Made by a program: the position numbers and the translations under genes. Under the pieces are notes generated by a model. The model was not told the DNA's origin, searched no databases, and was given only the letters and a program-made list of their open reading frames with translations. From Sphingomonadaceae bacterium 3R27E2-A (GTDB lineage: Bacteria > Pseudomonadota > Alphaproteobacteria > Sphingomonadales > Sphingomonadaceae): a stretch of 64,000 bases of DNA. Of the stretch, positions 1 through 64,000 are shown one piece after another; position 1 is the stretch's first letter, and each line of letters starts with the position of its first letter. The stretch lies in assembly GCA_005503165.1 (NCBI GenBank), contig SCNT01000022.1, forward strand, positions 1 through 64,000, written 5' to 3'.

Positions 1-112
1 CTGGCTACCCCAGCATCAGCGCAAAACAGCTTTCCCCATAGCTCAGACCATGACCACCGCGGTTCGGGCACCGAAGACTTTCTGACGCCTGGCGGCGTCC
101 GAAACTCTCAAC

Positions 113-289
113 GGAAGCGGACGTTCTTAATCCTCCCTGCGGCGTAGCCGTGGGGAGGGGGACCACCCGTAGGGTGGTGGAGGGGCCGATGCCCCAGGCC
201 TAGGTTCCAGGCGGCCGCCCCTCCACCATGCTTCGCATGGTCCCCCTCCCCATCGCTTCGCGACAGGGAGGATTATTACGTCCGCTCCC
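113..289. repeat. Long palindromic intergenic repeat, family A copy 1
   Basis: This is a 177-bp imperfect palindrome. Its outer arms are GGAAGCGGACGT and ACGTCCGCTCCC, followed inward by TTAATCCTCCCTG paired with CAGGGAGGATTA, and then by G-rich and C-rich inner arms. A near-identical copy in the opposite orientation lies at 61102-61270 and a minimal version lies at 42395-42428. It has no coding content and looks like a REP- or MITE-like element; that class is inferred from structure. It ends about 100 bp before the P450 start, so it may influence that promoter. I see nothing assignable in bases 1-112 or 290-392 beyond the P450 leader. Confidence 0.8.
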
Positions 290-392
290 TACCCCAAAGC
301 CGCCGCCAATCCGCCTCCATTGACAAAGCTGTAAATAGTGGCATTCTGCAACTGAATCGGCCGCGCCAGACGGCCGTGCAGAGGAGCAGCCC

Positions 393-1649
393 ATGGCCAC
401 CCAGATCCGCGTAGCGCCCGAAATCCCTCATCCGCTCGACGTCTCCCGCGCCGAATTGTGGAGCGAGGATCGCTGGCAGGACCCGATGCGCCAGCTGCGC
501 GCCGAATCGCCGATCTTCTATTGCGAGGATTCGAAATTCGGCCCCTATTGGTCGGTGACCACCTACAAGCCGATCCAGCATATCGAGGCGTTGCCTAAAA
601 TCTTCTCCTCCAGCTGGGAATATGGCGGCATCACCGTTGCCGGCGACGGCATCGAACATCTGCAGGAGGGCGAGATCCCGATGCCGATGTTCATCGCGAT
701 GGACCCGCCGCAGCATACCGCGCAGCGCCGCACCGTCGCCCCCGCCTTCGGCCCCTCCGAAATCGAGCGCATGCGCGCCGACACCGCCGCGCGCACCGCG
801 GCGATCATCGACACGCTGCCGATCGGCCAGCCCTTCGACTGGGTCGAAAAAGTGTCGATCGAGCTCACCACCGACATGCTCGCGATCCTGTTCGACTTCC
901 CGTGGGCGGATCGCCACAACCTCACCCGCTGGTCCGACGCGCTCGGCGACATCGAAAGCTTCGACACCCTCGAAAAGCGCCAGGCGCGACTCGCGCAGGC
1001 GTTCGAAATGGGCGCGGCTTTCAAGGAGCTGTGGGATCACAAGGCTCAGAATCCCGGCACCAACGACCTCATCTCGATCATGCTGCAGTCCGATGCGATG
1101 AGCCACATGAGCGAGAATGAGTTCATGGGGAACCTCATCCTGCTGATCGTCGGCGGCAACGACACGACGCGCAATTCGATGTCGGCCTATGCCTATGGCC
1201 TGCACAGCTTTCCCGAGGAACGCGCCAAGCTCGAGCGCGACCACAGCCCCGACCTCGCGGTCAATGCGATGCACGAAATCCTGCGCTGGCAGACCCCGCT
1301 CGCGCATATGCGCCGCACCGCGACCGAAGATACCGAGCTCTTCGGCCACCAGATCAAGGCGCGCGACAAGATCGCGCTCTGGTACGCCTCGGCAAACCGC
1401 GACGAGAGCGTCTTCCCCGACGGCGACCGCATCATCGTCGATCGCGAGAACGCCCGGCGCCATCTCGCCTTCGGTTACGGCATCCATCGCTGCGTCGGCG
1501 CGCGCGTCGCCGAGCTCCAGCTCACGACGCTGATCAGCGAAATGCAGAAGCGCCGCCTGCGCGTGAACGTGCTCGCCGAGCCCGAGCGTGTCCACGCCAG
1601 CTTCGTCCACGGCTATCGCCACATGCAGGTCGAGCTCGAAAAATATTGA
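393..1649 (+). CDS. Cytochrome P450, CYP153-like (alkane or fatty-acid terminal hydroxylase type)
   Basis: This is a soluble class I bacterial P450 of 418 residues with no membrane anchor. The I-helix motif GGNDTTR, the K-helix ExxR motif (EILR) and the haem-binding loop FGYGIHRCVG, with its Cys ligand, are all intact. Blocks such as MFIAMDPP, LLIVGGNDTTRNSMS and WQTPLAHMRR match my recollection of CYP153 enzymes, which hydroxylate the terminal carbon of alkanes and related chains using a ferredoxin and ferredoxin reductase. The ATG follows a GAGGAG ribosome site. No ferredoxin or reductase gene is adjacent on the downstream side, so the redox partners would have to be upstream of the window or elsewhere. 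The P450 call is certain; the CYP153 assignment is strong but from memory. Confidence 0.93.
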   Translation: MATQIRVAPEIPHPLDVSRAELWSEDRWQDPMRQLRAESPIFYCEDSKFGPYWSVTTYKPIQHIEALPKIFSSSWEYGGITVAGDGIEHLQEGEIPMPMFIAMDPPQHTAQRRTVAPAFGPSEIERMRADTAARTAAIIDTLPIGQPFDWVEKVSIELTTDMLAILFDFPWADRHNLTRWSDALGDIESFDTLEKRQARLAQAFEMGAAFKELWDHKAQNPGTNDLISIMLQSDAMSHMSENEFMGNLILLIVGGNDTTRNSMSAYAYGLHSFPEERAKLERDHSPDLAVNAMHEILRWQTPLAHMRRTATEDTELFGHQIKARDKIALWYASANRDESVFPDGDRIIVDRENARRHLAFGYGIHRCVGARVAELQLTTLISEMQKRRLRVNVLAEPERVHASFVHGYRHMQVELEKY

Positions 1650-1703
1650 AGCGCGGGTGAAACCGGCCGATCATGGGGGACGAACCGGCATGAGGAGCCC
1701 ATC

Positions 1704-2192
1704 ATGATCGAACGACGCTATCTCATCGGCGGCCTCGCGCTCGGCGGCGCGCTCATCGGGGCGCCGATGCTCTTCGCCAAAAATTCGCCGCGCCCCAAGG
1801 GGCAGCCCGGCTGGCAATTGAGCGAGGCCGAATGGAAGAAGCGCCTGACGCCCTTCCAGTACAAGATCCTGCGCGAGGCGGGGACCGAGCGCCCCTTCTC
1901 GCACCCGCTCGACAAGGAAAAGCGCGCCGGCACCTTCCTCTGCGCCGGCTGCGCGCTGCCGCTCTATTCGAGCAAGACCAAATATGACAGCAAGACCGGC
2001 TGGCCCAGCTTCTGGGCGCCGCTGAAGGGCGCGATCGGCACCTCGACCGACTACGACCTGGGCTATGCGCGCACCGAGGTGCATTGCCGGCGCTGCGGCG
2101 GCCATCTCGGCCATGTCTTCAACGACGGGCCCAAACCGACGGGCAAGCGCTATTGCATGAACGGCGCCGCGCTGACCTTCCAGCCCGCCTGA
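1704..2192 (+). CDS. msrB: Peptide-methionine (R)-S-oxide reductase, exported
   Basis: MsrB reduces the R epimer of methionine sulfoxide in damaged proteins. The 162-residue product has a hydrophobic N-terminal segment starting ERRYLIGGLALGG, which resembles a twin-arginine or Sec signal, so it probably acts in the periplasm. The catalytic domain follows, with two zinc-binding CxxC pairs (CAGC and CRRC), the TGWPSFW block and the resolving and catalytic region GKRYCMN containing the catalytic Cys. The start has a GAGGAG ribosome site seven bases upstream. It lies 54 bp after the P450 gene on the same strand, so read-through is possible. It is complete and of normal length for an exported MsrB. 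Confidence 0.92.
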   Translation: MIERRYLIGGLALGGALIGAPMLFAKNSPRPKGQPGWQLSEAEWKKRLTPFQYKILREAGTERPFSHPLDKEKRAGTFLCAGCALPLYSSKTKYDSKTGWPSFWAPLKGAIGTSTDYDLGYARTEVHCRRCGGHLGHVFNDGPKPTGKRYCMNGAALTFQPA

Positions 2193-2198
2193 CCCGGA

Positions 2199-3983
2199 TC
2201 AGCGCCGGAGGCGATAGACGCGAAACTGGCCGCGCGACAGCTTGGCGTCATATTCGAGCCAGTCGATGCGTTCCCCGCGCGCCAGCCGCGCCGCGAGACC
2301 GGTCGGGTTGGCGCGCGCCTCGTTCTGCACTTCGGGCAGCCGCGTACACAGCACGAGGAAGCGCGCACCGCTCGCCGCCACGATCGGCCGCGATACCGCC
2401 GGGTCGGACAGGAAGGCGGTGATCACGCGGTTCATCGCGGCGTGGTTGCGATGATGGCCGGTGGCGATCACGCTGTGCCGCGTACGCACGAGGATCGAGG
2501 GGCCGATATCGACCGGGGCAAAGACCAGCGAAGCGGGCTCGCGCGCCACGGCGGCGAGCATCGCGGACGAGGGGCAGCTTTCGCCCGACCCGGACCCTGC
2601 AGCGCCCGCGACCTGCTTCGCCGGCACGACCAGCCCCGCGGCGCGTGCCGCAAGCAGCGCGTCGACGGACGGGACCGCGGCCAGCACGAGCATGGCACCG
2701 CCGACGCGGCCGAGCGCCGATGGCCTCGCGCGGCTCCAGTCCCACAACGCCGCCGCCATCGCGCCGAACGCGGGGATCATATAGGCGTGGGTCGCCGCGC
2801 CGGTGCGGAAGACGAGCGCCGACAGCACGACGCTGCACAGGATCACGAACAGCATCCGATCCCAGTTTTCGGCGGTATCGCCGCCGCGCGTGCGCCGCCA
2901 GGCCCAGATTGCCGCGCCGAGCCCGACGAGGGTGGGAGTAAAGAAAAGCGCGGCGACATCGGCGTCCTGCCGCCAGACGGGGCGGCCTTCCATCACCTGG
3001 TCGTACCAGAAACGCCGCACCAGCGGTTCGAGCTCGCCGAACGGCCCGCCGAGGCACGGCCGACCGAAGACGAGGAAGGCGCCCGCTGCTGCCGCGCCCG
3101 CGAACGCGAGCAACAACAGGCGCCGGTGCCGGTTCGCCGACAGCGCCGGCGCGCGAAGCCCGGCGGCGAGCACCAGCCCCGCCGCGGCCACGCCGACGGC
3201 ATAGGGCAGCGAAAAGGCATCGCAATGGATGGTGACGATCGATGCCGGCCCGCGAAAGATAAGCAGCCAGGCCGCGGGAAGCACGACGAGCCCCGTCGCG
3301 AAGCCCGCGAGCCGCGGCGCCTTGGAGGGATCGCGCAGCCACTCGAGCGCGAACAGCGCGCCGAAGATCGCGAGGTAGGGAAAGCCTTCGAGCGAAATCT
3401 CGACATGCGCCGCGATCACCAACGCCGACCCGAGCCCGCGCCGAAAGCTCGCCTCGCCCAGCGCAAGCCACAGCATCGCGACCGACAGCAACAGCTGCCA
3501 ATTGTGATGATCGATGCGCAGCGGCGCAAAATAATGGAGAAAGGTCATGCCGGACGCCGCGATCAGCAGCCCCGCGATCGTCTGCCGCCGGTCGCCGAGC
3601 ATCGCCAGGATGCGCCCGATCAGCAGCAGGAGCGGCAGGATCAGCAGCAACGGGTATATCGCCACCGCCCAGCGTTCGGCGGTCTGCGGATCGAGGAACA
3701 GGCCGAGGAGCCACACCAGCGCCGCGATCTGCATGTCGACGAAGCGCGACCAGTGCATCATCCCGCCGCCCTCGGCGGGGTTGATCCGGTACTGGGTGAC
3801 GTCGAACCAGCTTTGCCCGCCGAGCAGGTCGCGGACCTGCACCAGCCGCAGATAATCGTCGGCGTCGCGCAGCCCCAGCGTCGCGATCGCATCGCCATAG
3901 AAGAACAGCCCGACGGCGAAGACCGCGAGCCATAACAGCATCGCGATACGGTCGACGCTCAGCCTTTGGAGCCAGTCGCGCAT
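2199..3983 (-). CDS. Polytopic membrane protein, putative GT-C fold glycosyltransferase
   Basis: The 594-residue protein has a first membrane helix at about residues 14-32, an acidic loop DADDYLRLVQVRD just after it, many further hydrophobic segments, and a later motif RIDHHNWQ. An acidic motif in the first periplasmic loop plus 10 or more membrane spans is the layout of GT-C enzymes such as STT3 and PMT-like transferases, which use polyprenyl-phosphate sugar donors. It follows the GtrA gene by 12 bp and an FAD sugar-mutase-like gene before that, so the three are probably one operon for envelope glycosylation. The family is inferred from topology and motif; the donor and acceptor are unknown. 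Confidence 0.65.
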   Translation of the reverse strand: MRDWLQRLSVDRIAMLLWLAVFAVGLFFYGDAIATLGLRDADDYLRLVQVRDLLGGQSWFDVTQYRINPAEGGGMMHWSRFVDMQIAALVWLLGLFLDPQTAERWAVAIYPLLLILPLLLLIGRILAMLGDRRQTIAGLLIAASGMTFLHYFAPLRIDHHNWQLLLSVAMLWLALGEASFRRGLGSALVIAAHVEISLEGFPYLAIFGALFALEWLRDPSKAPRLAGFATGLVVLPAAWLLIFRGPASIVTIHCDAFSLPYAVGVAAAGLVLAAGLRAPALSANRHRRLLLLAFAGAAAAGAFLVFGRPCLGGPFGELEPLVRRFWYDQVMEGRPVWRQDADVAALFFTPTLVGLGAAIWAWRRTRGGDTAENWDRMLFVILCSVVLSALVFRTGAATHAYMIPAFGAMAAALWDWSRARPSALGRVGGAMLVLAAVPSVDALLAARAAGLVVPAKQVAGAAGSGSGESCPSSAMLAAVAREPASLVFAPVDIGPSILVRTRHSVIATGHHRNHAAMNRVITAFLSDPAVSRPIVAASGARFLVLCTRLPEVQNEARANPTGLAARLARGERIDWLEYDAKLSRGQFRVYRLRR

Positions 3984-3995
3984 CGTCCGCTGCTG

Positions 3996-4427
3996 TCAGT
4001 CAGCCGCGAAAACGAGCGTCTTGCGAAGGACATAGGTCGCGACGAACGACACGCCGATCGCCGCGAGTTTCGCCAGATTGGCGTCCAGTCCCGCGCTGTC
4101 GCCCGCCCAGACGATCGCGACGGTCAGCGCCAGTCCGACGAAGGCCGAGCCGAGGAACAATCCCTTCTGCCGCACACGGTCGAACCCCGCGGTGCGCGCG
4201 CCCTCGACGAAGACCAGCCGCGAGCTGATCAGCCAGTGGATCACGATTCCCGCGCCATAGCTCGCCGCCGCCGCGGTGACCGGCAGCCAGCCGCCGAGCA
4301 GGAACAGGTTGAACAGCCCGACGTCGCCCGCGAGCGCAATCGCGCTCGCGCCGACGTACCGCAGGAAGGTGACCTGCATCAGCTTCTGCACGAAGGCAGG
4401 GAGTGGAAGCGCCATCACGGACGTCAC
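3996..4427 (-). CDS. GtrA family membrane protein
   Basis: This is a small 143-residue protein with four predicted membrane helices and the family pattern [22 protein letters not shown] near its N terminus. GtrA proteins are thought to flip or help transfer polyprenyl-phosphate-linked sugars across the inner membrane. The start codon overlaps the stop of the upstream FAD-dependent gene in an ATGA junction, which indicates translational coupling. The downstream gene is a GT-C-like membrane protein, which fits delivery of a lipid-linked sugar to a periplasmic-side transferase. The family call is firm; the substrate is not known. Confidence 0.85.
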
Positions 4428-5959
4428 GCCGCCTTTGCGACGCGCGCGGGCACGTCGCGCACCGACGCCAGCGCCGCCTGCTCGCCCTCGGTGCCGCTCT
4501 CATGATATTCGGCGTCCTCATTGACACCCCAGATGTCGTAGACGCGCTCACCCGCAACGATGTTGCGCACCGTCAGCATCGCCGTCATCATCGCATGATC
4601 CTGGTTGTTGTAGCGGTGCATGCCGTTGCGCCCGACCATGTGCAGCGTCGGGTAACGCGCCTCGAGCTCGCTCCGCATCGTCTCGACATGCGCCGCATAA
4701 TCGTCGTCATAGACCGGATAGGCCTTTTCCTGCCGCACCACCGCGCCGCCGACGACATCCTTCGGGTCGCAAAGCCCCAGGATCGCCATCTCGCGCTTCG
4801 CGAGTTCGACCAGCTCGTCGTCGCGCGACGCCCACAGCCCGTCGCCCTCGAAGCAGAAATATTCGAGCCCGACGCAGGCGAGTTCGGGATCGGGCACCAT
4901 TTCGGGCGACCAGCTGCGGAAATTCTGCACGCGGCCGACCTGCACCTTGCTGTCGTGGATATAGATCCAGTTGTCGGGGAACAGGTCCGCCGAGCGGATC
5001 TTGAGCGCGACGGTCAAAAAGTCGCGATATTTGAGCGACGGTGCCGCGGAGAGCGCGCACGCCGGCAGCGGATGGATACGCGCCGCGAGCTCGCGCATCG
5101 GCGCCGAGCTGATCACATGCGCCGCATCGATCACGACGTCGCCGTCGGGCCCGCTCGCGGTCAGCCGCCAGCGGCCGCTCACCTGATCCTGCGTCAGCTG
5201 CTTGAAGCTGTGCCCCATCAGCACATGGTTGCCGCCCGCTTCGACCTTGTCGCGCGCCGCGTCCCACATCATGCCCGGCCCCAGCCGCGGATAGCGGAAG
5301 GTTTCGAGCAGGGTCTTGGTCGCCATGCCGTCATTGGGCCGCTTGTTGAGCCCCAGGCTCCGTTTCAGCCCGTCGAGCACCGCAGCGCCGAGGCTGAGCC
5401 CCTTGATGCGCTGCGCCGCCCAGTCGGCCGACATTTCGTCGCACGGCATGCCCCACACCTTCTCGGTATAGGTTTTGAAGAAGATCGAATAGAGCTTCCG
5501 CCCGAACTGGTTGATCGTCCAGTCCTCGAAGCTGCGGACCTTGCGATTCGGGAAGAGTTTCGCCTGCGCATAGCTGATCATGCACAAAGTCGAACGCAAA
5601 ACGCCCAGGTTCCACAGCGCCTCGAAGGCGCGCAGCGGATAGGAATAGAATTTGCCCTCATAATAGATGCGGCTCATCCGCGGGCGCTGGATGAAATCGT
5701 CGGGCAGAATCTCGTTCCACAGATCGACGACTTCCTGGCTCTTCGAAAAGAAGCGGTGCCCGCCGATGTCGAAACGGAAGCCTTCATGCTCGACCGTGCG
5801 GCTGATCCCGCCGACATAGACGGGGTCCTTCTCGATCACCGTGACCTTATAGCCTTCTTTGGTCAGCAGATAGGCGGCGGTCAGCCCCGCCGGCCCCGCC
5901 CCGATGATCGCGACATCGACGCTGGTCGGGCGGTTCTCCGAACCGGACACATTCGACAT
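4424..5959 (-). CDS. FAD-dependent oxidoreductase related to UDP-galactopyranose mutase / protoporphyrinogen oxidase-like proteins
   Basis: The 511-residue protein opens with a Rossmann dinucleotide fold, [18 protein letters not shown], and then the [11 protein letters not shown] block seen in UDP-galactopyranose mutase-like flavoproteins. The reading frame stays open far upstream to 7801, but the homology begins at the ATG at 5959, which has a GGGGAG ribosome site; the upstream part lies antisense to the TPR gene. It is translationally coupled to GtrA (ATGA overlap). The family includes sugar mutases and amine oxidase-like enzymes, so a nucleotide-sugar or lipid-linked sugar substrate is inferred from the neighbouring GtrA and GT-C genes rather than shown. 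Confidence 0.82.
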
Positions 5960-6121
5960 TTCGGACTCCCCACAGGCAAAATATTGCTCGGCCTCCGCTG
6001 TGGGCAAATATGGATAAGGAAAGGTTAACGCTGCCCGCTTTCCTGTTTGGTGCTCGCTTGGGAGCGCGCCTCTTCTGTGATAGCCTGCCCCGGCTGTTCC
6101 GCGCCTTGGGGAGGGTTTGCG

Positions 6122-7891
6122 ATGCACCCTGGTTGCAAAGCCGCCGCGATCGCCTTGATGGGCATTACGCTCGCCAGCCTGCCCGCCCGGCCCGGCTTTT
6201 CCGCCGCGGCGCTCGACGCGCTCGATCCCACGCGCCTCGCCCAGGCCTTTTGCGGCGACCGCCGCGCCGGCGCCAGCCTCGCGAGCGAACTGCTGATCGC
6301 CAGCGCTCATGCGGCCCCGGCGAGTATGGGCACCAGCATCCCGCTCTACCCCGACCTCGCCGCCTCGCCCTTCCCCGTTTCGGCACAGGACGCAGAGGCG
6401 CGCGCCTATTTCAGCCAGGGCCTCCTCCTCACCTATGGCTTCAACCACGCCGGCGCGGTGCGCTCGTTCCGCGAGGCGCAGCGGCGCGAGCCCGGCTGCG
6501 CGTCCTGCTGGTGGGGCGAAGCGCTCGCGCTCGGCCCCAATATCAACGCGCCGATGGATGACCGCGACCGCGATGCCGCGCTCGCCGCCATGGACCGCGC
6601 GATGGCACTGCGCACAACCGCGACCCCGCTCGAGCGCGCGCTGATCGAGGCGGTGGCGCGCCGCTATTCGCGCGACCCCGCCGCCGACCGCGCCGCGCTC
6701 GACGCCGCCTATGCCGACGCGATGCTCAATGTCGCGCGCCGCTTCCCCGCGGACGACGATGTCGCGGTGCTCGCGGCCGAGGCGGCGATGAACACCAGCC
6801 CGTGGAATTATTGGAAAGGCGACAAGAAGACCCCGGTGGGGCGCAGCGGCGAGGCGGTACGCCTCGTCGAGACCGTGCTCGCACGCAACCCCGCGCACGT
6901 CCAGGCGAACCATCTCTACATCCACCTCATGGAATCGGTCGATCCGGCGCGCGCCGAGGCCGCCGCCGACCGGCTCGCCGACCCGCGCGCGCCCAGCGCC
7001 GCGCATCTCGTCCATATGCCCGGCCATATCTACCAGCTGCGCGGCCGCCACGCCGATTCGATCCGCGTCAACATCGCCGCGGCGCGTGCCGACGAGGCCT
7101 ATATCCTCGGCGCCGGTGACCAGGGGCTCGTGCGCTACGGCTATTATCCGCACAATATCCATTTCATCGTCACGTCGGCGCAAATGGCAGGCGACATGCA
7201 GACCGCCGTGCGCGAGGCGAAGCGCCTCGGCGCGGTGCTCGACCCCGCAACCTCGGCGCGCATCGCGTGGATTCAGTCGATCGACGCCGCGCCCTATTTC
7301 GCGATGGCGCAATTCGCCGATCCGAAGGCGATCCTTGCCATGCCCGCCCCCGACGCGCGCCTGCCCTACCCCACCGCGATGCGCCACTATGCGCGCGCGA
7401 TCGCGCAGGCGCAGCGCGGCGATCGCGCCGCTTTCGACCGCGAACTCGCCGCGATGGAAGCGCTGCGCACGTCCGATGCCTTCGCCGACATGGTCGCGCA
7501 AGGCGTCCCCGGCCCCGATCTCGTCAGACTCGCCGAGCTCGTCGCGCGCGGCCGCCTCGCCGCGCGGCAGCGCCGCTATGACGACGCGATCGCCTTCTAC
7601 CGACAGGCGATCGAGGTCGAGGCCGCACTCCCCTATCAGGAACCGACCTACTGGTATTACCCCGTGCGCCAGTCGCTCGGCGCGGCGCTGTTCCAGGCCG
7701 GCCGGCACGCCGAGGCCAGCGACGCCTTCCGCGCCGCGCTGACGCAGGCGCCGAACAACGGCTGGGCGCTCTACGGCCTCAGCCGCAGCGAAACCGCCCA
7801 AGGCAAGAAACTCGAAGCCGCCGCCGCGCGCCGCGCGCTGGACAGGGCGTGGCTCGGCAAGGAGAGCTGGCTGCGGATGGACCGGCTATAG
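6122..7891 (+). CDS. Secreted tetratricopeptide-repeat protein
   Basis: This is a 589-residue protein with an N-terminal signal-like hydrophobic stretch (about residues 7-24), followed by alpha-helical TPR-like repeats. A recognisable block reads [20 protein letters not shown], and typical TPR spacing is visible near the C terminus (about residues 475-570). An upstream in-frame start at 6047 exists, but the ATG at 6122 has a GGGGAGGG ribosome site and leads directly into the signal peptide, so I prefer it. The role is unknown; TPR proteins usually scaffold protein complexes. Its stop codon overlaps the stop of the convergent usher gene within the palindrome CTATAG. Confidence 0.8.
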
Positions 7892-10669
7892 CCCCCCACC
7901 GCCACCGCCCGGCGGCCCCCGCGGATCATTGCCCTCGCCCGTCACCCCTTCGCCGCCCTCCGCCAGCGCGCGCGCCACCGGCTTCAGCGCCAGCGTGCCC
8001 AGCCGGACGCGCGGGGTCACCTTGCCCGGCGACGCGCTTACCGCAAAGGTCGCATCGAGCCGCAGCAGCTGCGCCGACGCCTTCGCCGGGCGCACCGTGT
8101 AGCGCCCATAAGCCACGCTTTCGAAAAGGAAATATCCGTCGAATTCGCTCAGCGTCGTTGCGCGCACGCGCCCTTCGGCGTCGACCAGTTCGAGCCCCAG
8201 CCCCTCGATCGCATTGCCCCCGTCGCGCATGACGACTCCTTCGATCTCGCCCGCGGCGGTCATCGGGATCATCACCCGCGTCGCCACCCCCGGCCGCGGC
8301 GTGACCACGACGCCGGGCAAGGCCGGCTGGATATAGGGATCGGGCAGGCTGCCGGCGTCGACCCCGATCATCACCGGGCGATAGGGTTCGAGCCCGTCGA
8401 TCACCGCCGCGCCCGCCTTGTCGGTCGCCGCCTCGATAAAGGCATTGCCCGCGGTCAGCGGCACATCGGGCAGCGCCGCCTCGCCGGCCTGGCGGATGCC
8501 GTCGCCATTGTCGTCCATCCACACTTCGGCGCTCACCTGCCCGCGCCCGCCGAGCTTTTCGCTCGACAGCCGCCAGCCGCCCTCCGTGCCCGCGCTCGTC
8601 CGCGGTTTGGGTCCCAAGCTGAAGGCGAGCGACAGCGACGCCGCGACCGAGCCGTCGGTCGCCACCTCGCCGAAACCGGTGAGCTGCAACGCCTTGAAAC
8701 GGCGGGTATATCCGATGCCCGCGCGCCCGCGATCGAGCCCCTTGTCATAGCCCAGCTCGGCGCGCCATTCGGCGTCGTGCTTGCCTGCCCATTCGGCGAT
8801 CACCGTCGCGCGCGAATCGGCATTGGCGCCCGACAGCGCAAAGCGCGCCTCGCCGCGGAGACGCACGCGCCCGATGCGCGCATTGGCCAGCAGGGTCGCG
8901 GCGACATTGTCGGGCGGATCGGGGCCGATCGGCACTTTGGTCCGCGTCCAGTCGAGCTGCCCGGTGAAGGTCAGCGCGCGAAAGCTGGCCGACGCGCGCG
9001 CCGAGGCCTCGAGGCTCTGGATCCCCGAGTTGCGGTCGACGTGCCGCAGATCGAAATGCAGCGGCAATATCGTCCGCCCCAGCTTGACCGACTGGTCGAC
9101 CGAAAGCTGGTACAGCCCGTTGATATTGCCGACGAACCGGTCCGACGTGAAGCCGCCCCAGCCGCGCATCGCCTCGGCGCGGACATAGGTCTCCCCGAAT
9201 GCCGCAAGCCACCCCGCACGTACCGCCCCGCCCCCGTCATCGGCATAGCTCCCGGCAACTTCGAGCAAGGTCGGCCCGATCGAACGCCGCAGCGCGACTT
9301 CGCCATAGTTGCGCCTGACATTTTCGATCACCAGGCTGTGCGCATAGGCCGCGACCGACGTCCGCGCGTCGAGCCCGCGCTCGATCCCCAGCGTCCCGCG
9401 CCAGCCCCTCCGGAACGGCCCGCGCCGGCGGTTGCCGAACTCGATCAGGTCGGCATTTTCCTGCGCGAAGCCCGCCCAATACCAGGTCTGCTGCGGCGGG
9501 ATCGAATCGAGGCCGACCTGCAACTGCTTGATCTCGCGCCGGATCTGCCCCTGCGGGCCATAGAGCACGATCTCGAAGCGGTTCGAGCCATATTGCAGCG
9601 GCACGTCGAGAAATTCGTAGCGCCCCGAGGTATCGGGGCTGGTGAAGGCGAGCAATTGTCCGTTGCGATAGAGCTCGGCGTCCCAGCCCGCGGGCAAATC
9701 GCCACGAAAGCTGGTCTTGTCGAAGGCGTCGGGGCGCTCGACCGGGCGATTGGTCAGCACTGCGCCGCGTCCCGGCGCCGATTGCGCGACCAGCCCCGTC
9801 GACAGCAGGCTGACATCGCCCACGGCATAATGCGTCGCCTTCAACGGACCGAGCAGATTGCCCTGCGGATCGGTGCGATAGAGCCGCATGCGCAAACTGT
9901 CTGGCGCGCCTTCATTGTCCGACGACAAGCGCGCGTCGAAGCTGTGCTTGAGCACCTCGCCCGCCGCGAAGACTTCGTAGCGCGCCTGGACATAGTCGCC
10001 GCCGCGCTTGTCCGACACCGCGCCGAGCGAGGCGACGACGTCGACCGAGGGCGTCGCCCACATGCTGTACGGCCGCGACGCCTGCGGCAGGCTCGCGAGG
10101 TCGAACTGCGCCGCCGGCTTGATCCCCGCCGCGCGCGCGCGCCGTTCGGCGGCGAGCTGGAAGGGCAGTTTCTCCTTCGACTCGATGCGCAGCACCGCGT
10201 TCGACAGGTCGGGGACGAGCGGCAGGTCGAGCCAGGCCGAGAGCTGCTTCGCATCGACGCACCAGCCCGCCGCGGTGTCGCGGATCGCGCTGGCGCCGAT
10301 CGGGAAACTGCGGCTGCCGCTGCGCACCTCACCTGCGTCGCGGTCGATCGTCAGGCTACGGCGCTCGTCGAACACCCAGCCGGTTGCGCGGCGCAACTTC
10401 TTGTCGACGCGCACCGGCAGGTCGAGCGCCAGCACGACATCGGCCAGGTCGACGCACACCCCCGACGGGGTCTGGTAGCCGCGCACCCCGTCACCGAGGC
10501 GATATTGCCCCGATCGGACGTCGAACAGCCAGCTGTCGTCCTCATTGGGTTTCCACCCGTCGAAAACGTCCGCTTTTTCATCGGCATGGGCGCTGGTCGG
10601 GACGAGCCCGGCCAGCGCCAGCCCGGCCAGGACGGCCGGGAGAAATCCTTTCAGAAGCGCGCGCAGCAT
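7886..10669 (-). CDS. Outer-membrane usher-like protein of a chaperone-usher pilus system
   Basis: The 927-residue protein has a cleavable signal peptide ending near AHA (residue 29), an N-terminal periplasmic region of roughly 200 residues, a long middle region rich in beta-strand patterns consistent with an outer-membrane barrel, and a C-terminal part resembling a carboxypeptidase-regulatory (beta-sandwich) domain, with the motif FDGYFLFESVAYGRYTV. It lies 31 bp downstream of a PapD-like chaperone gene, preceded in turn by a DUF4402 pilin-like gene. That gene order supports an usher that secretes and assembles the DUF4402 subunit. It is diverged from classical FimD, so the call rests on context as much as on sequence. 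Confidence 0.72.
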   Translation of the reverse strand: MLRALLKGFLPAVLAGLALAGLVPTSAHADEKADVFDGWKPNEDDSWLFDVRSGQYRLGDGVRGYQTPSGVCVDLADVVLALDLPVRVDKKLRRATGWVFDERRSLTIDRDAGEVRSGSRSFPIGASAIRDTAAGWCVDAKQLSAWLDLPLVPDLSNAVLRIESKEKLPFQLAAERRARAAGIKPAAQFDLASLPQASRPYSMWATPSVDVVASLGAVSDKRGGDYVQARYEVFAAGEVLKHSFDARLSSDNEGAPDSLRMRLYRTDPQGNLLGPLKATHYAVGDVSLLSTGLVAQSAPGRGAVLTNRPVERPDAFDKTSFRGDLPAGWDAELYRNGQLLAFTSPDTSGRYEFLDVPLQYGSNRFEIVLYGPQGQIRREIKQLQVGLDSIPPQQTWYWAGFAQENADLIEFGNRRRGPFRRGWRGTLGIERGLDARTSVAAYAHSLVIENVRRNYGEVALRRSIGPTLLEVAGSYADDGGGAVRAGWLAAFGETYVRAEAMRGWGGFTSDRFVGNINGLYQLSVDQSVKLGRTILPLHFDLRHVDRNSGIQSLEASARASASFRALTFTGQLDWTRTKVPIGPDPPDNVAATLLANARIGRVRLRGEARFALSGANADSRATVIAEWAGKHDAEWRAELGYDKGLDRGRAGIGYTRRFKALQLTGFGEVATDGSVAASLSLAFSLGPKPRTSAGTEGGWRLSSEKLGGRGQVSAEVWMDDNGDGIRQAGEAALPDVPLTAGNAFIEAATDKAGAAVIDGLEPYRPVMIGVDAGSLPDPYIQPALPGVVVTPRPGVATRVMIPMTAAGEIEGVVMRDGGNAIEGLGLELVDAEGRVRATTLSEFDGYFLFESVAYGRYTVRPAKASAQLLRLDATFAVSASPGKVTPRVRLGTLALKPVARALAEGGEGVTGEGNDPRGPPGGGGGGL

Positions 10670-10700
10670 CGCGGCGCCCTTATGATCGCCTACCCTTGGC

Positions 10701-11525
10701 TCATTTCACCACCCTGTCGGCCTCGTCGATCGTGCCGCCGCCGACCTCGCGGTCCTCGCTGTAGCGGATTTTCACCGGCCCCTTCAGCTGCGCCGCCAGC
10801 TCGGCGGGGACACGCAGCGACACCTTGCGCTGCCCGACCTCGGGATAGACCGCGATGCCGCGCGCGAGCAGCAACGGCTCGGCGAGCCCCGGCCGTGTCA
10901 CCTCGATATCGCCATAGACCGAACGATTGCCCGAGCGCGTAAGGTCGAAGGCGAAGGCGGGGCCATCGACCGTCTCCTCGACGCGCGCCTCGCCGATCTG
11001 CGCGCTCGCGCCGAGTTCGCCCACCCGCACGATCACGGGGATGGTGATGCCATAGATCGGGGTCAGCGCGATCGACACGCCGCTCGTCACCGGCTTGGCC
11101 GGATCGGTCGCCGGCGCGGCATCGGGCACCGCGCGGAACAGCATGTGCGCGCGATATTCGCCCGCCGGCGTGCCCTCGGGCACGCGCACCCCGACGCGGA
11201 TCACCTGCGGCTGGTTCGGCGGCAGGGTAACGCGGCGCGGGTTGAAGCTGATCATCGCCAGCGCGGCCTTTTCTGCCGCGTTCGCGTCGGCCTCTTCGAT
11301 CTCGTCGAGCCCGCCCAAGGCGGTCATGCGCTTGATCTCGAGACTGATGCGATAGGTCGCGGGCGCGCTGCCGATATTGTTCAGTACCACCTCGGTCCCG
11401 CGCGATCCGTCGAGCACGACGCGCGTCGGCGCGACGAGCAGGTCGCCCGCGGCATTGGCAGGCGAAGCGGCGGCCCCGAGCACGGCCGCCGAAAACAGGC
11501 CGAAGCCCTTCAGAAATCGCAACAT
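10701..11525 (-). CDS. Periplasmic pilus-assembly chaperone, PapD-like
   Basis: The 274-residue protein starts with a signal peptide (MLRFLKGFGLFSAAVLGAAA, cleaved near ANA) and continues with the immunoglobulin-like first domain of PapD-type chaperones (DLLVAPTRVVLDGSRGTEVVLNNIG), whose G1-strand region contains FNPRRVTLPPNQPQVIRVGVR. Such chaperones complete the fold of pilin subunits by donor-strand complementation and deliver them to the usher. The open frame extends to 11696, but the signal peptide fixes the start at 11525. It sits between the DUF4402 gene and the usher gene, all on the minus strand. Confidence 0.88.
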   Translation of the reverse strand: MLRFLKGFGLFSAAVLGAAASPANAAGDLLVAPTRVVLDGSRGTEVVLNNIGSAPATYRISLEIKRMTALGGLDEIEEADANAAEKAALAMISFNPRRVTLPPNQPQVIRVGVRVPEGTPAGEYRAHMLFRAVPDAAPATDPAKPVTSGVSIALTPIYGITIPVIVRVGELGASAQIGEARVEETVDGPAFAFDLTRSGNRSVYGDIEVTRPGLAEPLLLARGIAVYPEVGQRKVSLRVPAELAAQLKGPVKIRYSEDREVGGGTIDEADRVVK

Positions 11526-11700
11526 GAAATGGTCCCCACCATTTAGGAAACCGGTCGGCCCACACCGCCCGGCAGTCCCCTCCCTGTTGCGCCAACATGG
11601 TTGATATTTCGCTAACCATGCGGTGCCGGTTCGTTCCCCCTCCTGGTCGCCCTCCGCGAATATCCTATGGGAAGCCGGGACGGGGCGGGCCGGCACCGCC

Positions 11701-11718
11701 TTCCGGCGTCAGCCGGAA
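11701..11718. repeat. Small palindrome TTCCGGCGTCAGCCGGAA
   Basis: This is an 18-bp hairpin (TTCCGGC, loop GTCA, GCCGGAA). A near copy with loop GTTA occurs at 63114-63129, downstream of bamE. Both are intergenic and near gene 3' ends, so this may be a short dispersed palindrome of the genome. Confidence 0.6.
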
Positions 11719-11722
11719 CAAG

Positions 11723-11763
11723 AAAAAGGGCCGCCGGGGGCTGGTACCCCGACGACCCTTTTT
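11723..11763. terminator. Bidirectional intrinsic terminator
   Basis: The sequence AAAAAGGGCCGCCGGGG pairs with CCCCGACGACCCTTTTT with two mismatches around a short loop, and it is followed by a run of eight T on the plus strand and five T on the minus strand. It lies just downstream of the DUF4402 gene stop and would separate it from the chaperone-usher genes. A second hairpin (CCGGCGA paired with TCGCCGG, 11769-11792) adjoins it. Chaperone and usher expression may therefore depend on partial read-through or on a separate promoter. Confidence 0.75.
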
Positions 11764-11812
11764 TTTGGCCGGCGAACGCGAACGCTCGCCGGACCCCCCA
11801 CCCAATAAGGGC

Positions 11813-12310
11813 TTACTGGTAGTTGGCGGTGACGTTGAACGTCCCCGAATAGTCGCCCGCCGTCTGGTTGGCGCCGACGCTCAGCGTGCCGCCGACCTGG
11901 AAGCTACCGCCGGTCGCGGTCAGCGTCACGTTGCTCGCCGAATAGGTCAGCGTCGACGACATCGTGCCGCCGAGCGAACCGTTGAGCGTCACCGACGAAT
12001 CGCCGCCGACCAGCACCACCGCACCCGAAGTGCCGGCGATGTTGAAATTGGCCGCACTCGTCGTGCCAGTGCAGGTCAGGCCCGCGCCGCAGGTCGCGGC
12101 ACCCGAGGTCGACACCGCGACGGTCGAGGCCGTCGCGCCGCTGATGACCGTGGCGTACTGCAGGTCGCTGGTGTTGGTGAGCGTGATCTGGCGCAGGATC
12201 TTCGCCTTCGCCGTACCCGTGGCCGACGCCGCATGCGCCGCCGAGGCGTTCATGGCGAGGGCAGCAATCGCGGCGCCCAGCAGGGCGCGCTTCATTCCAA
12301 TGGTGCGCAT
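11813..12310 (-). CDS. DUF4402 domain protein, probable pilin-like subunit
   Basis: This is a 165-residue secreted protein with a signal peptide (positively charged MRTIGMKRALLG, cleaved near AHA). The mature part is rich in Ser, Thr, Gly and Ala with alternating beta-strand patterns, a Cys pair CGAGLTC likely to form a disulfide, and a strand-like C terminus ending FNVTANYQ. DUF4402 proteins are often encoded beside chaperone and usher genes and are thought to be surface fibre subunits. The ATG has an AAGGGA ribosome site. It is closely followed by an intrinsic terminator, as expected for a subunit made in excess over its chaperone and usher. Confidence 0.85.
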   Translation of the reverse strand: MRTIGMKRALLGAAIAALAMNASAAHAASATGTAKAKILRQITLTNTSDLQYATVISGATASTVAVSTSGAATCGAGLTCTGTTSAANFNIAGTSGAVVLVGGDSSVTLNGSLGGTMSSTLTYSASNVTLTATGGSFQVGGTLSVGANQTAGDYSGTFNVTANYQ

Positions 12311-12572
12311 ATGATTTGGTCCCTTGAACAGTCAGAAGGCAAATGGAAATCCCACCCCATTCGCTGACGCCCTTCTACGGCGCACCCGTTCAGCCTTTGC
12401 CCAACAACCATGGTTAACGGCACATTAGGAATTGGCCCGCATTTCCCATGGAAAGCAGGCGAAATCAGCGCCTTGGCGCTGTTTCTGGGTGACGGCGGGG
12501 ACCGTCTTGTCTCTTTAACGGCCCGAAGCGGCACAGATTAAGTCCGCGATTCGCGCACCCATGGGCGCCGAA
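12311..12572. other. Intergenic region upstream of the DUF4402 gene and downstream of parB
   Basis: These 262 bp hold the leader and presumably the promoter of the DUF4402 gene (minus strand) and the 3' end of the parAB transcript. It is less GC-rich than its surroundings. I see no clear terminator, repeat or small open frame. Confidence 0.4.
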
Positions 12573-13538
12573 TCAGATCGATTCGCCGGACAATCGCTGG
12601 CAGATCATGTCGAGCTGGTCGAGCGAGGCGAATTTGAGCGTCAGCGCGCCCTTGCCCCCGCCGGCGTACTGGATCGCGACCCCGATGCCGAGCAGTTCGG
12701 ACAAATGGCGCTCGACCGCGACGATGTCGGGATCGCGCCCGCCGTCGATGCTCTTATACTCGATCGGCGCCTTGCGCCCGCCGCCCTTCTCCGCGCGGAC
12801 CAGCGCCTCGACCGCGCGCACCGACAGGCCTTCCTTGACCACCTTGCGCGCGATCGCCTCGGCCCCGTCGGCGCCGATTAGCGCGCGCGCATGCCCCATC
12901 GCCAGCGACCCGTCGCCGACCAGCGCCTGGACGCTGGCGGGCAGGTCGAGCAGCCGCATCAGATTCGCGACATGGCTGCGCGACTTGCCGACCAGCTTGG
13001 CGAGCGCCTCCTGGCTGTGCCCGAAATCCTCGATCAGCTTGCGATAGGCGCCCGCCTCTTCGATCGCGTTGAGGTCCTGCCGCTGGATATTCTCGACCAG
13101 CGCGATCTCATAGGTCGCCGCATCGTCGAGCGCGCGCACCAGCGCGGGGATCGCGTGCAGGCCGGCCCGCTGCGCCGCGCGCCAGCGCCGCTCGCCCGCG
13201 ACGAGCTGATAGCCATCGCCATCCGGCGCCGCACGCACGATGATCGGCTGGAGCAGTCCCCTTGCGGCAATCGAATCGGCGAGCTCGGCGATCGCGCCTT
13301 CGTCGAAATGGCGCCGCGGCTGGCCCGGCAGCGGGCGAATCGCCCCCACCGGCACATGCTGCACCGCGTCGCCCGAAGCCGGCGCCGATACCTTCGCCGC
13401 GCCGCCCGGGCTCGCGAGCACCGGCGCCTCGACCGCCGCATCGCCGAACAGCGCGTTCAGCCCGCGCCCCAGCCCCGACGGCCGCTTTTTCGCGGGGGCT
13501 GCCGGAGAAACGCCAGTTTCATCTTTATTATCAGCCAT
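12573..13538 (-). CDS. parB: Chromosome partitioning protein ParB
   Basis: ParB binds parS sites near the origin and spreads as a CTP-dependent clamp to build the segregation complex moved by ParA. The 321-residue protein has a basic N-terminal tail (KKRPSGLGRGLNALFGD), the box I/II region containing GERRWRAAQRAG (the CTP-binding GERRxRA motif), a central helix-turn-helix region (SQEALAKLVGKSRSHVANLMRLL) and a C-terminal dimerisation domain. It begins one base after the parA stop, so the two are cotranscribed. Three parS sites lie within 4.1 kb upstream of its start. It is complete and of normal length. Confidence 0.97.
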   Translation of the reverse strand: MADNKDETGVSPAAPAKKRPSGLGRGLNALFGDAAVEAPVLASPGGAAKVSAPASGDAVQHVPVGAIRPLPGQPRRHFDEGAIAELADSIAARGLLQPIIVRAAPDGDGYQLVAGERRWRAAQRAGLHAIPALVRALDDAATYEIALVENIQRQDLNAIEEAGAYRKLIEDFGHSQEALAKLVGKSRSHVANLMRLLDLPASVQALVGDGSLAMGHARALIGADGAEAIARKVVKEGLSVRAVEALVRAEKGGGRKAPIEYKSIDGGRDPDIVAVERHLSELLGIGVAIQYAGGGKGALTLKFASLDQLDMICQRLSGESI

Positions 13539-14324
13539 TTATGCAGCCTTACGCACATTCGGGAGCCGATCGATCAGTTCGCGCGCCAGCGCGATATAGG
13601 CCATCGATCCGGGGCAGCGATGATCGTAGATCAGCGCCGGCAGCCCATGGCTCGGCGCTTCGGACAGCCGGACGTTGCGCGGGATCACCGTCTCGAACAC
13701 CACCGGGCCCAGCACCTCGCGGACATCGTCCGACACCTGGTCGGTCAGCCGGTTGCGCCGGTCGAACATGGTGAGCGCGACCCCCAGGATCGACAACTTC
13801 TGGTTGAAGCGCTCGCGCACGCGCTCGACCGTGGTGAGCAACTGGCTGAGCCCCTCGAGCGCGAAAAATTCACACTGCAGCGGCACGATCAGCGATTCGG
13901 CGGCGATGAGCGCGTTCAGGGTCAGCATGCCCAGCGACGGCGGACAGTCGATCAGGCAGATGTCCCACTGCCCCGCCTCGGCGTCCGACAGCGCCTGCTG
14001 CAGCCGCTGCAGCCGGTCCTGAAACTCGATCAGCTCGATCTCGGCGCCCGACAGGTCGACCGTCGCCGCGACGATGTCGAGCCGCGGCACCGCGGTCGGG
14101 ATCGCGCATTCGGCGACCGTCGCGTCGCCGCGCAACAATTCATAACTCGACAGCTCGCGCTGCGCCTGTTTGATCCCGAGCCCGGTCGAGGCATTGCCCT
14201 GCGGATCGAGGTCGATGATCAGCGTGCGCCAGCCCGTCGCCGCGAGCGCGGTGGCCAGGTTGATCGCGGTCGTCGTCTTGCCGACCCCGCCCTTCTGGTT
14301 CGCCACGGCGATGCGGATCATCAT
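13539..14324 (-). CDS. parA: Chromosome partitioning ATPase ParA
   Basis: ParA is a deviant Walker ATPase that binds DNA non-specifically and pulls ParB-parS complexes during chromosome segregation. The 261-residue product starts MMIRIAVANQKGGVGKTTTA, which contains the signature deviant Walker A motif KGGVGKTT; the DCPPSLG Walker B-type block follows. The open frame continues upstream, but the ATG at 14324 (or 14321) sits immediately before the conserved N terminus and overlaps the rsmG stop as ATGA, so translation is coupled to rsmG. Confidence 0.97.
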   Translation of the reverse strand: MMIRIAVANQKGGVGKTTTAINLATALAATGWRTLIIDLDPQGNASTGLGIKQAQRELSSYELLRGDATVAECAIPTAVPRLDIVAATVDLSGAEIELIEFQDRLQRLQQALSDAEAGQWDICLIDCPPSLGMLTLNALIAAESLIVPLQCEFFALEGLSQLLTTVERVRERFNQKLSILGVALTMFDRRNRLTDQVSDDVREVLGPVVFETVIPRNVRLSEAPSHGLPALIYDHRCPGSMAYIALARELIDRLPNVRKAA

Positions 14325-14977
14325 TTTCCTCGCTGTTTTGTCACGATTTTTCCGATTCCGACCAAAATCTGGCTGTCGGCGTCGGTGCGGCTCTGTTCCA
14401 CGTGAAACATTGTCTGCCACGGCGGCGGCAGCAACGCCAGTTCCTTAACCGCGTTTCGCCCTTTTGGCAGCAGCCAGCGCGTCGATTCGGTGGAAAAACG
14501 CGCGGATAAGTCGATCAGCTTGTCAAGCGGCGCAAAGGCGCGCGCGCTGATCGTCCCCGCGCGCCGCGTTTCGACGCGCTCGAGCGGCGCCTCGGCGACT
14601 TCGACATGGCCGAGCTCCAGCTCATCCGCGACGGCGCGCAGAAACTCGCACCGCCGCTTGCGCGATTCGACGAGCAGCATCGGCCGCCCGGACAGGATCG
14701 CGACGACCAGCCCCGGCAACCCCGGCCCGCTACCCAGATCGACCCAAAAGCCCTCGCCGTCGGGATCGAGCGCAAGCAGCTGCGCGCTATCGGCGATGTG
14801 CCGCACCCAAAGCGTCGGGATCGTCGACGCCGCGATCAGATTCTGCCGCGCATTCTCGGCCACCAACATCGCCGCAAAACGCTCGAGCCGCACCCATTGC
14901 GCGGCGGTCGGCGCAAACGCCTGCTCCAGCCAGTCGCGCGCAGCGCCTTCATTGTCCAATAGCCCGCCGTCCGCCAC
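14321..14977 (-). CDS. rsmG: 16S rRNA (guanine527-N7)-methyltransferase
   Basis: RsmG (GidB) methylates N7 of G527 in 16S rRNA using S-adenosylmethionine. The 218-residue protein has the SAM-binding motif VDLGSGPGLPGLVVA and the LLVESRKRRCEFL block. The start is GTG with a GGAAGG-type ribosome site. The 3' end of the gene contains a parS site (14394-14409), so ParB binds inside this coding sequence. The order mnmG, rsmG, parA, parB is conserved in many bacteria, although here an extra gene separates mnmG from rsmG. Confidence 0.95.
   Translation of the reverse strand: MADGGLLDNEGAARDWLEQAFAPTAAQWVRLERFAAMLVAENARQNLIAASTIPTLWVRHIADSAQLLALDPDGEGFWVDLGSGPGLPGLVVAILSGRPMLLVESRKRRCEFLRAVADELELGHVEVAEAPLERVETRRAGTISARAFAPLDKLIDLSARFSTESTRWLLPKGRNAVKELALLPPPWQTMFHVEQSRTDADSQILVGIGKIVTKQRGK
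14394..14409. other. parS centromere site 1
   Basis: TGTTCCACGTGAAACA matches the bacterial parS consensus (TGTTTCACGTGAAACA) with one difference. It lies inside the 3' end of rsmG, just upstream of parA. Confidence 0.93.
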
Positions 14978-15014
14978 GTCGCTCTTTCACCTTCCCCGCA
15001 CCGCGGGCTTATCC

Positions 15015-15130
15015 TTCTTTGTGCCTTTGCGCCTTTGCGAGAAATTTTGAAAGCCTCACGCAGCGGCGCAAGGTCACGAAGAGATGGGGGACATCCCGGA
15101 ATTTTCAGAAAGACACAAAGAGCGCAGAGC
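15015..15130. repeat. CTTTGCGCCTTTGCG-type intergenic repeat
   Basis: CTTCTTTGTGCCTTTGCGCC at 15015-15034, continuing into TTTGCGAGA, is imperfectly complementary to the stretch CGCAGCGGCGCAAGGTCACGAAG that follows at 15059-15081, and a third related block, AGACACAAAGAGCGCAGAG, lies at 15111-15129. This type of low-complexity GCAAAGGC repeat occurs between genes in several bacterial lineages. It separates rsmG from the small accessory gene beside mnmG. Its function is unknown. Confidence 0.55.
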
Positions 15131-15164
15131 CGCACCGCTATTGAAGTCGGGAACTCGGCAGCAG

Positions 15165-15584
15165 CTACTTTCTGCTTGCCGGATATATGGCCTGACCGTC
15201 GCCATGCCACTCAAACAGATATTCGTAAGGCTCGTCCTTGTCGCCAACGCGAAACTCCCTCGCGAGGGTCCAGCCTAGCGCCTGAAACTGGTCTGCCACC
15301 CCCGACGAATGTGCTCTTCCTAACTGAGGTGCCCATACCTCAATTGCGATATTGCTACCCAACGAGACATCTACCTTCCGCAGCCCTCGTAACAGAAAGG
15401 CTTCGGAGTCCGGCGGCGTGTGATCACGCCGTAACAGCCACTCCTTGAAGGCATCTGCTGAAATTGTCGTGCCATCTTCCCGAGTGACAACAGCCTTCAG
15501 TCGTTTCCTAACCGGCAGATCGGTACACACATCGACAGCGATGATTAGTCCACGCTGAACCTCGAATGTTTCAACAACCCGCAT
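15165..15584 (-). CDS. Uncharacterised small protein, possibly EF-Tu domain II-like
   Basis: This is a 139-residue soluble protein without a signal peptide. The opening VVETFEVQRGLIIAVDVCTD, the later RGLRKVDVSLGSNIAIEV and the spacing between them recall the beta-barrel domain II of translation GTPases, without any GTPase domain. This is a weak impression, not an identification. An alternative TTG start at 15626 would add 14 residues. Codon use is visibly less GC-biased than that of the neighbours, and the gene interrupts the usually adjacent mnmG-rsmG pair, both of which suggest acquisition by transfer. Confidence 0.55.
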   Translation of the reverse strand: MRVVETFEVQRGLIIAVDVCTDLPVRKRLKAVVTREDGTTISADAFKEWLLRRDHTPPDSEAFLLRGLRKVDVSLGSNIAIEVWAPQLGRAHSSGVADQFQALGWTLAREFRVGDKDEPYEYLFEWHGDGQAIYPASRK

Positions 15585-15657
15585 GCGAAGCAAAGTGACA
15601 CGACGATAAGTTCCTCGCCAGCCCAAAAGCTGGATCGCTTCCTCGCGGATTCGTCAG

Positions 15658-17529
15658 CTAAGCCGCCCGCCGCTTGCTGTGCACCAATATTGCGGTCAGC
15701 GCCGCCGGGGTCACGCCATCGATGCGCCCCGCCTGTCCCAGCGTCTCGGGCCGCGCCCTGGTCAGCCGTTCGACCATCTCGCGCGACAGCCCGCCGATCG
15801 CGGCATAATCGAGCGCCGGGTCGAGCAATATCGCTTCGTTCGCCGCCAGCGAGCGCAACTCGGCCTCCTGCCGCGCGATATAGGGCGCATAATGCGCATC
15901 CTCGGCCAGCTCGGCGAGAATGGTCGCGTCGATCGCATCCAGCTCGGGCGCGAGCAAAGCCAGCTCGACCATAGTGACTTCGGGAAAGCGCAACAGGTCA
16001 ATCCGCCGCCGCGCTGCGCCATCGCCGGGCAGAGGGAGCCCGATCGCCGTATAATCCCCGGTCTTGACCGGCGCCTCGAGCAACGCCGCCGCCCGCGCCC
16101 GCTCGGCCATGCGCGCTTCGAACAGCGCCGCGGTCGCCGGCCGCACCAGCCGCTGCGCGATGCCCTTGGGCGTCAGCCGCGTCGCCGCATTGTCAGCCCG
16201 CAGCCGGAGCCGATATTCGGCGCGCGCGGTGAGCATGCGGTACGGCTCGGTCACCCCTTGCAACACCAGGTCGTCGACCATCACCCCGATATAGGATATG
16301 GAGCGGTCGAGGATCAGCGGCTCGCGCCCCTGCACCGCGAGCGCCGCATTGGCCCCCGCGACCAGCCCCTGCGCCGCCGCTTCCTCATAACCGGTGGTGC
16401 CGTTGATCTGCCCGGCGCAATAAAGTCCCCCGATCGCGCGCACCTGCAACGTCCGGTCGAGCGCGCGCGGGTCGATATGGTCATATTCGACGGCATAGCC
16501 CGGAACGGTCATCTCGACCGCCTCGAGCCCTTCCATGGTGCGCAGCATCGCGAGTTGCACATCGGCGGGGAGCGAGGTGGAAATGCCGTTCGGGTAGACG
16601 AGCTGCGAATCGAGCCCCTCGGGCTCCAGAAACACCTGATGCCCGTCGCGGTCCGCGAAGCGGTGGATCTTGTCCTCGATCGACGGGCAGTAACGCGGCC
16701 CCGCCGCGGCGATCGCCCCGGTGAACAAGGGCGAGCGGTGGAGATTCGCCGCGATTATCGCGTGGCTCTCGGCGTTGGTGCGCGTGATAGCGCAGAAAAT
16801 CTGCGGCACCGTCCGGCGATTGTTCCACGTGGAACAGGTCCAGTTCGCGCCCTCGGCGCTGTCCGACGGCTGTTCGGCCAGCCGCGCCCAGTCGATCGTC
16901 CGTCCGTCGAGCCGCGGCGGCGTTCCGGTCTTGAGCCGCGCCATCGGCAGGTCGGCACTGCGGAGCTGCTGCGCGAGCCGATGCGCCCCGGCTTCGCCGA
17001 TACGCCCACCCTCCATCCGCTCCTCGCCGCGGAACAGCCGCCCGCCAAGGAAGGTCCCCGTCGCGAGCACGACTGCCCCGGCCGCCAGCCTTGTCCCGTC
17101 ACCCAGTTCGAGACCCGCGACACGCGAACCATCCTCGGACAGGATCAGCGCCGCCGCCTCGCCCTCAACAACGGTGATCGCCTCTTCGGCGGCGAGCAGA
17201 TGCTGGATCGCCCGCCGATAGAGCTTGCGGTCGGCCTGGACACGCGGCCCCTGCACCGCTGCGCCCTTCGACGCGTTGAGCATGCGGTAATGAATCGCCG
17301 CCGCGTCGGCGGCGCGCGCCATCCAGCCGTCGAGCGCATCGACCTCGCGCATCAGATGCCCCTTGCCGAGACCCCCGATCGCCGGGTTGCACGACATCGT
17401 CCCGATCAGCGCGGGATCGAAACTGACGAGCGCGACCCGTGCGCCGAGCCGAGCCGCAGCGGCGGCGGCCTCGGTCCCGGCGTGCCCACCGCCGACGACG
17501 ATGACATCATATATTGTGCTGCTGTGCAT
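15658..17529 (-). CDS. mnmG: tRNA uridine 5-carboxymethylaminomethyl modification enzyme MnmG
   Basis: MnmG (GidA) works with MnmE to place the carboxymethylaminomethyl group on the wobble uridine of certain tRNAs, using FAD and methylene-tetrahydrofolate. The 623-residue product starts with an FAD-binding fold, [16 protein letters not shown], and shows the family blocks [14 protein letters not shown] and [17 protein letters not shown] chose the ATG at 17529 because family members begin a few residues before the FAD motif; an in-frame ATG at 17556 is possible. The coding sequence contains a perfect parS palindrome at 16821-16836, and another parS lies 52 bp upstream of the start. Confidence 0.97.
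16821..16836. other. parS centromere site 2
   Basis: TGTTCCACGTGGAACA is a perfect 16-bp palindrome and a canonical alphaproteobacterial parS. It lies inside mnmG, where it encodes part of the protein as well. Confidence 0.95.
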
Positions 17530-17580
17530 GATTGTGGCGGCGTTTACACAGCCCACACAGAAGCGTCAAAACGTTGCTGA

Positions 17581-17596
17581 TGTTCCACGTGAAACG
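17581..17596. other. parS centromere site 3
   Basis: TGTTCCACGTGAAACG matches parS apart from the last base and one arm position. It is intergenic, just upstream of mnmG, about 7.4 kb from the DnaA boxes. Confidence 0.88.
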
Positions 17597-17644
17597 CTCA
17601 TGTACTTCAACGGGGGAAAGCGATCGCCTTCCCCCGTCGCCACG

Positions 17645-17932
17645 CTAGTGTGCGAACTGCGCGTTCAACCGGCCCTTGAGCCAAGTCGAAACGTCTTCGC
17701 CGTAGCCCGTCCAAGCGGCTTCACCCGAAAGACGAGCAACAATAAGTTTGTCGTTTGCATCCAAACAGGGTGTGAGACCGTCACGCACCTGAACGGCAGT
17801 CTGCGTGGTTTCAATAAACCACACCGATCCCTGCGCATGCCAGTGAACGGGATATGACTTGAGCTTCTTCGTCAAACAGGCATAATTCTGACCCTGTTTG
17901 TGAAGGTCGTACGTAACTACATATACTGACAT
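17645..17932 (-). CDS. Small Cas2/SinR-like protein
   Basis: This is a 95-residue protein that begins MSVYVVTYDLHKQGQNY, a beta strand ending in an Asp as in Cas2 and VapD-like ferredoxin-fold proteins, followed by a helix and strands (GSVWFIETTQTAVQVRD, DKLIVARL). Proteins like this have been labelled SinR family or hypothetical; the Cas2-like fold is inferred from the pattern. There is no CRISPR array or other cas gene in the window. The gene stands alone between mnmG and mnmE, with lower GC content than either neighbour, and has an AAAGGGCGAG ribosome site. A toxin-like or RNA-binding role is possible but not shown. Confidence 0.75.
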   Translation of the reverse strand: MSVYVVTYDLHKQGQNYACLTKKLKSYPVHWHAQGSVWFIETTQTAVQVRDGLTPCLDANDKLIVARLSGEAAWTGYGEDVSTWLKGRLNAQFAH

Positions 17933-18219
17933 GACTCGCCCTTTCTATGGCAAGCTAGAAAAAAGCCGAGCTTGACAGCGAGTCGACGGAGATTCATTAT
18001 CCCCGAGTCAATACGACTACGATTTCCGCACTCGGCTTGAGAACGCGGAAGCCGGAATCAGAAGCCGTCGTGGGTGGCCGCCCGCGGCGGCTTCTTCGAT
18101 TCAGACGTCATCGTTAAGGCTGAATTAAGCGGTTGGCGGAGTCAAGGCGATTCTTCATGTAGGGGGTCGGCTAGGACAGACCACCTACATATCGTGGCTA
18201 CCGCTTTTGTTCTCATACA
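17933..18219. other. Low-GC spacer between the Cas2-like gene and mnmE
   Basis: The 287 bp hold no convincing open frame. AAAGCCGAG near 17964 and CTCGGCTTG near 18033 are complementary and about 70 bp apart, and GAAGCCGTCG (18061) can pair with CGGCGGCTTC (18085), giving a hairpin without a long T run. The spacer may carry the promoter of the Cas2-like gene and a structured 3' end of mnmE mRNA. Confidence 0.35.
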
Positions 18220-19503
18220 TCATTTTCCGATGCAGAAACGTCCGAACAGGGCGTCGAGCATCTCCTCGACCCCCGCCCTTCCGGTGATCCGGTCGAGTGC
18301 GCGCCCTGCCAGCCGCAGCCGTTCGGCGAGGAGAATCAGGTCGCCCGCCTCGCGCGATCGGGGCTCGACCTCGAGCCACGCCTTTGCCTCGGCGAGCGCG
18401 TCGCGCTGTCGCCGGCGCAGCGCCGCCTCGCCCTCGCGCGGCAGTAAGGTGCGCGCCATCCCGACGATCATGCGGTGGAGCTTATCCATCCCCTCGCCCG
18501 TCGCCGCCGAAAGCGCCAGGTCGCAATGCGCCGCCTCGGCTTCGGCCGCGGCATCGCCCTTCCAGCGATCGGCCTGCGCCGCAATCAGGATCGTCCGTGG
18601 ATGATCGGGCGCTTCCCTCCGCGGCCCCAGCCACAGCAAGATATCCGCCGTCTCGACCGCCGCCTTCGCGCGGTCGATCCCGATCATCTCGATCGCATCG
18701 ACACTTTCGGCGCGCAGCCCGGCCGTATCCGAAAAGCGCATCGCGATCCCGTCGAGCGCCAGCGCGGTCTCGATCACGTCGCGCGTCGTCCCCCCCACCG
18801 GCGACACGATCGCGAGTTCTCGCTTCGCTAAGGCATTGATAAGGGTAGATTTACCAGCATTCGGTGGCCCCGCGATCACCACCGACAGCCCCTCGGCGAT
18901 CACCTCGGCCGCGGGCCGCGCCAGCCATTCGCCGAGCTCGACCGCCAAACCAGCCATGCCCGAGCGCAACCGCTGCGCGACGGCTTCGCCGACTTCGACA
19001 TCATCCTCGTCGGCGAAATTGAGCTCGGCCTCGGCCCCCGCCATCGACCCCAGCAGCCGGTCCTGCCACGCCTCAACCGCGCGCGACACATGCCCGCTCG
19101 CCATCGCCATCGCCTGCACACGCTGGCTTTCGGTCTCGGCCGCGAGCAGATCGGCGAGCCCCTCGGCCTCGGCAAGGTCGATCCTCCCATTGTCGAAGGC
19201 GCGCCGCGTGAACTCCCCCGCCTCCGCTCGCCGCAATCCGGGCAGCGCCGCGAGCGCCGCCTCGACCGCCGCCACGACGGCACGCCCGCCATGGAGGTGC
19301 AGCTCGGCCAGATCCTCGCCCGTCGCCGTTGCCGGCCCCGGAAACCACAGCAGCAGCGCCCGGTCCAGCGGTGCGCCGTCCGCATCCTTGAGCTCGGCCA
19401 GCGACGCCCGCCGCGGCGCGGGCAGTCTCCCCGCCAGGGCTTCCAGCGCCGCGCCGGCGCGCCGGCCGCTCACGCGCACGACGCCGATCGCCGCCGGCGG
19501 CAT
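18220..19503 (-). CDS. mnmE: tRNA modification GTPase MnmE
   Basis: MnmE binds methylene-tetrahydrofolate and GTP and forms the tRNA wobble-uridine modifying complex with MnmG. Visible are the G1 loop GPPNAGKSTLINAL, the switch II DTAG block and the invariant C-terminal FCIGK. The N-terminal homology (NDTIFALSSG) extends 11 codons upstream of the first in-frame ATG at 19503, to 19536, but the codon expected to be the start there reads GCG, one base away from GTG. No ATG, GTG or TTG occurs between 19503 and 19929. I give the ATG start; the true start may be a non-standard codon. With the homologous N terminus the length would be 438 residues, normal for the family. Confidence 0.9.
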   Translation of the reverse strand: MPPAAIGVVRVSGRRAGAALEALAGRLPAPRRASLAELKDADGAPLDRALLLWFPGPATATGEDLAELHLHGGRAVVAAVEAALAALPGLRRAEAGEFTRRAFDNGRIDLAEAEGLADLLAAETESQRVQAMAMASGHVSRAVEAWQDRLLGSMAGAEAELNFADEDDVEVGEAVAQRLRSGMAGLAVELGEWLARPAAEVIAEGLSVVIAGPPNAGKSTLINALAKRELAIVSPVGGTTRDVIETALALDGIAMRFSDTAGLRAESVDAIEMIGIDRAKAAVETADILLWLGPRREAPDHPRTILIAAQADRWKGDAAAEAEAAHCDLALSAATGEGMDKLHRMIVGMARTLLPREGEAALRRRQRDALAEAKAWLEVEPRSREAGDLILLAERLRLAGRALDRITGRAGVEEMLDALFGRFCIGK

Positions 19504-19547
19504 TCCGCTCGACAGCGCAAAGATCGTGTCGTTCGCCTCGCCTGGGT

Positions 19548-19838
19548 TCAGCTCTTGCGTCCCTTCGCGGACTTGTCGTCGGCATCGGCCGCCTTGCCCG
19601 CGCTGCTCATCAGTCCGCCGCCGAACTGGCTCATCAGCGACTGGATGAGCCCCAGCCCGCTTTCGCCCATCGGCACCCAGCTCTTGACCATCGTCTGGAC
19701 CATGTCGGGGGTGATGCCCTTCGCCATCAACTCCTTGACGCGGCTCAAATAGATCTCGTGCAGCGGCTCGAGGTCGGGCAGCCCGACCAGCCGCCGTGCT
19801 TCCTCGGGGGTGCAATCGATCTCGATATTGAATTTCAT
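19548..19838 (-). CDS. DUF6489 family protein
   Basis: This is a small 96-residue protein, MKFNIEIDCTPEEARRLVGL, with a helical core and a Lys/Asp-rich C-terminal tail. The pattern CTPEEARRxxGLPD is that of a conserved alphaproteobacterial family of unknown function (DUF6489). The ATG at 19838 is preferred over one ten codons upstream because the conserved region starts there. It ends about 10 bp before the region of mnmE homology and is likely cotranscribed with it. Confidence 0.8.
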   Translation of the reverse strand: MKFNIEIDCTPEEARRLVGLPDLEPLHEIYLSRVKELMAKGITPDMVQTMVKSWVPMGESGLGLIQSLMSQFGGGLMSSAGKAADADDKSAKGRKS

Positions 19839-19948
19839 CGCCGGTCTCCGCCCCGCAAAAAGCCTCACGCGCGCGCTTGAGCCGCGCCGCCGTGGCCGCT
19901 AGCTTCGCGCTTTCACCGCCAAGAAGCAAGAGTCAGGAGAGCCTCCGA

Positions 19949-20647
19949 ATGTCCGCGACCAACACGACCATCCCCGCGCTCGACGGCGAAGGGGAAATCC
20001 CCGCTTATGTCGCGCGCCCCGAGGCCGACAGCTCGCGCGCGATCATCGTCATTCCCGAGATTTTCGGGGTGAATGCGGGCATCCGCAAGAAATGCGACGA
20101 TTGGGCGGCCGAAGGCTATCTCGCGATCGCGCCCGACATCTTCTGGCGCTTCGCCCCGGGGGTCGAGCTCAATCCCGACGTCGAAGCCGAACTGCAGGAA
20201 GCCTTCGGCTATTTCGGCCAGTACGACGCCGACGACGGGGTCAGGGACATCGAAGCGGCGATCAAATGGCTGCACGGCCAGGGCGCGGCGAAGGTCGGCT
20301 GCGTCGGCTTCTGCCTCGGCGGGCGCCTCGCCTATTTGGCCGCGGCGCGCACCGACGTGAACGCCTCGGTCGGCTATTATGGCGTCATGATCGACCAGAT
20401 GCTGAACGAAAGCCACGCCATCGCGCATCCGCTGATGCTCCATATCCCGACCGCGGACCATCTGGTCGACCATGATGCCCAAAAGCGCATCCATGACGGC
20501 CTCGACCCGCACCCGAAGGTCACGCTTCACGACTATGCCGGCCTCGACCATGGGTTCGCCGCCACGACGGGCAATCGCCGCAACGAGGAAGGCGCGCAGC
20601 TCGCCGACGGCCGCACCCGCGCCTTCTTCGCGGAGCATCTGGCATGA
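19949..20647 (+). CDS. Dienelactone hydrolase family protein
   Basis: This is a 232-residue alpha/beta hydrolase. The catalytic Cys nucleophile sits in GCVGFCLGGR, with the acid and His expected at TADHLVDHD and LDHGFA; the early block IIVIPEIFGVNAGIRKKCDDW is typical of dienelactone hydrolases. Family members open lactone rings in chloroaromatic catabolism, but many chromosomal copies act on other esters, so the substrate is unknown. The ATG at 19949 follows a CAGGAGAG ribosome site. Its stop overlaps the start of the downstream NTF2-like gene (ATGA). Confidence 0.88.
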   Translation: MSATNTTIPALDGEGEIPAYVARPEADSSRAIIVIPEIFGVNAGIRKKCDDWAAEGYLAIAPDIFWRFAPGVELNPDVEAELQEAFGYFGQYDADDGVRDIEAAIKWLHGQGAAKVGCVGFCLGGRLAYLAAARTDVNASVGYYGVMIDQMLNESHAIAHPLMLHIPTADHLVDHDAQKRIHDGLDPHPKVTLHDYAGLDHGFAATTGNRRNEEGAQLADGRTRAFFAEHLA

Positions 20648-21042
20648 CCGCTCATTCCGGCCTCGCCGCCTGGCACGCCTATATGGCAGGCGGCGGCGAT
20701 CCGCAGGCCTTGCGCGAGCAGCTCGCCGAGGATGCGGTCTTCCATTCGCCCGTCGTCCACACGCCGCAGGCGGGTCGCGACAAGGTCTTCGCCTATCTAC
20801 ACGCCGCCAGCCATGTGCTCGGCGGCGAGAATTTCCGCTATCTGCGCGAAATCGTCGACGGCGACCAGGCGATGATCGAGTTCCAGAGCGAGCTCGACGG
20901 CATCCAGATCAACGGCGTCGACATCATCCGCTGGAATGAGGACGGAAAGATAAGCGATTTCAAAGTGATGGTACGCCCGCTCAAGGCGATCAACAAGGTC
21001 TGGGAGAAAATGGGCGAGATGCTCGCTGCCCAGGCAAGCTAG
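20644..21042 (+). CDS. NTF2-like (SnoaL-type) protein
   Basis: This is a 132-residue protein with the cone-shaped NTF2-like fold pattern: an N-terminal helix (LAAWHAYM), EDAVFHSPVV, a long middle helix and the sheet with IIRWNEDGKISDFKVMVRPL. Such proteins may be small isomerases, hydrolases or ligand binders; nothing here fixes the reaction. Translation is coupled to the hydrolase upstream by a 4-bp overlap, so the two probably act together. Its stop overlaps the stop of the convergent DUF1489 gene in the sequence CTAG. Confidence 0.8.
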   Translation: MTAHSGLAAWHAYMAGGGDPQALREQLAEDAVFHSPVVHTPQAGRDKVFAYLHAASHVLGGENFRYLREIVDGDQAMIEFQSELDGIQINGVDIIRWNEDGKISDFKVMVRPLKAINKVWEKMGEMLAAQAS

Positions 21043-21440
21043 ATCAGCATCAGCTCGGCGAGTTCGCGATACAGCTCGGGCGGCAGTGCGCCGATCCCGC
21101 TGCTATCCTCGACCCCCTTGGGCGCGTCGGCATCGGCCAGATAGCGCCAGCCCTGGTGCGCGCGCTTGGGCTGCGGATGGATGCGCTCGAGCGTCGCGGC
21201 ACAGACGATGTCGATCCGCCCGTCGTCGCGGTCATCGAAGCGCAATATCTCGACGCGCCCGACGAGCATATGCTTGACGATGAAATGCAGCTTGCCGCCG
21301 ACCAGCTCGTCGGCGCGCTTCGGCTTGAACCGCGTCGTGAAGCGCACCTCGCCGCTTTCGGCGCGCGACGCGATACGTGCGGCGAGCGCGGCATAATCGG
21401 AACAGCCGACCGCGACGCGGGTCATGTGGAGAGCGGGCAT
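21039..21440 (-). CDS. DUF1489 family protein
   Basis: This 133-residue cytoplasmic protein has the conserved run LHMTRVAVGC near the start, a basic central part (RFTTRFKPKRADELVGGK) and a block HQGWRYL. It belongs to a conserved alphaproteobacterial family of unknown function (DUF1489). No catalytic motif is visible to me. The gene is 30 bp downstream of the small DUF2007-like gene on the same strand. Confidence 0.85.
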   Translation of the reverse strand: MPALHMTRVAVGCSDYAALAARIASRAESGEVRFTTRFKPKRADELVGGKLHFIVKHMLVGRVEILRFDDRDDGRIDIVCAATLERIHPQPKRAHQGWRYLADADAPKGVEDSSGIGALPPELYRELAELMLI

Positions 21441-21470
21441 GATATCCAGATGGGGACGCCCGGGCGGGGT

Positions 21471-21902
21471 TCAATCGACTGGCGCGGCGGCCAGATAATA
21501 ATCGCCGCGCCCCTGCGGCGACGCCGGCGTCGTCATCGGCGCCATCAAGCCCATTACCATGGCCACGACGCCGTTCCCGGCCTGCATGTTGATGAAGGCC
21601 AGAGGCACGCCGATGGTGAGCCACACAATGGCCAGGACCTTGATAGTCCGGCGCCGCAAATCCTCGACAAATTCGCCCGGCTCGGCGGCAAATTCGCGCA
21701 GGACCGCGCTCGCGTCGCCATGTTGCGACGCTGGAACCGTCAGTCGAAAGCCACCTATGGCCACGATGTTGAGGGTGGTGCCCGCATAATATTCGCCGCC
21801 GACATGAACGATGATCCCCGCGGCATCGAGCATAGCGGCGACGGTCAGCGCCTCGCCGCGGCTCAGGAGATCGGCGATCGGAACCATCGCATCATCGGAC
21901 AT
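21471..21902 (-). CDS. DUF2007-like membrane protein
   Basis: The 143-residue protein has an N-terminal signal-transducing-like domain (ADLLSRGEALTVAAMLDAAGIIVHVGG, resembling DUF2007), a hinge and a C-terminal hydrophobic region (VLAIVWLTIGVPLAFINM and following) that likely forms one or two membrane helices. The start is the ATG at 21902, since the frame upstream overlaps rho in antisense reading. Its function is unknown. It is located directly downstream of rho. Confidence 0.68.
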   Translation of the reverse strand: MSDDAMVPIADLLSRGEALTVAAMLDAAGIIVHVGGEYYAGTTLNIVAIGGFRLTVPASQHGDASAVLREFAAEPGEFVEDLRRRTIKVLAIVWLTIGVPLAFINMQAGNGVVAMVMGLMAPMTTPASPQGRGDYYLAAAPVD

Positions 21903-21943
21903 GCGCCAGAGATGCGATGGCCACCGCCTCTTGTCCAGCGACC

Positions 21944-23200
<1,257 letters not shown>

Positions 23201-23393
23201 GGATAGATTCCGGGTATGAATTCAGGGAGATATCGGGACTAAGTTCGTTGCACCGGCTGGTGCCTATCCGGCCGTGGGACGACCGTTACTGATAGCTCGA
23301 CGCGAAGGCGCGCCGCCCGCCCGGAAGCGGGATTGATCGGCCCCTATAACCGGCGGTCAGCCAAGTCAATCGCGGCTGCGCCCGGCAGAGGGG
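23201..23393. other. Leader region of rho
   Basis: This is a non-coding stretch of 193 bp between hemJ and rho. On the minus strand it contains the GC-rich inverted stretch CTTCCGGGCGGGCGGC and a C-rich segment, as might be expected for a Rho-autoregulated leader. I see no specific promoter or riboswitch. Confidence 0.4.
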
Positions 23394-23843
23394 TCAGAAG
23401 GGGCGGACGACCGCGAGGATCACGATGATCGCCGCGGCGACCCCGGGGACCTCGTTCAGCAAGCGCAGCCGCGTTTCGGCCATCGGGCGCTCGCCCCTGG
23501 CGAGTTTCTTGGCATAGCCGGCCATCCAGCCATGATAGCCCGACAGGCCGAACACGAGCAGGAATTTGATCAGGAACCAGGGCTCGCTCCAATAACCGCC
23601 GTTGAAGGCGAGCATGAGCCCGAGGATCCAGACGATCGTCAGCGAAGGATCGAGAATGATGCGGAGCAACCGCCGCTCGCGATCGATCCACTTCTTGTCC
23701 TCGTCGGACCCGACCGCGCATTGATGATGATAGACGAAAAAGCGCGGCAACATGAACAGGCCGGCCATCAGGAAAATCACGAAGATCACATGGGCCGCTT
23801 TGACCCACAGGGTCGCCGATCCCAAAAAGCCCGCCAAGTCCAT
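23394..23843 (-). CDS. hemJ: Protoporphyrinogen oxidase HemJ
   Basis: HemJ is the quinone-dependent membrane enzyme that oxidises protoporphyrinogen IX to protoporphyrin IX. This 149-residue protein has four membrane helices, an early His in WVKAAHVIFVIFLMAGLFMLPRFFVYH and a later Lys in the block FLIKFLLVFGLSGYH, the residues that characterise the family. It follows hemE by 2 bp on the same strand, placing two haem-synthesis steps in one operon beside the origin. Confidence 0.93.
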   Translation of the reverse strand: MDLAGFLGSATLWVKAAHVIFVIFLMAGLFMLPRFFVYHHQCAVGSDEDKKWIDRERRLLRIILDPSLTIVWILGLMLAFNGGYWSEPWFLIKFLLVFGLSGYHGWMAGYAKKLARGERPMAETRLRLLNEVPGVAAAIIVILAVVRPF

Positions 23844-23845
23844 GC

Positions 23846-24868
23846 CTATCCCCGCACGCGTTTGATCAATCGCTCGACATGCGCAATCGGCGTGTCGGGC
23901 ACGATGCCATGGCCGAGATTGAAAATATGGGGACGCGAGGGGAAGGCTGCAAGGATGCGGTCGATCGCATTATCGAGCGCTTCGCCCCCCGCGACGAGCG
24001 CGAGCGGGTCGAGATTGCCCTGCACCGGCAGATGCGCCGGCAGATTGGCATCGGCCCAGGCCGGATCGACCGTCTCGTCGAGCCCGATCGCGTCGGCGCC
24101 GGCCTCCTTTGCATAGGCGGGCAGCTTGCTCCCCGCGCCCTTCGGAAAGCCGATCACCGGCGTGTCGGGATGCAGGGCCTTCAGCCGGCGGATCACCTCG
24201 ACGTTGGGCGCGATCACCCAGCGTTCGAACTGCGCGGGGCTGAGGCTGCCCGCCCAGCTGTCGAACAATTGCACCGCCTCGACGCCCTGTTCGATCTGGC
24301 CCGACAAATAGGTGACGCTGAGGTCGATGATCGCGTCGACGATCGCCTGGAAGCCTTGGGGATCGCCGAACGCCATACGCCGCGCGGCGGCCTGGTCCTT
24401 CGACCCCTGCCCCGCCACCATATAGGTCGCAACGGTCCAGGGGCTCCCCGCAAAGCCGAGGAAGGTCGTCTCGGGGGGCAGCGCCGCGGCGACGCGCGCG
24501 ACGGTCGCATAGACGGGATCGAGCCGCTGGTGCGCCGCCTCGAGCGAGGCGAGCGCGCTGTCGACCAGCGGCGGCGCGAGCCGCGGCCCCTCGCCTGCCT
24601 CGAACCACAGATGCTGGCCGAGCGCGTGCGGGACGACGAGGATGTCCGAAAAGAGGATCGAGCCGTCGAAGCCGAAGCGCCGGATCGGCTGCAGCGTCAC
24701 TTCGGCCGCGGCCTCGGGATCGTAGCAGAGCTCGAGGAAGCCACCCTTGGTCTCCCGCAGCGCGCGATATTCGGGCAGGTACCGCCCCGCCTGGCGCATC
24801 AGCCACAGCGGCGGGCGATCCTGCCGCACCCCGCGCAGCGTCGCGAGCAAGGCTTTGTGTGACGCCAT
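23846..24868 (-). CDS. hemE: Uroporphyrinogen decarboxylase
   Basis: HemE removes four carboxyl groups from uroporphyrinogen III to give coproporphyrinogen III. The 340-residue protein has the signature RPPLWLMRQAGRYLPEYR near the N terminus and the FLGFAGSPWTVATYM block. The ATG at 24868 has an AGAGGGA ribosome site; the frame upstream is open but lies in the origin region. In Caulobacter and many other alphaproteobacteria hemE borders the chromosomal origin, and here its start faces a cluster of DnaA boxes. Confidence 0.97.
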   Translation of the reverse strand: MASHKALLATLRGVRQDRPPLWLMRQAGRYLPEYRALRETKGGFLELCYDPEAAAEVTLQPIRRFGFDGSILFSDILVVPHALGQHLWFEAGEGPRLAPPLVDSALASLEAAHQRLDPVYATVARVAAALPPETTFLGFAGSPWTVATYMVAGQGSKDQAAARRMAFGDPQGFQAIVDAIIDLSVTYLSGQIEQGVEAVQLFDSWAGSLSPAQFERWVIAPNVEVIRRLKALHPDTPVIGFPKGAGSKLPAYAKEAGADAIGLDETVDPAWADANLPAHLPVQGNLDPLALVAGGEALDNAIDRILAAFPSRPHIFNLGHGIVPDTPIAHVERLIKRVRG

Positions 24869-25269
24869 CGGTGGTCCCTCTTTCTCTTCCATAATAATAT
24901 ATAAGAATATGGTGGTGGTTTGTTGGCGGGCGAAGAAGGCGGCTTTAGGCAGCGCCGCCGCCTTTGCCAACAGCTTGACTCGGCCAGGCTCCTTCTTCGA
25001 CGCGGAGTCGGACAGGCCCGTCCCCACTATTCACAGCCTGTGGATAAGAAACCCATGCTGTGGACAAGCCTTGGGGCGGAATCGACGCGGCCGGGGATGA
25101 ATACACCGTCCCGATTCTACCCCTGCGCTTGTCCGGAAACTTATCCACAGATGGAGTTTGGGCATCGTATCCTCCCCACCGCTTTGCCGCAGCGAGGATC
25201 AAACGGTCGCAACCCCAACCCCTACCTTCCCCGCTTGCCTTTCCCCGCGCCTTTGCCCCAAGTGCCATC
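24869..25269. other. oriC: Chromosomal replication origin (oriC), hemE-ppsR gap
   Basis: This 401-bp gap holds TTATCCACA DnaA boxes at 25039-25047 (minus strand, perfect) and 25141-25149 (plus strand, perfect), near matches at 25059-25067 (TTGTCCACA, minus) and 25027-25035 (CTATTCACA), and an AT-rich stretch at 24889-24910 that could be the unwinding element. Four GANTC sites (24977, 25005, 25079 and 25113) suggest control by a CcrM-type methylase. Genes to the left point left and genes to the right point right. The flanking order hemE, ori, ppsR, maf, aroE, coaE, dnaQ matches the Caulobacter origin as I recall it. I see no CtrA site of the TTAA-N7-TTAA type. Confidence 0.88.
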
Positions 25270-26082
25270 ATGGGCCGGCTCCACTTGCACCTCATATCCG
25301 ATTCCACGGGCGAAACGCTCGAAAATATCGCCAAGGCCGCGATCGCGCAGTTCGACGATGTCGAGGTGGTGCGCCACTTCTGGCCGATGGTGCGCTCGGA
25401 ATCGCATCTCGACCGCATCATGGCCGAGGTCGAGGCCAGCCCCGGCATGATCCTCTTCACCCTCGTCAACGGCGATCTGCGCGTCAGCCTCGAGCGGCGC
25501 GCCCGCGCGCGCGACCTGCCGCTCGTCGCGGCGCTCGACGCGGTCACCGACGCGCTGTCGCAGATGCTCGGCCAGGAGGCGAAGGCGCGGCCGGGACGTC
25601 AGCACCAGCTCGACGCCGCTTATTTCGCGCGCGTCGAGGCGATCCAGTTCACCGTCGCGCACGACGACGGCATCGGCTGGGAAAATTGGGAACAGGCCGA
25701 CATCGTGCTCGCGGGCGTGTCGCGCACCTCGAAGACCCCGACGAGCATCTATCTCGCCAACCGCGGCTTCAAGACCGCGAATATCCCGATCGTCCCCGAA
25801 TCGCCGCCGCCGGACGCGCTCTACAATCTCAAAAAGCCGCTCGTCGTCGGGCTGACCACGGGGCTCGACCGGCTGGTGCAGGTGCGCCGCAACCGGCTGC
25901 TCGCGCTCAACCAGGCGCCCGAAACGCCTTATGTGGACGACGAACGGGTCAAGGCCGAGCTGGCTTTTGCCCGCCGGATGTTCGCCGACAATGGCTGGCC
26001 GGTGATCGACGTGACGCGCCGCTCGATCGAGGAAACCGCCGCGGCGGTGATCAAGCTGGTCGAGGACCGTAGCGCGGCATGA
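25270..26082 (+). CDS. ppsR: Pyruvate, phosphate dikinase regulatory protein (kinase/pyrophosphorylase)
   Basis: PPSR/PDRP-family proteins (DUF299) switch phosphoenolpyruvate synthase or pyruvate phosphate dikinase off and on by ADP-dependent phosphorylation and phosphate-dependent dephosphorylation of a Thr. The 270-residue protein starts GRLHLHLISDSTGETL and contains the P-loop-like block GVSRTSKTPTSIYLANRG. The ATG at 25270 is chosen because the conserved N terminus begins immediately after it; the upstream in-frame start would fall among the DnaA boxes. It overlaps maf by 4 bp. Confidence 0.93.
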   Translation: MGRLHLHLISDSTGETLENIAKAAIAQFDDVEVVRHFWPMVRSESHLDRIMAEVEASPGMILFTLVNGDLRVSLERRARARDLPLVAALDAVTDALSQMLGQEAKARPGRQHQLDAAYFARVEAIQFTVAHDDGIGWENWEQADIVLAGVSRTSKTPTSIYLANRGFKTANIPIVPESPPPDALYNLKKPLVVGLTTGLDRLVQVRRNRLLALNQAPETPYVDDERVKAELAFARRMFADNGWPVIDVTRRSIEETAAAVIKLVEDRSAA

Positions 26083-26675
26083 CGCTCCTGCTCGCTTCGC
26101 AAAGCAGCGGCCGCGCCGCGATGCTCCGCGCCGCCGGGCTGGTCTTCGAAACCACGGCCGCGCATGTCGACGAGGAGGGTCTCACCGCCGCGCTCCGCGC
26201 CGAGGGCCAGAGCGCGCGCAACATCGCCGACGCGCTCGCCGAAGCGAAAGCGGTTAAGATCGCGTCGCGCCTCCCCGGCGTCACCGTGCTCGGCGCCGAC
26301 TCGACGCTCGCGCTCGACGACGGGGCGATGCTCTCGAAGCCGGCCGACCCCGACGAGGCCGCGTCGCATCTTCGCCGCATGGCGGGCACCCGCCACCGGC
26401 TGTTCAGCGCCGTCGTCGCCGCGCGCGACGGCGCGCCGGTGTGGCGCGCGGTCGGCGAGGCGAAGCTCTGGATGCGCCCCTTGTCGGACGCGTTCATCGC
26501 CGACTATGTCGCGCGCGAATGGGACAGCATCCGCTGGACCGTCGGCTGTTACGAGATCGAGGGAGCGGGCGTGCAACTCTTCGAACGGGTCGAGGGCGAC
26601 CCCTGGACCATCATCGGCATGCCGATGCTGCGGCTTCTCGCCTGGTTGCGCGAGACCGGGATTGCGGCGTCATGA
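26079..26675 (+). CDS. Maf-like nucleotide pyrophosphatase
   Basis: Maf/YceF family proteins hydrolyse non-canonical or certain canonical nucleoside triphosphates and were linked to septum formation. The 198-residue protein has the N-terminal LLASQSSGRAAMLRAAGL (the usual S-P-R-R motif is here S-S-G-R), the GADSTLALDDG block with the catalytic Asp, and the MAGTRHRLFSAV segment. The divergent active-site motif means I cannot choose between dTTP/UTP and 7-methyl-GTP specificity. It overlaps ppsR at its start and aroE at its end, both by 4 bp. Confidence 0.9.
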   Translation: MTLLLASQSSGRAAMLRAAGLVFETTAAHVDEEGLTAALRAEGQSARNIADALAEAKAVKIASRLPGVTVLGADSTLALDDGAMLSKPADPDEAASHLRRMAGTRHRLFSAVVAARDGAPVWRAVGEAKLWMRPLSDAFIADYVAREWDSIRWTVGCYEIEGAGVQLFERVEGDPWTIIGMPMLRLLAWLRETGIAAS

Positions 26676-27484
26676 GCACGCCCTACGCAGAGGTGATCGG
26701 TGACCCGATCGCGCAATCGAAATCGCCGCTGATCCACGGCTTCTGGCTCAAAGCGCTCGGCCTCGAAGGCGATTACCGCCGCGCGCATGTGAAGCCCGGC
26801 GATCTCGCGGCCTATATCGCCGAACGCCGCACCGATCCCGACTGGCGCGGCTGCAACGTCACCATCCCGCACAAGCTCGCGGTGATGGAGTTCGTCGACG
26901 ACCCCGGCGACGTGCGTGGCACGATCGGCGCGATGAATACGGTCGTCCGCCAGAAGGACGGATCGCTGATCGGCACCAACACCGACGCCGCGGGTTTCTA
27001 CGCGCCGCTCGCCGAGCTCGACCTTGCGGGCGCGCCGGTCGTCGTTATCGGTGCCGGCGGCGCGGCGCGCGCGGTGCTCTTCGCGCTGGCACGCGCCAAG
27101 GCCGGGCATGTCACGATCCTCAATCGCTCGCCGCTCAAAGCGATGGGCCTGCTCGCGACCTTCGGGCTCAAGGGCGAGGTGCTCGCGCTCGACGCCGCAC
27201 TGCCCCCGGCGGCGCTGCTCGTGAACAGCAGCAGCCTCGGCATGAAGGGCCAGCCGCCGCTCGCGCTCGATCTCTCGCCCTTGCCCGCGGACGCGATCGT
27301 CTACGACCTCGTCTATGCGCCGCTCCGCACCGGGCTGCTCGCCGCTGCCGAGTCGCGCGGACTCGACACCGTCGACGGCCTCGACATGCTGATCGGCCAG
27401 GCCGCGCTTGCCTTCGAGCTCTTCTTCGGCAAGCCGCCGCCCGAGGGACGCGACGAGGAATTGCGCGCGCTGCTGACGGCATGA
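26672..27484 (+). CDS. aroE: Shikimate dehydrogenase
   Basis: AroE reduces 3-dehydroshikimate to shikimate with NADPH in aromatic amino-acid synthesis. The 270-residue protein has the substrate-binding DPIAQSKSPLIHGFW, the catalytic Lys in GCNVTIPHK, the NTDAAGF block and the NADP fold VIGAGGAARAV. The start at 26672 lies in the ATGA overlap with maf, and the stop overlaps the coaE start in the same way, so ppsR-maf-aroE-coaE is a tightly coupled operon. Confidence 0.96.
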   Translation: MSTPYAEVIGDPIAQSKSPLIHGFWLKALGLEGDYRRAHVKPGDLAAYIAERRTDPDWRGCNVTIPHKLAVMEFVDDPGDVRGTIGAMNTVVRQKDGSLIGTNTDAAGFYAPLAELDLAGAPVVVIGAGGAARAVLFALARAKAGHVTILNRSPLKAMGLLATFGLKGEVLALDAALPPAALLVNSSSLGMKGQPPLALDLSPLPADAIVYDLVYAPLRTGLLAAAESRGLDTVDGLDMLIGQAALAFELFFGKPPPEGRDEELRALLTA

Positions 27485-28104
27485 GCCATTTCAAGCGCCC
27501 CGCCTCGCGGCTCCGCCGTCCCTTCCTCCTCGGGCTTACCGGCTCGATCGGCATGGGCAAGTCGACCGCGGCGAAGATGTTCGAGGCCGAAGGCATTCCC
27601 GTGTTCGACGCCGATGCCGAGGTCCACCGGTTGCAGGGTCCCGGCGGCGCGCTCGTCGCCGCGATCGAGGCGCGCTTTCCGGGCACGACCGGGCCGAAGG
27701 GCGTCGACCGGCAGAAGCTGGGCGCACAAGTGCTTGGCAACACGCACGAACTCGCCGCCCTGGAAGCGATTGTCCATCCCGCGGTCGGCCGCGCGCAGAA
27801 GCGCTTCCTCGCACGCCACCGCGCGCGCGACCTTGTCATCCTCGACATTCCCCTGCTCTTCGAAAAGGGCGGGTGGCGCCGCGTCGGCGCGATCGCCGTC
27901 GTCTCGGCGCCCGCCTGGATGCAGCGGAGGCGCGTGATGCGCCGGCCGGGGATGACGCTCGCCAAGCTGCGCGCGATCCGCCGCCTCCAGGTTCCCGACC
28001 GCGTCAAGCGCGCGCGCGCCGATTTCATCATCGAAACGGGCCGCCCCAAAAGCGCGACGCATCGCCAGATTCGCGCCATCGCCTCTTGTTTCCGCGCCCG
28101 ATAG
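27481..28104 (+). CDS. coaE: Dephospho-CoA kinase
   Basis: CoaE performs the last step of coenzyme A synthesis, phosphorylating the 3' hydroxyl of dephospho-CoA. The 207-residue protein has the P-loop GLTGSIGMGKSTAAKMF, the following FDADAEVHRL segment and the LDIPLLFEKG block. It is coupled to aroE by a 4-bp overlap and followed 19 bp later by dnaQ. Confidence 0.95.
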   Translation: MSHFKRPASRLRRPFLLGLTGSIGMGKSTAAKMFEAEGIPVFDADAEVHRLQGPGGALVAAIEARFPGTTGPKGVDRQKLGAQVLGNTHELAALEAIVHPAVGRAQKRFLARHRARDLVILDIPLLFEKGGWRRVGAIAVVSAPAWMQRRRVMRRPGMTLAKLRAIRRLQVPDRVKRARADFIIETGRPKSATHRQIRAIASCFRAR

Positions 28105-28123
28105 GGTCCAGATTGAGGCTTCG

Positions 28124-28822
28124 ATGCGCGAGATTATATTCGATACGGAGACCACGGGATTCGATCCCAGAACCGGGGACAGGCTGGTCGAAATCGGGTG
28201 CATCGAACTGATCGACCGTCGCGAAACCGGGCGGAATTTCCACGCCTATTTCAACCCCGAGCGCGACATGCCCGCCGCGGCCGAGGCGGTGCATGGCCTG
28301 TCGATCGCCTTTCTCTCGGACAAGCCGCTCTTCGCGACCCGCGTCGACGAACTGCTCGAGTTTCTGGGCGACGCGCCGCTGATCGCGCACAACGCGGCGT
28401 TCGATTTCGGCTTCGTCAACGCCGAGCTCGCGCGCGCAGGGCGCCCCGCGCTCGATATGGCGCGCATGCTCTGCACGGTGCAAATGGCGCGCAAGCTTCA
28501 CCCGGGCGCGAAGCACAGCCTCGACGCCCTTTGCACCCGCTACGGCATCGACCGCAGCCACCGCGTCAAGCACGGCGCGCTGCTCGACGCCGAACTGCTC
28601 GCGCACCTCTATATCGAGATGACCGGCGGCCGCCAGATCGGCCTCGGCCTTGGCCTCGCCGCCGAAGCCCGCGCCGCGATGAGCGCGCCCACCTTCACAC
28701 CCATCGCCACGCCGCAGGCGTTCCGCGAACCCCGTCCGCATGCCGCAACTCCCGCCGAACTGGCGCGTCATGCAGAGTTCGTTGCCAAGCTGACCCAACC
28801 GCTGTGGCACGATAGCCCGTGA
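28124..28822 (+). CDS. dnaQ: DNA polymerase III epsilon subunit (3'-5' exonuclease)
   Basis: DnaQ is the proofreading exonuclease of the replicative polymerase. The 232-residue protein opens REIIFDTETTGFDP, with the catalytic D-x-E of motif ExoI, then shows LIAHNAAFDFGF (ExoII) and HGALLDAELLAHLY (ExoIII with its His and Asp). The C-terminal part is the usual variable polymerase-binding tail. The position next to coaE near the origin is conserved in alphaproteobacteria. Confidence 0.95.
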   Translation: MREIIFDTETTGFDPRTGDRLVEIGCIELIDRRETGRNFHAYFNPERDMPAAAEAVHGLSIAFLSDKPLFATRVDELLEFLGDAPLIAHNAAFDFGFVNAELARAGRPALDMARMLCTVQMARKLHPGAKHSLDALCTRYGIDRSHRVKHGALLDAELLAHLYIEMTGGRQIGLGLGLAAEARAAMSAPTFTPIATPQAFREPRPHAATPAELARHAEFVAKLTQPLWHDSP

Positions 28823-28868
28823 CGGCGGCTCAGGCCGCCGCCATCGAGACCCTGGAAGGAGAAGAAAA

Positions 28869-29444
28869 ATGGAAATCCGCGTCTCTGGCCACCAGATCGA
28901 AACCGGCGAAGCGCTGCAGTCGCACGTCTCGGATCGAATGAACGCGATTGCCGACAAATATTTCTCCCGCGCGATCGGCGCGCACGCGACCTTCGGCAAG
29001 GGGCCGCACGACAGTTTCCAGTGCGACATCGTCGCGCATGTGATGCAGGGGCTGGTGCTCAAGGGGCACGGCCAGGCACAGGACGCGCATGTCGCCTTCG
29101 AGGGCGCGGCGGAACGCATCGAGAAGCAGCTTCGCCGCTATATGCGCCGCCTCAAGGACCGCAACAACGGCCCCGGCGCGCCGTCGCCGACGATCGACGA
29201 GATCCAGGACAACGCCAGCTACACCGTGTTCGACGCGGGCAGCGAGGAAGAGGATGCAGGGGATGCGCCCGCGATCATCGCCGAAACGCGCGTCGACATT
29301 CCGAACAGCAGCGTGTCCGATGCGGTGATGATGCTCGACCTTCGCAACACCAACGCCCTGCTCTTCGTGAACAGCAAGACCGGCGCGCATAATATGGTCT
29401 ATCGGCGGGCCGACGGCACGATCGGCTGGGTCGAACCGCAATAG
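28869..29444 (+). CDS. hpf: Ribosome hibernation promoting factor, long form
   Basis: HPF binds the ribosomal A and P sites and, in its long form, dimerises ribosomes in stationary phase. The 191-residue protein has the N-terminal beta-alpha domain (MEIRVSGHQIETGEALQSHV) and a separate C-terminal dimerisation domain ending FVNSKTGAHNMVYRRADGTIGWVEPQ. Length and domain layout make it a long HPF rather than YfiA/RaiA. It precedes ptsN, a common pairing near rpoN-type regulatory genes. The ATG has a GGAAGGAG ribosome site. Confidence 0.95.
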   Translation: MEIRVSGHQIETGEALQSHVSDRMNAIADKYFSRAIGAHATFGKGPHDSFQCDIVAHVMQGLVLKGHGQAQDAHVAFEGAAERIEKQLRRYMRRLKDRNNGPGAPSPTIDEIQDNASYTVFDAGSEEEDAGDAPAIIAETRVDIPNSSVSDAVMMLDLRNTNALLFVNSKTGAHNMVYRRADGTIGWVEPQ

Positions 29445-29602
29445 GACTGGATTTTCTCTGCCATCCGGCCTAAGGGCCGCGCCCAACGATACCAGCATGG
29501 TACCCGGGGCCGCGATGGCGGGGGCCGTCACGACGATATGGATCGCACGCCAATTGGGGCGACCTCGGCCTTTGCCGGGTTGATTGAGATTTGACCAGAC
29601 GC

Positions 29603-30067
29603 ATGAACCTTTCTTCCCTTCTCTATCCGGCGACCGTGCGCGCGCACGTCCAGCTTGATTCGAAAAAGGCCCTTTTCCCGTTCGTCGGCGACCTCGCTGC
29701 GCGCTCGCTCGGGCTCGATTCGGGCGAGGTCAGCGAGGCTTTGCTCGAGCGCGAGCGCCTCGGCTCGACCGGCTTCGGGCGCGGAATCGCGCTGCCGCAC
29801 GCCAAGATGGCCGATCTGACCGGGGTGCGCGGGCTGTTTCTCCAGCTCGCGCGGCCGATCGATTTCCAGGCGGTCGACGGTCTGCCCGTCGACCTGCTCT
29901 TCGTCCTGTTGTCGCCGCTCGACGCCGGTGCCGATCATCTGAAGGCGCTCGCGGGGGTCTCGCGCATGCTTCGCAACGAAGCCATCGCCGACCGCCTGCG
30001 CGGCGCCAAGAGCGACGAGGCCCTTTATGCGCTGCTCGCCGACGGCGAAACGCGTGACGCGGCCTAG
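29603..30067 (+). CDS. ptsN: Nitrogen-regulatory phosphotransferase EIIA-Ntr
   Basis: PtsN is the terminal phosphoacceptor of the nitrogen PTS and regulates metabolism and potassium handling by protein contacts. The 154-residue protein contains the phosphorylation site His in GFGRGIALPHAKM and the block VDGLPVDLLFVLLSP. The ATG at 29603 starts the conserved MNLSSLL; a TTG four codons upstream is less likely. The preceding 158-bp gap after hpf contains a GC-rich inverted stretch (GGCCTAAGGGCC), so ptsN may have its own promoter. Confidence 0.93.
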   Translation: MNLSSLLYPATVRAHVQLDSKKALFPFVGDLAARSLGLDSGEVSEALLERERLGSTGFGRGIALPHAKMADLTGVRGLFLQLARPIDFQAVDGLPVDLLFVLLSPLDAGADHLKALAGVSRMLRNEAIADRLRGAKSDEALYALLADGETRDAA

Positions 30068-30140
30068 GCCTTTTCCCACCGACGTGGAGTGGGCCGGTGC
30101 CGCTTCGTTTCAGCGTGGCTGAAACCGGCAACCGACTGCC

Positions 30141-30479
30141 ATGACGCGGCTCACCAGCCGTTTCCTCATCGACCTGCTTTGTCGCCGCACCGAAGCCGCG
30201 GGCGGTTTCGCGACCGTCCTCGCCCCGGGCGATGACCAGGCCGGGGCGATCCTGATCCAGTGCAGCGAGCGTGGCGTCGCCGGTCCGCTGCTCGAACGCC
30301 GCTTCGCCATGGCGGCTGGCTATGTCTGGGAAGAAGTGGGGGCCGCCGCGGGAAGCGGCGAAGCGGCGCGCGCCGCCTATCGCGACCGGCGCAAAAAGGC
30401 CGATCCCGACCTCTGGATTGTCGAACTGGACATCGCGGATGCACCACGGCTCATCGCCGAGTGGGCGGCTTTGACTTGA
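30141..30479 (+). CDS. DUF1491 family protein
   Basis: This 112-residue cytoplasmic protein belongs to a conserved alphaproteobacterial family of unknown function (DUF1491), recognisable by LTSRFLIDLLCRR at the start and the C-terminal DPDLWIVELDIADAPRLIAEW. There are no membrane segments or catalytic motifs that I recognise. It is the last gene of the rightward run from the origin before a terminator-like hairpin. Confidence 0.82.
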   Translation: MTRLTSRFLIDLLCRRTEAAGGFATVLAPGDDQAGAILIQCSERGVAGPLLERRFAMAAGYVWEEVGAAAGSGEAARAAYRDRRKKADPDLWIVELDIADAPRLIAEWAALT

Positions 30480-30671
30480 CATTGTTGCGCCGCACAATAA
30501 GTGGCGCCCTCAGATTAACGCGTAGGTCGTCCCGCGGGTTGCATCGGCTCTGAGTCGAGACGCCCGGTGAAACGGTTCGGACACGCAGTCGGATGACAGC
30601 CGCAGGCGGGTACAGAAATAAATCCCCCGCCTGTTTTTATTGGCCAGTCAGCCGCCCTTTTGACGGATTGT
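30480..30671 (+). other. Intergenic region with possible small RNA
   Basis: These 192 bp contain a TTGACA-like element at 30475-30480, internal short inverted stretches, and a terminator-like hairpin at the end. The distance and layout would fit a small RNA of about 120 nt, but no clear -10 box or known RNA family is recognised. Confidence 0.35.
30603..30640 (+). terminator. Intrinsic terminator-like hairpin
   Basis: CAGGCGGG (30603-30610) pairs perfectly with CCCGCCTG (30626-30633) around a 15-nt loop and is followed by TTTTTAT. It lies 120 bp after the DUF1491 gene and 32 bp before the wall hydrolase start. Confidence 0.72.
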
Positions 30672-31328
30672 ATGAGTCGCATTTTGAACGTCGCCAGCGT
30701 GGCTGCCGTCGGCATGACCGTCGCCACCATGCTGGTCATGGCGGAACCCGGTTTCGCCAATGATCTGGCCGCCGAGGCCAGCCTGCCCCTCGCGGCCTCG
30801 TCGAGCACCGTGCCCGCGCTGCTAGAGCGGGCGGATCTTTCGACTGATACCACGGCCGAAACCCCCAAGATCGACGAGGATCGGCCGACCGAGCCTGCCA
30901 GGGCGCCGGCGAGCGCCGAATCGCTCGCCGCGCTCGTCGCCGCGACGCCGGTTCCGGATACGCTCGATCCCGAACTGCGCTGCCTTGCCGGCGCAGTCTA
31001 TTTCGAATCGCGCGGCGAATCGCTCTCGGGCCAGCTCGCGGTCGCGCATGTCGTGATCAACCGCGCCGAATCGGGGCGTTTCCCGACCAGCCTTTGCGGC
31101 GTCGTCCACCAGCCGAGCCAGTTCAGCTTCGTGCGCGGCGGCAAGATGCCCGCGATCCGCGAATCCTCGACTTTGTGGTCGAACGCCGTTGCCATCGCGC
31201 AGATCGCGCGCAGCGGCAGCTGGAAGAATCAGGCGCCCGGCGCGCTCTTCTTCCACGCGCGCCATGTCTCGCCCGGCTGGCGCAAGACGCGCATCGCGCA
31301 GATCGACAATCATATCTTCTACCGCTGA
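30672..31328 (+). CDS. Cell wall hydrolase, SleB-type
   Basis: This is a 218-residue exported protein with an N-terminal hydrophobic segment (about residues 6-25), a Pro/Ala/Glu-rich linker and the Hydrolase_2 domain. The conserved core reads LAGAVYFESRGES, whose Glu is the likely catalytic residue, followed by AVAHVVINRAESGRFP and PSQFSFVRGG. Family members are lytic transglycosylase-like peptidoglycan hydrolases, originally described in spore germination; in this Gram-negative context a general wall-remodelling role is more likely. The ATG at 30672 is preferred over a TTG four codons upstream. Confidence 0.9.
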   Translation: MSRILNVASVAAVGMTVATMLVMAEPGFANDLAAEASLPLAASSSTVPALLERADLSTDTTAETPKIDEDRPTEPARAPASAESLAALVAATPVPDTLDPELRCLAGAVYFESRGESLSGQLAVAHVVINRAESGRFPTSLCGVVHQPSQFSFVRGGKMPAIRESSTLWSNAVAIAQIARSGSWKNQAPGALFFHARHVSPGWRKTRIAQIDNHIFYR

Positions 31329-31407
31329 CGATGGCCGGGATGCGCCCCCTTCGCCGGGCCGCATCCCGTTCATTGCCAAGCCATGATCGCTCGCGCATGA
31401 TGCAGCC

Positions 31408-32019
31408 ATGAAGCTTCATCACAACGTCGCCCTGCTCGCCGCAGCGGCGCTGGCGCTCGGCGGTTGCGCAACCGCCGTCCCCCCGGTCGAAGTCACGCGC
31501 TTCCACAATGCCGTCCCCGGCTGGGCTCCCGGCACGCGCTACGCCATCGCGACCGCACCGCTCGACGGCCCCGCCGCCGCCATGCCGTCGATCGAATGGA
31601 ACAGCTACCGCGCCGCGGTCGACCAGCAATTGCAGCGCCAGGGCCTCGTCGCCGCGGGCGCGGGCGAGCGCGCGCCCTTGCTCGTGCGCATCGACTTCGC
31701 GCGCAGCGAACGTGAGCGTGGCGGCGGCAGCTCGCCGGTGTCGGTGGGTGTCGGCGGCTCGACCGGCGGTTACCGCTCGGGGGTGGGGCTCGGCATCGGC
31801 TTCAGCCTCGGCGGCGGACCGCGCCGCATCACCGATATAGAACTCGCGGTGCGCATCGACGATGCGGCTTCGGGTAACGCGCTGTGGGAAGGCCGCGCGG
31901 TCGCGGCGATCCCGGCGAAGGCGCCCGCGGCGCAGCCGTCGCTCGCCGCGGCAAAATTGGCCGAGGCCCTATTCAAGGACTTCCCCGGCGAATCGGGACG
32001 CACTATCAGCGTCCCATGA
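31408..32019 (+). CDS. DUF4136 domain lipoprotein
   Basis: The 203-residue protein has a lipoprotein signal with lipobox ALGGC at residues 17-21, then a DUF4136 domain. A Gly/Ser-rich central loop ([21 protein letters not shown]) sits in the middle of the domain. It is probably anchored in the outer membrane. Its function is unknown. Its stop overlaps the start of the M14 peptidase gene (ATGA), which suggests joint expression. Confidence 0.85.
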
Positions 32020-33137
32020 CCATCAGCATCGACGCCGCTTTCGACAGCGGCAATATCGTCGTGGAGTCGCTCGCCGGCACCACCGCCCGGCTTTCGATCC
32101 GCAAGGACCGCGAATCCGACTTCTTCCAATGGTTCCACTTCCGTGTCGGCTGCGCCGTCGGGGACGCGCTGGAGCTGGCGATCACCGGCCTCGCGTCCTC
32201 GGCCTATCCCGACGGCTGGCCCGACTATGCCGTTTGCGCCAGCACCGACCGCGAACATTGGTTCCGCCTCGACACGCGCTACGACGCTGATGCGGACGGA
32301 GGCTCGCTGATCGTCACCCACACCGCCGAAAGCCCGATCCTCTGGGTCGCCTATTTTGCGCCCTATTCGATGGAGCGCCACCACGACCTCGTCGCCTCGG
32401 TCGCCGAATGCGAGGGCGTGACCTATCGCTGCCTCGGCCACAGCCTCGAGGGCCAGCCGATCGACTGCCTCGAAATGGGCAGCGGTGACACCCAGGTCTG
32501 GCTCTACGCGCGCCAGCATCCCGGCGAGAGCATGGCCGAATGGTGGATGGAGGGTGCGCTCGAAAAGCTCACCGACCCCGCCGACCCGCACGCGCGCTCG
32601 CTGCGGCAGAAGTGCCGCTTCCATATCGTGCCCAACATGAATCCCGACGGCTCGCGCCGCGGTCACCTCCGCACCAACTTCGCCGGGGTGAACCTCAACC
32701 GCGAATGGCACGAACCCACGCCCGAACGCAGCCCCGAAGTCCTCTGCGTCCGCAATGCGATGGACGCGACGGGCGTCGACTGGGCGATGGACGTCCATGG
32801 CGATGAGGCCATACCTGCGGTCTTCTTCGCGGGCTTCGAGGGCATTCCCTCGCTCAAGGCCGAGCAGATGGACAAATATAAGGCGTTCCAGGCCGCGCTC
32901 GCCGCGGCGACGCCCGATTTCCAGGTCGACCTCGGCTATGTCGAATCGGCGCCGGGGCAGGCCAATCTGACGATGTCGACCACCCAGCTCGCCGAACGCT
33001 ACGGCGCGGTGTCGATGACGCTCGAAATGCCTTTCAAGGACAATCGCGACCTGCCCGACCCGGTGCAGGGCTGGTCGCCCGAACGCGCGAAGCTGCTCGC
33101 GCATGCGTGCCTCTCGACCCTGGACGGCATTTTGTGA
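32016..33137 (+). CDS. M14-type carboxypeptidase, cytosolic (Nna1-like)
   Basis: This is a zinc carboxypeptidase of 373 residues without a signal peptide. An N-terminal beta-sandwich domain (residues 1 to about 120) precedes the catalytic domain, where HPGES provides the zinc-binding His and Glu, [23 protein letters not shown] the substrate-binding block, DVHGDE the third zinc His, and TLEMPF the catalytic Glu. This layout is the M14D subfamily (bacterial relatives of cytosolic carboxypeptidases that trim acidic tails). The start lies in a 4-bp overlap with the lipoprotein gene and the stop overlaps the next gene by 4 bp. Confidence 0.92.
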
Positions 33138-33610
33138 ACGCGGACGGCGGCGCCTGGCATATCGTCGAGGACGATCTGTCGGGCGCCGCCATCCGCGCGC
33201 TGCTCGAACAGCATTTCGCGGGCATGCTCGCGAATTCGCCCGCAGGCAGCTGCCATTTCCTCGATTTCGACGGGCTGCGCGCGGGCGACGTGACCTTCTG
33301 GTCGATTCACCGCGGCAGCGACCTCGCGGGCTGCGGCGCGCTCAAGATGCTCGATGCGTCGCATGGCGAGATCAAGTCGATGCGCACCCATGACGCCTTC
33401 CTGCGCCAGGGCGTCGCGGCGCGCATGCTCGACCATATCCTCGTCGAAGCCCGCAGCCGCGGCGCTCTGCGCCTCAGCCTCGAAACCGGATCGAGCCGCG
33501 CCTTCGCGTCCGCGCTCGCGCTCTACCGGCGGTACGGTTTCGCCGACTGCGAGCCCTTCGCCGACTATAAGCCCGACCCTTTCAGCCGCTTCATGACGCG
33601 CGCGCTCTAG
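33134..33610 (+). CDS. GNAT family N-acetyltransferase
   Basis: This 158-residue acetyl-CoA-dependent transferase resembles the PsiE/YjgM-like branch. The acetyl-CoA loop region reads [19 protein letters not shown], followed by [10 protein letters not shown] and [15 protein letters not shown] chose the GTG at 33134, which overlaps the peptidase stop as GTGA; an earlier start at 33107 inside the peptidase gene is possible. Its coupling to the peptidase suggests processing of related peptides or amino acids, but the substrate is not known. Confidence 0.88.
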
Positions 33611-33620
33611 CAACGGAAAC

Positions 33621-33671
33621 GGGGTCCGGAAGCGACTCCGGACCCCGCATTGTCAGGCGGCCGAAGCCGCC
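33621..33671. terminator. Convergent double hairpin
   Basis: GGGGTCCGGA (33621-33630) and TCCGGACCCC (33637-33646) form a perfect 10-bp stem with loop AGCGAC, and GGCGGC-CGAA-GCCGCC follows at 33656-33671. The pair lies between the convergent GNAT and hsp20 genes and probably ends transcripts in both directions, although T runs are short. Confidence 0.6.
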
Positions 33672-33678
33672 GGGCCTG

Positions 33679-34134
33679 TTACGCGGCCTTCTTGTCCTCG
33701 ATCGCCGGCTGCGCGCCGCCGATCGCGATCTTGTGCGGCTTCATCGCCTCGGGCACTTCGCGCACCAGGTCGATGGTCAGCAGCCCGTCTGCCAGATCGG
33801 CGCCATCGACCCGCACGAAGTCGGCGAGCTGGAAGCGGCGTTCGAACGCGCGCGTCGCGATGCCGCTATAGAGGAGCTGGCGCCCCTCGCCTTCGGCCAC
33901 CGGCGCCTTGCGGCCGCTCACGGTCAGCATGTTCTGCTGCGCGGTGATGTCGATTTCGTCCGGCTTGAAACCCGCGACCGCGACGGTGATGCGGAAATGG
34001 TCGTCGGCGATCTTTTCGATATCGAAGGGCGGGTAATTTTCCGCGCCCGAACCGCCGGTTTCGAGGAAATCGAACAATCGGTCGAAACCGACGGTCGAAC
34101 GGCGATAGGGGGTCCAGTCAAAGCTGTTACGCAT
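33679..34134 (-). CDS. Small heat-shock protein, Hsp20/IbpA family
   Basis: This is an ATP-independent holdase of 151 residues. The alpha-crystallin domain runs from about residue 35 to 130, starting YPPFDIEKIADDHFRITVAVAGF and ending in the beta strand region LLTIDLVREVP; the IxI-type tail lies near KIAIGG. The 5' leader carries a heat-shock-type promoter (34255-34228) and a ribosome site that may be masked by an RNA thermometer. It is a standalone gene. Confidence 0.95.
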   Translation of the reverse strand: MRNSFDWTPYRRSTVGFDRLFDFLETGGSGAENYPPFDIEKIADDHFRITVAVAGFKPDEIDITAQQNMLTVSGRKAPVAEGEGRQLLYSGIATRAFERRFQLADFVRVDGADLADGLLTIDLVREVPEAMKPHKIAIGGAQPAIEDKKAA

Positions 34135-34200
34135 GGGTCATTCCTTCCTTTTTCAAAGCGAAGCAAAGGGACCGCGGGCTCGGCCGCGATCGCCACCCGG
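34135..34200 (-). promoter_or_regulatory. Possible ROSE-type RNA thermometer in the hsp20 leader
   Basis: The ribosome site AAGGAAGGAA (34150-34141) is preceded by CCCTTTGCTTCGCTTTG, which includes the TTGCT box (34166-34162) that pairs with the Shine-Dalgarno in ROSE thermometers of alphaproteobacterial hsp20 genes. The upstream leader is GC-rich and able to fold. This is a motif-level inference. Confidence 0.5.
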
Positions 34201-34227
34201 CCCCGTGTCGGCGGCCGGATGATCCAA

Positions 34228-34255
34228 ATCTGGTATCCCGCGAAACCATTTCAAG
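34228..34255 (-). promoter_or_regulatory. RpoH (sigma-32)-like promoter of hsp20
   Basis: On the minus strand CTTGAAA (34255-34249) is followed after 13 bp by TACCAGAT (34235-34228). The -35 element is a perfect match to the heat-shock consensus; the -10 element is only a partial match to CCCCATNT. Confidence 0.55.
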
Positions 34256-34324
34256 AGGGGCGTTGGCCTTTGCGTAAAAGCCGCGCTATGGCGCGCGCGA
34301 TCACCCTCTCCGGAAGGACCGAAA

Positions 34325-35011
34325 ATGCCGCAGCTCATCCTCATCCGTCACGGCCAGTCGCAGTGGAACCTCGAAAACCGCTTCACCGGCTGGTGGGATG
34401 TCGATGTCACCGAAAAGGGCGCGGCCGAAGCCTTCGCGGCGGGCGAACTGATGAAGGCCAAGGGCATCGCCCCCGACACCTGCTTCACCTCGGTCCAGAC
34501 GCGCGCGATCAAGACGCTCAACCTCGCGCTCGAGGCGATGGGGCGGCTGTGGCTGCCGGTGACCAAGGACTGGCGCCTCAACGAGCGCCACTATGGCGGG
34601 CTTACCGGGCTCGACAAGGCCGAGACCGCGGCGAAGCACGGCGAAGACCAGGTCAAGATCTGGCGCCGCAGCTTCGACATCCCGCCGCCGCCGCTCGAAG
34701 CCGGCTCGCCTTGGGACCTCGCGAACGACCCCCGCTACGCCGGCATCGCGATCCCCAGCGCCGAGAGCCTCAAGGACACGATCGCGCGCGTGCTGCCCTA
34801 TTATCAGGCGGCGATCGAACCCCAACTCGCGGCGGGCAAGACGGTGCTGATCTCGGCGCACGGCAACAGCCTGCGCGCGCTGGTCAAGCATCTGTCGGGC
34901 ATTTCGGATGCCGACATCACCGGGCTCGAAATCCCGACCGGCCAGCCGATCGTCTACGAGCTGGGCGACGATCTGACGGCGCGCGAGCGCTATTATCTGA
35001 GCGAACGCTGA
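34325..35011 (+). CDS. gpmA: 2,3-bisphosphoglycerate-dependent phosphoglycerate mutase
   Basis: GpmA interconverts 3- and 2-phosphoglycerate in glycolysis. The 228-residue protein has the phosphohistidine motif [12 protein letters not shown], the block [16 protein letters not shown] and the second His in [16 protein letters not shown]. It has a GGAAGGA ribosome site and is divergent from hsp20. The length is normal for the cofactor-dependent enzyme. Confidence 0.97.
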
Positions 35012-35020
35012 GTAGCCGCT

Positions 35021-35088
35021 CCCCGGCGAAAGCCGGGGTCCATCGAGCGAAGGCTGCCTGGCCATCTGGGCCCCGGCCTTCGCCGGGG
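35021..35088. repeat. Paired CCCCGGC hairpins between convergent genes
   Basis: CCCCGGC-GAAA-GCCGGGG (35021-35038) and CCCCGGC-CTTC-GCCGGGG (35071-35088) form two hairpins that are also inverted repeats of each other. They lie between gpmA and the convergent TonB-dependent receptor gene and probably work as a bidirectional transcript end. Confidence 0.7.
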
Positions 35089-35095
35089 AACAGAT

Positions 35096-37189
35096 TTAGA
35101 GCGTCCCCGTCACCGTCAGCTGGACATATTGCCCGAACTTGCGCCGGCGGCTTTCGCTGAACGCAATCGGCCCGTCGCGCCGGTCGACGAAGACGGTGCG
35201 GTCGAACCCGTCCCTCATCCCCGCCAGGTTGCGGTACGACAGCTTCACCGTGAAGCCTGCGACATTCTTGTGCTCGACGAAGGCGGTGACGAAGGGCCCC
35301 ACCGTATATTCCTTCTCGATCGCGTCGAGGCGCAGGCCGGGCGAATAACGCTCGTCGAAATAGCCGCCGCCCCAGGCGAAATTGCTCCCCGGCACGTCGT
35401 GGCGCAGGCTGAGGTCGGCGATATATTCCTGCCCGAAGCTCTGGTCGCGCCACGCGTCGGTCAACGGATCGCGCACGCGGTTGCGCCGCCAGGTGACGTC
35501 GGCGTTGATTCGCGCGCCCTTCCACCCCAGCGGGTCGAGCAGCAGCGTCCCCTTGGTGGTGACGCGATAGAGATGCGCGGGCGGCAGGTTGCCGCGCCCT
35601 TCCTCGGTCGGCGACAGCGGGATCTGGTCGACCAGGTCCTGCGCATAACCATAGGCAAAGGCGATCGAGGCATTGCCCCACTTGCCCATGTCCTGCACCA
35701 GCTCCAGCTCGCTGCGGTTGACGACGGGCGGGACGAGCCGGCCGTTGCCGCCATTGCCCTGCCCGTTCGCGACATCGACCGAGCTCGCGAAATCGAAGAA
35801 GTCGAGCTGGTCGACGCGGCGCTGGACGAACCAGTTGATCGTCGTCTTCGCCCCCACCTTCCACGCCAGTGCGAACTTGCCCTTCGGCCGGATGAAGCGC
35901 CGCGTCAGCCCGCCGGGTCCCGACGAGCCGAGCGCGCTATATTCGGCGGCGAGATTGAGCTGCGCAGTCAAATTGGGCGCCAGCGCGCGCCCCCAGGTCA
36001 GCGACGCCTCGCCGCGCTTTTCCTCGACCCGGGTGCGTTCGCCGCCGAAGACCACGGGCAGGAAATTGCCGTCCGGCTGCAGCACCGCATATTCGGCATC
36101 GACGTCGAGCGTGTTGTACGCGCCTTCGAGCGCAACCTGCCAGTCGGTGCCGCCCGCGGTCCGCCAGCTATATTCGCCGCGCAGGATCGCTTCGCTCTCG
36201 TCGGCGGTCTGGCTGAAGCGCTCGCCGCTGCGCCCGCCGATTTCGCGGTCGACGACGAAGGTGTCGACGAAGGGGCTGTGCTCGAAACGGTAGAGCGAGA
36301 TGAGCTTCAGCCGCCCCTTGCCCAGCCCCATCTCGTAATCGCCGCCGATATCGAAATTATGCTCGTCCTCGGTGAAACGGAATTCCTCGGTGACCCGGCC
36401 AAAGACGGGCTGCACCGACGTGCCCGATACGCGTTCGCGAAGATTTTGCAGCTGTCCGCCGAGGTTCAGATTCCACTTATCGCCATTCGCGGTGGTGCGC
36501 GCGAGCGCCGCCGACAGCCGCGGCCGGTCGCCCTCATAGGCGCCGAACTCGTCGCGCACGAACAGCAGCGCGCCACTGCCGTCGAAACGCCGCTCGGGCC
36601 CCCAATGGCCGTTGCGGTTCGCCTCGTTCTTCAGGCTCAGCGTGACCTGCGTCCCGCCCAGTTTGCCGGTGGTCGAAATCTCGCCGTTCAGCCAATTGTC
36701 GTCGATCCGCGGCCGCCATTCGGGCTGCCAGCGCAGCGTCGTCTTGAATCCGCCGTCGGCGTTCGCGCCCGCGACCAGCACGACATTGGCGACCTGGCCC
36801 GTCAGACCGGGCACGTTCAGGCTCGCGCCGTCGACGATGTCGATATAGGCGACTTGCGCCGCAGTGATCCGTGCCAGCGCGGTGCGCGCGTCGGTCGATT
36901 TGTTCGCGATGCGCTCGCCCCCGATCAGGACATTCTCGGTCGCCTGCCCCAGACCGCGCGCGCCGCCGTTGGTGCCGGTGATGATCAGGAAGCCCGGCAC
37001 CTTTTCGACCATGTCGAGCGCGGTGCGCGGCGCAAAGCGCGCGAAGTCGGCGGGGGTATAGCGCTCGGCGCCGTTCACCGGTGCGGGAATGGCGGGGGGT
37101 GCGTCGCCGCTCGGCGACTGCGCCCACAGCGGCGCCGCCGACGCCAGCAAGGTCGCCGCGAAGGGCGCCCGGAAAACAAAGGCCGACAT
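35096..37189 (-). CDS. TonB-dependent receptor
   Basis: This is an outer-membrane gated channel of 697 residues. After a signal peptide (cleaved near LWAQ) comes the plug domain, with ALDMVEKVPGFLIITGTNGGARGLGQ and NVLIGGERIANKS, then a long beta-barrel region. A short N-terminal segment YTPADFARFAP resembles the start of plug domains rather than an extended signalling domain, so it is not a transducer. Its substrate (siderophore, sugar or other) cannot be told from sequence. The ATG has a GAGGGGGAA ribosome site. Confidence 0.87.
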   Translation of the reverse strand: MSAFVFRAPFAATLLASAAPLWAQSPSGDAPPAIPAPVNGAERYTPADFARFAPRTALDMVEKVPGFLIITGTNGGARGLGQATENVLIGGERIANKSTDARTALARITAAQVAYIDIVDGASLNVPGLTGQVANVVLVAGANADGGFKTTLRWQPEWRPRIDDNWLNGEISTTGKLGGTQVTLSLKNEANRNGHWGPERRFDGSGALLFVRDEFGAYEGDRPRLSAALARTTANGDKWNLNLGGQLQNLRERVSGTSVQPVFGRVTEEFRFTEDEHNFDIGGDYEMGLGKGRLKLISLYRFEHSPFVDTFVVDREIGGRSGERFSQTADESEAILRGEYSWRTAGGTDWQVALEGAYNTLDVDAEYAVLQPDGNFLPVVFGGERTRVEEKRGEASLTWGRALAPNLTAQLNLAAEYSALGSSGPGGLTRRFIRPKGKFALAWKVGAKTTINWFVQRRVDQLDFFDFASSVDVANGQGNGGNGRLVPPVVNRSELELVQDMGKWGNASIAFAYGYAQDLVDQIPLSPTEEGRGNLPPAHLYRVTTKGTLLLDPLGWKGARINADVTWRRNRVRDPLTDAWRDQSFGQEYIADLSLRHDVPGSNFAWGGGYFDERYSPGLRLDAIEKEYTVGPFVTAFVEHKNVAGFTVKLSYRNLAGMRDGFDRTVFVDRRDGPIAFSESRRRKFGQYVQLTVTGTL

Positions 37190-37375
37190 GCTTCCCCCTC
37201 ATCGCGCCGCGATTCGAGATGCAGCCCGTCCCCTGTGCGAATAGTTCGCGATATTGAATTTTCGTTACAATGTCTACCAACGCCCGGCGTGGTTCGACGA
37301 GCGTCACGCGACGCCGCGCGCGATGCGGTCTTGCCTCCGGCGAAATTTGCGACATGATGTCAGCAGATTGCGGGG

Positions 37376-39430
37376 GTGACGGTGCGGACTATCGGGTCGA
37401 TCATGCTGGTGGCTGCGCTCGCGCAGGCGCCGGTCCATGCCGAGGACGAACAGGTTCGGCGCGGGCCGGTGCCCGACTGGGTCGTTCCGTCCGCGTTGAT
37501 GCCCGTCCCCGAGGATGCGAGCGGGCTGCTCTTCGTCCGGCGGCAGGATATTCTCGTGCATCTCGATGCCCAGGGACAGGCGCATTATCTCGGCTATCGG
37601 ACCCGAATCCTCCATTCCAATGCACTGCCGATCGGCAATATCTCGATCGCCTGGAATCCCGTCTCGGGTCCGCCGGTGGTGCATATGATCAGGGTGCATC
37701 GCGGCGGCGAGACGATCGACGTCCTCGAAAAGGCGTCGTTCGAGATCTTGCGCCGCGAGGATCAGCTCGAAGCCGCCATGCTCGACGGCGTGCTGACCGC
37801 GGTCCTGCGCGTGCCCGATCTGCGCGTCGGGGACGAGATCGAGGTCGCCCTGACCACGCGCGCCAACGACCCCACGCTCGCGAAAAATGATTCGGGCCTT
37901 CTTTTCCTCGTGGCCAGCCCGCCGCCCGGGCGTTTCCGGCTCGGCCTCAGCTGGGACGAGGGGTTGAAGCCCCATATCCGGATGACTCCGGATATGACGA
38001 CCGTCGCGCGCCCCGGCGCCGGCGGCATCGATTTTCCGTTCGACAATCCCGCGATCATGACCCCGCCGAAGGATGCGCCGCCGCGTCTCCAGTGGCAGCG
38101 CGTCGTCGAATATAGCGATTTCGCCGACTGGTCCGCGGTATCGCGGCACTTCGCGCCGCTGTTCGCCAAGGCGGCGCAGCTTCCCGGTGAATCGCCGCTC
38201 AAGGAAGAGGCGCGCCGCATCGCCGCCGCGCATCCTCGCCCGCTCGACCGCGCCGCCGCGGCGCTCAAGCTGGTTCAGCAGGACGTCCGTTACATCTATG
38301 TCGGCCTCGGTACCGGAAACCTCGCCCCCGCCAGCGCCGAGGAAACCTGGCAGCGGCGCTATGGCGACTGCAAGGGCAAGACCGCGCTGCTGCTCGCGCT
38401 GCTCGCCGAACTGGGGATCGCAGCCGAGCCGGTCCTCGTCAACAACCAGGGCGCCGACGACGGCCTCGATGCGCGGCTCGCCAATCCAGGCCTGTTCGAC
38501 CATGTCCTCGTGCGGGCGCGGATCGACGGCGCGCTCTATTGGCTCGACGGCACGCTCCCGCCGGTTGCTATCCCGGCGGCCGAGCCCGCCGTTCCCTACC
38601 GCTGGGTCCTGCCGCTCAGCGCGCAGGGCAGCGCGATCGAACAGCGTGTCTGGAAACCGGCCGCGACCCCCGACGACATCGCCCTCTACGAGATCGACGC
38701 GCGCGCGGGTTTCGACGTCCCGGCGCGGGTGACCAACACCAGCATCAAGCGCGGCATCGCCGGGCTGCAGCAGCAGGTGCAGTTGTCCGGTCTGACCCCC
38801 GACCAGATGCTCGCGGGGCTCCGGCAGGAAATCGTCGGCAGCCTCTGGCAGTCGGTCGACGAGGTGAAATGGCGCTACGATCAAAAGGCCGGCGCCAGCA
38901 TCCTGACGATCCGCGGCACTTGGGACATCGATTGGGACAAGGATACGCGTTTCGGGCGAAGCTATTCGCTGCCCGGCGGGGGTTTCGTTGCGCCCGCCAA
39001 GCGGATCCGGCCACCCGACCAGGATCAGACCCTGCCCTTCTACAGCAAGCCCGAATTCGACTGCAGCGTGACGACGGTGCGGCTGCCCTCCGCAACCGAC
39101 CCCGCGGACTGGACGCACAAATCGGGTTTCGACACCCAAATCTTCGGCAAGAATTATTACCGCGCCTTCGATATTCGCGACGGCGCGGTGCGGATGATCC
39201 GCGGCCTGCGCGTCGACAGTCCCGAAATCGACGCGGCCAGCGCGCGGCAGGACAATGCCCGCGTCGCCGCGTTCGACAACAGCATGGCGTGGATATTCTA
39301 CAGCCCCGATGGCGGTGCCAGGCCGAACCCGGGGCGGAAGGCCGTTCCCGCGACCTACGATATCGACTGGACCGCCGACGCCGTTCCCTGCCTGTCGCCC
39401 GCCGCGATCAGTCGCGCAGCAGCTCGTTGA
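37376..39430 (+). CDS. DUF3857 and transglutaminase-like domain protein
   Basis: This 684-residue exported protein has a short hydrophobic N terminus ([17 protein letters not shown]), a DUF3857 domain in the first 200 residues, and a central transglutaminase-like core with the Cys in [18 protein letters not shown], the His in [13 protein letters not shown] and the Asp in YWLDGTLPP. The start is GTG at 37376; an ATG at 37403 would shorten the signal. The family is common in Bacteroidetes and sphingomonads; the cross-linking or proteolytic activity is not established. Its 3' end overlaps dapD by 23 bp in opposite orientation. Confidence 0.86.
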
Positions 39431-40250
39431 TCCCTGTCTTGGCCCGGGTCTTGGCGTCGACGCGCTTGACGATCACCGCGCAATAGAGCGACGGTCCCGG
39501 CGTCCCGTCGGGCAGCGGCTTGCCGGGCAGCGAGCCCGGCACGACGACCGAATAGGCCGGCACCTCGCCCATGAAGACGTCGCCCGTCGCGCGGTCGATA
39601 ATCTTGGTCGATGCGCCCAGATAGACCCCCATCGACAGCACCGCCCCCTCGCGCACGATCACGCCCTCGGCGACCTCGGCGCGCGCGCCGATGAAGGCGC
39701 CGTCCTCGATCACGACCGGGCCGGCCTGCAGCGGTTCGAGCACGCCGCCGATCCCCGCGCCGCCCGAGAGGTGCACGTTCGCGCCGATCTGCGCGCAGCT
39801 TCCCACGGTGGCCCAGGCGTCGACCATCGACCCCTCGCCGACATAGGCGCCGATATTGACGAAGCTCGGCATCAGCACCGCGCCCTTGCTGATAAAGGCG
39901 CCGCGGCGGACGATCGAGCCGGGGACCGCGCGGAAACCCGCGTCGCGGAAACGGTTCTCGCCCCAGCCGGCAAATTTCGACGGCACCTTGTCCCACCAGG
40001 TCGCGCCGCCGGCGCCGCCCTCGATGATCTCCATGTCGTTGAGCCGGAAGGACAGCAGCACGGCTTTCTTCAGCCACTGGTTGACCTGCCAGGTGCCGCC
40101 CGCGTCGCGCTCGGCGACGCGGAAGCTGCCGTCGTCGAGCCCCGCGAGCACACTCTCGACCGCGTCGCGCACCGCCCCCTGCGTCGTCAGCCCCAGATTG
40201 TCGCGGTCGTCCCACGCGGCTTCTATCGTCGATTGCAGGTCGGTCGTCAT
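39408..40250 (-). CDS. dapD: Tetrahydrodipicolinate N-succinyltransferase
   Basis: DapD succinylates tetrahydrodipicolinate in the lysine and diaminopimelate pathway. The 280-residue protein has an N-terminal helical domain ([16 protein letters not shown]) and the left-handed beta-helix built from hexapeptide repeats, with the block [31 protein letters not shown]. The ATG at 40250 overlaps the stop of the upstream HAD gene (ATGA). Confidence 0.96.
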
Positions 40251-40939
40251 GAAATCCCCCAGGGTGTCGGCCCCCAAATTTCTGGAAGCGTATCGAGCCA
40301 GTCCGATATGTCGTTTGCGTGGAAATCGACATGCTCCGGCAGGTGGTCGCGATGGCCGCTTTCGCTGCCATTGTCCAGCCACACGGTGGTCATGCCCAGC
40401 GCCTTCGCCGGGGTCAGGTTGCGCGCCATATCCTCGACGAACAGGCTCTTCGCCGGATCGACGCCCAGATGCTCGACCATCATCCGATAGGCCTCGGGAT
40501 CGGGCTTGGGCGTATAGCGCGTGGTGCGGATGTCGCAGATGCCGTCGAACAGGTCGGCGATGCCGCGCGCGTCGAGAACGCGCGCGGCATAATCGGCGTC
40601 GGCGTTGGTGAAGACCAGCCGCCGGCCGGGCAATCGTTCGAGTCCCGCGCGCAGCCGCGGATCAGGTGCGATGCGGTCGAGCGCGATGGCGTGGACATCG
40701 ACCAGGAAATCCTCCGCCGCGACGCCATGATGGCGCATCAGCCCTGCCATCGTCGTGCCATGGTCGTGGAAATAGCGCTTCTGCACCCGCCGCGCCTCGG
40801 CGGCGTCGACGTCCAGCAGCCGCATGATGAAGGCGCCCATGCGTTCGTCGATCAGGTCGAACAATTGCGCCGACGGCGGATAGAGCGTGTTGTCGAGATC
40901 GAAGATCCACGTATCGATATCGGCCAGGCGCTGGGGCAT
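40247..40939 (-). CDS. HAD-superfamily pyrimidine 5'-nucleotidase
   Basis: This is a 230-residue phosphatase resembling yeast SDT1-type pyrimidine nucleotidases. The motif I Asp pair is in [12 protein letters not shown], motif II in [11 protein letters not shown], the Lys of motif III in TPKPDPEAY and motif IV in FVEDMARNL. The ATG at 40939 is placed 8 residues before the motif I strand. It is coupled to dapD by a 4-bp overlap, a pairing seen in other sphingomonads in my recollection. The natural substrate is not certain. Confidence 0.88.
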
Positions 40940-40997
40940 GCGGGCGCGCTTACCGGGCGCGCGGTGGATGGGCAAGTTGCATACATATTGCGCGTCG

Positions 40998-41021
40998 TCA
41001 CCCCGGGCTTGACCCGGGGTC
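40998..41021. repeat. CCCGG hairpin with CTTGA loop
   Basis: ACCCCGGG-CTTGA-CCCGGGGT forms an 8-bp stem. A similar hairpin, CCCCGGA-CTTGA-TCCGGGG, lies at 48132-48150 in the ribosomal operon, and GGAACCCCGGATGGACTCCGG follows at 41041. It is a short dispersed palindrome between genes. Confidence 0.65.
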
Positions 41022-41088
41022 CCGCTTGCACTTCAAACAGCGGAACCCCGGATGGACTCCGGATCGAAAATACAGGGGACGCCTTTTC

Positions 41089-42387
41089 ATGAAACCGACG
41101 ACCTTCCTCCCGCTCCTGCTGGTGGGCGCCGCGCTCGCGACGCCCGCCGCGGCGCAGACCGCCCGCACCGTGATCCACGCTGGCCACCTGCTCGCCGAAC
41201 CCGGCAAGCCCGTCAAAGGCCCCTCGACGATCGTCGTCGAAGGCGGAAAGATCGTCTCGGTCACCGACGGCCACCAGCCCGCCGACCCGGGCGCGACGCT
41301 GATCGACCTCAAGGACAAATATGTCCTCCCCGGCCTCATCGACAGCCATGTCCACCTCACCAGCGACGCGGGCGGCCTCGCCGGCCAGCTCGAGGAAGTG
41401 ACATTGAGCCCCGCGGCGCAGGCCTTCAATGCCGAGGTCAACGGCATGAAGACGCTGCGCGCGGGCTTCACCACGGTGCGCAACCTCGGCGACGGCGACG
41501 GTGCGACGCTGGCCCTCAGGGACGCCATCCTCGCGGGCAAGGTGCAGGGGCCGCGCATCGTCGATGCGGGCGCCAGCATCTCGGGCAGTGCGGGGCATAT
41601 GGACGGCTCCTTGGGCTATCGCGACGAGCTCCGGCCTTTCTTCGCGGGCGCGGGCAACACCTGCAACGGCGCCGACGATTGCCGCCGCGCGGTGCGGCTG
41701 CAGATCGGCCGCGGCGCCGACGTGATCAAATTCGCCTCGACCGGCGGGGTCAACAGCCGGATCGGCGCCGGGCTGGGTAAGCAGATGTTCGACGACGAGG
41801 CGCAGGCGATCGTCGATACCGCGCATCTCTTCGGCAAGAAGGTCGCGGTCCACGCGCACGGCGCCGACGGCATCCGCCTCGCGCTCGCGGCGGGCGCCGA
41901 TTCGATCGAGCATGGCACGATCTTCGACGAGGCGACGATCGCCGCCTGGGCCAAGTCGAAAACCTATTATGTCCCGACGCTCTCGACCGTGAACGGCTAC
42001 AAGGAACGCATCGCCGCCAACGCTGCGGCGTACGAGCCCGACGTGCTCGCGAAGATCCAGTGGCGCATCGGCATCACCGGCAAGAGCCTCGAGGCGCTAG
42101 TCCCGCGCGGCGTGCGCATCGCCTTCGGCACCGACGCCGGCGTCTCGAAGCACGGCCGCAACGCCGACGAGTTCGAACTGCTGGTCCAGCACGGCATGAC
42201 CCCGGTCGAAGCGCTCAAGGCCGCGACGGTGAACGCCGCCGACCTGCTCGGCCTGTCCGACCAGATCGGCACCATCGCGCCCGGCAAGAGCGCCGACATC
42301 ATCGCGGTCGCCAGCGACCCGATCGCCGATGTGACGGTGCTCAAGAAGGTCGATTTTGTGATGGCGCGGGGGAGCGTGGTCGAGTGA
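41089..42387 (+). CDS. Exported amidohydrolase (imidazolonepropionase/Xaa-Pro dipeptidase-like)
   Basis: This is a metal-dependent amidohydrolase of 432 residues with a signal peptide (cleaved near AAAQ). The metal site is formed by DSHVHLT, the Lys in DVIKFASTGGV, HAHGADG, EHGTIFDE and GTDAGVSKHGRN. Relatives include secreted dipeptidases such as the Sgx9260 group that hydrolyse N-acyl or Xaa-Pro dipeptides; the substrate is inferred only. The signal peptide fixes the start at 41089, although the frame is open 21 codons upstream. Confidence 0.9.
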   Translation: MKPTTFLPLLLVGAALATPAAAQTARTVIHAGHLLAEPGKPVKGPSTIVVEGGKIVSVTDGHQPADPGATLIDLKDKYVLPGLIDSHVHLTSDAGGLAGQLEEVTLSPAAQAFNAEVNGMKTLRAGFTTVRNLGDGDGATLALRDAILAGKVQGPRIVDAGASISGSAGHMDGSLGYRDELRPFFAGAGNTCNGADDCRRAVRLQIGRGADVIKFASTGGVNSRIGAGLGKQMFDDEAQAIVDTAHLFGKKVAVHAHGADGIRLALAAGADSIEHGTIFDEATIAAWAKSKTYYVPTLSTVNGYKERIAANAAAYEPDVLAKIQWRIGITGKSLEALVPRGVRIAFGTDAGVSKHGRNADEFELLVQHGMTPVEALKAATVNAADLLGLSDQIGTIAPGKSADIIAVASDPIADVTVLKKVDFVMARGSVVE

Positions 42388-42394
42388 CCGTTCT

Positions 42395-42428
42395 CAATCC
42401 TCCCATCGCTACGCGACAGGGAGGATTA
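42395..42428. repeat. Minimal copy of palindromic repeat family A
   Basis: AATCCTCCC at the left and GGGAGGATT at the right flank ATCGCTACGCGACA. It corresponds to the tips of the large family A palindrome. The right arm supplies the stop codon of the convergent DNA glycosylase gene. Confidence 0.75.
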
Positions 42429-42929
42429 GTCGTTGACCAGCGCTTGACGAAGTTGCCGCCACCGCTCCAGCTTCGCCGCATAGCCGATCGTATTCGCCGC
42501 GCTGCTCGACGGCAGGTCGATGACATCGACGCGATCCAGCCCCGGCAACTGCCGCCGCCCGATCGCCGCGGCCTTGCCGCCGTTGAACGCGATCATCCGC
42601 AAATCGGGAAGTTCCGCGACCAGCGCCGCCAGATCCTGCGCTTCGGCATCGCGAATCTCGCTGTCGCTGCTCGACCGACGCTCGGCGGTGCGGATCACGT
42701 CCCACAGCCCGACCTTCGCCGCGCGCAGCGCCGCGAGGCGGGCGTCATAATCCATCGCCGCCAGCGGCCGGTCGATCACCGCCCCCACCAGCCGCCAGAA
42801 CTGGTTCGTCGGATGCGCATAATAGCGTCGTTCCGCCAGCGAGCGCACGCCGGGCAGGCTGCCCAGGATCAGCAGCCGTGTGTCGGGATGGACGTGCGGG
42901 GCGAAACTGGCGTGGCGGACGGCGGGCAT
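42426..42929 (-). CDS. Uracil-DNA glycosylase family protein (DNA-deoxyinosine glycosylase type)
   Basis: This 167-residue base-excision repair enzyme has the UDG family motif A in LILGSLPGVRSLAERRYYAHPTNQFW and the C-terminal motif B region around IDLPSSSAANTIGYAAK. That combination is what is annotated as hypoxanthine- or uracil-excising DNA glycosylase. The ATG at 42929 starts the homology; the open frame continues upstream to 43523 in a region that overlaps the rpsL leader. Its stop codon lies in a repeat arm. Confidence 0.88.
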   Translation of the reverse strand: MPAVRHASFAPHVHPDTRLLILGSLPGVRSLAERRYYAHPTNQFWRLVGAVIDRPLAAMDYDARLAALRAAKVGLWDVIRTAERRSSSDSEIRDAEAQDLAALVAELPDLRMIAFNGGKAAAIGRRQLPGLDRVDVIDLPSSSAANTIGYAAKLERWRQLRQALVND

Positions 42930-43235
42930 GGCCGACCGATAGCGCGCCCGCGCCGGCGCAACAATCTTGCTCGCCCCTTGACCGGCGGGGGAATCGGGGG
43001 TAGGGGCGCGACCGTTCGAAAGCGGCGGACTTCTGCCGTCTTCGGATACAACAGCGCTTGAACATTGCTGGCGCGGATGGAGCCTCCGGAAGATCTTGCA
43101 GGTCTGCCGGGGTCTTTTGCTGTTACAAGGTCGCCCCTGTTTCGCGGTTTTCCGCGGGGTTCGGATCGATGCTTCATCCACCGCGGTACAGTAACCGTTC
43201 GCTTTGATGGGCGGACATTTAAAGGTGAAGCATTC

Positions 43236-43607
43236 ATGCCCACGATCAACCAGCTGGTCCGCAAGGGCCGGACTCCCCAGAAGGTGAAGTCCAAGGTCCC
43301 GGCGATGGACGCAAACCCGCAGAAGCGCGGCGTTTGCACCCGTGTCTATACGACGACCCCCAAAAAGCCGAACTCGGCGCTCCGCAAGGTTGCGAAGGTC
43401 CGCCTGACCAACAGCCGCGAAGTCATCACCTACATCCCCGGCGAAGGCCACAACCTCCAGGAACACAGCGTCGTGCTGATCCGCGGCGGCCGTGTGCGCG
43501 ACCTTCCCGGCGTGCGTTACCACGTCCTGCGCGGCGTGCTCGATACGCAGGGTGTGAAGGACCGCAAGCAGAGCCGTTCGAAATACGGCGCGAAGCGTCC
43601 GAAATAA
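43236..43607 (+). CDS. rpsL: 30S ribosomal protein S12
   Basis: S12 is part of the decoding centre and a target site of streptomycin action. The 123-residue protein is complete: [11 protein letters not shown] at the start, [21 protein letters not shown], and the C-terminal KYGAKRPK. Residue 43 is the normal Lys, but residue 88 is Arg (codon CGC at 43497-43499) where E. coli has Lys. Lys88Arg is a known streptomycin-resistance substitution in other bacteria. The ATG at 43236 lies after AAAGGTGAAG. It heads the str operon. Confidence 0.97.
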
Positions 43608-43678
43608 GGACCGCTTTTTCGGCTTTTGATCATTCCGTGCGCGCTGCGCCGGGATGCTGTTGTTAAAAGGAATTACCC

Positions 43679-44149
43679 ATGGCTCGTCGTCGTCGTCCTG
43701 AACGCCGCGAAATCCTGCCCGATCCCCGTTTCGGGGATGTCGTGCTGTCGAAATTCATGAACAGCGTCATGCTGGACGGGAAGAAGTCGGTCGCCGAAAG
43801 CATCGTTTATGGTGCTCTGGAATCGGTCGAAGCCCGCGCCAAGAAGGAACCGCTCGGCGTGTTCCACGAAGCGCTGGCGAACATCCGCCCGAACATCGAA
43901 GTCCGCAGCCGCCGCGTCGGCGGTGCGACCTACCAGGTCCCGGTCGAAGTCCGTCCGGACCGCGCGCAGGCGCTCGCGATCCGCTGGCTGATCACCGCCG
44001 CGCGCAACCGCAGCGAGACCACGATGGCCGCGCGCCTGTCGGGCGAGCTGCTCGACGCGTCGAACAACCGCGGCAACGCGGTCAAGAAGCGCGAAGACAC
44101 GCACCGCATGGCGGAAGCGAACCGCGCCTTCAGCCACTACCGCTGGTAA
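43679..44149 (+). CDS. rpsG: 30S ribosomal protein S7
   Basis: S7 nucleates assembly of the 30S head and contacts tRNA at the E site. The 156-residue protein reads [22 protein letters not shown] at the start and contains the conserved [15 protein letters not shown] block. Typical length. It sits 71 bp after rpsL in the str operon. Confidence 0.97.
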
Positions 44150-44254
44150 TTTGCCGGACGCTCTCCGTGTTACGGGGGCGTCTCGCAATCGCAACAAAAC
44201 TTCCTATATCGGGGGCGGCTCCAAAGGCCTCCCCCAAAAACCAAGGAAAAGATT

Positions 44255-46348
44255 ATGGCACGCAGCCATCCGCTCGAACGCTATCGCAATTTCGGTATCA
44301 TGGCGCACATCGACGCCGGCAAGACCACGACGACCGAGCGCATCCTCTATTACACCGGCAAGTCCTACAAGATCGGCGAAGTCCACGACGGCGCCGCCAC
44401 CATGGACTGGATGGAACAGGAACAGGAACGCGGCATTACGATCACGTCGGCTGCGACCACCTGCCTCTGGAAAGCTGACGAGGGCCAGGGCCCCGAGCAT
44501 CGCCTGAACATCATCGACACCCCCGGGCACGTCGACTTCACCATCGAAGTCGAGCGCAGTTTGCGCGTCCTCGACGGCGCGGTCGCCGCGTTCGACGGCG
44601 TTGCCGGCGTCGAGCCGCAGTCGGAAACCGTGTGGCGCCAGGCGGACAAGTACAAGGTTCCGCGGATGTGCTTCATCAACAAGCTCGACCGCACCGGCGC
44701 GAACTTCTATTATTGCGTCCAGACGATCATCGATCGCCTGGGTGCGACCCCGGCCGTCCTGTATCTGCCCATCGGGGCGGAATCGGACTTCAAGGGCCTC
44801 GTCGATCTCGTCAACGAGCGCGCGATCATCTGGAAGGACGAAAGCCTCGGCGCCGAATTCTTCTATGAGCCGATCCCCGACGACCTGAAGGACAAGGCCG
44901 CCGAATATCGCGAAAAGCTCGTCGAGCTCGCCGTCGAACAGGACGACGAGGCGATGGAAGCCTATCTCGAAGGCACGCTGCCCGACGTCGCGACGCTGAA
45001 GGCGCTGCTCCGCAAGGGCACGCTGAACCAGTCGTTCGTCCCCGTGCTGTGCGGCTCGGCGTTCAAGAACAAGGGCGTCCAGACGCTGCTCGACGCGGTC
45101 GTCGACTATCTGCCGTCGCCGCTCGACATCGAGGACGTCCAGGGCGTCAACCCCGACACCGACGCGCCCGATTCGCGCGCGACGTCGGACTCGGCGCCGC
45201 TGTCGATGCTCGCCTTCAAGATCATGAACGACCCGTTCGTCGGTTCGCTCACCTTCGCCCGCATCTATTCGGGCACCCTGACCAAGGGCAGCTATCTGAA
45301 CTCGGTCAAGGACAAGAAGGAAAAGATCGGCCGTATGCTCCTCATGCACGCCAACTCGCGCGAGGACATCGACGAGGCGTTCGCGGGCGACATCGTCGCG
45401 CTCGCCGGGCTGAAGGAAACCACCACCGGGGACACGCTCTGCGCGACCAACGCGCCGATCATCCTCGAACGGATGGAATTCCCCGAGCCGGTCATCGAGC
45501 TGTCGGTGGAACCGAAGACCAAGGCCGACCAGGAAAAGATGGGCATCGCATTGAGCCGCCTGGCCGCCGAGGATCCCTCGTTCCGCGTGTCGACCGACCA
45601 TGAATCGGGCCAGACGATCATCAAGGGCATGGGCGAGCTTCACCTCGACATCCTCGTCGATCGCATGAAGCGCGAGTTCAAGGTCGAGGCGAACGTCGGC
45701 GCGCCGCAGGTGGCGTACCGCGAATCGCTCGCGAAGCCGGTCGACGTCGACTATACCCACAAGAAGCAGTCGGGCGGCTCGGGCCAGTTCGGCCGCGTCA
45801 AGGTCAGCGTCGCCCCCGGCGAGCGCGGGTCGGGCATCACCTTCATCGACGAGATCAAGGGCGGCAACATTCCGCGCGAATATATCCCGTCGGTCGAAAA
45901 GGGCATGCGCGAGTCGGCTGAAAACGGTCACATGATCGGCTTCCCGATCATCGACTTCGAAATCAAGCTCACCGACGGCGCGTATCACGACGTCGACTCC
46001 TCGGCGCTGGCGTTCGAAATCGCGGGCCGTGCGGCGATGCGCGAAGTGGCGGCCAAGGCCGGCATCAAGCTGCTCGAGCCGGTGATGAAGGTCGAAGTCG
46101 TGACTCCCGAGGAGTTCATGGGCGACGTCATCGGCGACCTCAACAGCCGCCGCGGCCAGATCCAGGGCACCGACAGCCGGGGCAACGCCCAGGTCGTCGA
46201 GGCCATGGTCCCGCTGGCCAATATGTTCGGTTACGTCAACCAGCTGCGGTCCTTCACCCAGGGCCGTGCGCAATACTCCATGCAGTTCTCGCACTATGAA
46301 GAAGTGCCGAACAATGTGGCGGAAGAAGTGAAGGCCAAGATGGCCTGA
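44255..46348 (+). CDS. fusA: Elongation factor G
   Basis: EF-G is the GTPase that translocates mRNA and tRNA and helps recycle ribosomes. The 697-residue protein has the G1 motif [10 protein letters not shown]2 ERGITI, G3 DTPGHVDF and G4 NKLDR, followed by domains II to V with typical length. It lies 105 bp after rpsG; the gap contains a short GGGGGCG-rich inverted stretch. Confidence 0.98.
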
Positions 46349-46467
46349 CAGGGCTCGGGCCGCGCGGGCTTGCACCGCGCGGCAAGACCCTCTAAGGGCG
46401 GCGCCTGATTCAGCAGGCTCGTCCGGGACTGATCAACGGAAACACCTAAGAAGAAGGTTCTTAAATC

Positions 46468-47661
46468 ATGGCTAAGGCTAAATTTGAGCGGACGAAGCCG
46501 CACTGCAACATCGGCACCATCGGTCACGTCGACCATGGCAAGACCTCGCTGACCGCCGCGATCACCAAGGTGCTCGCCGAGAACGTCGCCGGCAACGCCG
46601 CCGTCGACTTCGCGAACATCGACAAGGCTCCCGAGGAGCGCGAGCGCGGCATCACCATTTCGACCGCGCACGTCGAATATGAAACCGAAGGCCGCCACTA
46701 TGCGCACGTCGACTGCCCGGGCCACGCCGACTATGTGAAGAACATGATCACCGGTGCCGCCCAGATGGACGGCGCGATCCTCGTCGTGTCGGCCGCTGAC
46801 GGCCCGATGCCGCAGACCAAGGAGCACATCCTGCTCGCGAAGCAGGTCGGCGTTCCGACCATGGTCGTCTTCCTCAACAAGGTCGACCAGCTCGACGATC
46901 CCGAGCTGCTCGAACTCGTCGAACTCGAAATCCGCGAAGAACTTTCGAAGCGCGACTTCGACGGCGACAATATTCCGATCATCGCCGGTTCGGCGCTCGC
47001 CGCACTGGAAGGCCGCGACGACAACATCGGCAAGGACGCGATCCTGAAGCTGATGGCCGCCGTCGACGAGTGGATCCCGCAGCCCGAACGTCCGCTCGAC
47101 AAGCCCTTCCTGATGCCGATCGAAGACGTGTTCTCGATCTCGGGTCGCGGCACGGTCGTCACCGGCCGCGTCGAAACCGGCATCGTCAAGGTTGGTGAAG
47201 AAGTCGAGATCGTCGGCATCAAGGACACCAAGAAGACCGTCGTCACCGGCGTCGAAATGTTCCGCAAGCTGCTCGACCAGGGCCAGGCCGGCGACAATAT
47301 CGGTGCGCTGATCCGCGGCGTCGGCCGTGAAGAAGTCGAGCGTGGCCAGGTTCTGGCGAAGCCCGGCTCGATCACGCCGCACACCGAGTTCACTTCGGAA
47401 GTGTATGTCCTGTCGAAGGACGAAGGCGGCCGTCACACGCCGTTCTTCGCGAACTATCGTCCGCAGTTCTACTTCCGCACCACCGACGTCACCGGCGAGG
47501 TCATCCTCCCCGAGGGCACCGAGATGGTCATGCCGGGCGACAACGTCCAGCTGTCGGTCAAGCTGATCGCCCCGATCGCCATGGACCCGGGTCTGCGCTT
47601 CGCGATTCGCGAAGGCGGCCGCACGGTCGGCGCAGGGGTTGTCGCGACGATCACAAAGTAA
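46468..47661 (+). CDS. tuf: Elongation factor Tu
   Basis: EF-Tu delivers aminoacyl-tRNA to the ribosome. The 397-residue protein has GHVDHGKTS (G1), [14 protein letters not shown] and NKVDQ, and a conserved C-terminal barrel. Alphaproteobacteria often carry a second tuf gene elsewhere, so the symbol tuf is given without A or B. It is 119 bp after fusA and followed by a strong hairpin before rpsJ. Confidence 0.98.
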
Positions 47662-47672
47662 TATAGGGCCGC

Positions 47673-47705
47673 GAGCCGCGCGATTCGGACCGATTCGCGC
47701 GGCTC
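47673..47705 (+). terminator. Strong hairpin between tuf and rpsJ
   Basis: GAGCCGCGCGA (47673-47683) pairs with TCGCGCGGCTC (47695-47705) in a perfect 11-bp stem. A TTTTT run occurs about 10 bp later (47718-47722), too far for a standard terminator. It may be an attenuator, a processing site or a partial terminator between the str and S10 operons. Confidence 0.6.
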
Positions 47706-47808
47706 GTAGCTTAAAGGTTTTTGATGGCCGGACCGGCTTCCTCGTGGGGGCCGGTGCAGGCCATTTCGGCTCTTTCGCATCGTTAGACGGGATTCGACTG
47801 GAACAGTC

Positions 47809-48120
47809 ATGGAAACGCAGAATATTCGCATTCGCCTGAAGGCCTTTGATCACCGCGTGCTCGATCAGGCCACCACCGACATTGCCGACACGGCACGTCG
47901 TACGGGCGCACTCATTCGCGGTCCGATCCCGCTTCCGACGCGTATTGAAAAATTCACCGTGAACCGCGGCCCGCATGTCGACAAGAAGTCGCGCGAGCAG
48001 TTCGAGGTGCGTACCCACAAGCGGCTGCTCGACATCGTGCAGCCCACCCCGCAGACGGTCGACGCGCTGATGAAGCTCGACCTCGCCGCGGGCGTGAATG
48101 TCGAGATCAAGCTGGCCTAG
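47809..48120 (+). CDS. rpsJ: 30S ribosomal protein S10 (NusE)
   Basis: S10 sits in the 30S head and also acts as NusE in transcription antitermination and in coupling to NusG. The 103-residue protein has [16 protein letters not shown] at the start and [24 protein letters not shown]. Typical length. It is separated from rplC by a 300-bp structured gap instead of the usual few bases. Confidence 0.97.
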
Positions 48121-48420
48121 GGCCAGCGAAGCCCCGGACTTGATCCGGGGTCTCTATCGGCCGGCCGCTTCGGCGGTGGCACAAGTCCGGAGCGATCCGG
48201 ACCGACGATAGGGTGGATACCGCCGGACCGCTTCGCTGAAGCATCATCGTCCGGGCTGCGTCCCCCGTCTCGCCGCTCTCCTTCGGGAAAGCGGCACCTC
48301 AGCCCGGACGGGGCGATGCATCGAAATTCTGGGCTGGGAGGGTTCCGGGGGGGCTTGCCTCATCGGGTCCCGCAAGCCGTGCGGAATGGTCCGCCCGGCC
48401 TCTGTTGAGGAGTATTGATC
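48121..48420 (+). other. Structured non-coding gap in the S10 operon
   Basis: Between rpsJ and rplC lies 300 bp without an open frame. It contains the hairpin CCCCGGA-CTTGA-TCCGGGG (48132-48150), GTCCGG-AGCGAT-CCGGAC (48185-48202) and a compound structure at 48249-48309: an outer 10-bp stem, GTCCGGGCTG with CAGCCCGGAC, encloses CCGCTCTCC-TTCG-GGAAAGCGG with a UUCG-type loop. This may be a regulatory leader for the rplC-rplD part of the operon. Confidence 0.6.
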
Positions 48421-49197
48421 ATGCGGACTGGCGTGATCGCGAAGAAAATGGGGATGACCCGCCTGTTTCAGGACGACGGCCGCCACGTGCCCGTCACCGT
48501 CCTGAGCCTCGAAGGCTGCCAGGTCGTCTCCGTGCGCGAACAGGAACGTGACGGCTATGTCGCCGTGCAGCTCGGTGCCGGCTCGGCGAAGGCGAAGAAC
48601 GTCGCCAAGCCGCAGCGCGGCGCCTTCGGCAAGGCCGAAGTCGAACCCAAGGCGAAGGTCGTCGAATTCCGCGTCGCCGACGACGCGACGCTCGACGTCG
48701 GTGCCGAACTGTCGGCCGATCATTTCGTCGCCGGCCAGATCGTCGACATCCAGGGCGTCACGCAGGGCAAGGGCTTTGCCGGTGCGATGAAGCGCTGGGG
48801 TTTCGGGGGCATGCGCGCCACGCACGGCGTGTCGATCAGCCACCGCGCCCATGGTTCGACCGGTAACCGCCAGGATCCGGGCCGCGTCTTCAAGAACAAG
48901 AAGATGGCCGGCCACATGGGCGCGCGCAACCGCACCCAGCAGAATCTCGAAATCGTCCGCACCGACGCCGAGCGCGGCCTTCTCTTCGTCAAGGGCTCGG
49001 TCCCTGGCTCGAAGGGCGGCTGGCTGCTCGTCCGCGACGCGGTGAAACTGCCCCGCCACCCCGAGGCCCCCTATCCGGCGGGCATCAAGAGCGCGGCCAA
49101 CAGCAACACTGCCCCGGCTGACGCGCCGGTCGAAACGCCGGCCGAGGAAGCCGTCGTCGTCGACACCGCGGCCACCGACGGCGCACAGGAGTCCTGA
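48421..49197 (+). CDS. rplC: 50S ribosomal protein L3
   Basis: L3 contacts the peptidyl transferase region and is an early assembly protein. The 258-residue product starts [17 protein letters not shown] and has the [20 protein letters not shown] block. It is about 50 residues longer than the usual L3, because of an Ala/Thr/Glu-rich C-terminal tail (from about residue 220). A TTG two codons upstream also reads in frame; the ATG at 48421 has the GAGGAG ribosome site. Confidence 0.96.
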
Positions 49198-49199
49198 TC

Positions 49200-49826
49200 A
49201 TGAAGGTCAAGGTTCAGACCCTCGACGGCAAGGCCGGCAGCGACATCGACCTCAACGACGAGGTCTTCGGCGTCGATCCGCGCGCCGACATCCTGCACCG
49301 CGTCGTTGCCTGGCAGCTCGAAAAGCGCCGCGGTCCCGCGCGCGCCGCCCGCGAACGCAGCGACGTCGCCCGCACCGGCAAGAAGTTCGGTCGCCAGAAG
49401 GGCGGCGGTACCGCGCGTCACGGCGATCGCAAGGCGCCGATCTTCATCGGCGGCGGCAAGGCGCACGGCCCCCGCGCCCGCACCTTCGGCCACTCGCTGA
49501 ACAAGAAGATCCGCGCGCTCGGCCTCAAGATGGCATTGAGCGACAAGGCGAAGGGCGGCAAGATCGTCGTTCTCGACACGCTCGAGCTCCAGGACGCCAA
49601 GACCAAGGCGCTCGCCGGCAAGCTCGGCAAGCTCGAGCTCGGCAACCGCGCGCTCTTCATCGACGGCGATGCGGTCCATGAAAGCTTCGCCATGGCGTCG
49701 GCCAACCTGATCGGCATCGACTCGATGCCGGCGGCGGGCGCCAACGTCTATGACATCATCCGTGCCGACACGCTGGTCCTGACCCGCGCGGCGGTCGAAA
49801 AGCTGGAGGCCCGTTTCCATGGCTAA
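49200..49826 (+). CDS. rplD: 50S ribosomal protein L4
   Basis: L4 binds 23S rRNA domain I and, in E. coli, represses its own S10 operon. The 208-residue protein has [14 protein letters not shown] at the start and the basic extended loop with RRAAR-type residues. Typical length. It begins 3 bp after rplC and overlaps rplW by 8 bp. Confidence 0.97.
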
Positions 49827-50127
49827 GGCAAAAACTGTCGACGCGCGTCACTATGACGTGATCCTCGCTCCGGTGATCACCGAAAAGTCGACCCTGCTGA
49901 GCGAAAACAACGCGGTGGTGTTCAAGGTCGCGAACGACGCGACCAAGCCCGCCATCAAGGCCGCCGTCGAGGCGCTGTTCGATGTCAAGGTGATCGGCGT
50001 CAACACGCTCGTCACCAAGGGCAAGACCAAGCGCTGGAAGGGCAAGCCCTACACCCGCAGCGACGTGAAGAAGGCGATCGTCCGCCTGGCCGAAGGCCAG
50101 TCGATCGACGTCACCACGGGCGTCTGA
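49819..50127 (+). CDS. rplW: 50S ribosomal protein L23
   Basis: L23 sits at the exit of the peptide tunnel and is the docking site of trigger factor and SRP. The 102-residue protein contains [15 protein letters not shown] and a basic loop [13 protein letters not shown]. It overlaps rplD and precedes rplB. Confidence 0.97.
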
Positions 50128-50148
50128 TTGTAGGAAGAGGCAGGAACA

Positions 50149-50985
50149 ATGGCACTTAAATCCTATAATCCGACCAGCCCCGCGCAGCGCGGCCTGATCC
50201 TCGTCGACAAGTCGTCGCTGTGGAAGGGCAAGCCCGTCAAGGCGCTGACCGAAGGCAAGCGCAAGACCGGTGGCCGCAACAACAAGGGTCATGTGACCTC
50301 GCGCGGCATCGCCGGCGGCCACAAGCAGAAGTACCGCTTCATCGACTTCAAGCGTCGCAAGTGGGACATGCCGGCCACCGTCGAGCGCCTGGAATATGAC
50401 CCCAACCGCACGGCCTTCATCGCGCTGATCAAGTACGAAGACGGCGAGCTGACCTATATCCTCGCGCCGCAGCGCCTCGCGGTCGGCGACACCGTCGTCG
50501 CGGGCAAGAAGACCGACGTGAAGCCGGGCAATGCGATGGAATTGTCGCAGATGCCGGTCGGCACGATCGTCCACAATATCGAGATGAAGCCGGGCAAGGG
50601 CGGCCAGATCGCCCGTTCGGCCGGCACTTACGCGCAGGTCGTCGGTCGTGACCGCGGTCTCGTCATCGTGCGTCTCGGTTCGGGCGAGCAGCGTTATATC
50701 CGCGGCGAGTGCATGGGCACGGTGGGTGCGGTGTCGAACCCCGACAACCAGAACACCAACCTGGGCAAGGCCGGCCGCAACCGCTGGCTCGGCAAGCGTC
50801 CGCTGACCCGCGGCGTCGCCAAGAACCCGGTCGATCACCCGCACGGCGGCGGCGAAGGCCGCACCTCGGGCGGCCGCCACCCGGTCACTCCGTGGGGCAA
50901 GCCGACCAAGGGCGCCCGTACCCGTCACAACAAGTCGACCGACAAGATGATCATCCGGTCGCGTCACGCGAAGAAGAAGAGGTAA
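50149..50985 (+). CDS. rplB: 50S ribosomal protein L2
   Basis: L2 is required for subunit association and peptidyl transferase activity. The 278-residue protein has the typical [13 protein letters not shown] start and the [19 protein letters not shown] motif with the conserved His. Complete and of normal length. Confidence 0.98.
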
Positions 50986-50988
50986 GCC

Positions 50989-51264
50989 ATGGCTCGCTCG
51001 GTCTGGAAGGGTCCGTTCGTGGACCTTCATCTCCTCAAGAAAGCCGAAACGGCCCAGGACGGCGGCAGCTCTGCCCCGATCAAGACCTGGTCGCGCCGGT
51101 CCACCATCCTGCCGCAGTTCGTCGGGCTGACCTTCAACGTCTACAACGGCCGCAAGTTCGTGCCGGTGTCGGTGAACGAAGACATGGTCGGCATGAAGCT
51201 GGGTGAATTTGCGCCGACGCGCTTCTTCCCCGGCCACGCGGCCGACAAGAAGGGCAAACGCTAA
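50989..51264 (+). CDS. rpsS: 30S ribosomal protein S19
   Basis: S19 lies in the 30S head near the A site. The 91-residue protein shows [18 protein letters not shown] and GHKFVPV-type residues ([21 protein letters not shown]). It starts 3 bp after rplB and overlaps rplV by 1 bp. Confidence 0.97.
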
Positions 51265-51644
51265 TGGGCAAGGAAAAGTCCCCCCGCCGCGTTGCGGACA
51301 ATGAGGCTCTCTCGGTCGGCACGCAGATTCGCGGCTCGGCGCAGAAGCTGAACCTCGTTGCCGCGCTGATCCGCGGCCGCAAGGTCGAAGACGCGATGAA
51401 CGTCCTCGCTTTCTCGAAGAAGGCGATGGCCGTCGACGTGCGCAAGGTTCTCGCCAGCGCCGTCGCCAATGCGGAAAACAACCACAACCTCGACGTTGAC
51501 GCGCTCGTCGTCAAGGAAGCCAGCGTCGGCAAGTCGATCTCGATGAAGCGCTGGCACGCGCGTGGCCGCGGCAAGTCGACCCGGATCGTCAAGCCGTTCA
51601 GCCGCATCCGCATCGTCGTGCGCGAACAGGAAGAAGAGGCGTAA
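51264..51644 (+). CDS. rplV: 50S ribosomal protein L22
   Basis: L22 lines the peptide exit tunnel with an extended loop. The 126-residue protein has [21 protein letters not shown] and the tip loop with RGRGKSTRI. Normal length. Confidence 0.97.
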
Positions 51645-51645
51645 G

Positions 51646-52353
51646 ATGGGCCAGAAGAGCAATCCGATCGGCCTGCGCCTGCAGGTCAACCGCACCTGGG
51701 ACAGCCGCTGGTTCGCCGAAGGCCAGGACTATGGCCGCATGCTCGTTGAGGATCTCAAGATCCGCAACTTCATCTTCAAGACGCTGCCGCAGGCCGCGAT
51801 CTCGAAGGTGGTGATCGAGCGTCCGGCGAAGCTGTGCCGCGTGTCGATCTATGCCGCCCGTCCCGGCGTCATCATCGGCAAGAAGGGCGCCGACATCGAA
51901 AAGCTGCGCAAGCAGCTCGGCGAACTGACGGGCAGCGACGTGTCGCTGAACATCGTCGAAATCCGCAAGCCCGAAGTCGACGCCAAGCTCGTCGGTCAGG
52001 GCATCGCCGACCAGCTCGAGCGCCGCGTGGCCTTCCGCCGTGCGATGAAGCGCGCGGTGCAGTCGGCGATGCGTCTCGGCGCCGAAGGCATCCGCATCAA
52101 CTGCGCCGGCCGTCTGGGCGGCGCGGAAATCGCGCGCACCGAATGGTATCGCGAAGGCCGCGTGCCGCTGCACACCCTTCGTGCCAACGTCGACTATGCC
52201 GAAGCCGAAGCCCACACCGCCTATGGCGTGTGCGGGATCAAGGTGTGGATCTTCAAGGGCGAAATCCTGGGTCACGACCCGATGGCGACCGACCGGTTGA
52301 TGCTCGACGCGCAGACGTCGGGCGTGCGCCCGGCGCGCGATGATCGCCGCTAA
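51646..52353 (+). CDS. rpsC: 30S ribosomal protein S3
   Basis: S3 helps form the mRNA entry channel and has helicase activity with S4 and S5. The 235-residue protein starts [20 protein letters not shown] and contains the KH-domain block [21 protein letters not shown]. The ATG at 51646 follows the rplV stop by one base. Confidence 0.98.
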
Positions 52354-52364
52354 GGACTGCTGAC

Positions 52365-52796
52365 ATGCTGCAACCGAAAAAAACCAAGTTCCGCAAGGCG
52401 TTCAAGGGCCGTATCCACGGCAACGCCAAGGGCGGCACCGCGCTGAACTTCGGCTCCTACGGGCTGAAGGCGATGGAACCCGAGCGCATCACCGCGCGCC
52501 AGATCGAAGCGGCCCGCCGCGCGATCAGCCGTGCGATCAAGCGCCAGGGCCGCCTCTGGATCCGCGTGTTCCCCGACGTCCCCGTGTCGTCGAAGCCCGC
52601 CGAAGTCCGCATGGGCAAGGGCAAGGGTTCGCCGGAATTCTGGGCCGCCCGCGTCAAGCCGGGCCGCATCCTGTTCGAACTCGACGGCGTTCCGGGCCCC
52701 GTGGCCGCGCTGGCGTTTGAGCGTGCGGCGATGAAGCTGCCGATCAAGACCAAGGTCGTTGCCCGCCTCGGCGACACGACCCACCTGGAGGGTTAA
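52365..52796 (+). CDS. rplP: 50S ribosomal protein L16
   Basis: L16 helps position tRNA at the A site. The 143-residue protein reads [19 protein letters not shown] and includes the [18 protein letters not shown] block. Its start has no strong ribosome site but it is coupled closely to rpsC. Confidence 0.97.
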
Positions 52797-52800
52797 GGAC

Positions 52801-53004
52801 ATGGCCAAGACCGACGATTTCAAGGCCAAGACCGACGACCAGCTCGCCGTCGAACTCGGCGAACTGAAGCGCGAGGCCTTCAACCTCCGCTTCCAGGCGG
52901 CCACCGGCCAGCTGGAAAAGCCCTCGCGCGTCAAGGAAGTGCGGCGTTCGATCGCCCGCATCAAGACGCAGCAGACCGAGCGTTCGCGCTCGGCCGCGAA
53001 GTAA
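52801..53004 (+). CDS. rpmC: 50S ribosomal protein L29
   Basis: L29 is a small helical protein at the tunnel exit near L23. The 67-residue protein has the pair of long helices and the block [19 protein letters not shown]. It starts 4 bp after rplP. Confidence 0.95.
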
Positions 53005-53016
53005 GGAGACGAAACG

Positions 53017-53307
53017 ATGCCGAAGCGCATTCTGACCGGCACCGTGGTGTCCGACAAGGGCGACAAGACCGTCGTGGTGAAAGTGGAGCGCAAGGTGAAG
53101 CACCCGCTCTACGGCAAGATCATCCGCCGTTCGAAGAAATATCACGCCCATGATGAGGACAATGCCATCAAGGCTGGCGAGACCGTCCGCATCGAGGAAA
53201 CGAAGCCGATTTCGAAGCTGAAGACGTGGAAGGTGCTCGACAAGGTCGACACCCACAGCAAGCCGAAGGGTTCGACCCCGGCTGCTCCCGCCGCGGCCGA
53301 AGGCTGA
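53017..53307 (+). CDS. rpsQ: 30S ribosomal protein S17
   Basis: S17 is a primary 16S rRNA-binding protein of the OB fold. The 96-residue protein has [21 protein letters not shown] and [20 protein letters not shown]. It carries a short Ala/Pro-rich C-terminal extension. Confidence 0.96.
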
Positions 53308-53366
53308 CACCAGTTCACGGAACCGCCGGGGCATCCCGGTAGGCCAAACAAGAAGGAAATGCATCG

Positions 53367-53735
53367 ATGATCCAGATGCAGTCACAATTGGAAGTCGCCG
53401 ACAACAGCGGCGCCAAGCGCGTCCAGTGCATCAAGGTGCTGGGCGGGTCGAAGCGTCGCACCGCCGGCGTGGGCGACGTCATCGTCGTGTCGATCAAGGA
53501 AGCCCAGCCGCGCGGCAAGGTGAAGAAGGGCGACGTGCATCGCGCCGTCATCGTCCGCACCGCGAAGGATGTGCGCCGCGCCGACGGTTCGGTGATCCGT
53601 TTCGACAGCAACGCCGCCGTGCTCGTCAACAAGAACGAAGAGCCGATCGGCACCCGCATCTTCGGCCCCGTCGTCCGCGAACTGCGCGGCCGCGGCTATA
53701 TGAAGATCATCAGCCTGGCGCCGGAGGTGCTCTGA
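53367..53735 (+). CDS. rplN: 50S ribosomal protein L14
   Basis: L14 lies at the subunit interface and is the target of the silencing factor RsfS. The 122-residue protein has [20 protein letters not shown] and [13 protein letters not shown]. It is 59 bp after rpsQ. Confidence 0.97.
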
Positions 53736-53737
53736 CC

Positions 53738-54055
53738 ATGGCGAACAAGATCAAGAAGGGTGACACCGTCGTCGTCCTGTCCGGCAAGGACAAGGGCAAG
53801 ACCGGCGAAGTGACGCAGAGCCTGCCCAAGGGCGGCAAGGTCGTCGTCGCGGGCGTCAACGTCATCACCCGTCACCGCAAGCCGACCCAGACCAACCCGC
53901 AGGGCGGTCTGGAGCGCAAGGAAGCGCCGCTCTTCGCGAGCAAGGTCGCGCTCGCCGATCCCAAGACCGGCAAGCCGACGCGCGTCCGCTTTGAAACCAA
54001 GGACGGCAAGAAGGTCCGCGTGGCCGTGAAGTCCGGGGAGACGATCAATGGCTGA
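53738..54055 (+). CDS. rplX: 50S ribosomal protein L24
   Basis: L24 initiates large-subunit assembly. The 105-residue protein contains the KOW motif [20 protein letters not shown] and the block VIAGVN-type residues ([15 protein letters not shown]). Its start is 2 bp after rplN and its stop overlaps rplE. Confidence 0.97.
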
Positions 54056-54626
54056 CAATTACACCCCGCGCATGCGCAAGCTCTATGACGACAAGATCGT
54101 CAAGGCGATGACCGAGAAATTCGGTTACAAGAATGCGATGGAAGTGCCGAAGATCGAGAAGATCACGCTCAACATGGGCGTGGGCGACGCGGTCCAGGAC
54201 AAGAAGAAGGTCGAAATCGCGGCCGCCGAAATGGAACTGATCGCGGGCCAGAAGCCCGTGGTGACCAAGGCCAAGAAGTCGATCGCCCAGTTCAAGCTGC
54301 GCGAAGGCATGCCGATCGGTTGCAAGGTCACCCTGCGCCGCGAACGCATGTACGAGTTCCTCGATCGCCTGATCACGATCGCGATGCCCCGCATCCGCGA
54401 CTTCCGCGGCGTGTCGGCGACCAGCTTCGACGGCCGTGGCAACTATGCCATGGGCCTGAAGGAACAGATCATCTTCCCCGAGATCAACTATGACCGCATC
54501 GACACGGTGCGCGGCATGGACGTGATCGTCACCACCACCGCCCGGTCGGACGAAGAAGCCCGCGAACTGCTCAAGCTGTTCGGCTTCCCCTTCCCGATCG
54601 AAGCGCAGGAAAAGGAAGCCGCCTGA
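54048..54626 (+). CDS. rplE: 50S ribosomal protein L5
   Basis: L5 binds 5S rRNA and the central protuberance. The 192-residue protein has [21 protein letters not shown] and [12 protein letters not shown]. It overlaps rplX by 8 bp. Confidence 0.97.
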
Positions 54627-54676
54627 TCCCGCACGGGACCAGGCAGGCTCTTTCAAGAGGAAAGAGAACTTAAGTC

Positions 54677-54982
54677 ATGGCGAAACTGAGTTCAGTGAAC
54701 AAGAATGAGCGTCGCAAGAAGCTGGTGAAGAAATATGCCGGTCGCTATGCGAAGCTGAAGGCGATCGCGGCGGACACGTCGCTCGACGAAGGCGAGCGAC
54801 TGATCGCGCGCCTCAAGATGGCGGAAGTTCCGCGCAACGGCAATCCGACCCGCATCCGCAACCGCTGCGAGATGACCGGCCGCCCGCGCGCCTATTATCG
54901 CAAGTTCCGGCTGTGCCGTATTCAGCTCCGCGATCTGGCCAACAAGGGCCTGATCCCCGGCGTTGTGAAGTCGAGCTGGTAA
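54677..54982 (+). CDS. rpsN: 30S ribosomal protein S14
   Basis: S14 is in the 30S head. The 101-residue form lacks the CxxC zinc pairs, so it is the long, zinc-free type ([17 protein letters not shown]). It is 50 bp after rplE. Confidence 0.96.
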
Positions 54983-54994
54983 GGAAGACGCAAG

Positions 54995-55399
54995 ATGGCA
55001 ATGACCGATCCTCTGGGTGATATGCTCACCCGCATCCGCAACGGCCAGCAGGCGAAGAAGGACAGCGTCCTCACGCCCGCCTCGACCCTGCGCGTCCGCG
55101 TTCTCGATGTGCTCCAGCGCGAAGGCTATATCCGCGGCTACAGCGAAGAATCGCTGGGCGCCAAGGGCCAGCACAAGGGCATCCGCATCGAGCTCAAATA
55201 TTTCGAAGGCCAGCCGGCGATCCGCCACGTGGCCCGCGTGTCCAAGCCGGGCCGCCGCGTCTATTCGGGGTCGAAGGACCTGCCGATCGTGCGCAACGGC
55301 CTTGGCATCACCATCGTGTCGACCCCGCGCGGCGTTCTTTCGGACGCCGAAGCCCGCGAGCATAATGTCGGCGGCGAAGTGCTGGCGGAGGTGTTCTGA
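54995..55399 (+). CDS. rpsH: 30S ribosomal protein S8
   Basis: S8 binds the central domain of 16S rRNA and, in E. coli, represses the spc operon. The 134-residue protein has [20 protein letters not shown] and a C-terminal block [22 protein letters not shown]. The stop overlaps the rplF start by 1 bp. Confidence 0.97.
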
Positions 55400-55932
55400 T
55401 GTCGCGCATTGGTAAAAAGGCAGTCCCGATTCCCGGCGGTGTCACCGCTGCGATCGACGGCGGCCAGCTGTCGGTGAAGGGTCCGAAGGGCACGCTCGCG
55501 ATGCCGCTGTCCGACCTCATCACCTATGAAGTCGGCGAAGGCAGCATCTCGGTACAGCCCGCGAACGCCACCCGCGAAGCGCGCGCCTTCTGGGGCATGC
55601 AGCGCACGCTGGTGCAGAACCTGATCACGGGCGTGACCGAAGGCTTCACCAAGGTCCTCGAGATCACCGGCGTCGGCTATCGCGCCAATTCGCAGGGCAA
55701 GACGCTGAAGCTGCAGCTCGGCTACAGTCATGATGTCGATTTTGCGGTGCCCGAGGGCATCGAGATCAAGACGCCGGACAACACGACGATCGAGATCAGC
55801 GGCATCGACAAGCAGAAGGTCGGCCAGGTCGCGGCGGAAATCCGCCGCTGGCGCAAGCCCGAACCCTATAAGGGCAAGGGCATCAAATATCGCGGCGAGT
55901 ACATCTTCCGCAAAGAAGGCAAGAAGAAGTAA
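55399..55932 (+). CDS. rplF: 50S ribosomal protein L6
   Basis: L6 lies near the GTPase centre. The 177-residue protein has [14 protein letters not shown] at the start and the two repeated domains ending in PEPYKGKGI-type residues ([21 protein letters not shown]). Normal length. Confidence 0.97.
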
Positions 55933-55935
55933 GCC

Positions 55936-56289
55936 ATGGCACATCTCACCTCTTTCCAGAAGCGCCGTCAGCGCGTTCGTACCGCCCTTCGCCAGCGCGC
56001 CGCCGGGCGTCCGCGCCTGTCGGTGCACCGTTCGGGCCGCCACATCTATGCGCAGCTCATCGATGACGCCGCCGGCAAGACGCTGGCTGCGGCCTCGACG
56101 CTCGACAAGGATGTCCGCGGCAAGACCGGCGCCACCACGGCAGCCGCTGCCGACGTCGGCAAGCGCCTCGCCGACGCCGCCAAGAAGGCCGGCGTGACCC
56201 AGGTCGTGTTCGACCGCGGCGGTTTCCTGTTCCACGGGCGCATCAAGGCGCTGGCCGACGCGGCGCGCGAAGGCGGATTGGAGTTCTAA
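55936..56289 (+). CDS. rplR: 50S ribosomal protein L18
   Basis: L18 binds 5S rRNA with L5. The 117-residue protein has [27 protein letters not shown]-type residues and a C-terminal [20 protein letters not shown]. Normal length. Confidence 0.96.
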
Positions 56290-56291
56290 TC

Positions 56292-56990
56292 ATGGCAGAC
56301 GAAATTCAGAACGCCGAGGGCGCTCCCGAAGCAGCCCCCACCGATGGCCAGGCTCCGCGCCGCGGCCGTGGCGGCGGCCGCGATGGCGGTCGTGGCGGAC
56401 GTGACGGGGGCCGTGGCCGCCGCGACGACCGTCGTCCGCGCGACGAGGACGGCGGCGAAGAGCTGATCGAAAAGCTCGTCCACATCAACCGCGTCTCGAA
56501 GACCGTGAAGGGCGGCAAGCGCTTCGGTTTCGCCGCGCTCGTCGTCGTCGGCGACGGCAAGGGCCGCGCCGGTTTCGGTCATGGCAAGGCGCGCGAAGTG
56601 CCCGAAGCCATTTCGAAGGCGACCGCTGCCGCGAAGAAGGCGATGATCCGCGTTCCACTGCGCGACGGCCGCACGCTGCACCACGATGGCCGCGGCCATT
56701 TCGGCGCGGGCAATGTGACGCTGCGTTCGGCGCCCGCCGGTACCGGCATCATCGCCGGCGGCCCGATGCGCGCGGTGTTCGAATCGCTGGGCGTTGCCGA
56801 TGTGGTGACCAAGTCGGTCGGCACCTCGAACCCCTATAACATGATCCGCGCGACCTTCGAGGCGCTCGGCGAACAGACCAGCCCGAAGTCGGTCGCGCAG
56901 CGCCGCGGCAAGAAGGTTTCGGACCTGATCAAGCGCGGCGGCGCGTCCGACCGCGCAGCCGAGGCCGAAGCCGCGGCGGTGACGGAGTAA
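56292..56990 (+). CDS. rpsE: 30S ribosomal protein S5 with RGG-rich N-terminal extension
   Basis: S5 takes part in mRNA channel formation and translational fidelity and is a spectinomycin target. The 232-residue protein carries an extra N-terminal segment of about 60 residues rich in Arg, Gly and Asp ([20 protein letters not shown]) before the core begins at [19 protein letters not shown]. The core is normal. Usual S5 is about 166 residues, so the extension is large and disorder-like. Confidence 0.96.
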
Positions 56991-56994
56991 GACG

Positions 56995-57180
56995 ATGGCC
57001 GACAAGAAGATCAAGATCCGCCAGATCGGCTCGCCGATCCGTCGTCCCAAGGGCCAGCGCGCCATCCTGACCGGCCTCGGCCTGGGCAAGATGAACCGCG
57101 AGGTCGAACTGGTCGACACCCCGGAAGTGCGCGGCATGATTCGCAAGCTTCCGCACATGGTGGAAGTCGTCGAGGGCTGA
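56995..57180 (+). CDS. rpmD: 50S ribosomal protein L30
   Basis: This 61-residue protein has [38 protein letters not shown]-type sequence, characteristic of bacterial L30. It starts 4 bp after rpsE and ends 6 bp before the DUF1737 gene. Confidence 0.95.
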
Positions 57181-57186
57181 GCTTCC

Positions 57187-57393
57187 ATGAAGCTCTACCG
57201 CCTGTTGACCGGTCCCGACGACAGCGCCTTCTGCGCCCGCGTCGAAGGCTTGCTCAACCGGGGGTGGCAGCTTCACGGCAGTCCTTCGATTACCAATGTC
57301 GATGGCCGCGGCTATGTCGCCCAGGCCATCGTGATGGAGAAAGCCGGGCCCTATCCCGGCTTTCAGCCTTCGAGTGAAATCGAACCCGACTGA
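57187..57393 (+). CDS. DUF1737 protein within the spc operon
   Basis: This is a 68-residue protein starting MKLYRLLTGPDDSAFCARVE, followed by ALNKGW-type residues (GLLNRGWQLHGSPSI), which is the DUF1737 pattern. It begins 6 bp after the rpmD stop and is therefore within the spc ribosomal operon, between rpmD and rplO. It is not a ribosomal protein. The family is common as a small stand-alone domain of unknown function. Confidence 0.85.
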   Translation: MKLYRLLTGPDDSAFCARVEGLLNRGWQLHGSPSITNVDGRGYVAQAIVMEKAGPYPGFQPSSEIEPD

Positions 57394-57435
57394 ACAGCGG
57401 GTTCCCAGCGCGAACATAGCGAAAGCGAGTGCAAT

Positions 57436-57963
57436 ATGACGATCAAGCTTAACGACCTTCGTGACAATGCCGGCGCCCGCAAGGGCCGGATGCGTGTCGG
57501 CCGCGGTATCGGCTCGGGCAAGGGCAAGACCGCCGGTCGCGGCCAGAAGGGCCAGAAGGCGCGCAGCGGCGTCGCGATCAACGGCTTCGAGGGCGGCCAG
57601 ATGCCGCTCCACATGCGCATCCCGAAGCGCGGCTTCAACAACATCTTCGCCAAGGATTTCGCGATCGTGAACCTCGGCATGATCCAGAAGCTGGTCGACG
57701 CCAAGAAGCTCGATGCCAAGGCCGTGATCGACCATGACGCGCTCAAGGCCGCGGGCGTCGCGCGCGGCGGCAAGGACGGCGTCCGCCTCCTCGCCAAGGG
57801 CGAGCTGACCGCGAAGCTCGATTTCAAGGTCGCCGGCGCGTCGAAGGGCGCGATCGAGGCGGTCGAAAAGGCCGGCGGCAAGGTCGAACTGCCCGAGGCC
57901 GCGCCCGCGGGCGACGGCAAGCGCGCCACGCGCAAGGCCGAAGCGGCCGCCAGGAAGGCCTGA
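57436..57963 (+). CDS. rplO: 50S ribosomal protein L15
   Basis: L15 is a late assembly protein. The 175-residue protein starts [22 protein letters not shown] and continues with the [11 protein letters not shown] and [15 protein letters not shown] blocks. It is about 25 residues longer than usual because of an Ala/Lys-rich C-terminal tail. Confidence 0.96.
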
Positions 57964-58109
57964 TGAATTTCCGGGGGCGGCGCGGCACCAGGCCGCGCCG
58001 CCCCCGACGCATTTGAATCGGGCCTTTCCCCTTGCGCTTCACGACCACCGACCGCACATAGGCGCCGGGTCGCGGGGGGCGCGGTCCGGAAATCCGAGGA
58101 TGAATACCC

Positions 58110-59483
58110 ATGGCCTCTCGCGCCGACCAGCTTGCTTCCAACCTGAACTTCTCGAAGTTCGGCCAGGCGACCGAACTCAAGAACCGCATCTGGTTCACGA
58201 TCGGCGCGCTGATCGTCTTCCGCTTCCTGTCGTTCGTCCCGCTGCCGGGCGTCGATCCCGTCGCGCTGGCGCAGGCCTATAAGCAGGCGGCCTCGGGCGG
58301 CGTCCTCGACATCTTCAACACCTTCTCGGGCGGCAGCCTCGAGCGCCTCAGCATCATCGCGCTCGGCGTCATGCCCTATATCACCGCGTCGATCGTGGTG
58401 CAGCTCGCCGCCGCGCTGGCCCCCAGCCTCGCCGCGCTCAAGAAAGAGGGCGAGAGCGGGCGCAAGAAGCTCAATCAATATACGCGCTACGGCACCGTCG
58501 CGCTGACCGCGATCCAGGCCTATTTCCTCGCGCTCACCGCCGAGGCGTCGACCGGGGCGCAGGGCATCACCGTCGTCCTCGATCCGGGCATGATGTTCCG
58601 CATCACCACCGTGATCAGCGTTGTCGGCGGCACGCTGTTCCTGATGTGGCTGGGTGAGCAGATCACCAGCCGCGGCATCGGCAACGGCGTCTCGCTGATC
58701 ATCATGGCGGGCATTCTGGCGCAGCTGCCGCGCAGCTTCGGCCAGATGTTCAGCCAGGTCCGCGAAGGCTCGATGGGCGGCGGCACCGTCTTCGCCGTGA
58801 TCCTCGGCGCAGTCGCGATCATCGCCTTCATCAGCTTCATGGAACGCGCCCAGCGCCGCGTGCTCGTCCAATATCCCAAGCGCGCCACCCAGCGCGGCGT
58901 GATGCAGGCCGACCGCAGCCACCTGCCGCTCAAGGTCAACACCGCGGGCGTGATCCCGCCGATCTTCGCCTCGTCGCTGCTGCTGATGCCGCTGACCATC
59001 ACCCAGTTCATGGGCAACAACGTCACCAGCGACAGCGCGTCGGGCGATTTCCTGATCACGCTCAACCAGTATCTCGCGCACGGCCAGCCGCTCTACATGC
59101 TGCTCTACGCCGCAGGCATCATCTTCTTCTGCTTCTTCTACGTCGCGGTCGTCTTCAACCCGGAGGAAACCGCCGACAATCTGAAGCGCCAGAACGGCTT
59201 CATCCCCGGCATCCGCCCCGGCAAGAACACCGCCGCCTATCTCGACCATGTGCTCACGCGCATCACCGTGATCGGCGCGGCCTATCTGGCGCTGATCTGC
59301 CTCGTGCCCGAATATTTCATCGCGCGGTCGGGCCTGCCCTTCCAGCTCGGCGGCACCAGCCTGCTGATCATCGTCAACGTGACGATCGACACCATCACCC
59401 AGATCCAGAGCCACATGCTCGCGCATCAATATGGCGACCTCATCAAGAAGGCCAAATTGAAAGGCGGCGTTGCGCGCCGCTGA
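58110..59483 (+). CDS. secY: Preprotein translocase channel subunit SecY
   Basis: SecY forms the protein-conducting channel of the Sec translocon in the inner membrane. The 457-residue protein has ten predicted membrane helices, the N-terminal ASRADQLASNLNFSKFGQATELK, the ITSRGIGNGVSLIIMAGI block and cytosolic loops with basic residues. Normal length. It follows rplO after 146 bp and precedes adk. Confidence 0.98.
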   Translation: MASRADQLASNLNFSKFGQATELKNRIWFTIGALIVFRFLSFVPLPGVDPVALAQAYKQAASGGVLDIFNTFSGGSLERLSIIALGVMPYITASIVVQLAAALAPSLAALKKEGESGRKKLNQYTRYGTVALTAIQAYFLALTAEASTGAQGITVVLDPGMMFRITTVISVVGGTLFLMWLGEQITSRGIGNGVSLIIMAGILAQLPRSFGQMFSQVREGSMGGGTVFAVILGAVAIIAFISFMERAQRRVLVQYPKRATQRGVMQADRSHLPLKVNTAGVIPPIFASSLLLMPLTITQFMGNNVTSDSASGDFLITLNQYLAHGQPLYMLLYAAGIIFFCFFYVAVVFNPEETADNLKRQNGFIPGIRPGKNTAAYLDHVLTRITVIGAAYLALICLVPEYFIARSGLPFQLGGTSLLIIVNVTIDTITQIQSHMLAHQYGDLIKKAKLKGGVARR

Positions 59484-59531
59484 TCGGCCCGCTACGCGAA
59501 TCACCAACGGGGCAGGGAAACAGGGGCCTTC

Positions 59532-60194
59532 ATGACGCTCAACATCATACTTCTGGGTCCGCCGGGAGCGGGCAAGGGAACGCAGGCCTCGCGGCTCGAG
59601 GACGAGCATGGCATGATCCAGCTCTCGACCGGCGACATGCTGCGCGCCGCGGTCAAGACGGGCACGCCGATCGGCGTCCAGGCCAAGGCGGTGATGGATG
59701 CGGGCGAGCTGGTCTCGGATGAGATCGTCTCGGGCCTGATCGGCGAGCGGCTCGACGAACTCGGCCCCGACGTCTCGGTGATCTTCGACGGCTATCCGCG
59801 CACCGCCGCACAGGCTGCATCGCTCGACCAGATCCTCAGCGACCGCGGCCGCAAGCTCGACCATGTGATCGAGCTGGTGGTCGAGGAGGACGCGCTCGTC
59901 GATCGCATCACCGGTCGCTTCAGCTGCGCCAAATGCGGCGAGGGCTACCACGACCGTTACAAGCTGCCGAAGGTCGCCGATACCTGCGACGTTTGCGGCT
60001 CGAACGAATTCAAGCGCCGCCCCGACGATAACGAGGAAACGGTGCGCACGCGCATGGCGGAATATCGCGCCAAGACCGCGCCCATCCTGCCGATCTACGA
60101 CGCCCGCGGCATCGTGACGCGCGTCGACGGCATGGCCGACATCGACGTCGTCAACGACGCGATCGAAACCATCCTCAATACCGCGACGGCCTAG
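59532..60194 (+). CDS. adk: Adenylate kinase with zinc-binding lid
   Basis: Adk interconverts AMP, ADP and ATP. The 220-residue protein has the P-loop GPPGAGKGTQA, the AMP-binding block LSTGDMLRAAVKTGTPIG, and a long lid with four Cys (CAKCGEGYHD and CDVCG) that would bind zinc. Position after secY is conserved. In related genomes rpsM, rpsK, rpoA and rplQ follow; here they do not. Confidence 0.97.
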   Translation: MTLNIILLGPPGAGKGTQASRLEDEHGMIQLSTGDMLRAAVKTGTPIGVQAKAVMDAGELVSDEIVSGLIGERLDELGPDVSVIFDGYPRTAAQAASLDQILSDRGRKLDHVIELVVEEDALVDRITGRFSCAKCGEGYHDRYKLPKVADTCDVCGSNEFKRRPDDNEETVRTRMAEYRAKTAPILPIYDARGIVTRVDGMADIDVVNDAIETILNTATA

Positions 60195-60206
60195 CCCAAC
60201 TCACAT

Positions 60207-60288
60207 CGTCATTGCGAGGGCCGAAGGCCCGTGGCAATCCAGAGCGCGCAAGGCTGCCCTGGATTGCTTCGCTTCGCTCGCAATGACG
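60207..60288. repeat. Palindromic repeat with CGTCATTGCGAG termini
   Basis: CGTCATTGCGAG (60207-60218) and CTCGCAATGACG (60277-60288) are perfect inverted ends of an 82-bp element; inside are GGCAATCCAG and CTGGATTGC. It lies directly downstream of adk and separates the ribosomal cluster from the following gene. Confidence 0.8.
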
Positions 60289-60315
60289 AAGCCCTGTGGC
60301 GGTGGGGGATGAGCG

Positions 60316-61065
60316 ATGAATCTGAAAATCATGCTGGCGACGGCGCTCCTGCCGATTGCCGGAATTGGCGCTGTGCCGGCAGCGGCCAAGGTCATCGACC
60401 AGGGCGATGCCGGCTTCACCGTCGCGCATACGGCGCAGGTCGCGGCGACCCCCGAAGATGTCTGGAAGATGCTCAAGATGCCCCAGAAATGGTGGTCGAA
60501 GGAGCATAGCTGGTCGGGCGACGCCGCGAATTTCTGGCTCGATTCGCAGGCCGGCGGCTGTTTCTGCGAAAAATTGCCCGACACCGGCAAGGGCCTCGGC
60601 AGCGTCCAGCACGCGCGTATCCTCTTCGCCAGGCCGAACGAGATCCTCCGCCTCTCGGGCGCTTTCGGCCCGCTGCAGGGCGAGGCGCTCAACGCCACGC
60701 TGACGATCCAGATCAAGGAAACGCCGACCGGCGCCGCGATCCGCTTCGACTATGTCGTCGGCGGCTATATGCGCTTCAAGGTTCCCGAGATCGCCCCCGC
60801 GGTCGATGGCGTGATCGGCGAACAGCTCGTCGGCCTCGCCAAGGCGCTCGGCGGCAGCCTGCCCCCGACGCGCGACGAAAAGGCCGCCGCCGAAGCCGCG
60901 GGCGAAAAACCCGCGCCCGCCGCAAAAAAGCTCGTGCCTGCCGCGAAGGGGAACGAGGCGCCCGCAGAGAAGGAATCGGGCCTCGACGACGCGGTCGCCG
61001 ACCTGCTCGCCGACCCGCCCAAGGCCGATGCGGAAGAACCGAAGGACGAGGACGCCCCCGAATAG
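60316..61065 (+). CDS. SRPBCC family protein, exported
   Basis: The 249-residue protein has a signal peptide (MNLKIMLATALLPIAGIGAV, cleaved near AAA), a polyketide cyclase or START-like SRPBCC domain (AATPEDVWKMLKMPQKWWSKEHSW, then the sheet and C-terminal helix VIGEQLVGLAKALGG), and an Ala/Lys/Pro/Glu-rich tail from about residue 190. Such domains bind hydrophobic ligands; function unknown. The ATG follows a short spacer after the repeat. Confidence 0.82.
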   Translation: MNLKIMLATALLPIAGIGAVPAAAKVIDQGDAGFTVAHTAQVAATPEDVWKMLKMPQKWWSKEHSWSGDAANFWLDSQAGGCFCEKLPDTGKGLGSVQHARILFARPNEILRLSGAFGPLQGEALNATLTIQIKETPTGAAIRFDYVVGGYMRFKVPEIAPAVDGVIGEQLVGLAKALGGSLPPTRDEKAAAEAAGEKPAPAAKKLVPAAKGNEAPAEKESGLDDAVADLLADPPKADAEEPKDEDAPE

Positions 61066-61101
61066 TCGCGGTCCGCGGAGCGGGGCGTCGGCTTTGAGGT
61101 G

Positions 61102-61270
61102 GGAAGCGGACGTAATAATCCTTCCCGTCGCGCAGCGATGGGGAGGGGGACCATGCGAAGCATGGTGGAGGGGCCGAGGCCTTGAGCGTCGGTTTCGGGC
61201 CGCCGCCCCTCCACCACCGCTTCGCGGCGGTCCCCCTCCCCACGGCTACGCCGCAGGGAGGATTAAGAAT
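61102..61270. repeat. Long palindromic intergenic repeat, family A copy 2
   Basis: This is nearly identical to the element at 113-289 but in the opposite orientation. Outer arms GGAAGCGGACGT at the left and CAGGGAGGATTAAGAA at the right enclose G- and C-rich inner arms. It lies in the 276-bp gap between two convergent genes, which otherwise holds nothing I can assign. Confidence 0.82.
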
Positions 61271-61341
61271 GCCCCCTCCCGCCCGCAACCAGCCGTTCGC
61301 AGCAAGGGGTCCGCCGTCTCTACGATCCCGGCCGCTTGACG

Positions 61342-61866
61342 TTACGCGCCCGTCTTGCCCTTGAGCGCCGCGAGCGCGCCGAACGGGCCCGCCTGCTCCT
61401 CGCTCAGCACGCCTTTTTCGGCGAGGATGCGGTCGGCGTCTGCATGCCGCGGATAGGGGTCGAGCGCGAGCGACAGCGTCTGCACCGCGACCTCGCCCAG
61501 GTCGACGCGATCATGCTCGAGCGGCAGCACATCGATGTCTTCGGCGCCGAGCTCGATTTCCTCATCCCCGGCGCCCGCGGCCATGTCGCGGAGATATTTG
61601 AGGTCGAAGGGTTCGGCGATCGTCGCGGGCACCGGCAGCCCGCTCGCGGCGCAGCTTTGTACCAGCTCGGCCTTCACCTCGCCGCGCACCGCCATCCCGC
61701 CCGCGACCGCGCGCACCGCGGCGGTCAGCTCGAAGGATGAAATTTCGACCAGGTCGAGCCGCTTGGCGATCCGTCCGCGCGCGGCTTCGTCGGCGGTCAG
61801 TTCGACGTCGCGCCCCTGCCCGGCTTCGGTCAGCGTCACGACGTGCGAAAATTCGGGCGCGGTCAT
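61342..61866 (-). CDS. YceD family (DUF177) protein
   Basis: The 174-residue protein has the CAASGLPVPATIAEPFDLKY block and the acidic GDEEIELGAEDIDVLPLEHDRVDLGEVAVQTLSLALDPYPRH segment typical of DUF177 (YceD), a family linked to 23S rRNA or ribosome assembly, often next to rpmF. It overlaps the upstream bc1 chaperone gene by 4 bp, so both are cotranscribed. Function is inferred from family only. Confidence 0.85.
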   Translation of the reverse strand: MTAPEFSHVVTLTEAGQGRDVELTADEAARGRIAKRLDLVEISSFELTAAVRAVAGGMAVRGEVKAELVQSCAASGLPVPATIAEPFDLKYLRDMAAGAGDEEIELGAEDIDVLPLEHDRVDLGEVAVQTLSLALDPYPRHADADRILAEKGVLSEEQAGPFGALAALKGKTGA

Positions 61867-62390
61867 GCGGCGGCCGGCAGGCGGTCGGCGACGATCAGCG
61901 CTTCGACCGGCGTTGCAGCCAGTGCGGCGCGCAATTTAGCCGCTTCGTCCGCCACATGCGCCAGATGCGCCGCATCGGGTTCCTGCCCGCGCCACAGATT
62001 GCGGACCAGCGCCGCCCGCATCTCCTCCGACCCGTCCGGAACGCGATAGGCGCCCAGGCGCCCGCCGAGCGCGCCGACCATCCGCCCGATCTGCTTGCCG
62101 ACGACCATGTCGCCGAAACCGATCTGGCGCATCTGCCCGTCCATGTCGGTGACGAACAATTCGGTGAGCTGGACGCCCGCGAGCGCCTGCTCGGGATCCT
62201 CGTCGATGCGGTGGAGCACCAGCGCGAGCACCAGGCTGATCATGTCGAAGCGCCCGTCGAGCGTGTCGGGCACCCCGCCCTCGACATACCAGTGCGGCGC
62301 GCGCGCGGCGGCGACCACGGCGTTCCACAGCGGGCGGCGCGCCTCGCGCGGGTCGGCGGCGGGCTTGAACAGGTTGCGAAGCGAAATCAT
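61863..62390 (-). CDS. Ubiquinol-cytochrome c chaperone family protein (CBP3-like)
   Basis: This 175-residue protein matches the bacterial relatives of mitochondrial CBP3, which assist cytochrome b translation and bc1 complex assembly. The block PHWYVEGGVPDTLDGRFDMISLVLALVLHRI and FVTDMDGQMRQIGFGDMVVGKQIGRMVGALGGRLGAY are characteristic. It is coupled to the DUF177 gene by an ATGA overlap. Confidence 0.9.
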   Translation of the reverse strand: MISLRNLFKPAADPREARRPLWNAVVAAARAPHWYVEGGVPDTLDGRFDMISLVLALVLHRIDEDPEQALAGVQLTELFVTDMDGQMRQIGFGDMVVGKQIGRMVGALGGRLGAYRVPDGSEEMRAALVRNLWRGQEPDAAHLAHVADEAAKLRAALAATPVEALIVADRLPAAA

Positions 62391-62572
62391 CTGCCCCGCT
62401 TAGGCCTATTTGTTCGCGCCGAAAAGGCCCGCCGGTCAGGCTCCAGCAAGCTTCGCCGAGCCACAAGCGGCGTGCCATAGGCCTTGTGCGCCGCGCCCGC
62501 TTGGCGCTAAGAGGCCCCACATAAGCGCAGTCGCGGGGGCGAGCGGCAAGGCATGCGCAACGGAGACCATTG

Positions 62573-63070
62573 ATGCCGCATTTCACCACCCTTCTTTCGG
62601 CCCGCCGGGCGCCCCTGCTGCTGGGCGCCGTTGCGCTCGCGCTCGCCAGCGGCGGCTGCGCGCAGCTCAAGGGCCGCCAGGGCTATGTCGTCGACCCCGT
62701 GCTGACCGAGGCGATTTCGCCTGGGGTCGACAACCGCGAATCGGTTGAAAAGACGCTCGGCCGCCCGACCTTCGTCGGCCAGTTCAGCGACAATGAATAT
62801 TATTATGTCTCGCGCGAGACGCGCCAGCTAGCCTTCGCCAATCCGCGCCCGGTGGCGCAGCAGGTGCTGCGGGTGCGCTTCGACCCCGCGGGCAATGTCG
62901 TCGCGGTCGACCGCACCGGGCTCGAACTGGTGAGCAAGATCAGCCCCGAAGGCGACAAGACCCCGACGCTGGGCCGCGAGCGCAGCTTCTTCGAGGATAT
63001 CTTCGGCAACATCGGCGCGGTCGGCGCGCCCGGCATGGGCGGCGCCCCCGGCGGCAATACCGGGCCGTAA
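62573..63070 (+). CDS. bamE: Outer membrane protein assembly factor BamE
   Basis: BamE is a lipoprotein of the beta-barrel assembly machine. The 165-residue protein has a lipobox ASGGC (Cys near residue 27), then the SmpA/OmlA domain with GVDNRESVEKTLGRPTFVGQF and NEYYYVSRETRQLAF. The C-terminal Gly-rich tail GAPGMGGAPGGNTG is unusual. The ATG at 62573 lies after CGGAGA. It is divergent from the bc1 chaperone gene, as in other alphaproteobacteria where bamE and the chaperone are neighbours. Confidence 0.93.
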   Translation: MPHFTTLLSARRAPLLLGAVALALASGGCAQLKGRQGYVVDPVLTEAISPGVDNRESVEKTLGRPTFVGQFSDNEYYYVSRETRQLAFANPRPVAQQVLRVRFDPAGNVVAVDRTGLELVSKISPEGDKTPTLGRERSFFEDIFGNIGAVGAPGMGGAPGGNTGP

Positions 63071-63075
63071 TATCT

Positions 63076-63129
63076 GCTTCAGCTTCGCTGAAGCGCGCGG
63101 CACCGGCCCGCTCCCGGCGTTAGCCGGAA
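63076..63129. terminator. Hairpins downstream of bamE
   Basis: GCTTCAG-CTTCG-CTGAAGC (63076-63094) and CCGGC-GTTA-GCCGG (63114-63127) are two hairpins between the convergent bamE and malic enzyme genes. No long T run is present. The second one resembles the palindrome at 11701-11718. Confidence 0.5.
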
Positions 63130-63136
63130 AAGGACG

Positions 63137-64000
63137 CTATTCCGCGATTCCCCCCGCGGCGAGCACCGCCAGCGTGACCAGGTCCGATGCGGTCGACGCC
63201 ATCGTCGCGACCTGCACCGGCTTTTCCATGCCGACCAGCATCGGGCCGATCACCGCGCTGCCGCCCAGTTCGCGCAGCAGCTTCGCCGACAGATTGCCCG
63301 ACTGCAGCCCCGGCATCACCAGCACATTCGCGGGCCCCGACAGACGGCAGAAGGGATAGTTCGCCATCACCCTGGGGTTCAGCGCGACGTCGGGCGACAT
63401 TTCGCCCTCATATTCGAAGCCGGGCTTGCGTTCGTCGAGGATTGCGACCGCGTCGCGAATATTGTCGAGCCACGATCCCGGCGGGTTGCCGAAGGTCGAA
63501 TAGGAGAGGAAGGCGACGCGCGGCTCGTGCCCCATGCGCCGCGCGACCTGCGCGGTGCGCTCGGCGATGTCGGCCAGCTGCTGCGCGCTCGGGCGCTCGT
63601 TGACCGTGGTGTCGGACATGAACACCGTGTGGTGCTGGCCGACGAGGACGTGGATACCGAAATTGGTCTGGCCTTCGGCGGGGTCGATCACGCGGCGGAC
63701 CTCGCGCATCGTCTGCGCATAGGTGCGCGTCGTGCCGGTGATCATCGCATCGCCCAGGCCGAGCTTGAGCAGCAGCGAGCCGAAAATGTTGCGGTCGCGG
63801 TTGACCATCCGCTCGACGTCGCGGCGGAGGTAGCCGCGCCGCTGCAGCCGTTCGTAGAGCATGTCGACCATCTGCGGCACATGCGGCGAATTGACGCTGT
63901 TGTGCACTTCGAAGCTTTCGGGATCGGCGACGCCCATCTCCTTGAGCTTGTCGTGCAGCCCCTCGCGTCCGACCAGCACCGGGATGCCGTAACCGCCGTC
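63137..64000 (-). CDS. maeB: NADP-dependent malic enzyme, C-terminal phosphotransacetylase-like domain (partial)
   Basis: This frame continues past the end of the window, so only the last 288 codons are seen. The sequence (VLVGREGLHDKLKEMGV, DAMITGTTRTYAQTMREVRRVIDP, FPFCRLSGPANVLVMPGLQSGNLSAKLL-type blocks) is the phosphotransacetylase-like domain that follows the malic domain in MaeB-type enzymes. MaeB converts malate to pyruvate with NADP; the PTA-like domain is regulatory and without full catalytic activity. The malic domain itself is outside the window, so a stand-alone PTA cannot be wholly excluded. Confidence 0.85.
   Translation of the reverse strand, partial: DGGYGIPVLVGREGLHDKLKEMGVADPESFEVHNSVNSPHVPQMVDMLYERLQRRGYLRRDVERMVNRDRNIFGSLLLKLGLGDAMITGTTRTYAQTMREVRRVIDPAEGQTNFGIHVLVGQHHTVFMSDTTVNERPSAQQLADIAERTAQVARRMGHEPRVAFLSYSTFGNPPGSWLDNIRDAVAILDERKPGFEYEGEMSPDVALNPRVMANYPFCRLSGPANVLVMPGLQSGNLSAKLLRELGGSAVIGPMLVGMEKPVQVATMASTASDLVTLAVLAAGGIAE

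Follow-up and report, generated by a model that had tools for sequence, protein, structure and literature searches.

The window is the whole stretch of 64,000 nucleotides analysed here. It comes from a draft genome (4,511,661 bases in 92 contigs) that probably belongs to the genus Sphingopyxis, judging by the closest genus-labelled relatives of its PpsR protein. Within the window, the divergent genes hemE and ppsR are separated by an intergenic gap that is 41% AT. Profile searches identified, on the left flank, rho, a HemJ-like gene (scoring under the cut-off of its family) and hemE; ppsR, a Maf-like gene (under cut-off), aroE and coaE make up the right flank. Further left are gidA and gidB, with parA and parB beyond them. 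Rfam models, applied at gathering thresholds, matched nowhere in the 64-kb window. Features are listed below by position.

12573..13538, minus strand: parB (ParB_N, HTH_ParB and ParB_C domains)
13539..14420, minus strand: parA (AAA_31/CbiA)
14394..14409: parS-like site with one mismatch to the consensus
16821..16836: parS-like site inside gidA, with two mismatches to the consensus; TGTTCCACGTGGAACA, a perfect palindrome
17581..17596: parS-like site with two mismatches to the consensus
23846..24868, minus strand: hemE, uroporphyrinogen decarboxylase (TIGR01464, 391 bits, over cut-off)
24869..25269: proposed oriC, the 401 bp intergenic gap of the divergent hemE/ppsR pair, bounded by the starts of both genes
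24881..24910: AT-rich stretch, proposed duplex unwinding element (DUE), the least stable 30-mer of the window
24977..24981: GANTC (CcrM target) site, present in 38/38 aligned genus gaps
25005..25009: GANTC site, 38/38 aligned genus gaps
25027..25035, plus strand: weak DnaA box CTATTCACA, two mismatches; an ATTCACA core is kept there in most of the 38 genus gaps
25039..25047, minus strand: DnaA box 1, perfect TTATCCACA; perfect in 34/38 aligned genus gaps
25059..25067, minus strand: DnaA box 2, TTGTCCACA, one mismatch, 20 bp from box 1; perfect in 22/38
25079..25083: GANTC site, 38/38 aligned genus gaps
25141..25149, plus strand: DnaA box 3, perfect TTATCCACA; perfect in 31/38, at 100–102 bp from box 1
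25270..26082, plus strand: ppsR, PpsR/DUF299 family regulator, COG1806 (NF003742, 324 bits, over cut-off; PF03618)

An earlier note on this DNA had proposed that the gap is a chromosomal origin, partly because it seemed the sole place at which genes turn from leftward to rightward orientation. The latter does not hold. At least three further gene pairs, each with a Pfam match for both members, diverge in the same way: trmE and dienelactone hydrolase (near 19.9 kb), HSP20 and histidine phosphatase (near 34.2 kb), and HAD hydrolase and amidohydrolase (near 41.0 kb). The note had also placed origin, centromere and ribosomal cluster within about 45 kb, and this arrangement is borne out. Briefly, parAB and three parS-like 16-mers (from 14394, 16821 and 17581) lie 7–12 kb from the gap. 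Only two places in the genome are within one mismatch of GTTTCACGTGAAAC; these are the sites at 14394 and 17581. Open reading frames from about 43.7 kb, named by their first residues alone, are presumably ribosomal-protein and elongation-factor genes.

The DnaA boxes are as the note described them: two perfect matches and two near matches, the latter being the one-mismatch TTGTCCACA and the two-mismatch CTATTCACA. The whole genome contains 6 perfect boxes, compared with 13 occurrences of a reversed control pattern. Two of the six sit in the gap, 93 bp apart. By simple arithmetic, a pair this close among six random places in 4.5 Mb would arise in less than one in a thousand tries. Neither two perfect boxes nor three boxes within one mismatch appeared in Markov simulations of the gap (0/3000 for each). 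The four remaining perfect boxes, on contigs C5, C22, C33 and C44, are isolated. No second perfect box was found in the 12–16 kb around each, and the box on C33 has one near match about 4 kb away. Counted over the entire window, boxes within one mismatch are unremarkable (5 versus 2.4 expected, with 11/100 shuffles reaching 5). Hence, it is the clustering of boxes that counts. The window count speaks for a chance origin of the matches; we give that explanation virtually no weight, since it is at odds with the clustering, with the two perfect matches and with a spacing kept across the genus. The conserved layout described next contradicts it directly.

PF03618, the PpsR family, was detected in 79/80 genus genomes and 114/119 family genomes. 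In each of the 76 distinct genomes whose locus was retrieved with both genes, 42 of the genus and 34 from the wider family, hemE and ppsR diverge across a gap of 281–488 bp. The 42 genus gaps were drawn from the 79 genus genomes with PF03618. A layout of three boxes, two on the minus strand (1 and 2) and one on the plus strand (3), is common to 38/42 genus gaps. The other four (L047, L048, L079 and L080) have boxes at other places without the fixed layout, and were left out of the 38-row alignment. Box counts are biased upward by wider gaps L034–L038 (5/34) and genus loci L071–L078, which were chosen for an exact box pair; L079 and L080 were chosen for its absence. Among the 38 aligned gaps there are 27 imperfect boxes, 23 of which deviate solely in the first three letters.

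Outside the genus, strong boxes are sparse. In an order-wide sample, the exact paired-box pattern was present in 20/296 genomes (13/16 in the genus and 7/280 outside). The 29 wider-family gaps not selected by box content include 1 with a perfect box, 27 with at least one box within one mismatch and 2 without any. Hence, strong boxes characterise this genus plus a few others, whereas the position between hemE and ppsR is shared. Two relatives, G023 and G107, lack PF03618 yet match the paired-box pattern. In G023 (locus L089, 9879–10137) a dense cluster of DnaA boxes, several of them perfect, lies within about 80 bp of hemE. This suggests an origin that remains beside hemE.

The AT-rich stretch noticed earlier is real. 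Ranked with nearest-neighbour energies, the 30-mer at 24881 (−29.0 kcal/mol) is the least stable of the 64-kb window, and the next is at −33.6. The least stable 30-mer starts 10–17 bp from the hemE start in 38/38 genus gaps and 0–32 bp from it in 34/34 wider gaps. We also considered relatives' loci of 20 kb, using the 36 that reach 20,000 bases among 48 (L090–L137). A few of these carry no genus label, and many of the genomes are shared with the genus-gap set, so that the two sets are not independent. In 36/36, the hemE/ppsR gap contains the 30-mer of lowest stability in the entire locus. The same 36/36 have at least one perfect DnaA box in that gap.

The stretch at 24881–24910 may also contain the hemE promoter. 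The boxes lie where the promoters of two divergent genes would be, with the AT-rich stretch at the place expected for that of hemE. The boxes could then couple transcription of hemE or ppsR to DnaA, or titrate DnaA, with the origin at another, unrecognised place. We consider this extremely unlikely. It is opposed by the isolation of the genome's four other perfect boxes, by parAB and parS-like sites near the gap, and by a layout like that of a described alphaproteobacterial origin.

GC skew was one of the checks proposed in the earlier note. The window's own skew is uninformative; it is negative on either side of the gap, with no flip at the gap. Skew was also computed for two relatives, from 40 stretches (about 20% of the chromosome) in G360 and 20 stretches (9%) in G403. 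For G360, the detrended cumulative skew has its minimum at 3.613 Mb (3.606–3.614 Mb with one stretch left out). This is about 24 kb away from the gap; the distance to dnaA is about 340 kb. In a contiguous 140 kb of G360, the skew minimum is at 3,614,802 and the boxes are at 3,638,318, with dnaA at the contig start. The thinly sampled G403 is indecisive: its detrended minimum is at 3.829 Mb, about 60 kb from hemE at 3.769 Mb, but omission of one stretch moves it to as far as 4.10 Mb and, once, to 0.14 Mb. Without detrending, the sums for G360 and G403 are lowest close to the start of the contig (39 kb and 0), which is where summation begins. As far as it went, this check does not overturn the reading in the earlier note. 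Skew favours this region without singling out the gap itself. A search for dif with a proteobacterial consensus, allowing at most 3 mismatches, matched 1/18 genomes, too few to compare ori–dif symmetry.

The same data bear on dnaA, which marks the origin in many bacteria. With replication starting there, the gap would be no more than a promoter region of hemE and ppsR under DnaA regulation. In some closed relatives the numbering begins at dnaA, which lies in the first 2 kb of G186, G360, G362, G375, G376 and G403. In G360, skew is near zero around dnaA, and the two distances from dnaA to the skew maximum are about as even as those from hemE, or more so. However, detrended skew at dnaA clearly exceeds its minimum value. 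In the genome studied here, dnaA is on a separate contig (C18) without a box cluster; its 20-kb surroundings contain a single near-match box. The earlier note had named a dnaA locus outside the window as an example of a competing place, and that locus does not overturn its reading. Furthermore, dnaA is 0.26–1.07 Mb from ppsR in 15/17 relatives (worked out by hand from positions, with circularity assumed). A published report also states that Sphingomonadales do not keep dnaA near ori (PMC8116508). An origin at dnaA, with its box-poor surroundings and the detrended skew minimum far away, is therefore very unlikely.

Signals that might control an origin were sought in the gaps. CtrA sites were searched as TTAA-N7-TTAA, which we take to be the consensus. 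No full site was found in the genus gaps (0/42) or the wider gaps (0/34). Single TTAA half-sites occur in 20/42 genus gaps and 18/34 wider gaps, and none is in the window's gap. A strict IHF consensus, liable to miss degenerate sites, matched 1/42 genus gaps and 0/34 wider gaps; the window's gap was not the match.

GANTC is abundant. The 42 genus gaps contain 192 GANTC sites, compared with 54.5 expected from mononucleotide shuffles. At 12.8 per kb, they are denser than in the window, where the figure is 1.9 per kb. Among 256 xyNzw patterns, GA.TC ranks first, both by total and by invariant columns. The GANTC-richest 400-bp stretch overlaps the hemE/ppsR gap, alone or tied, in 33/36 relatives' loci. 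At 25005–25010, GAGTCG forms an invariant island in an otherwise divergent stretch (38/38 genus gaps), which suggests a protein or methylation site. No report of invariant GANTC sites at a Sphingopyxis origin turned up in the literature searched; the main text of PMC4741004 is silent on them.

GANTC-rich stretches also occur elsewhere. Window positions 17933–18219, a 287 bp intergenic region between a small open reading frame (17645–17932, minus strand) and trmE, hold eight GANTC sites and are denser than the origin gap. In five relatives' loci (L093, L096, L098, L110 and L123), a 400-bp stretch at about 15.0–15.4 kb, some 5 kb past the ppsR start, is at least as GANTC-rich as the origin gap.

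The genome encodes GcrA and a protein with a RAMA domain, the latter CcrM-type by domain. Origin timing could conceivably be read via CcrM methylation of the three fixed GANTC sites, and not via CtrA, because the GANTC columns are invariant (38/38), a consensus CtrA site is missing and both proteins are encoded. We think this improbable on present evidence and offer it tentatively. Several GANTC motifs are known at the Caulobacter origin, and CcrM is reported there not to be required for initiation control (PMC3973325). A further report states that CtrA influences replication in Sphingomonas melonis, and that intergenic DNA in general is enriched for GANTC (PMC8116508). These reports on CcrM, CtrA and intergenic GANTC argue against timing by methylation, as does the denser cluster elsewhere in the window.

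The best interpretation of our data is that the gap at 24869–25269 is very probably oriC, the replication origin on the chromosome of a Sphingopyxis species, as the earlier note had proposed. We observe two of the genome's six perfect boxes here, a layout conserved in 38/42 genus gaps, an unstable 30-mer placed alike in 36/36 loci, a neighbourhood with parAB and parS-like sites, and a nearby skew minimum in one relative, G360. The published Sphingopyxis oriC agrees with this placement. Pulling the other way are the same-sign skew of the window, the 24 kb offset of the G360 minimum, the instability of the G403 estimate, the few perfect boxes in the wider family, an AT-rich stretch that may be the hemE promoter, and undetrended minima near the contig start.

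Initiation at such an origin might proceed as follows. DnaA would bind box 1, the adjoining weak box and box 2, plus box 3 on the other side. The resulting complex would open DNA at the AT-rich stretch, the probable place of opening, next to hemE. Helicase loading would come next, with forks leaving both ways. ParB, bound to the parS-like sites 7–11 kb away, would then separate the new origins.

An origin at hemE is already known for Sphingopyxis, and the finding, very probably correct, is ordinary. What it provides is oriC coordinates for this draft genome and, from 38 genomes, a footprint of the Sphingopyxis origin that consists of three boxes with fixed spacing, three invariant GANTC sites and, by hemE, an unstable element. 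With this footprint, it becomes simple to ask by experiment whether sphingomonads time their replication by methylation or by CtrA.

The closest described system is Sphingopyxis granuli TFA, for which oriC was placed close to hemE (BMC Genomics 2016, PMC4741004). That work, which follows Brassinga et al. 2001, describes conserved DnaA boxes and a putative DUE in Sphingopyxis strains, and proposes that the listed origin of S. alaskensis should move to the hemE region. The gap resembles the oriC of S. granuli TFA and other Sphingopyxis in genus, hemE-side place, DnaA boxes and putative DUE. It differs in that S. granuli TFA is another species, and GANTC, CtrA and parS are absent from the main text of PMC4741004. 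The flank order claimed in the earlier note also stands, since hemE and ppsR flank the gap as they do the origins of Caulobacter and Rickettsia, both located between hemE and COG1806 (PMC1914354). Like the gap, Cori of Caulobacter crescentus has DnaA boxes and an AT-rich region between hemE and COG1806 (ppsR) (PMC1914354). Unlike the genus gaps, where the full CtrA site (0/42) and the strict IHF site (1/42) are missing or rare, Cori carries five sites for CtrA and one for IHF (PMC1914354); neither of these Caulobacter-type traits was found in the window's gap. The Rickettsia prowazekii origin shares the position between hemE and COG1806 but is 82.55% AT (PMC1914354), compared with 41% here. 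In common with the hemE-type oriC of alphaproteobacteria, the gap combines a place between hemE and COG1806/ppsR, a cluster of DnaA boxes, an AT-rich stretch for putative unwinding and nearby parAB/parS.
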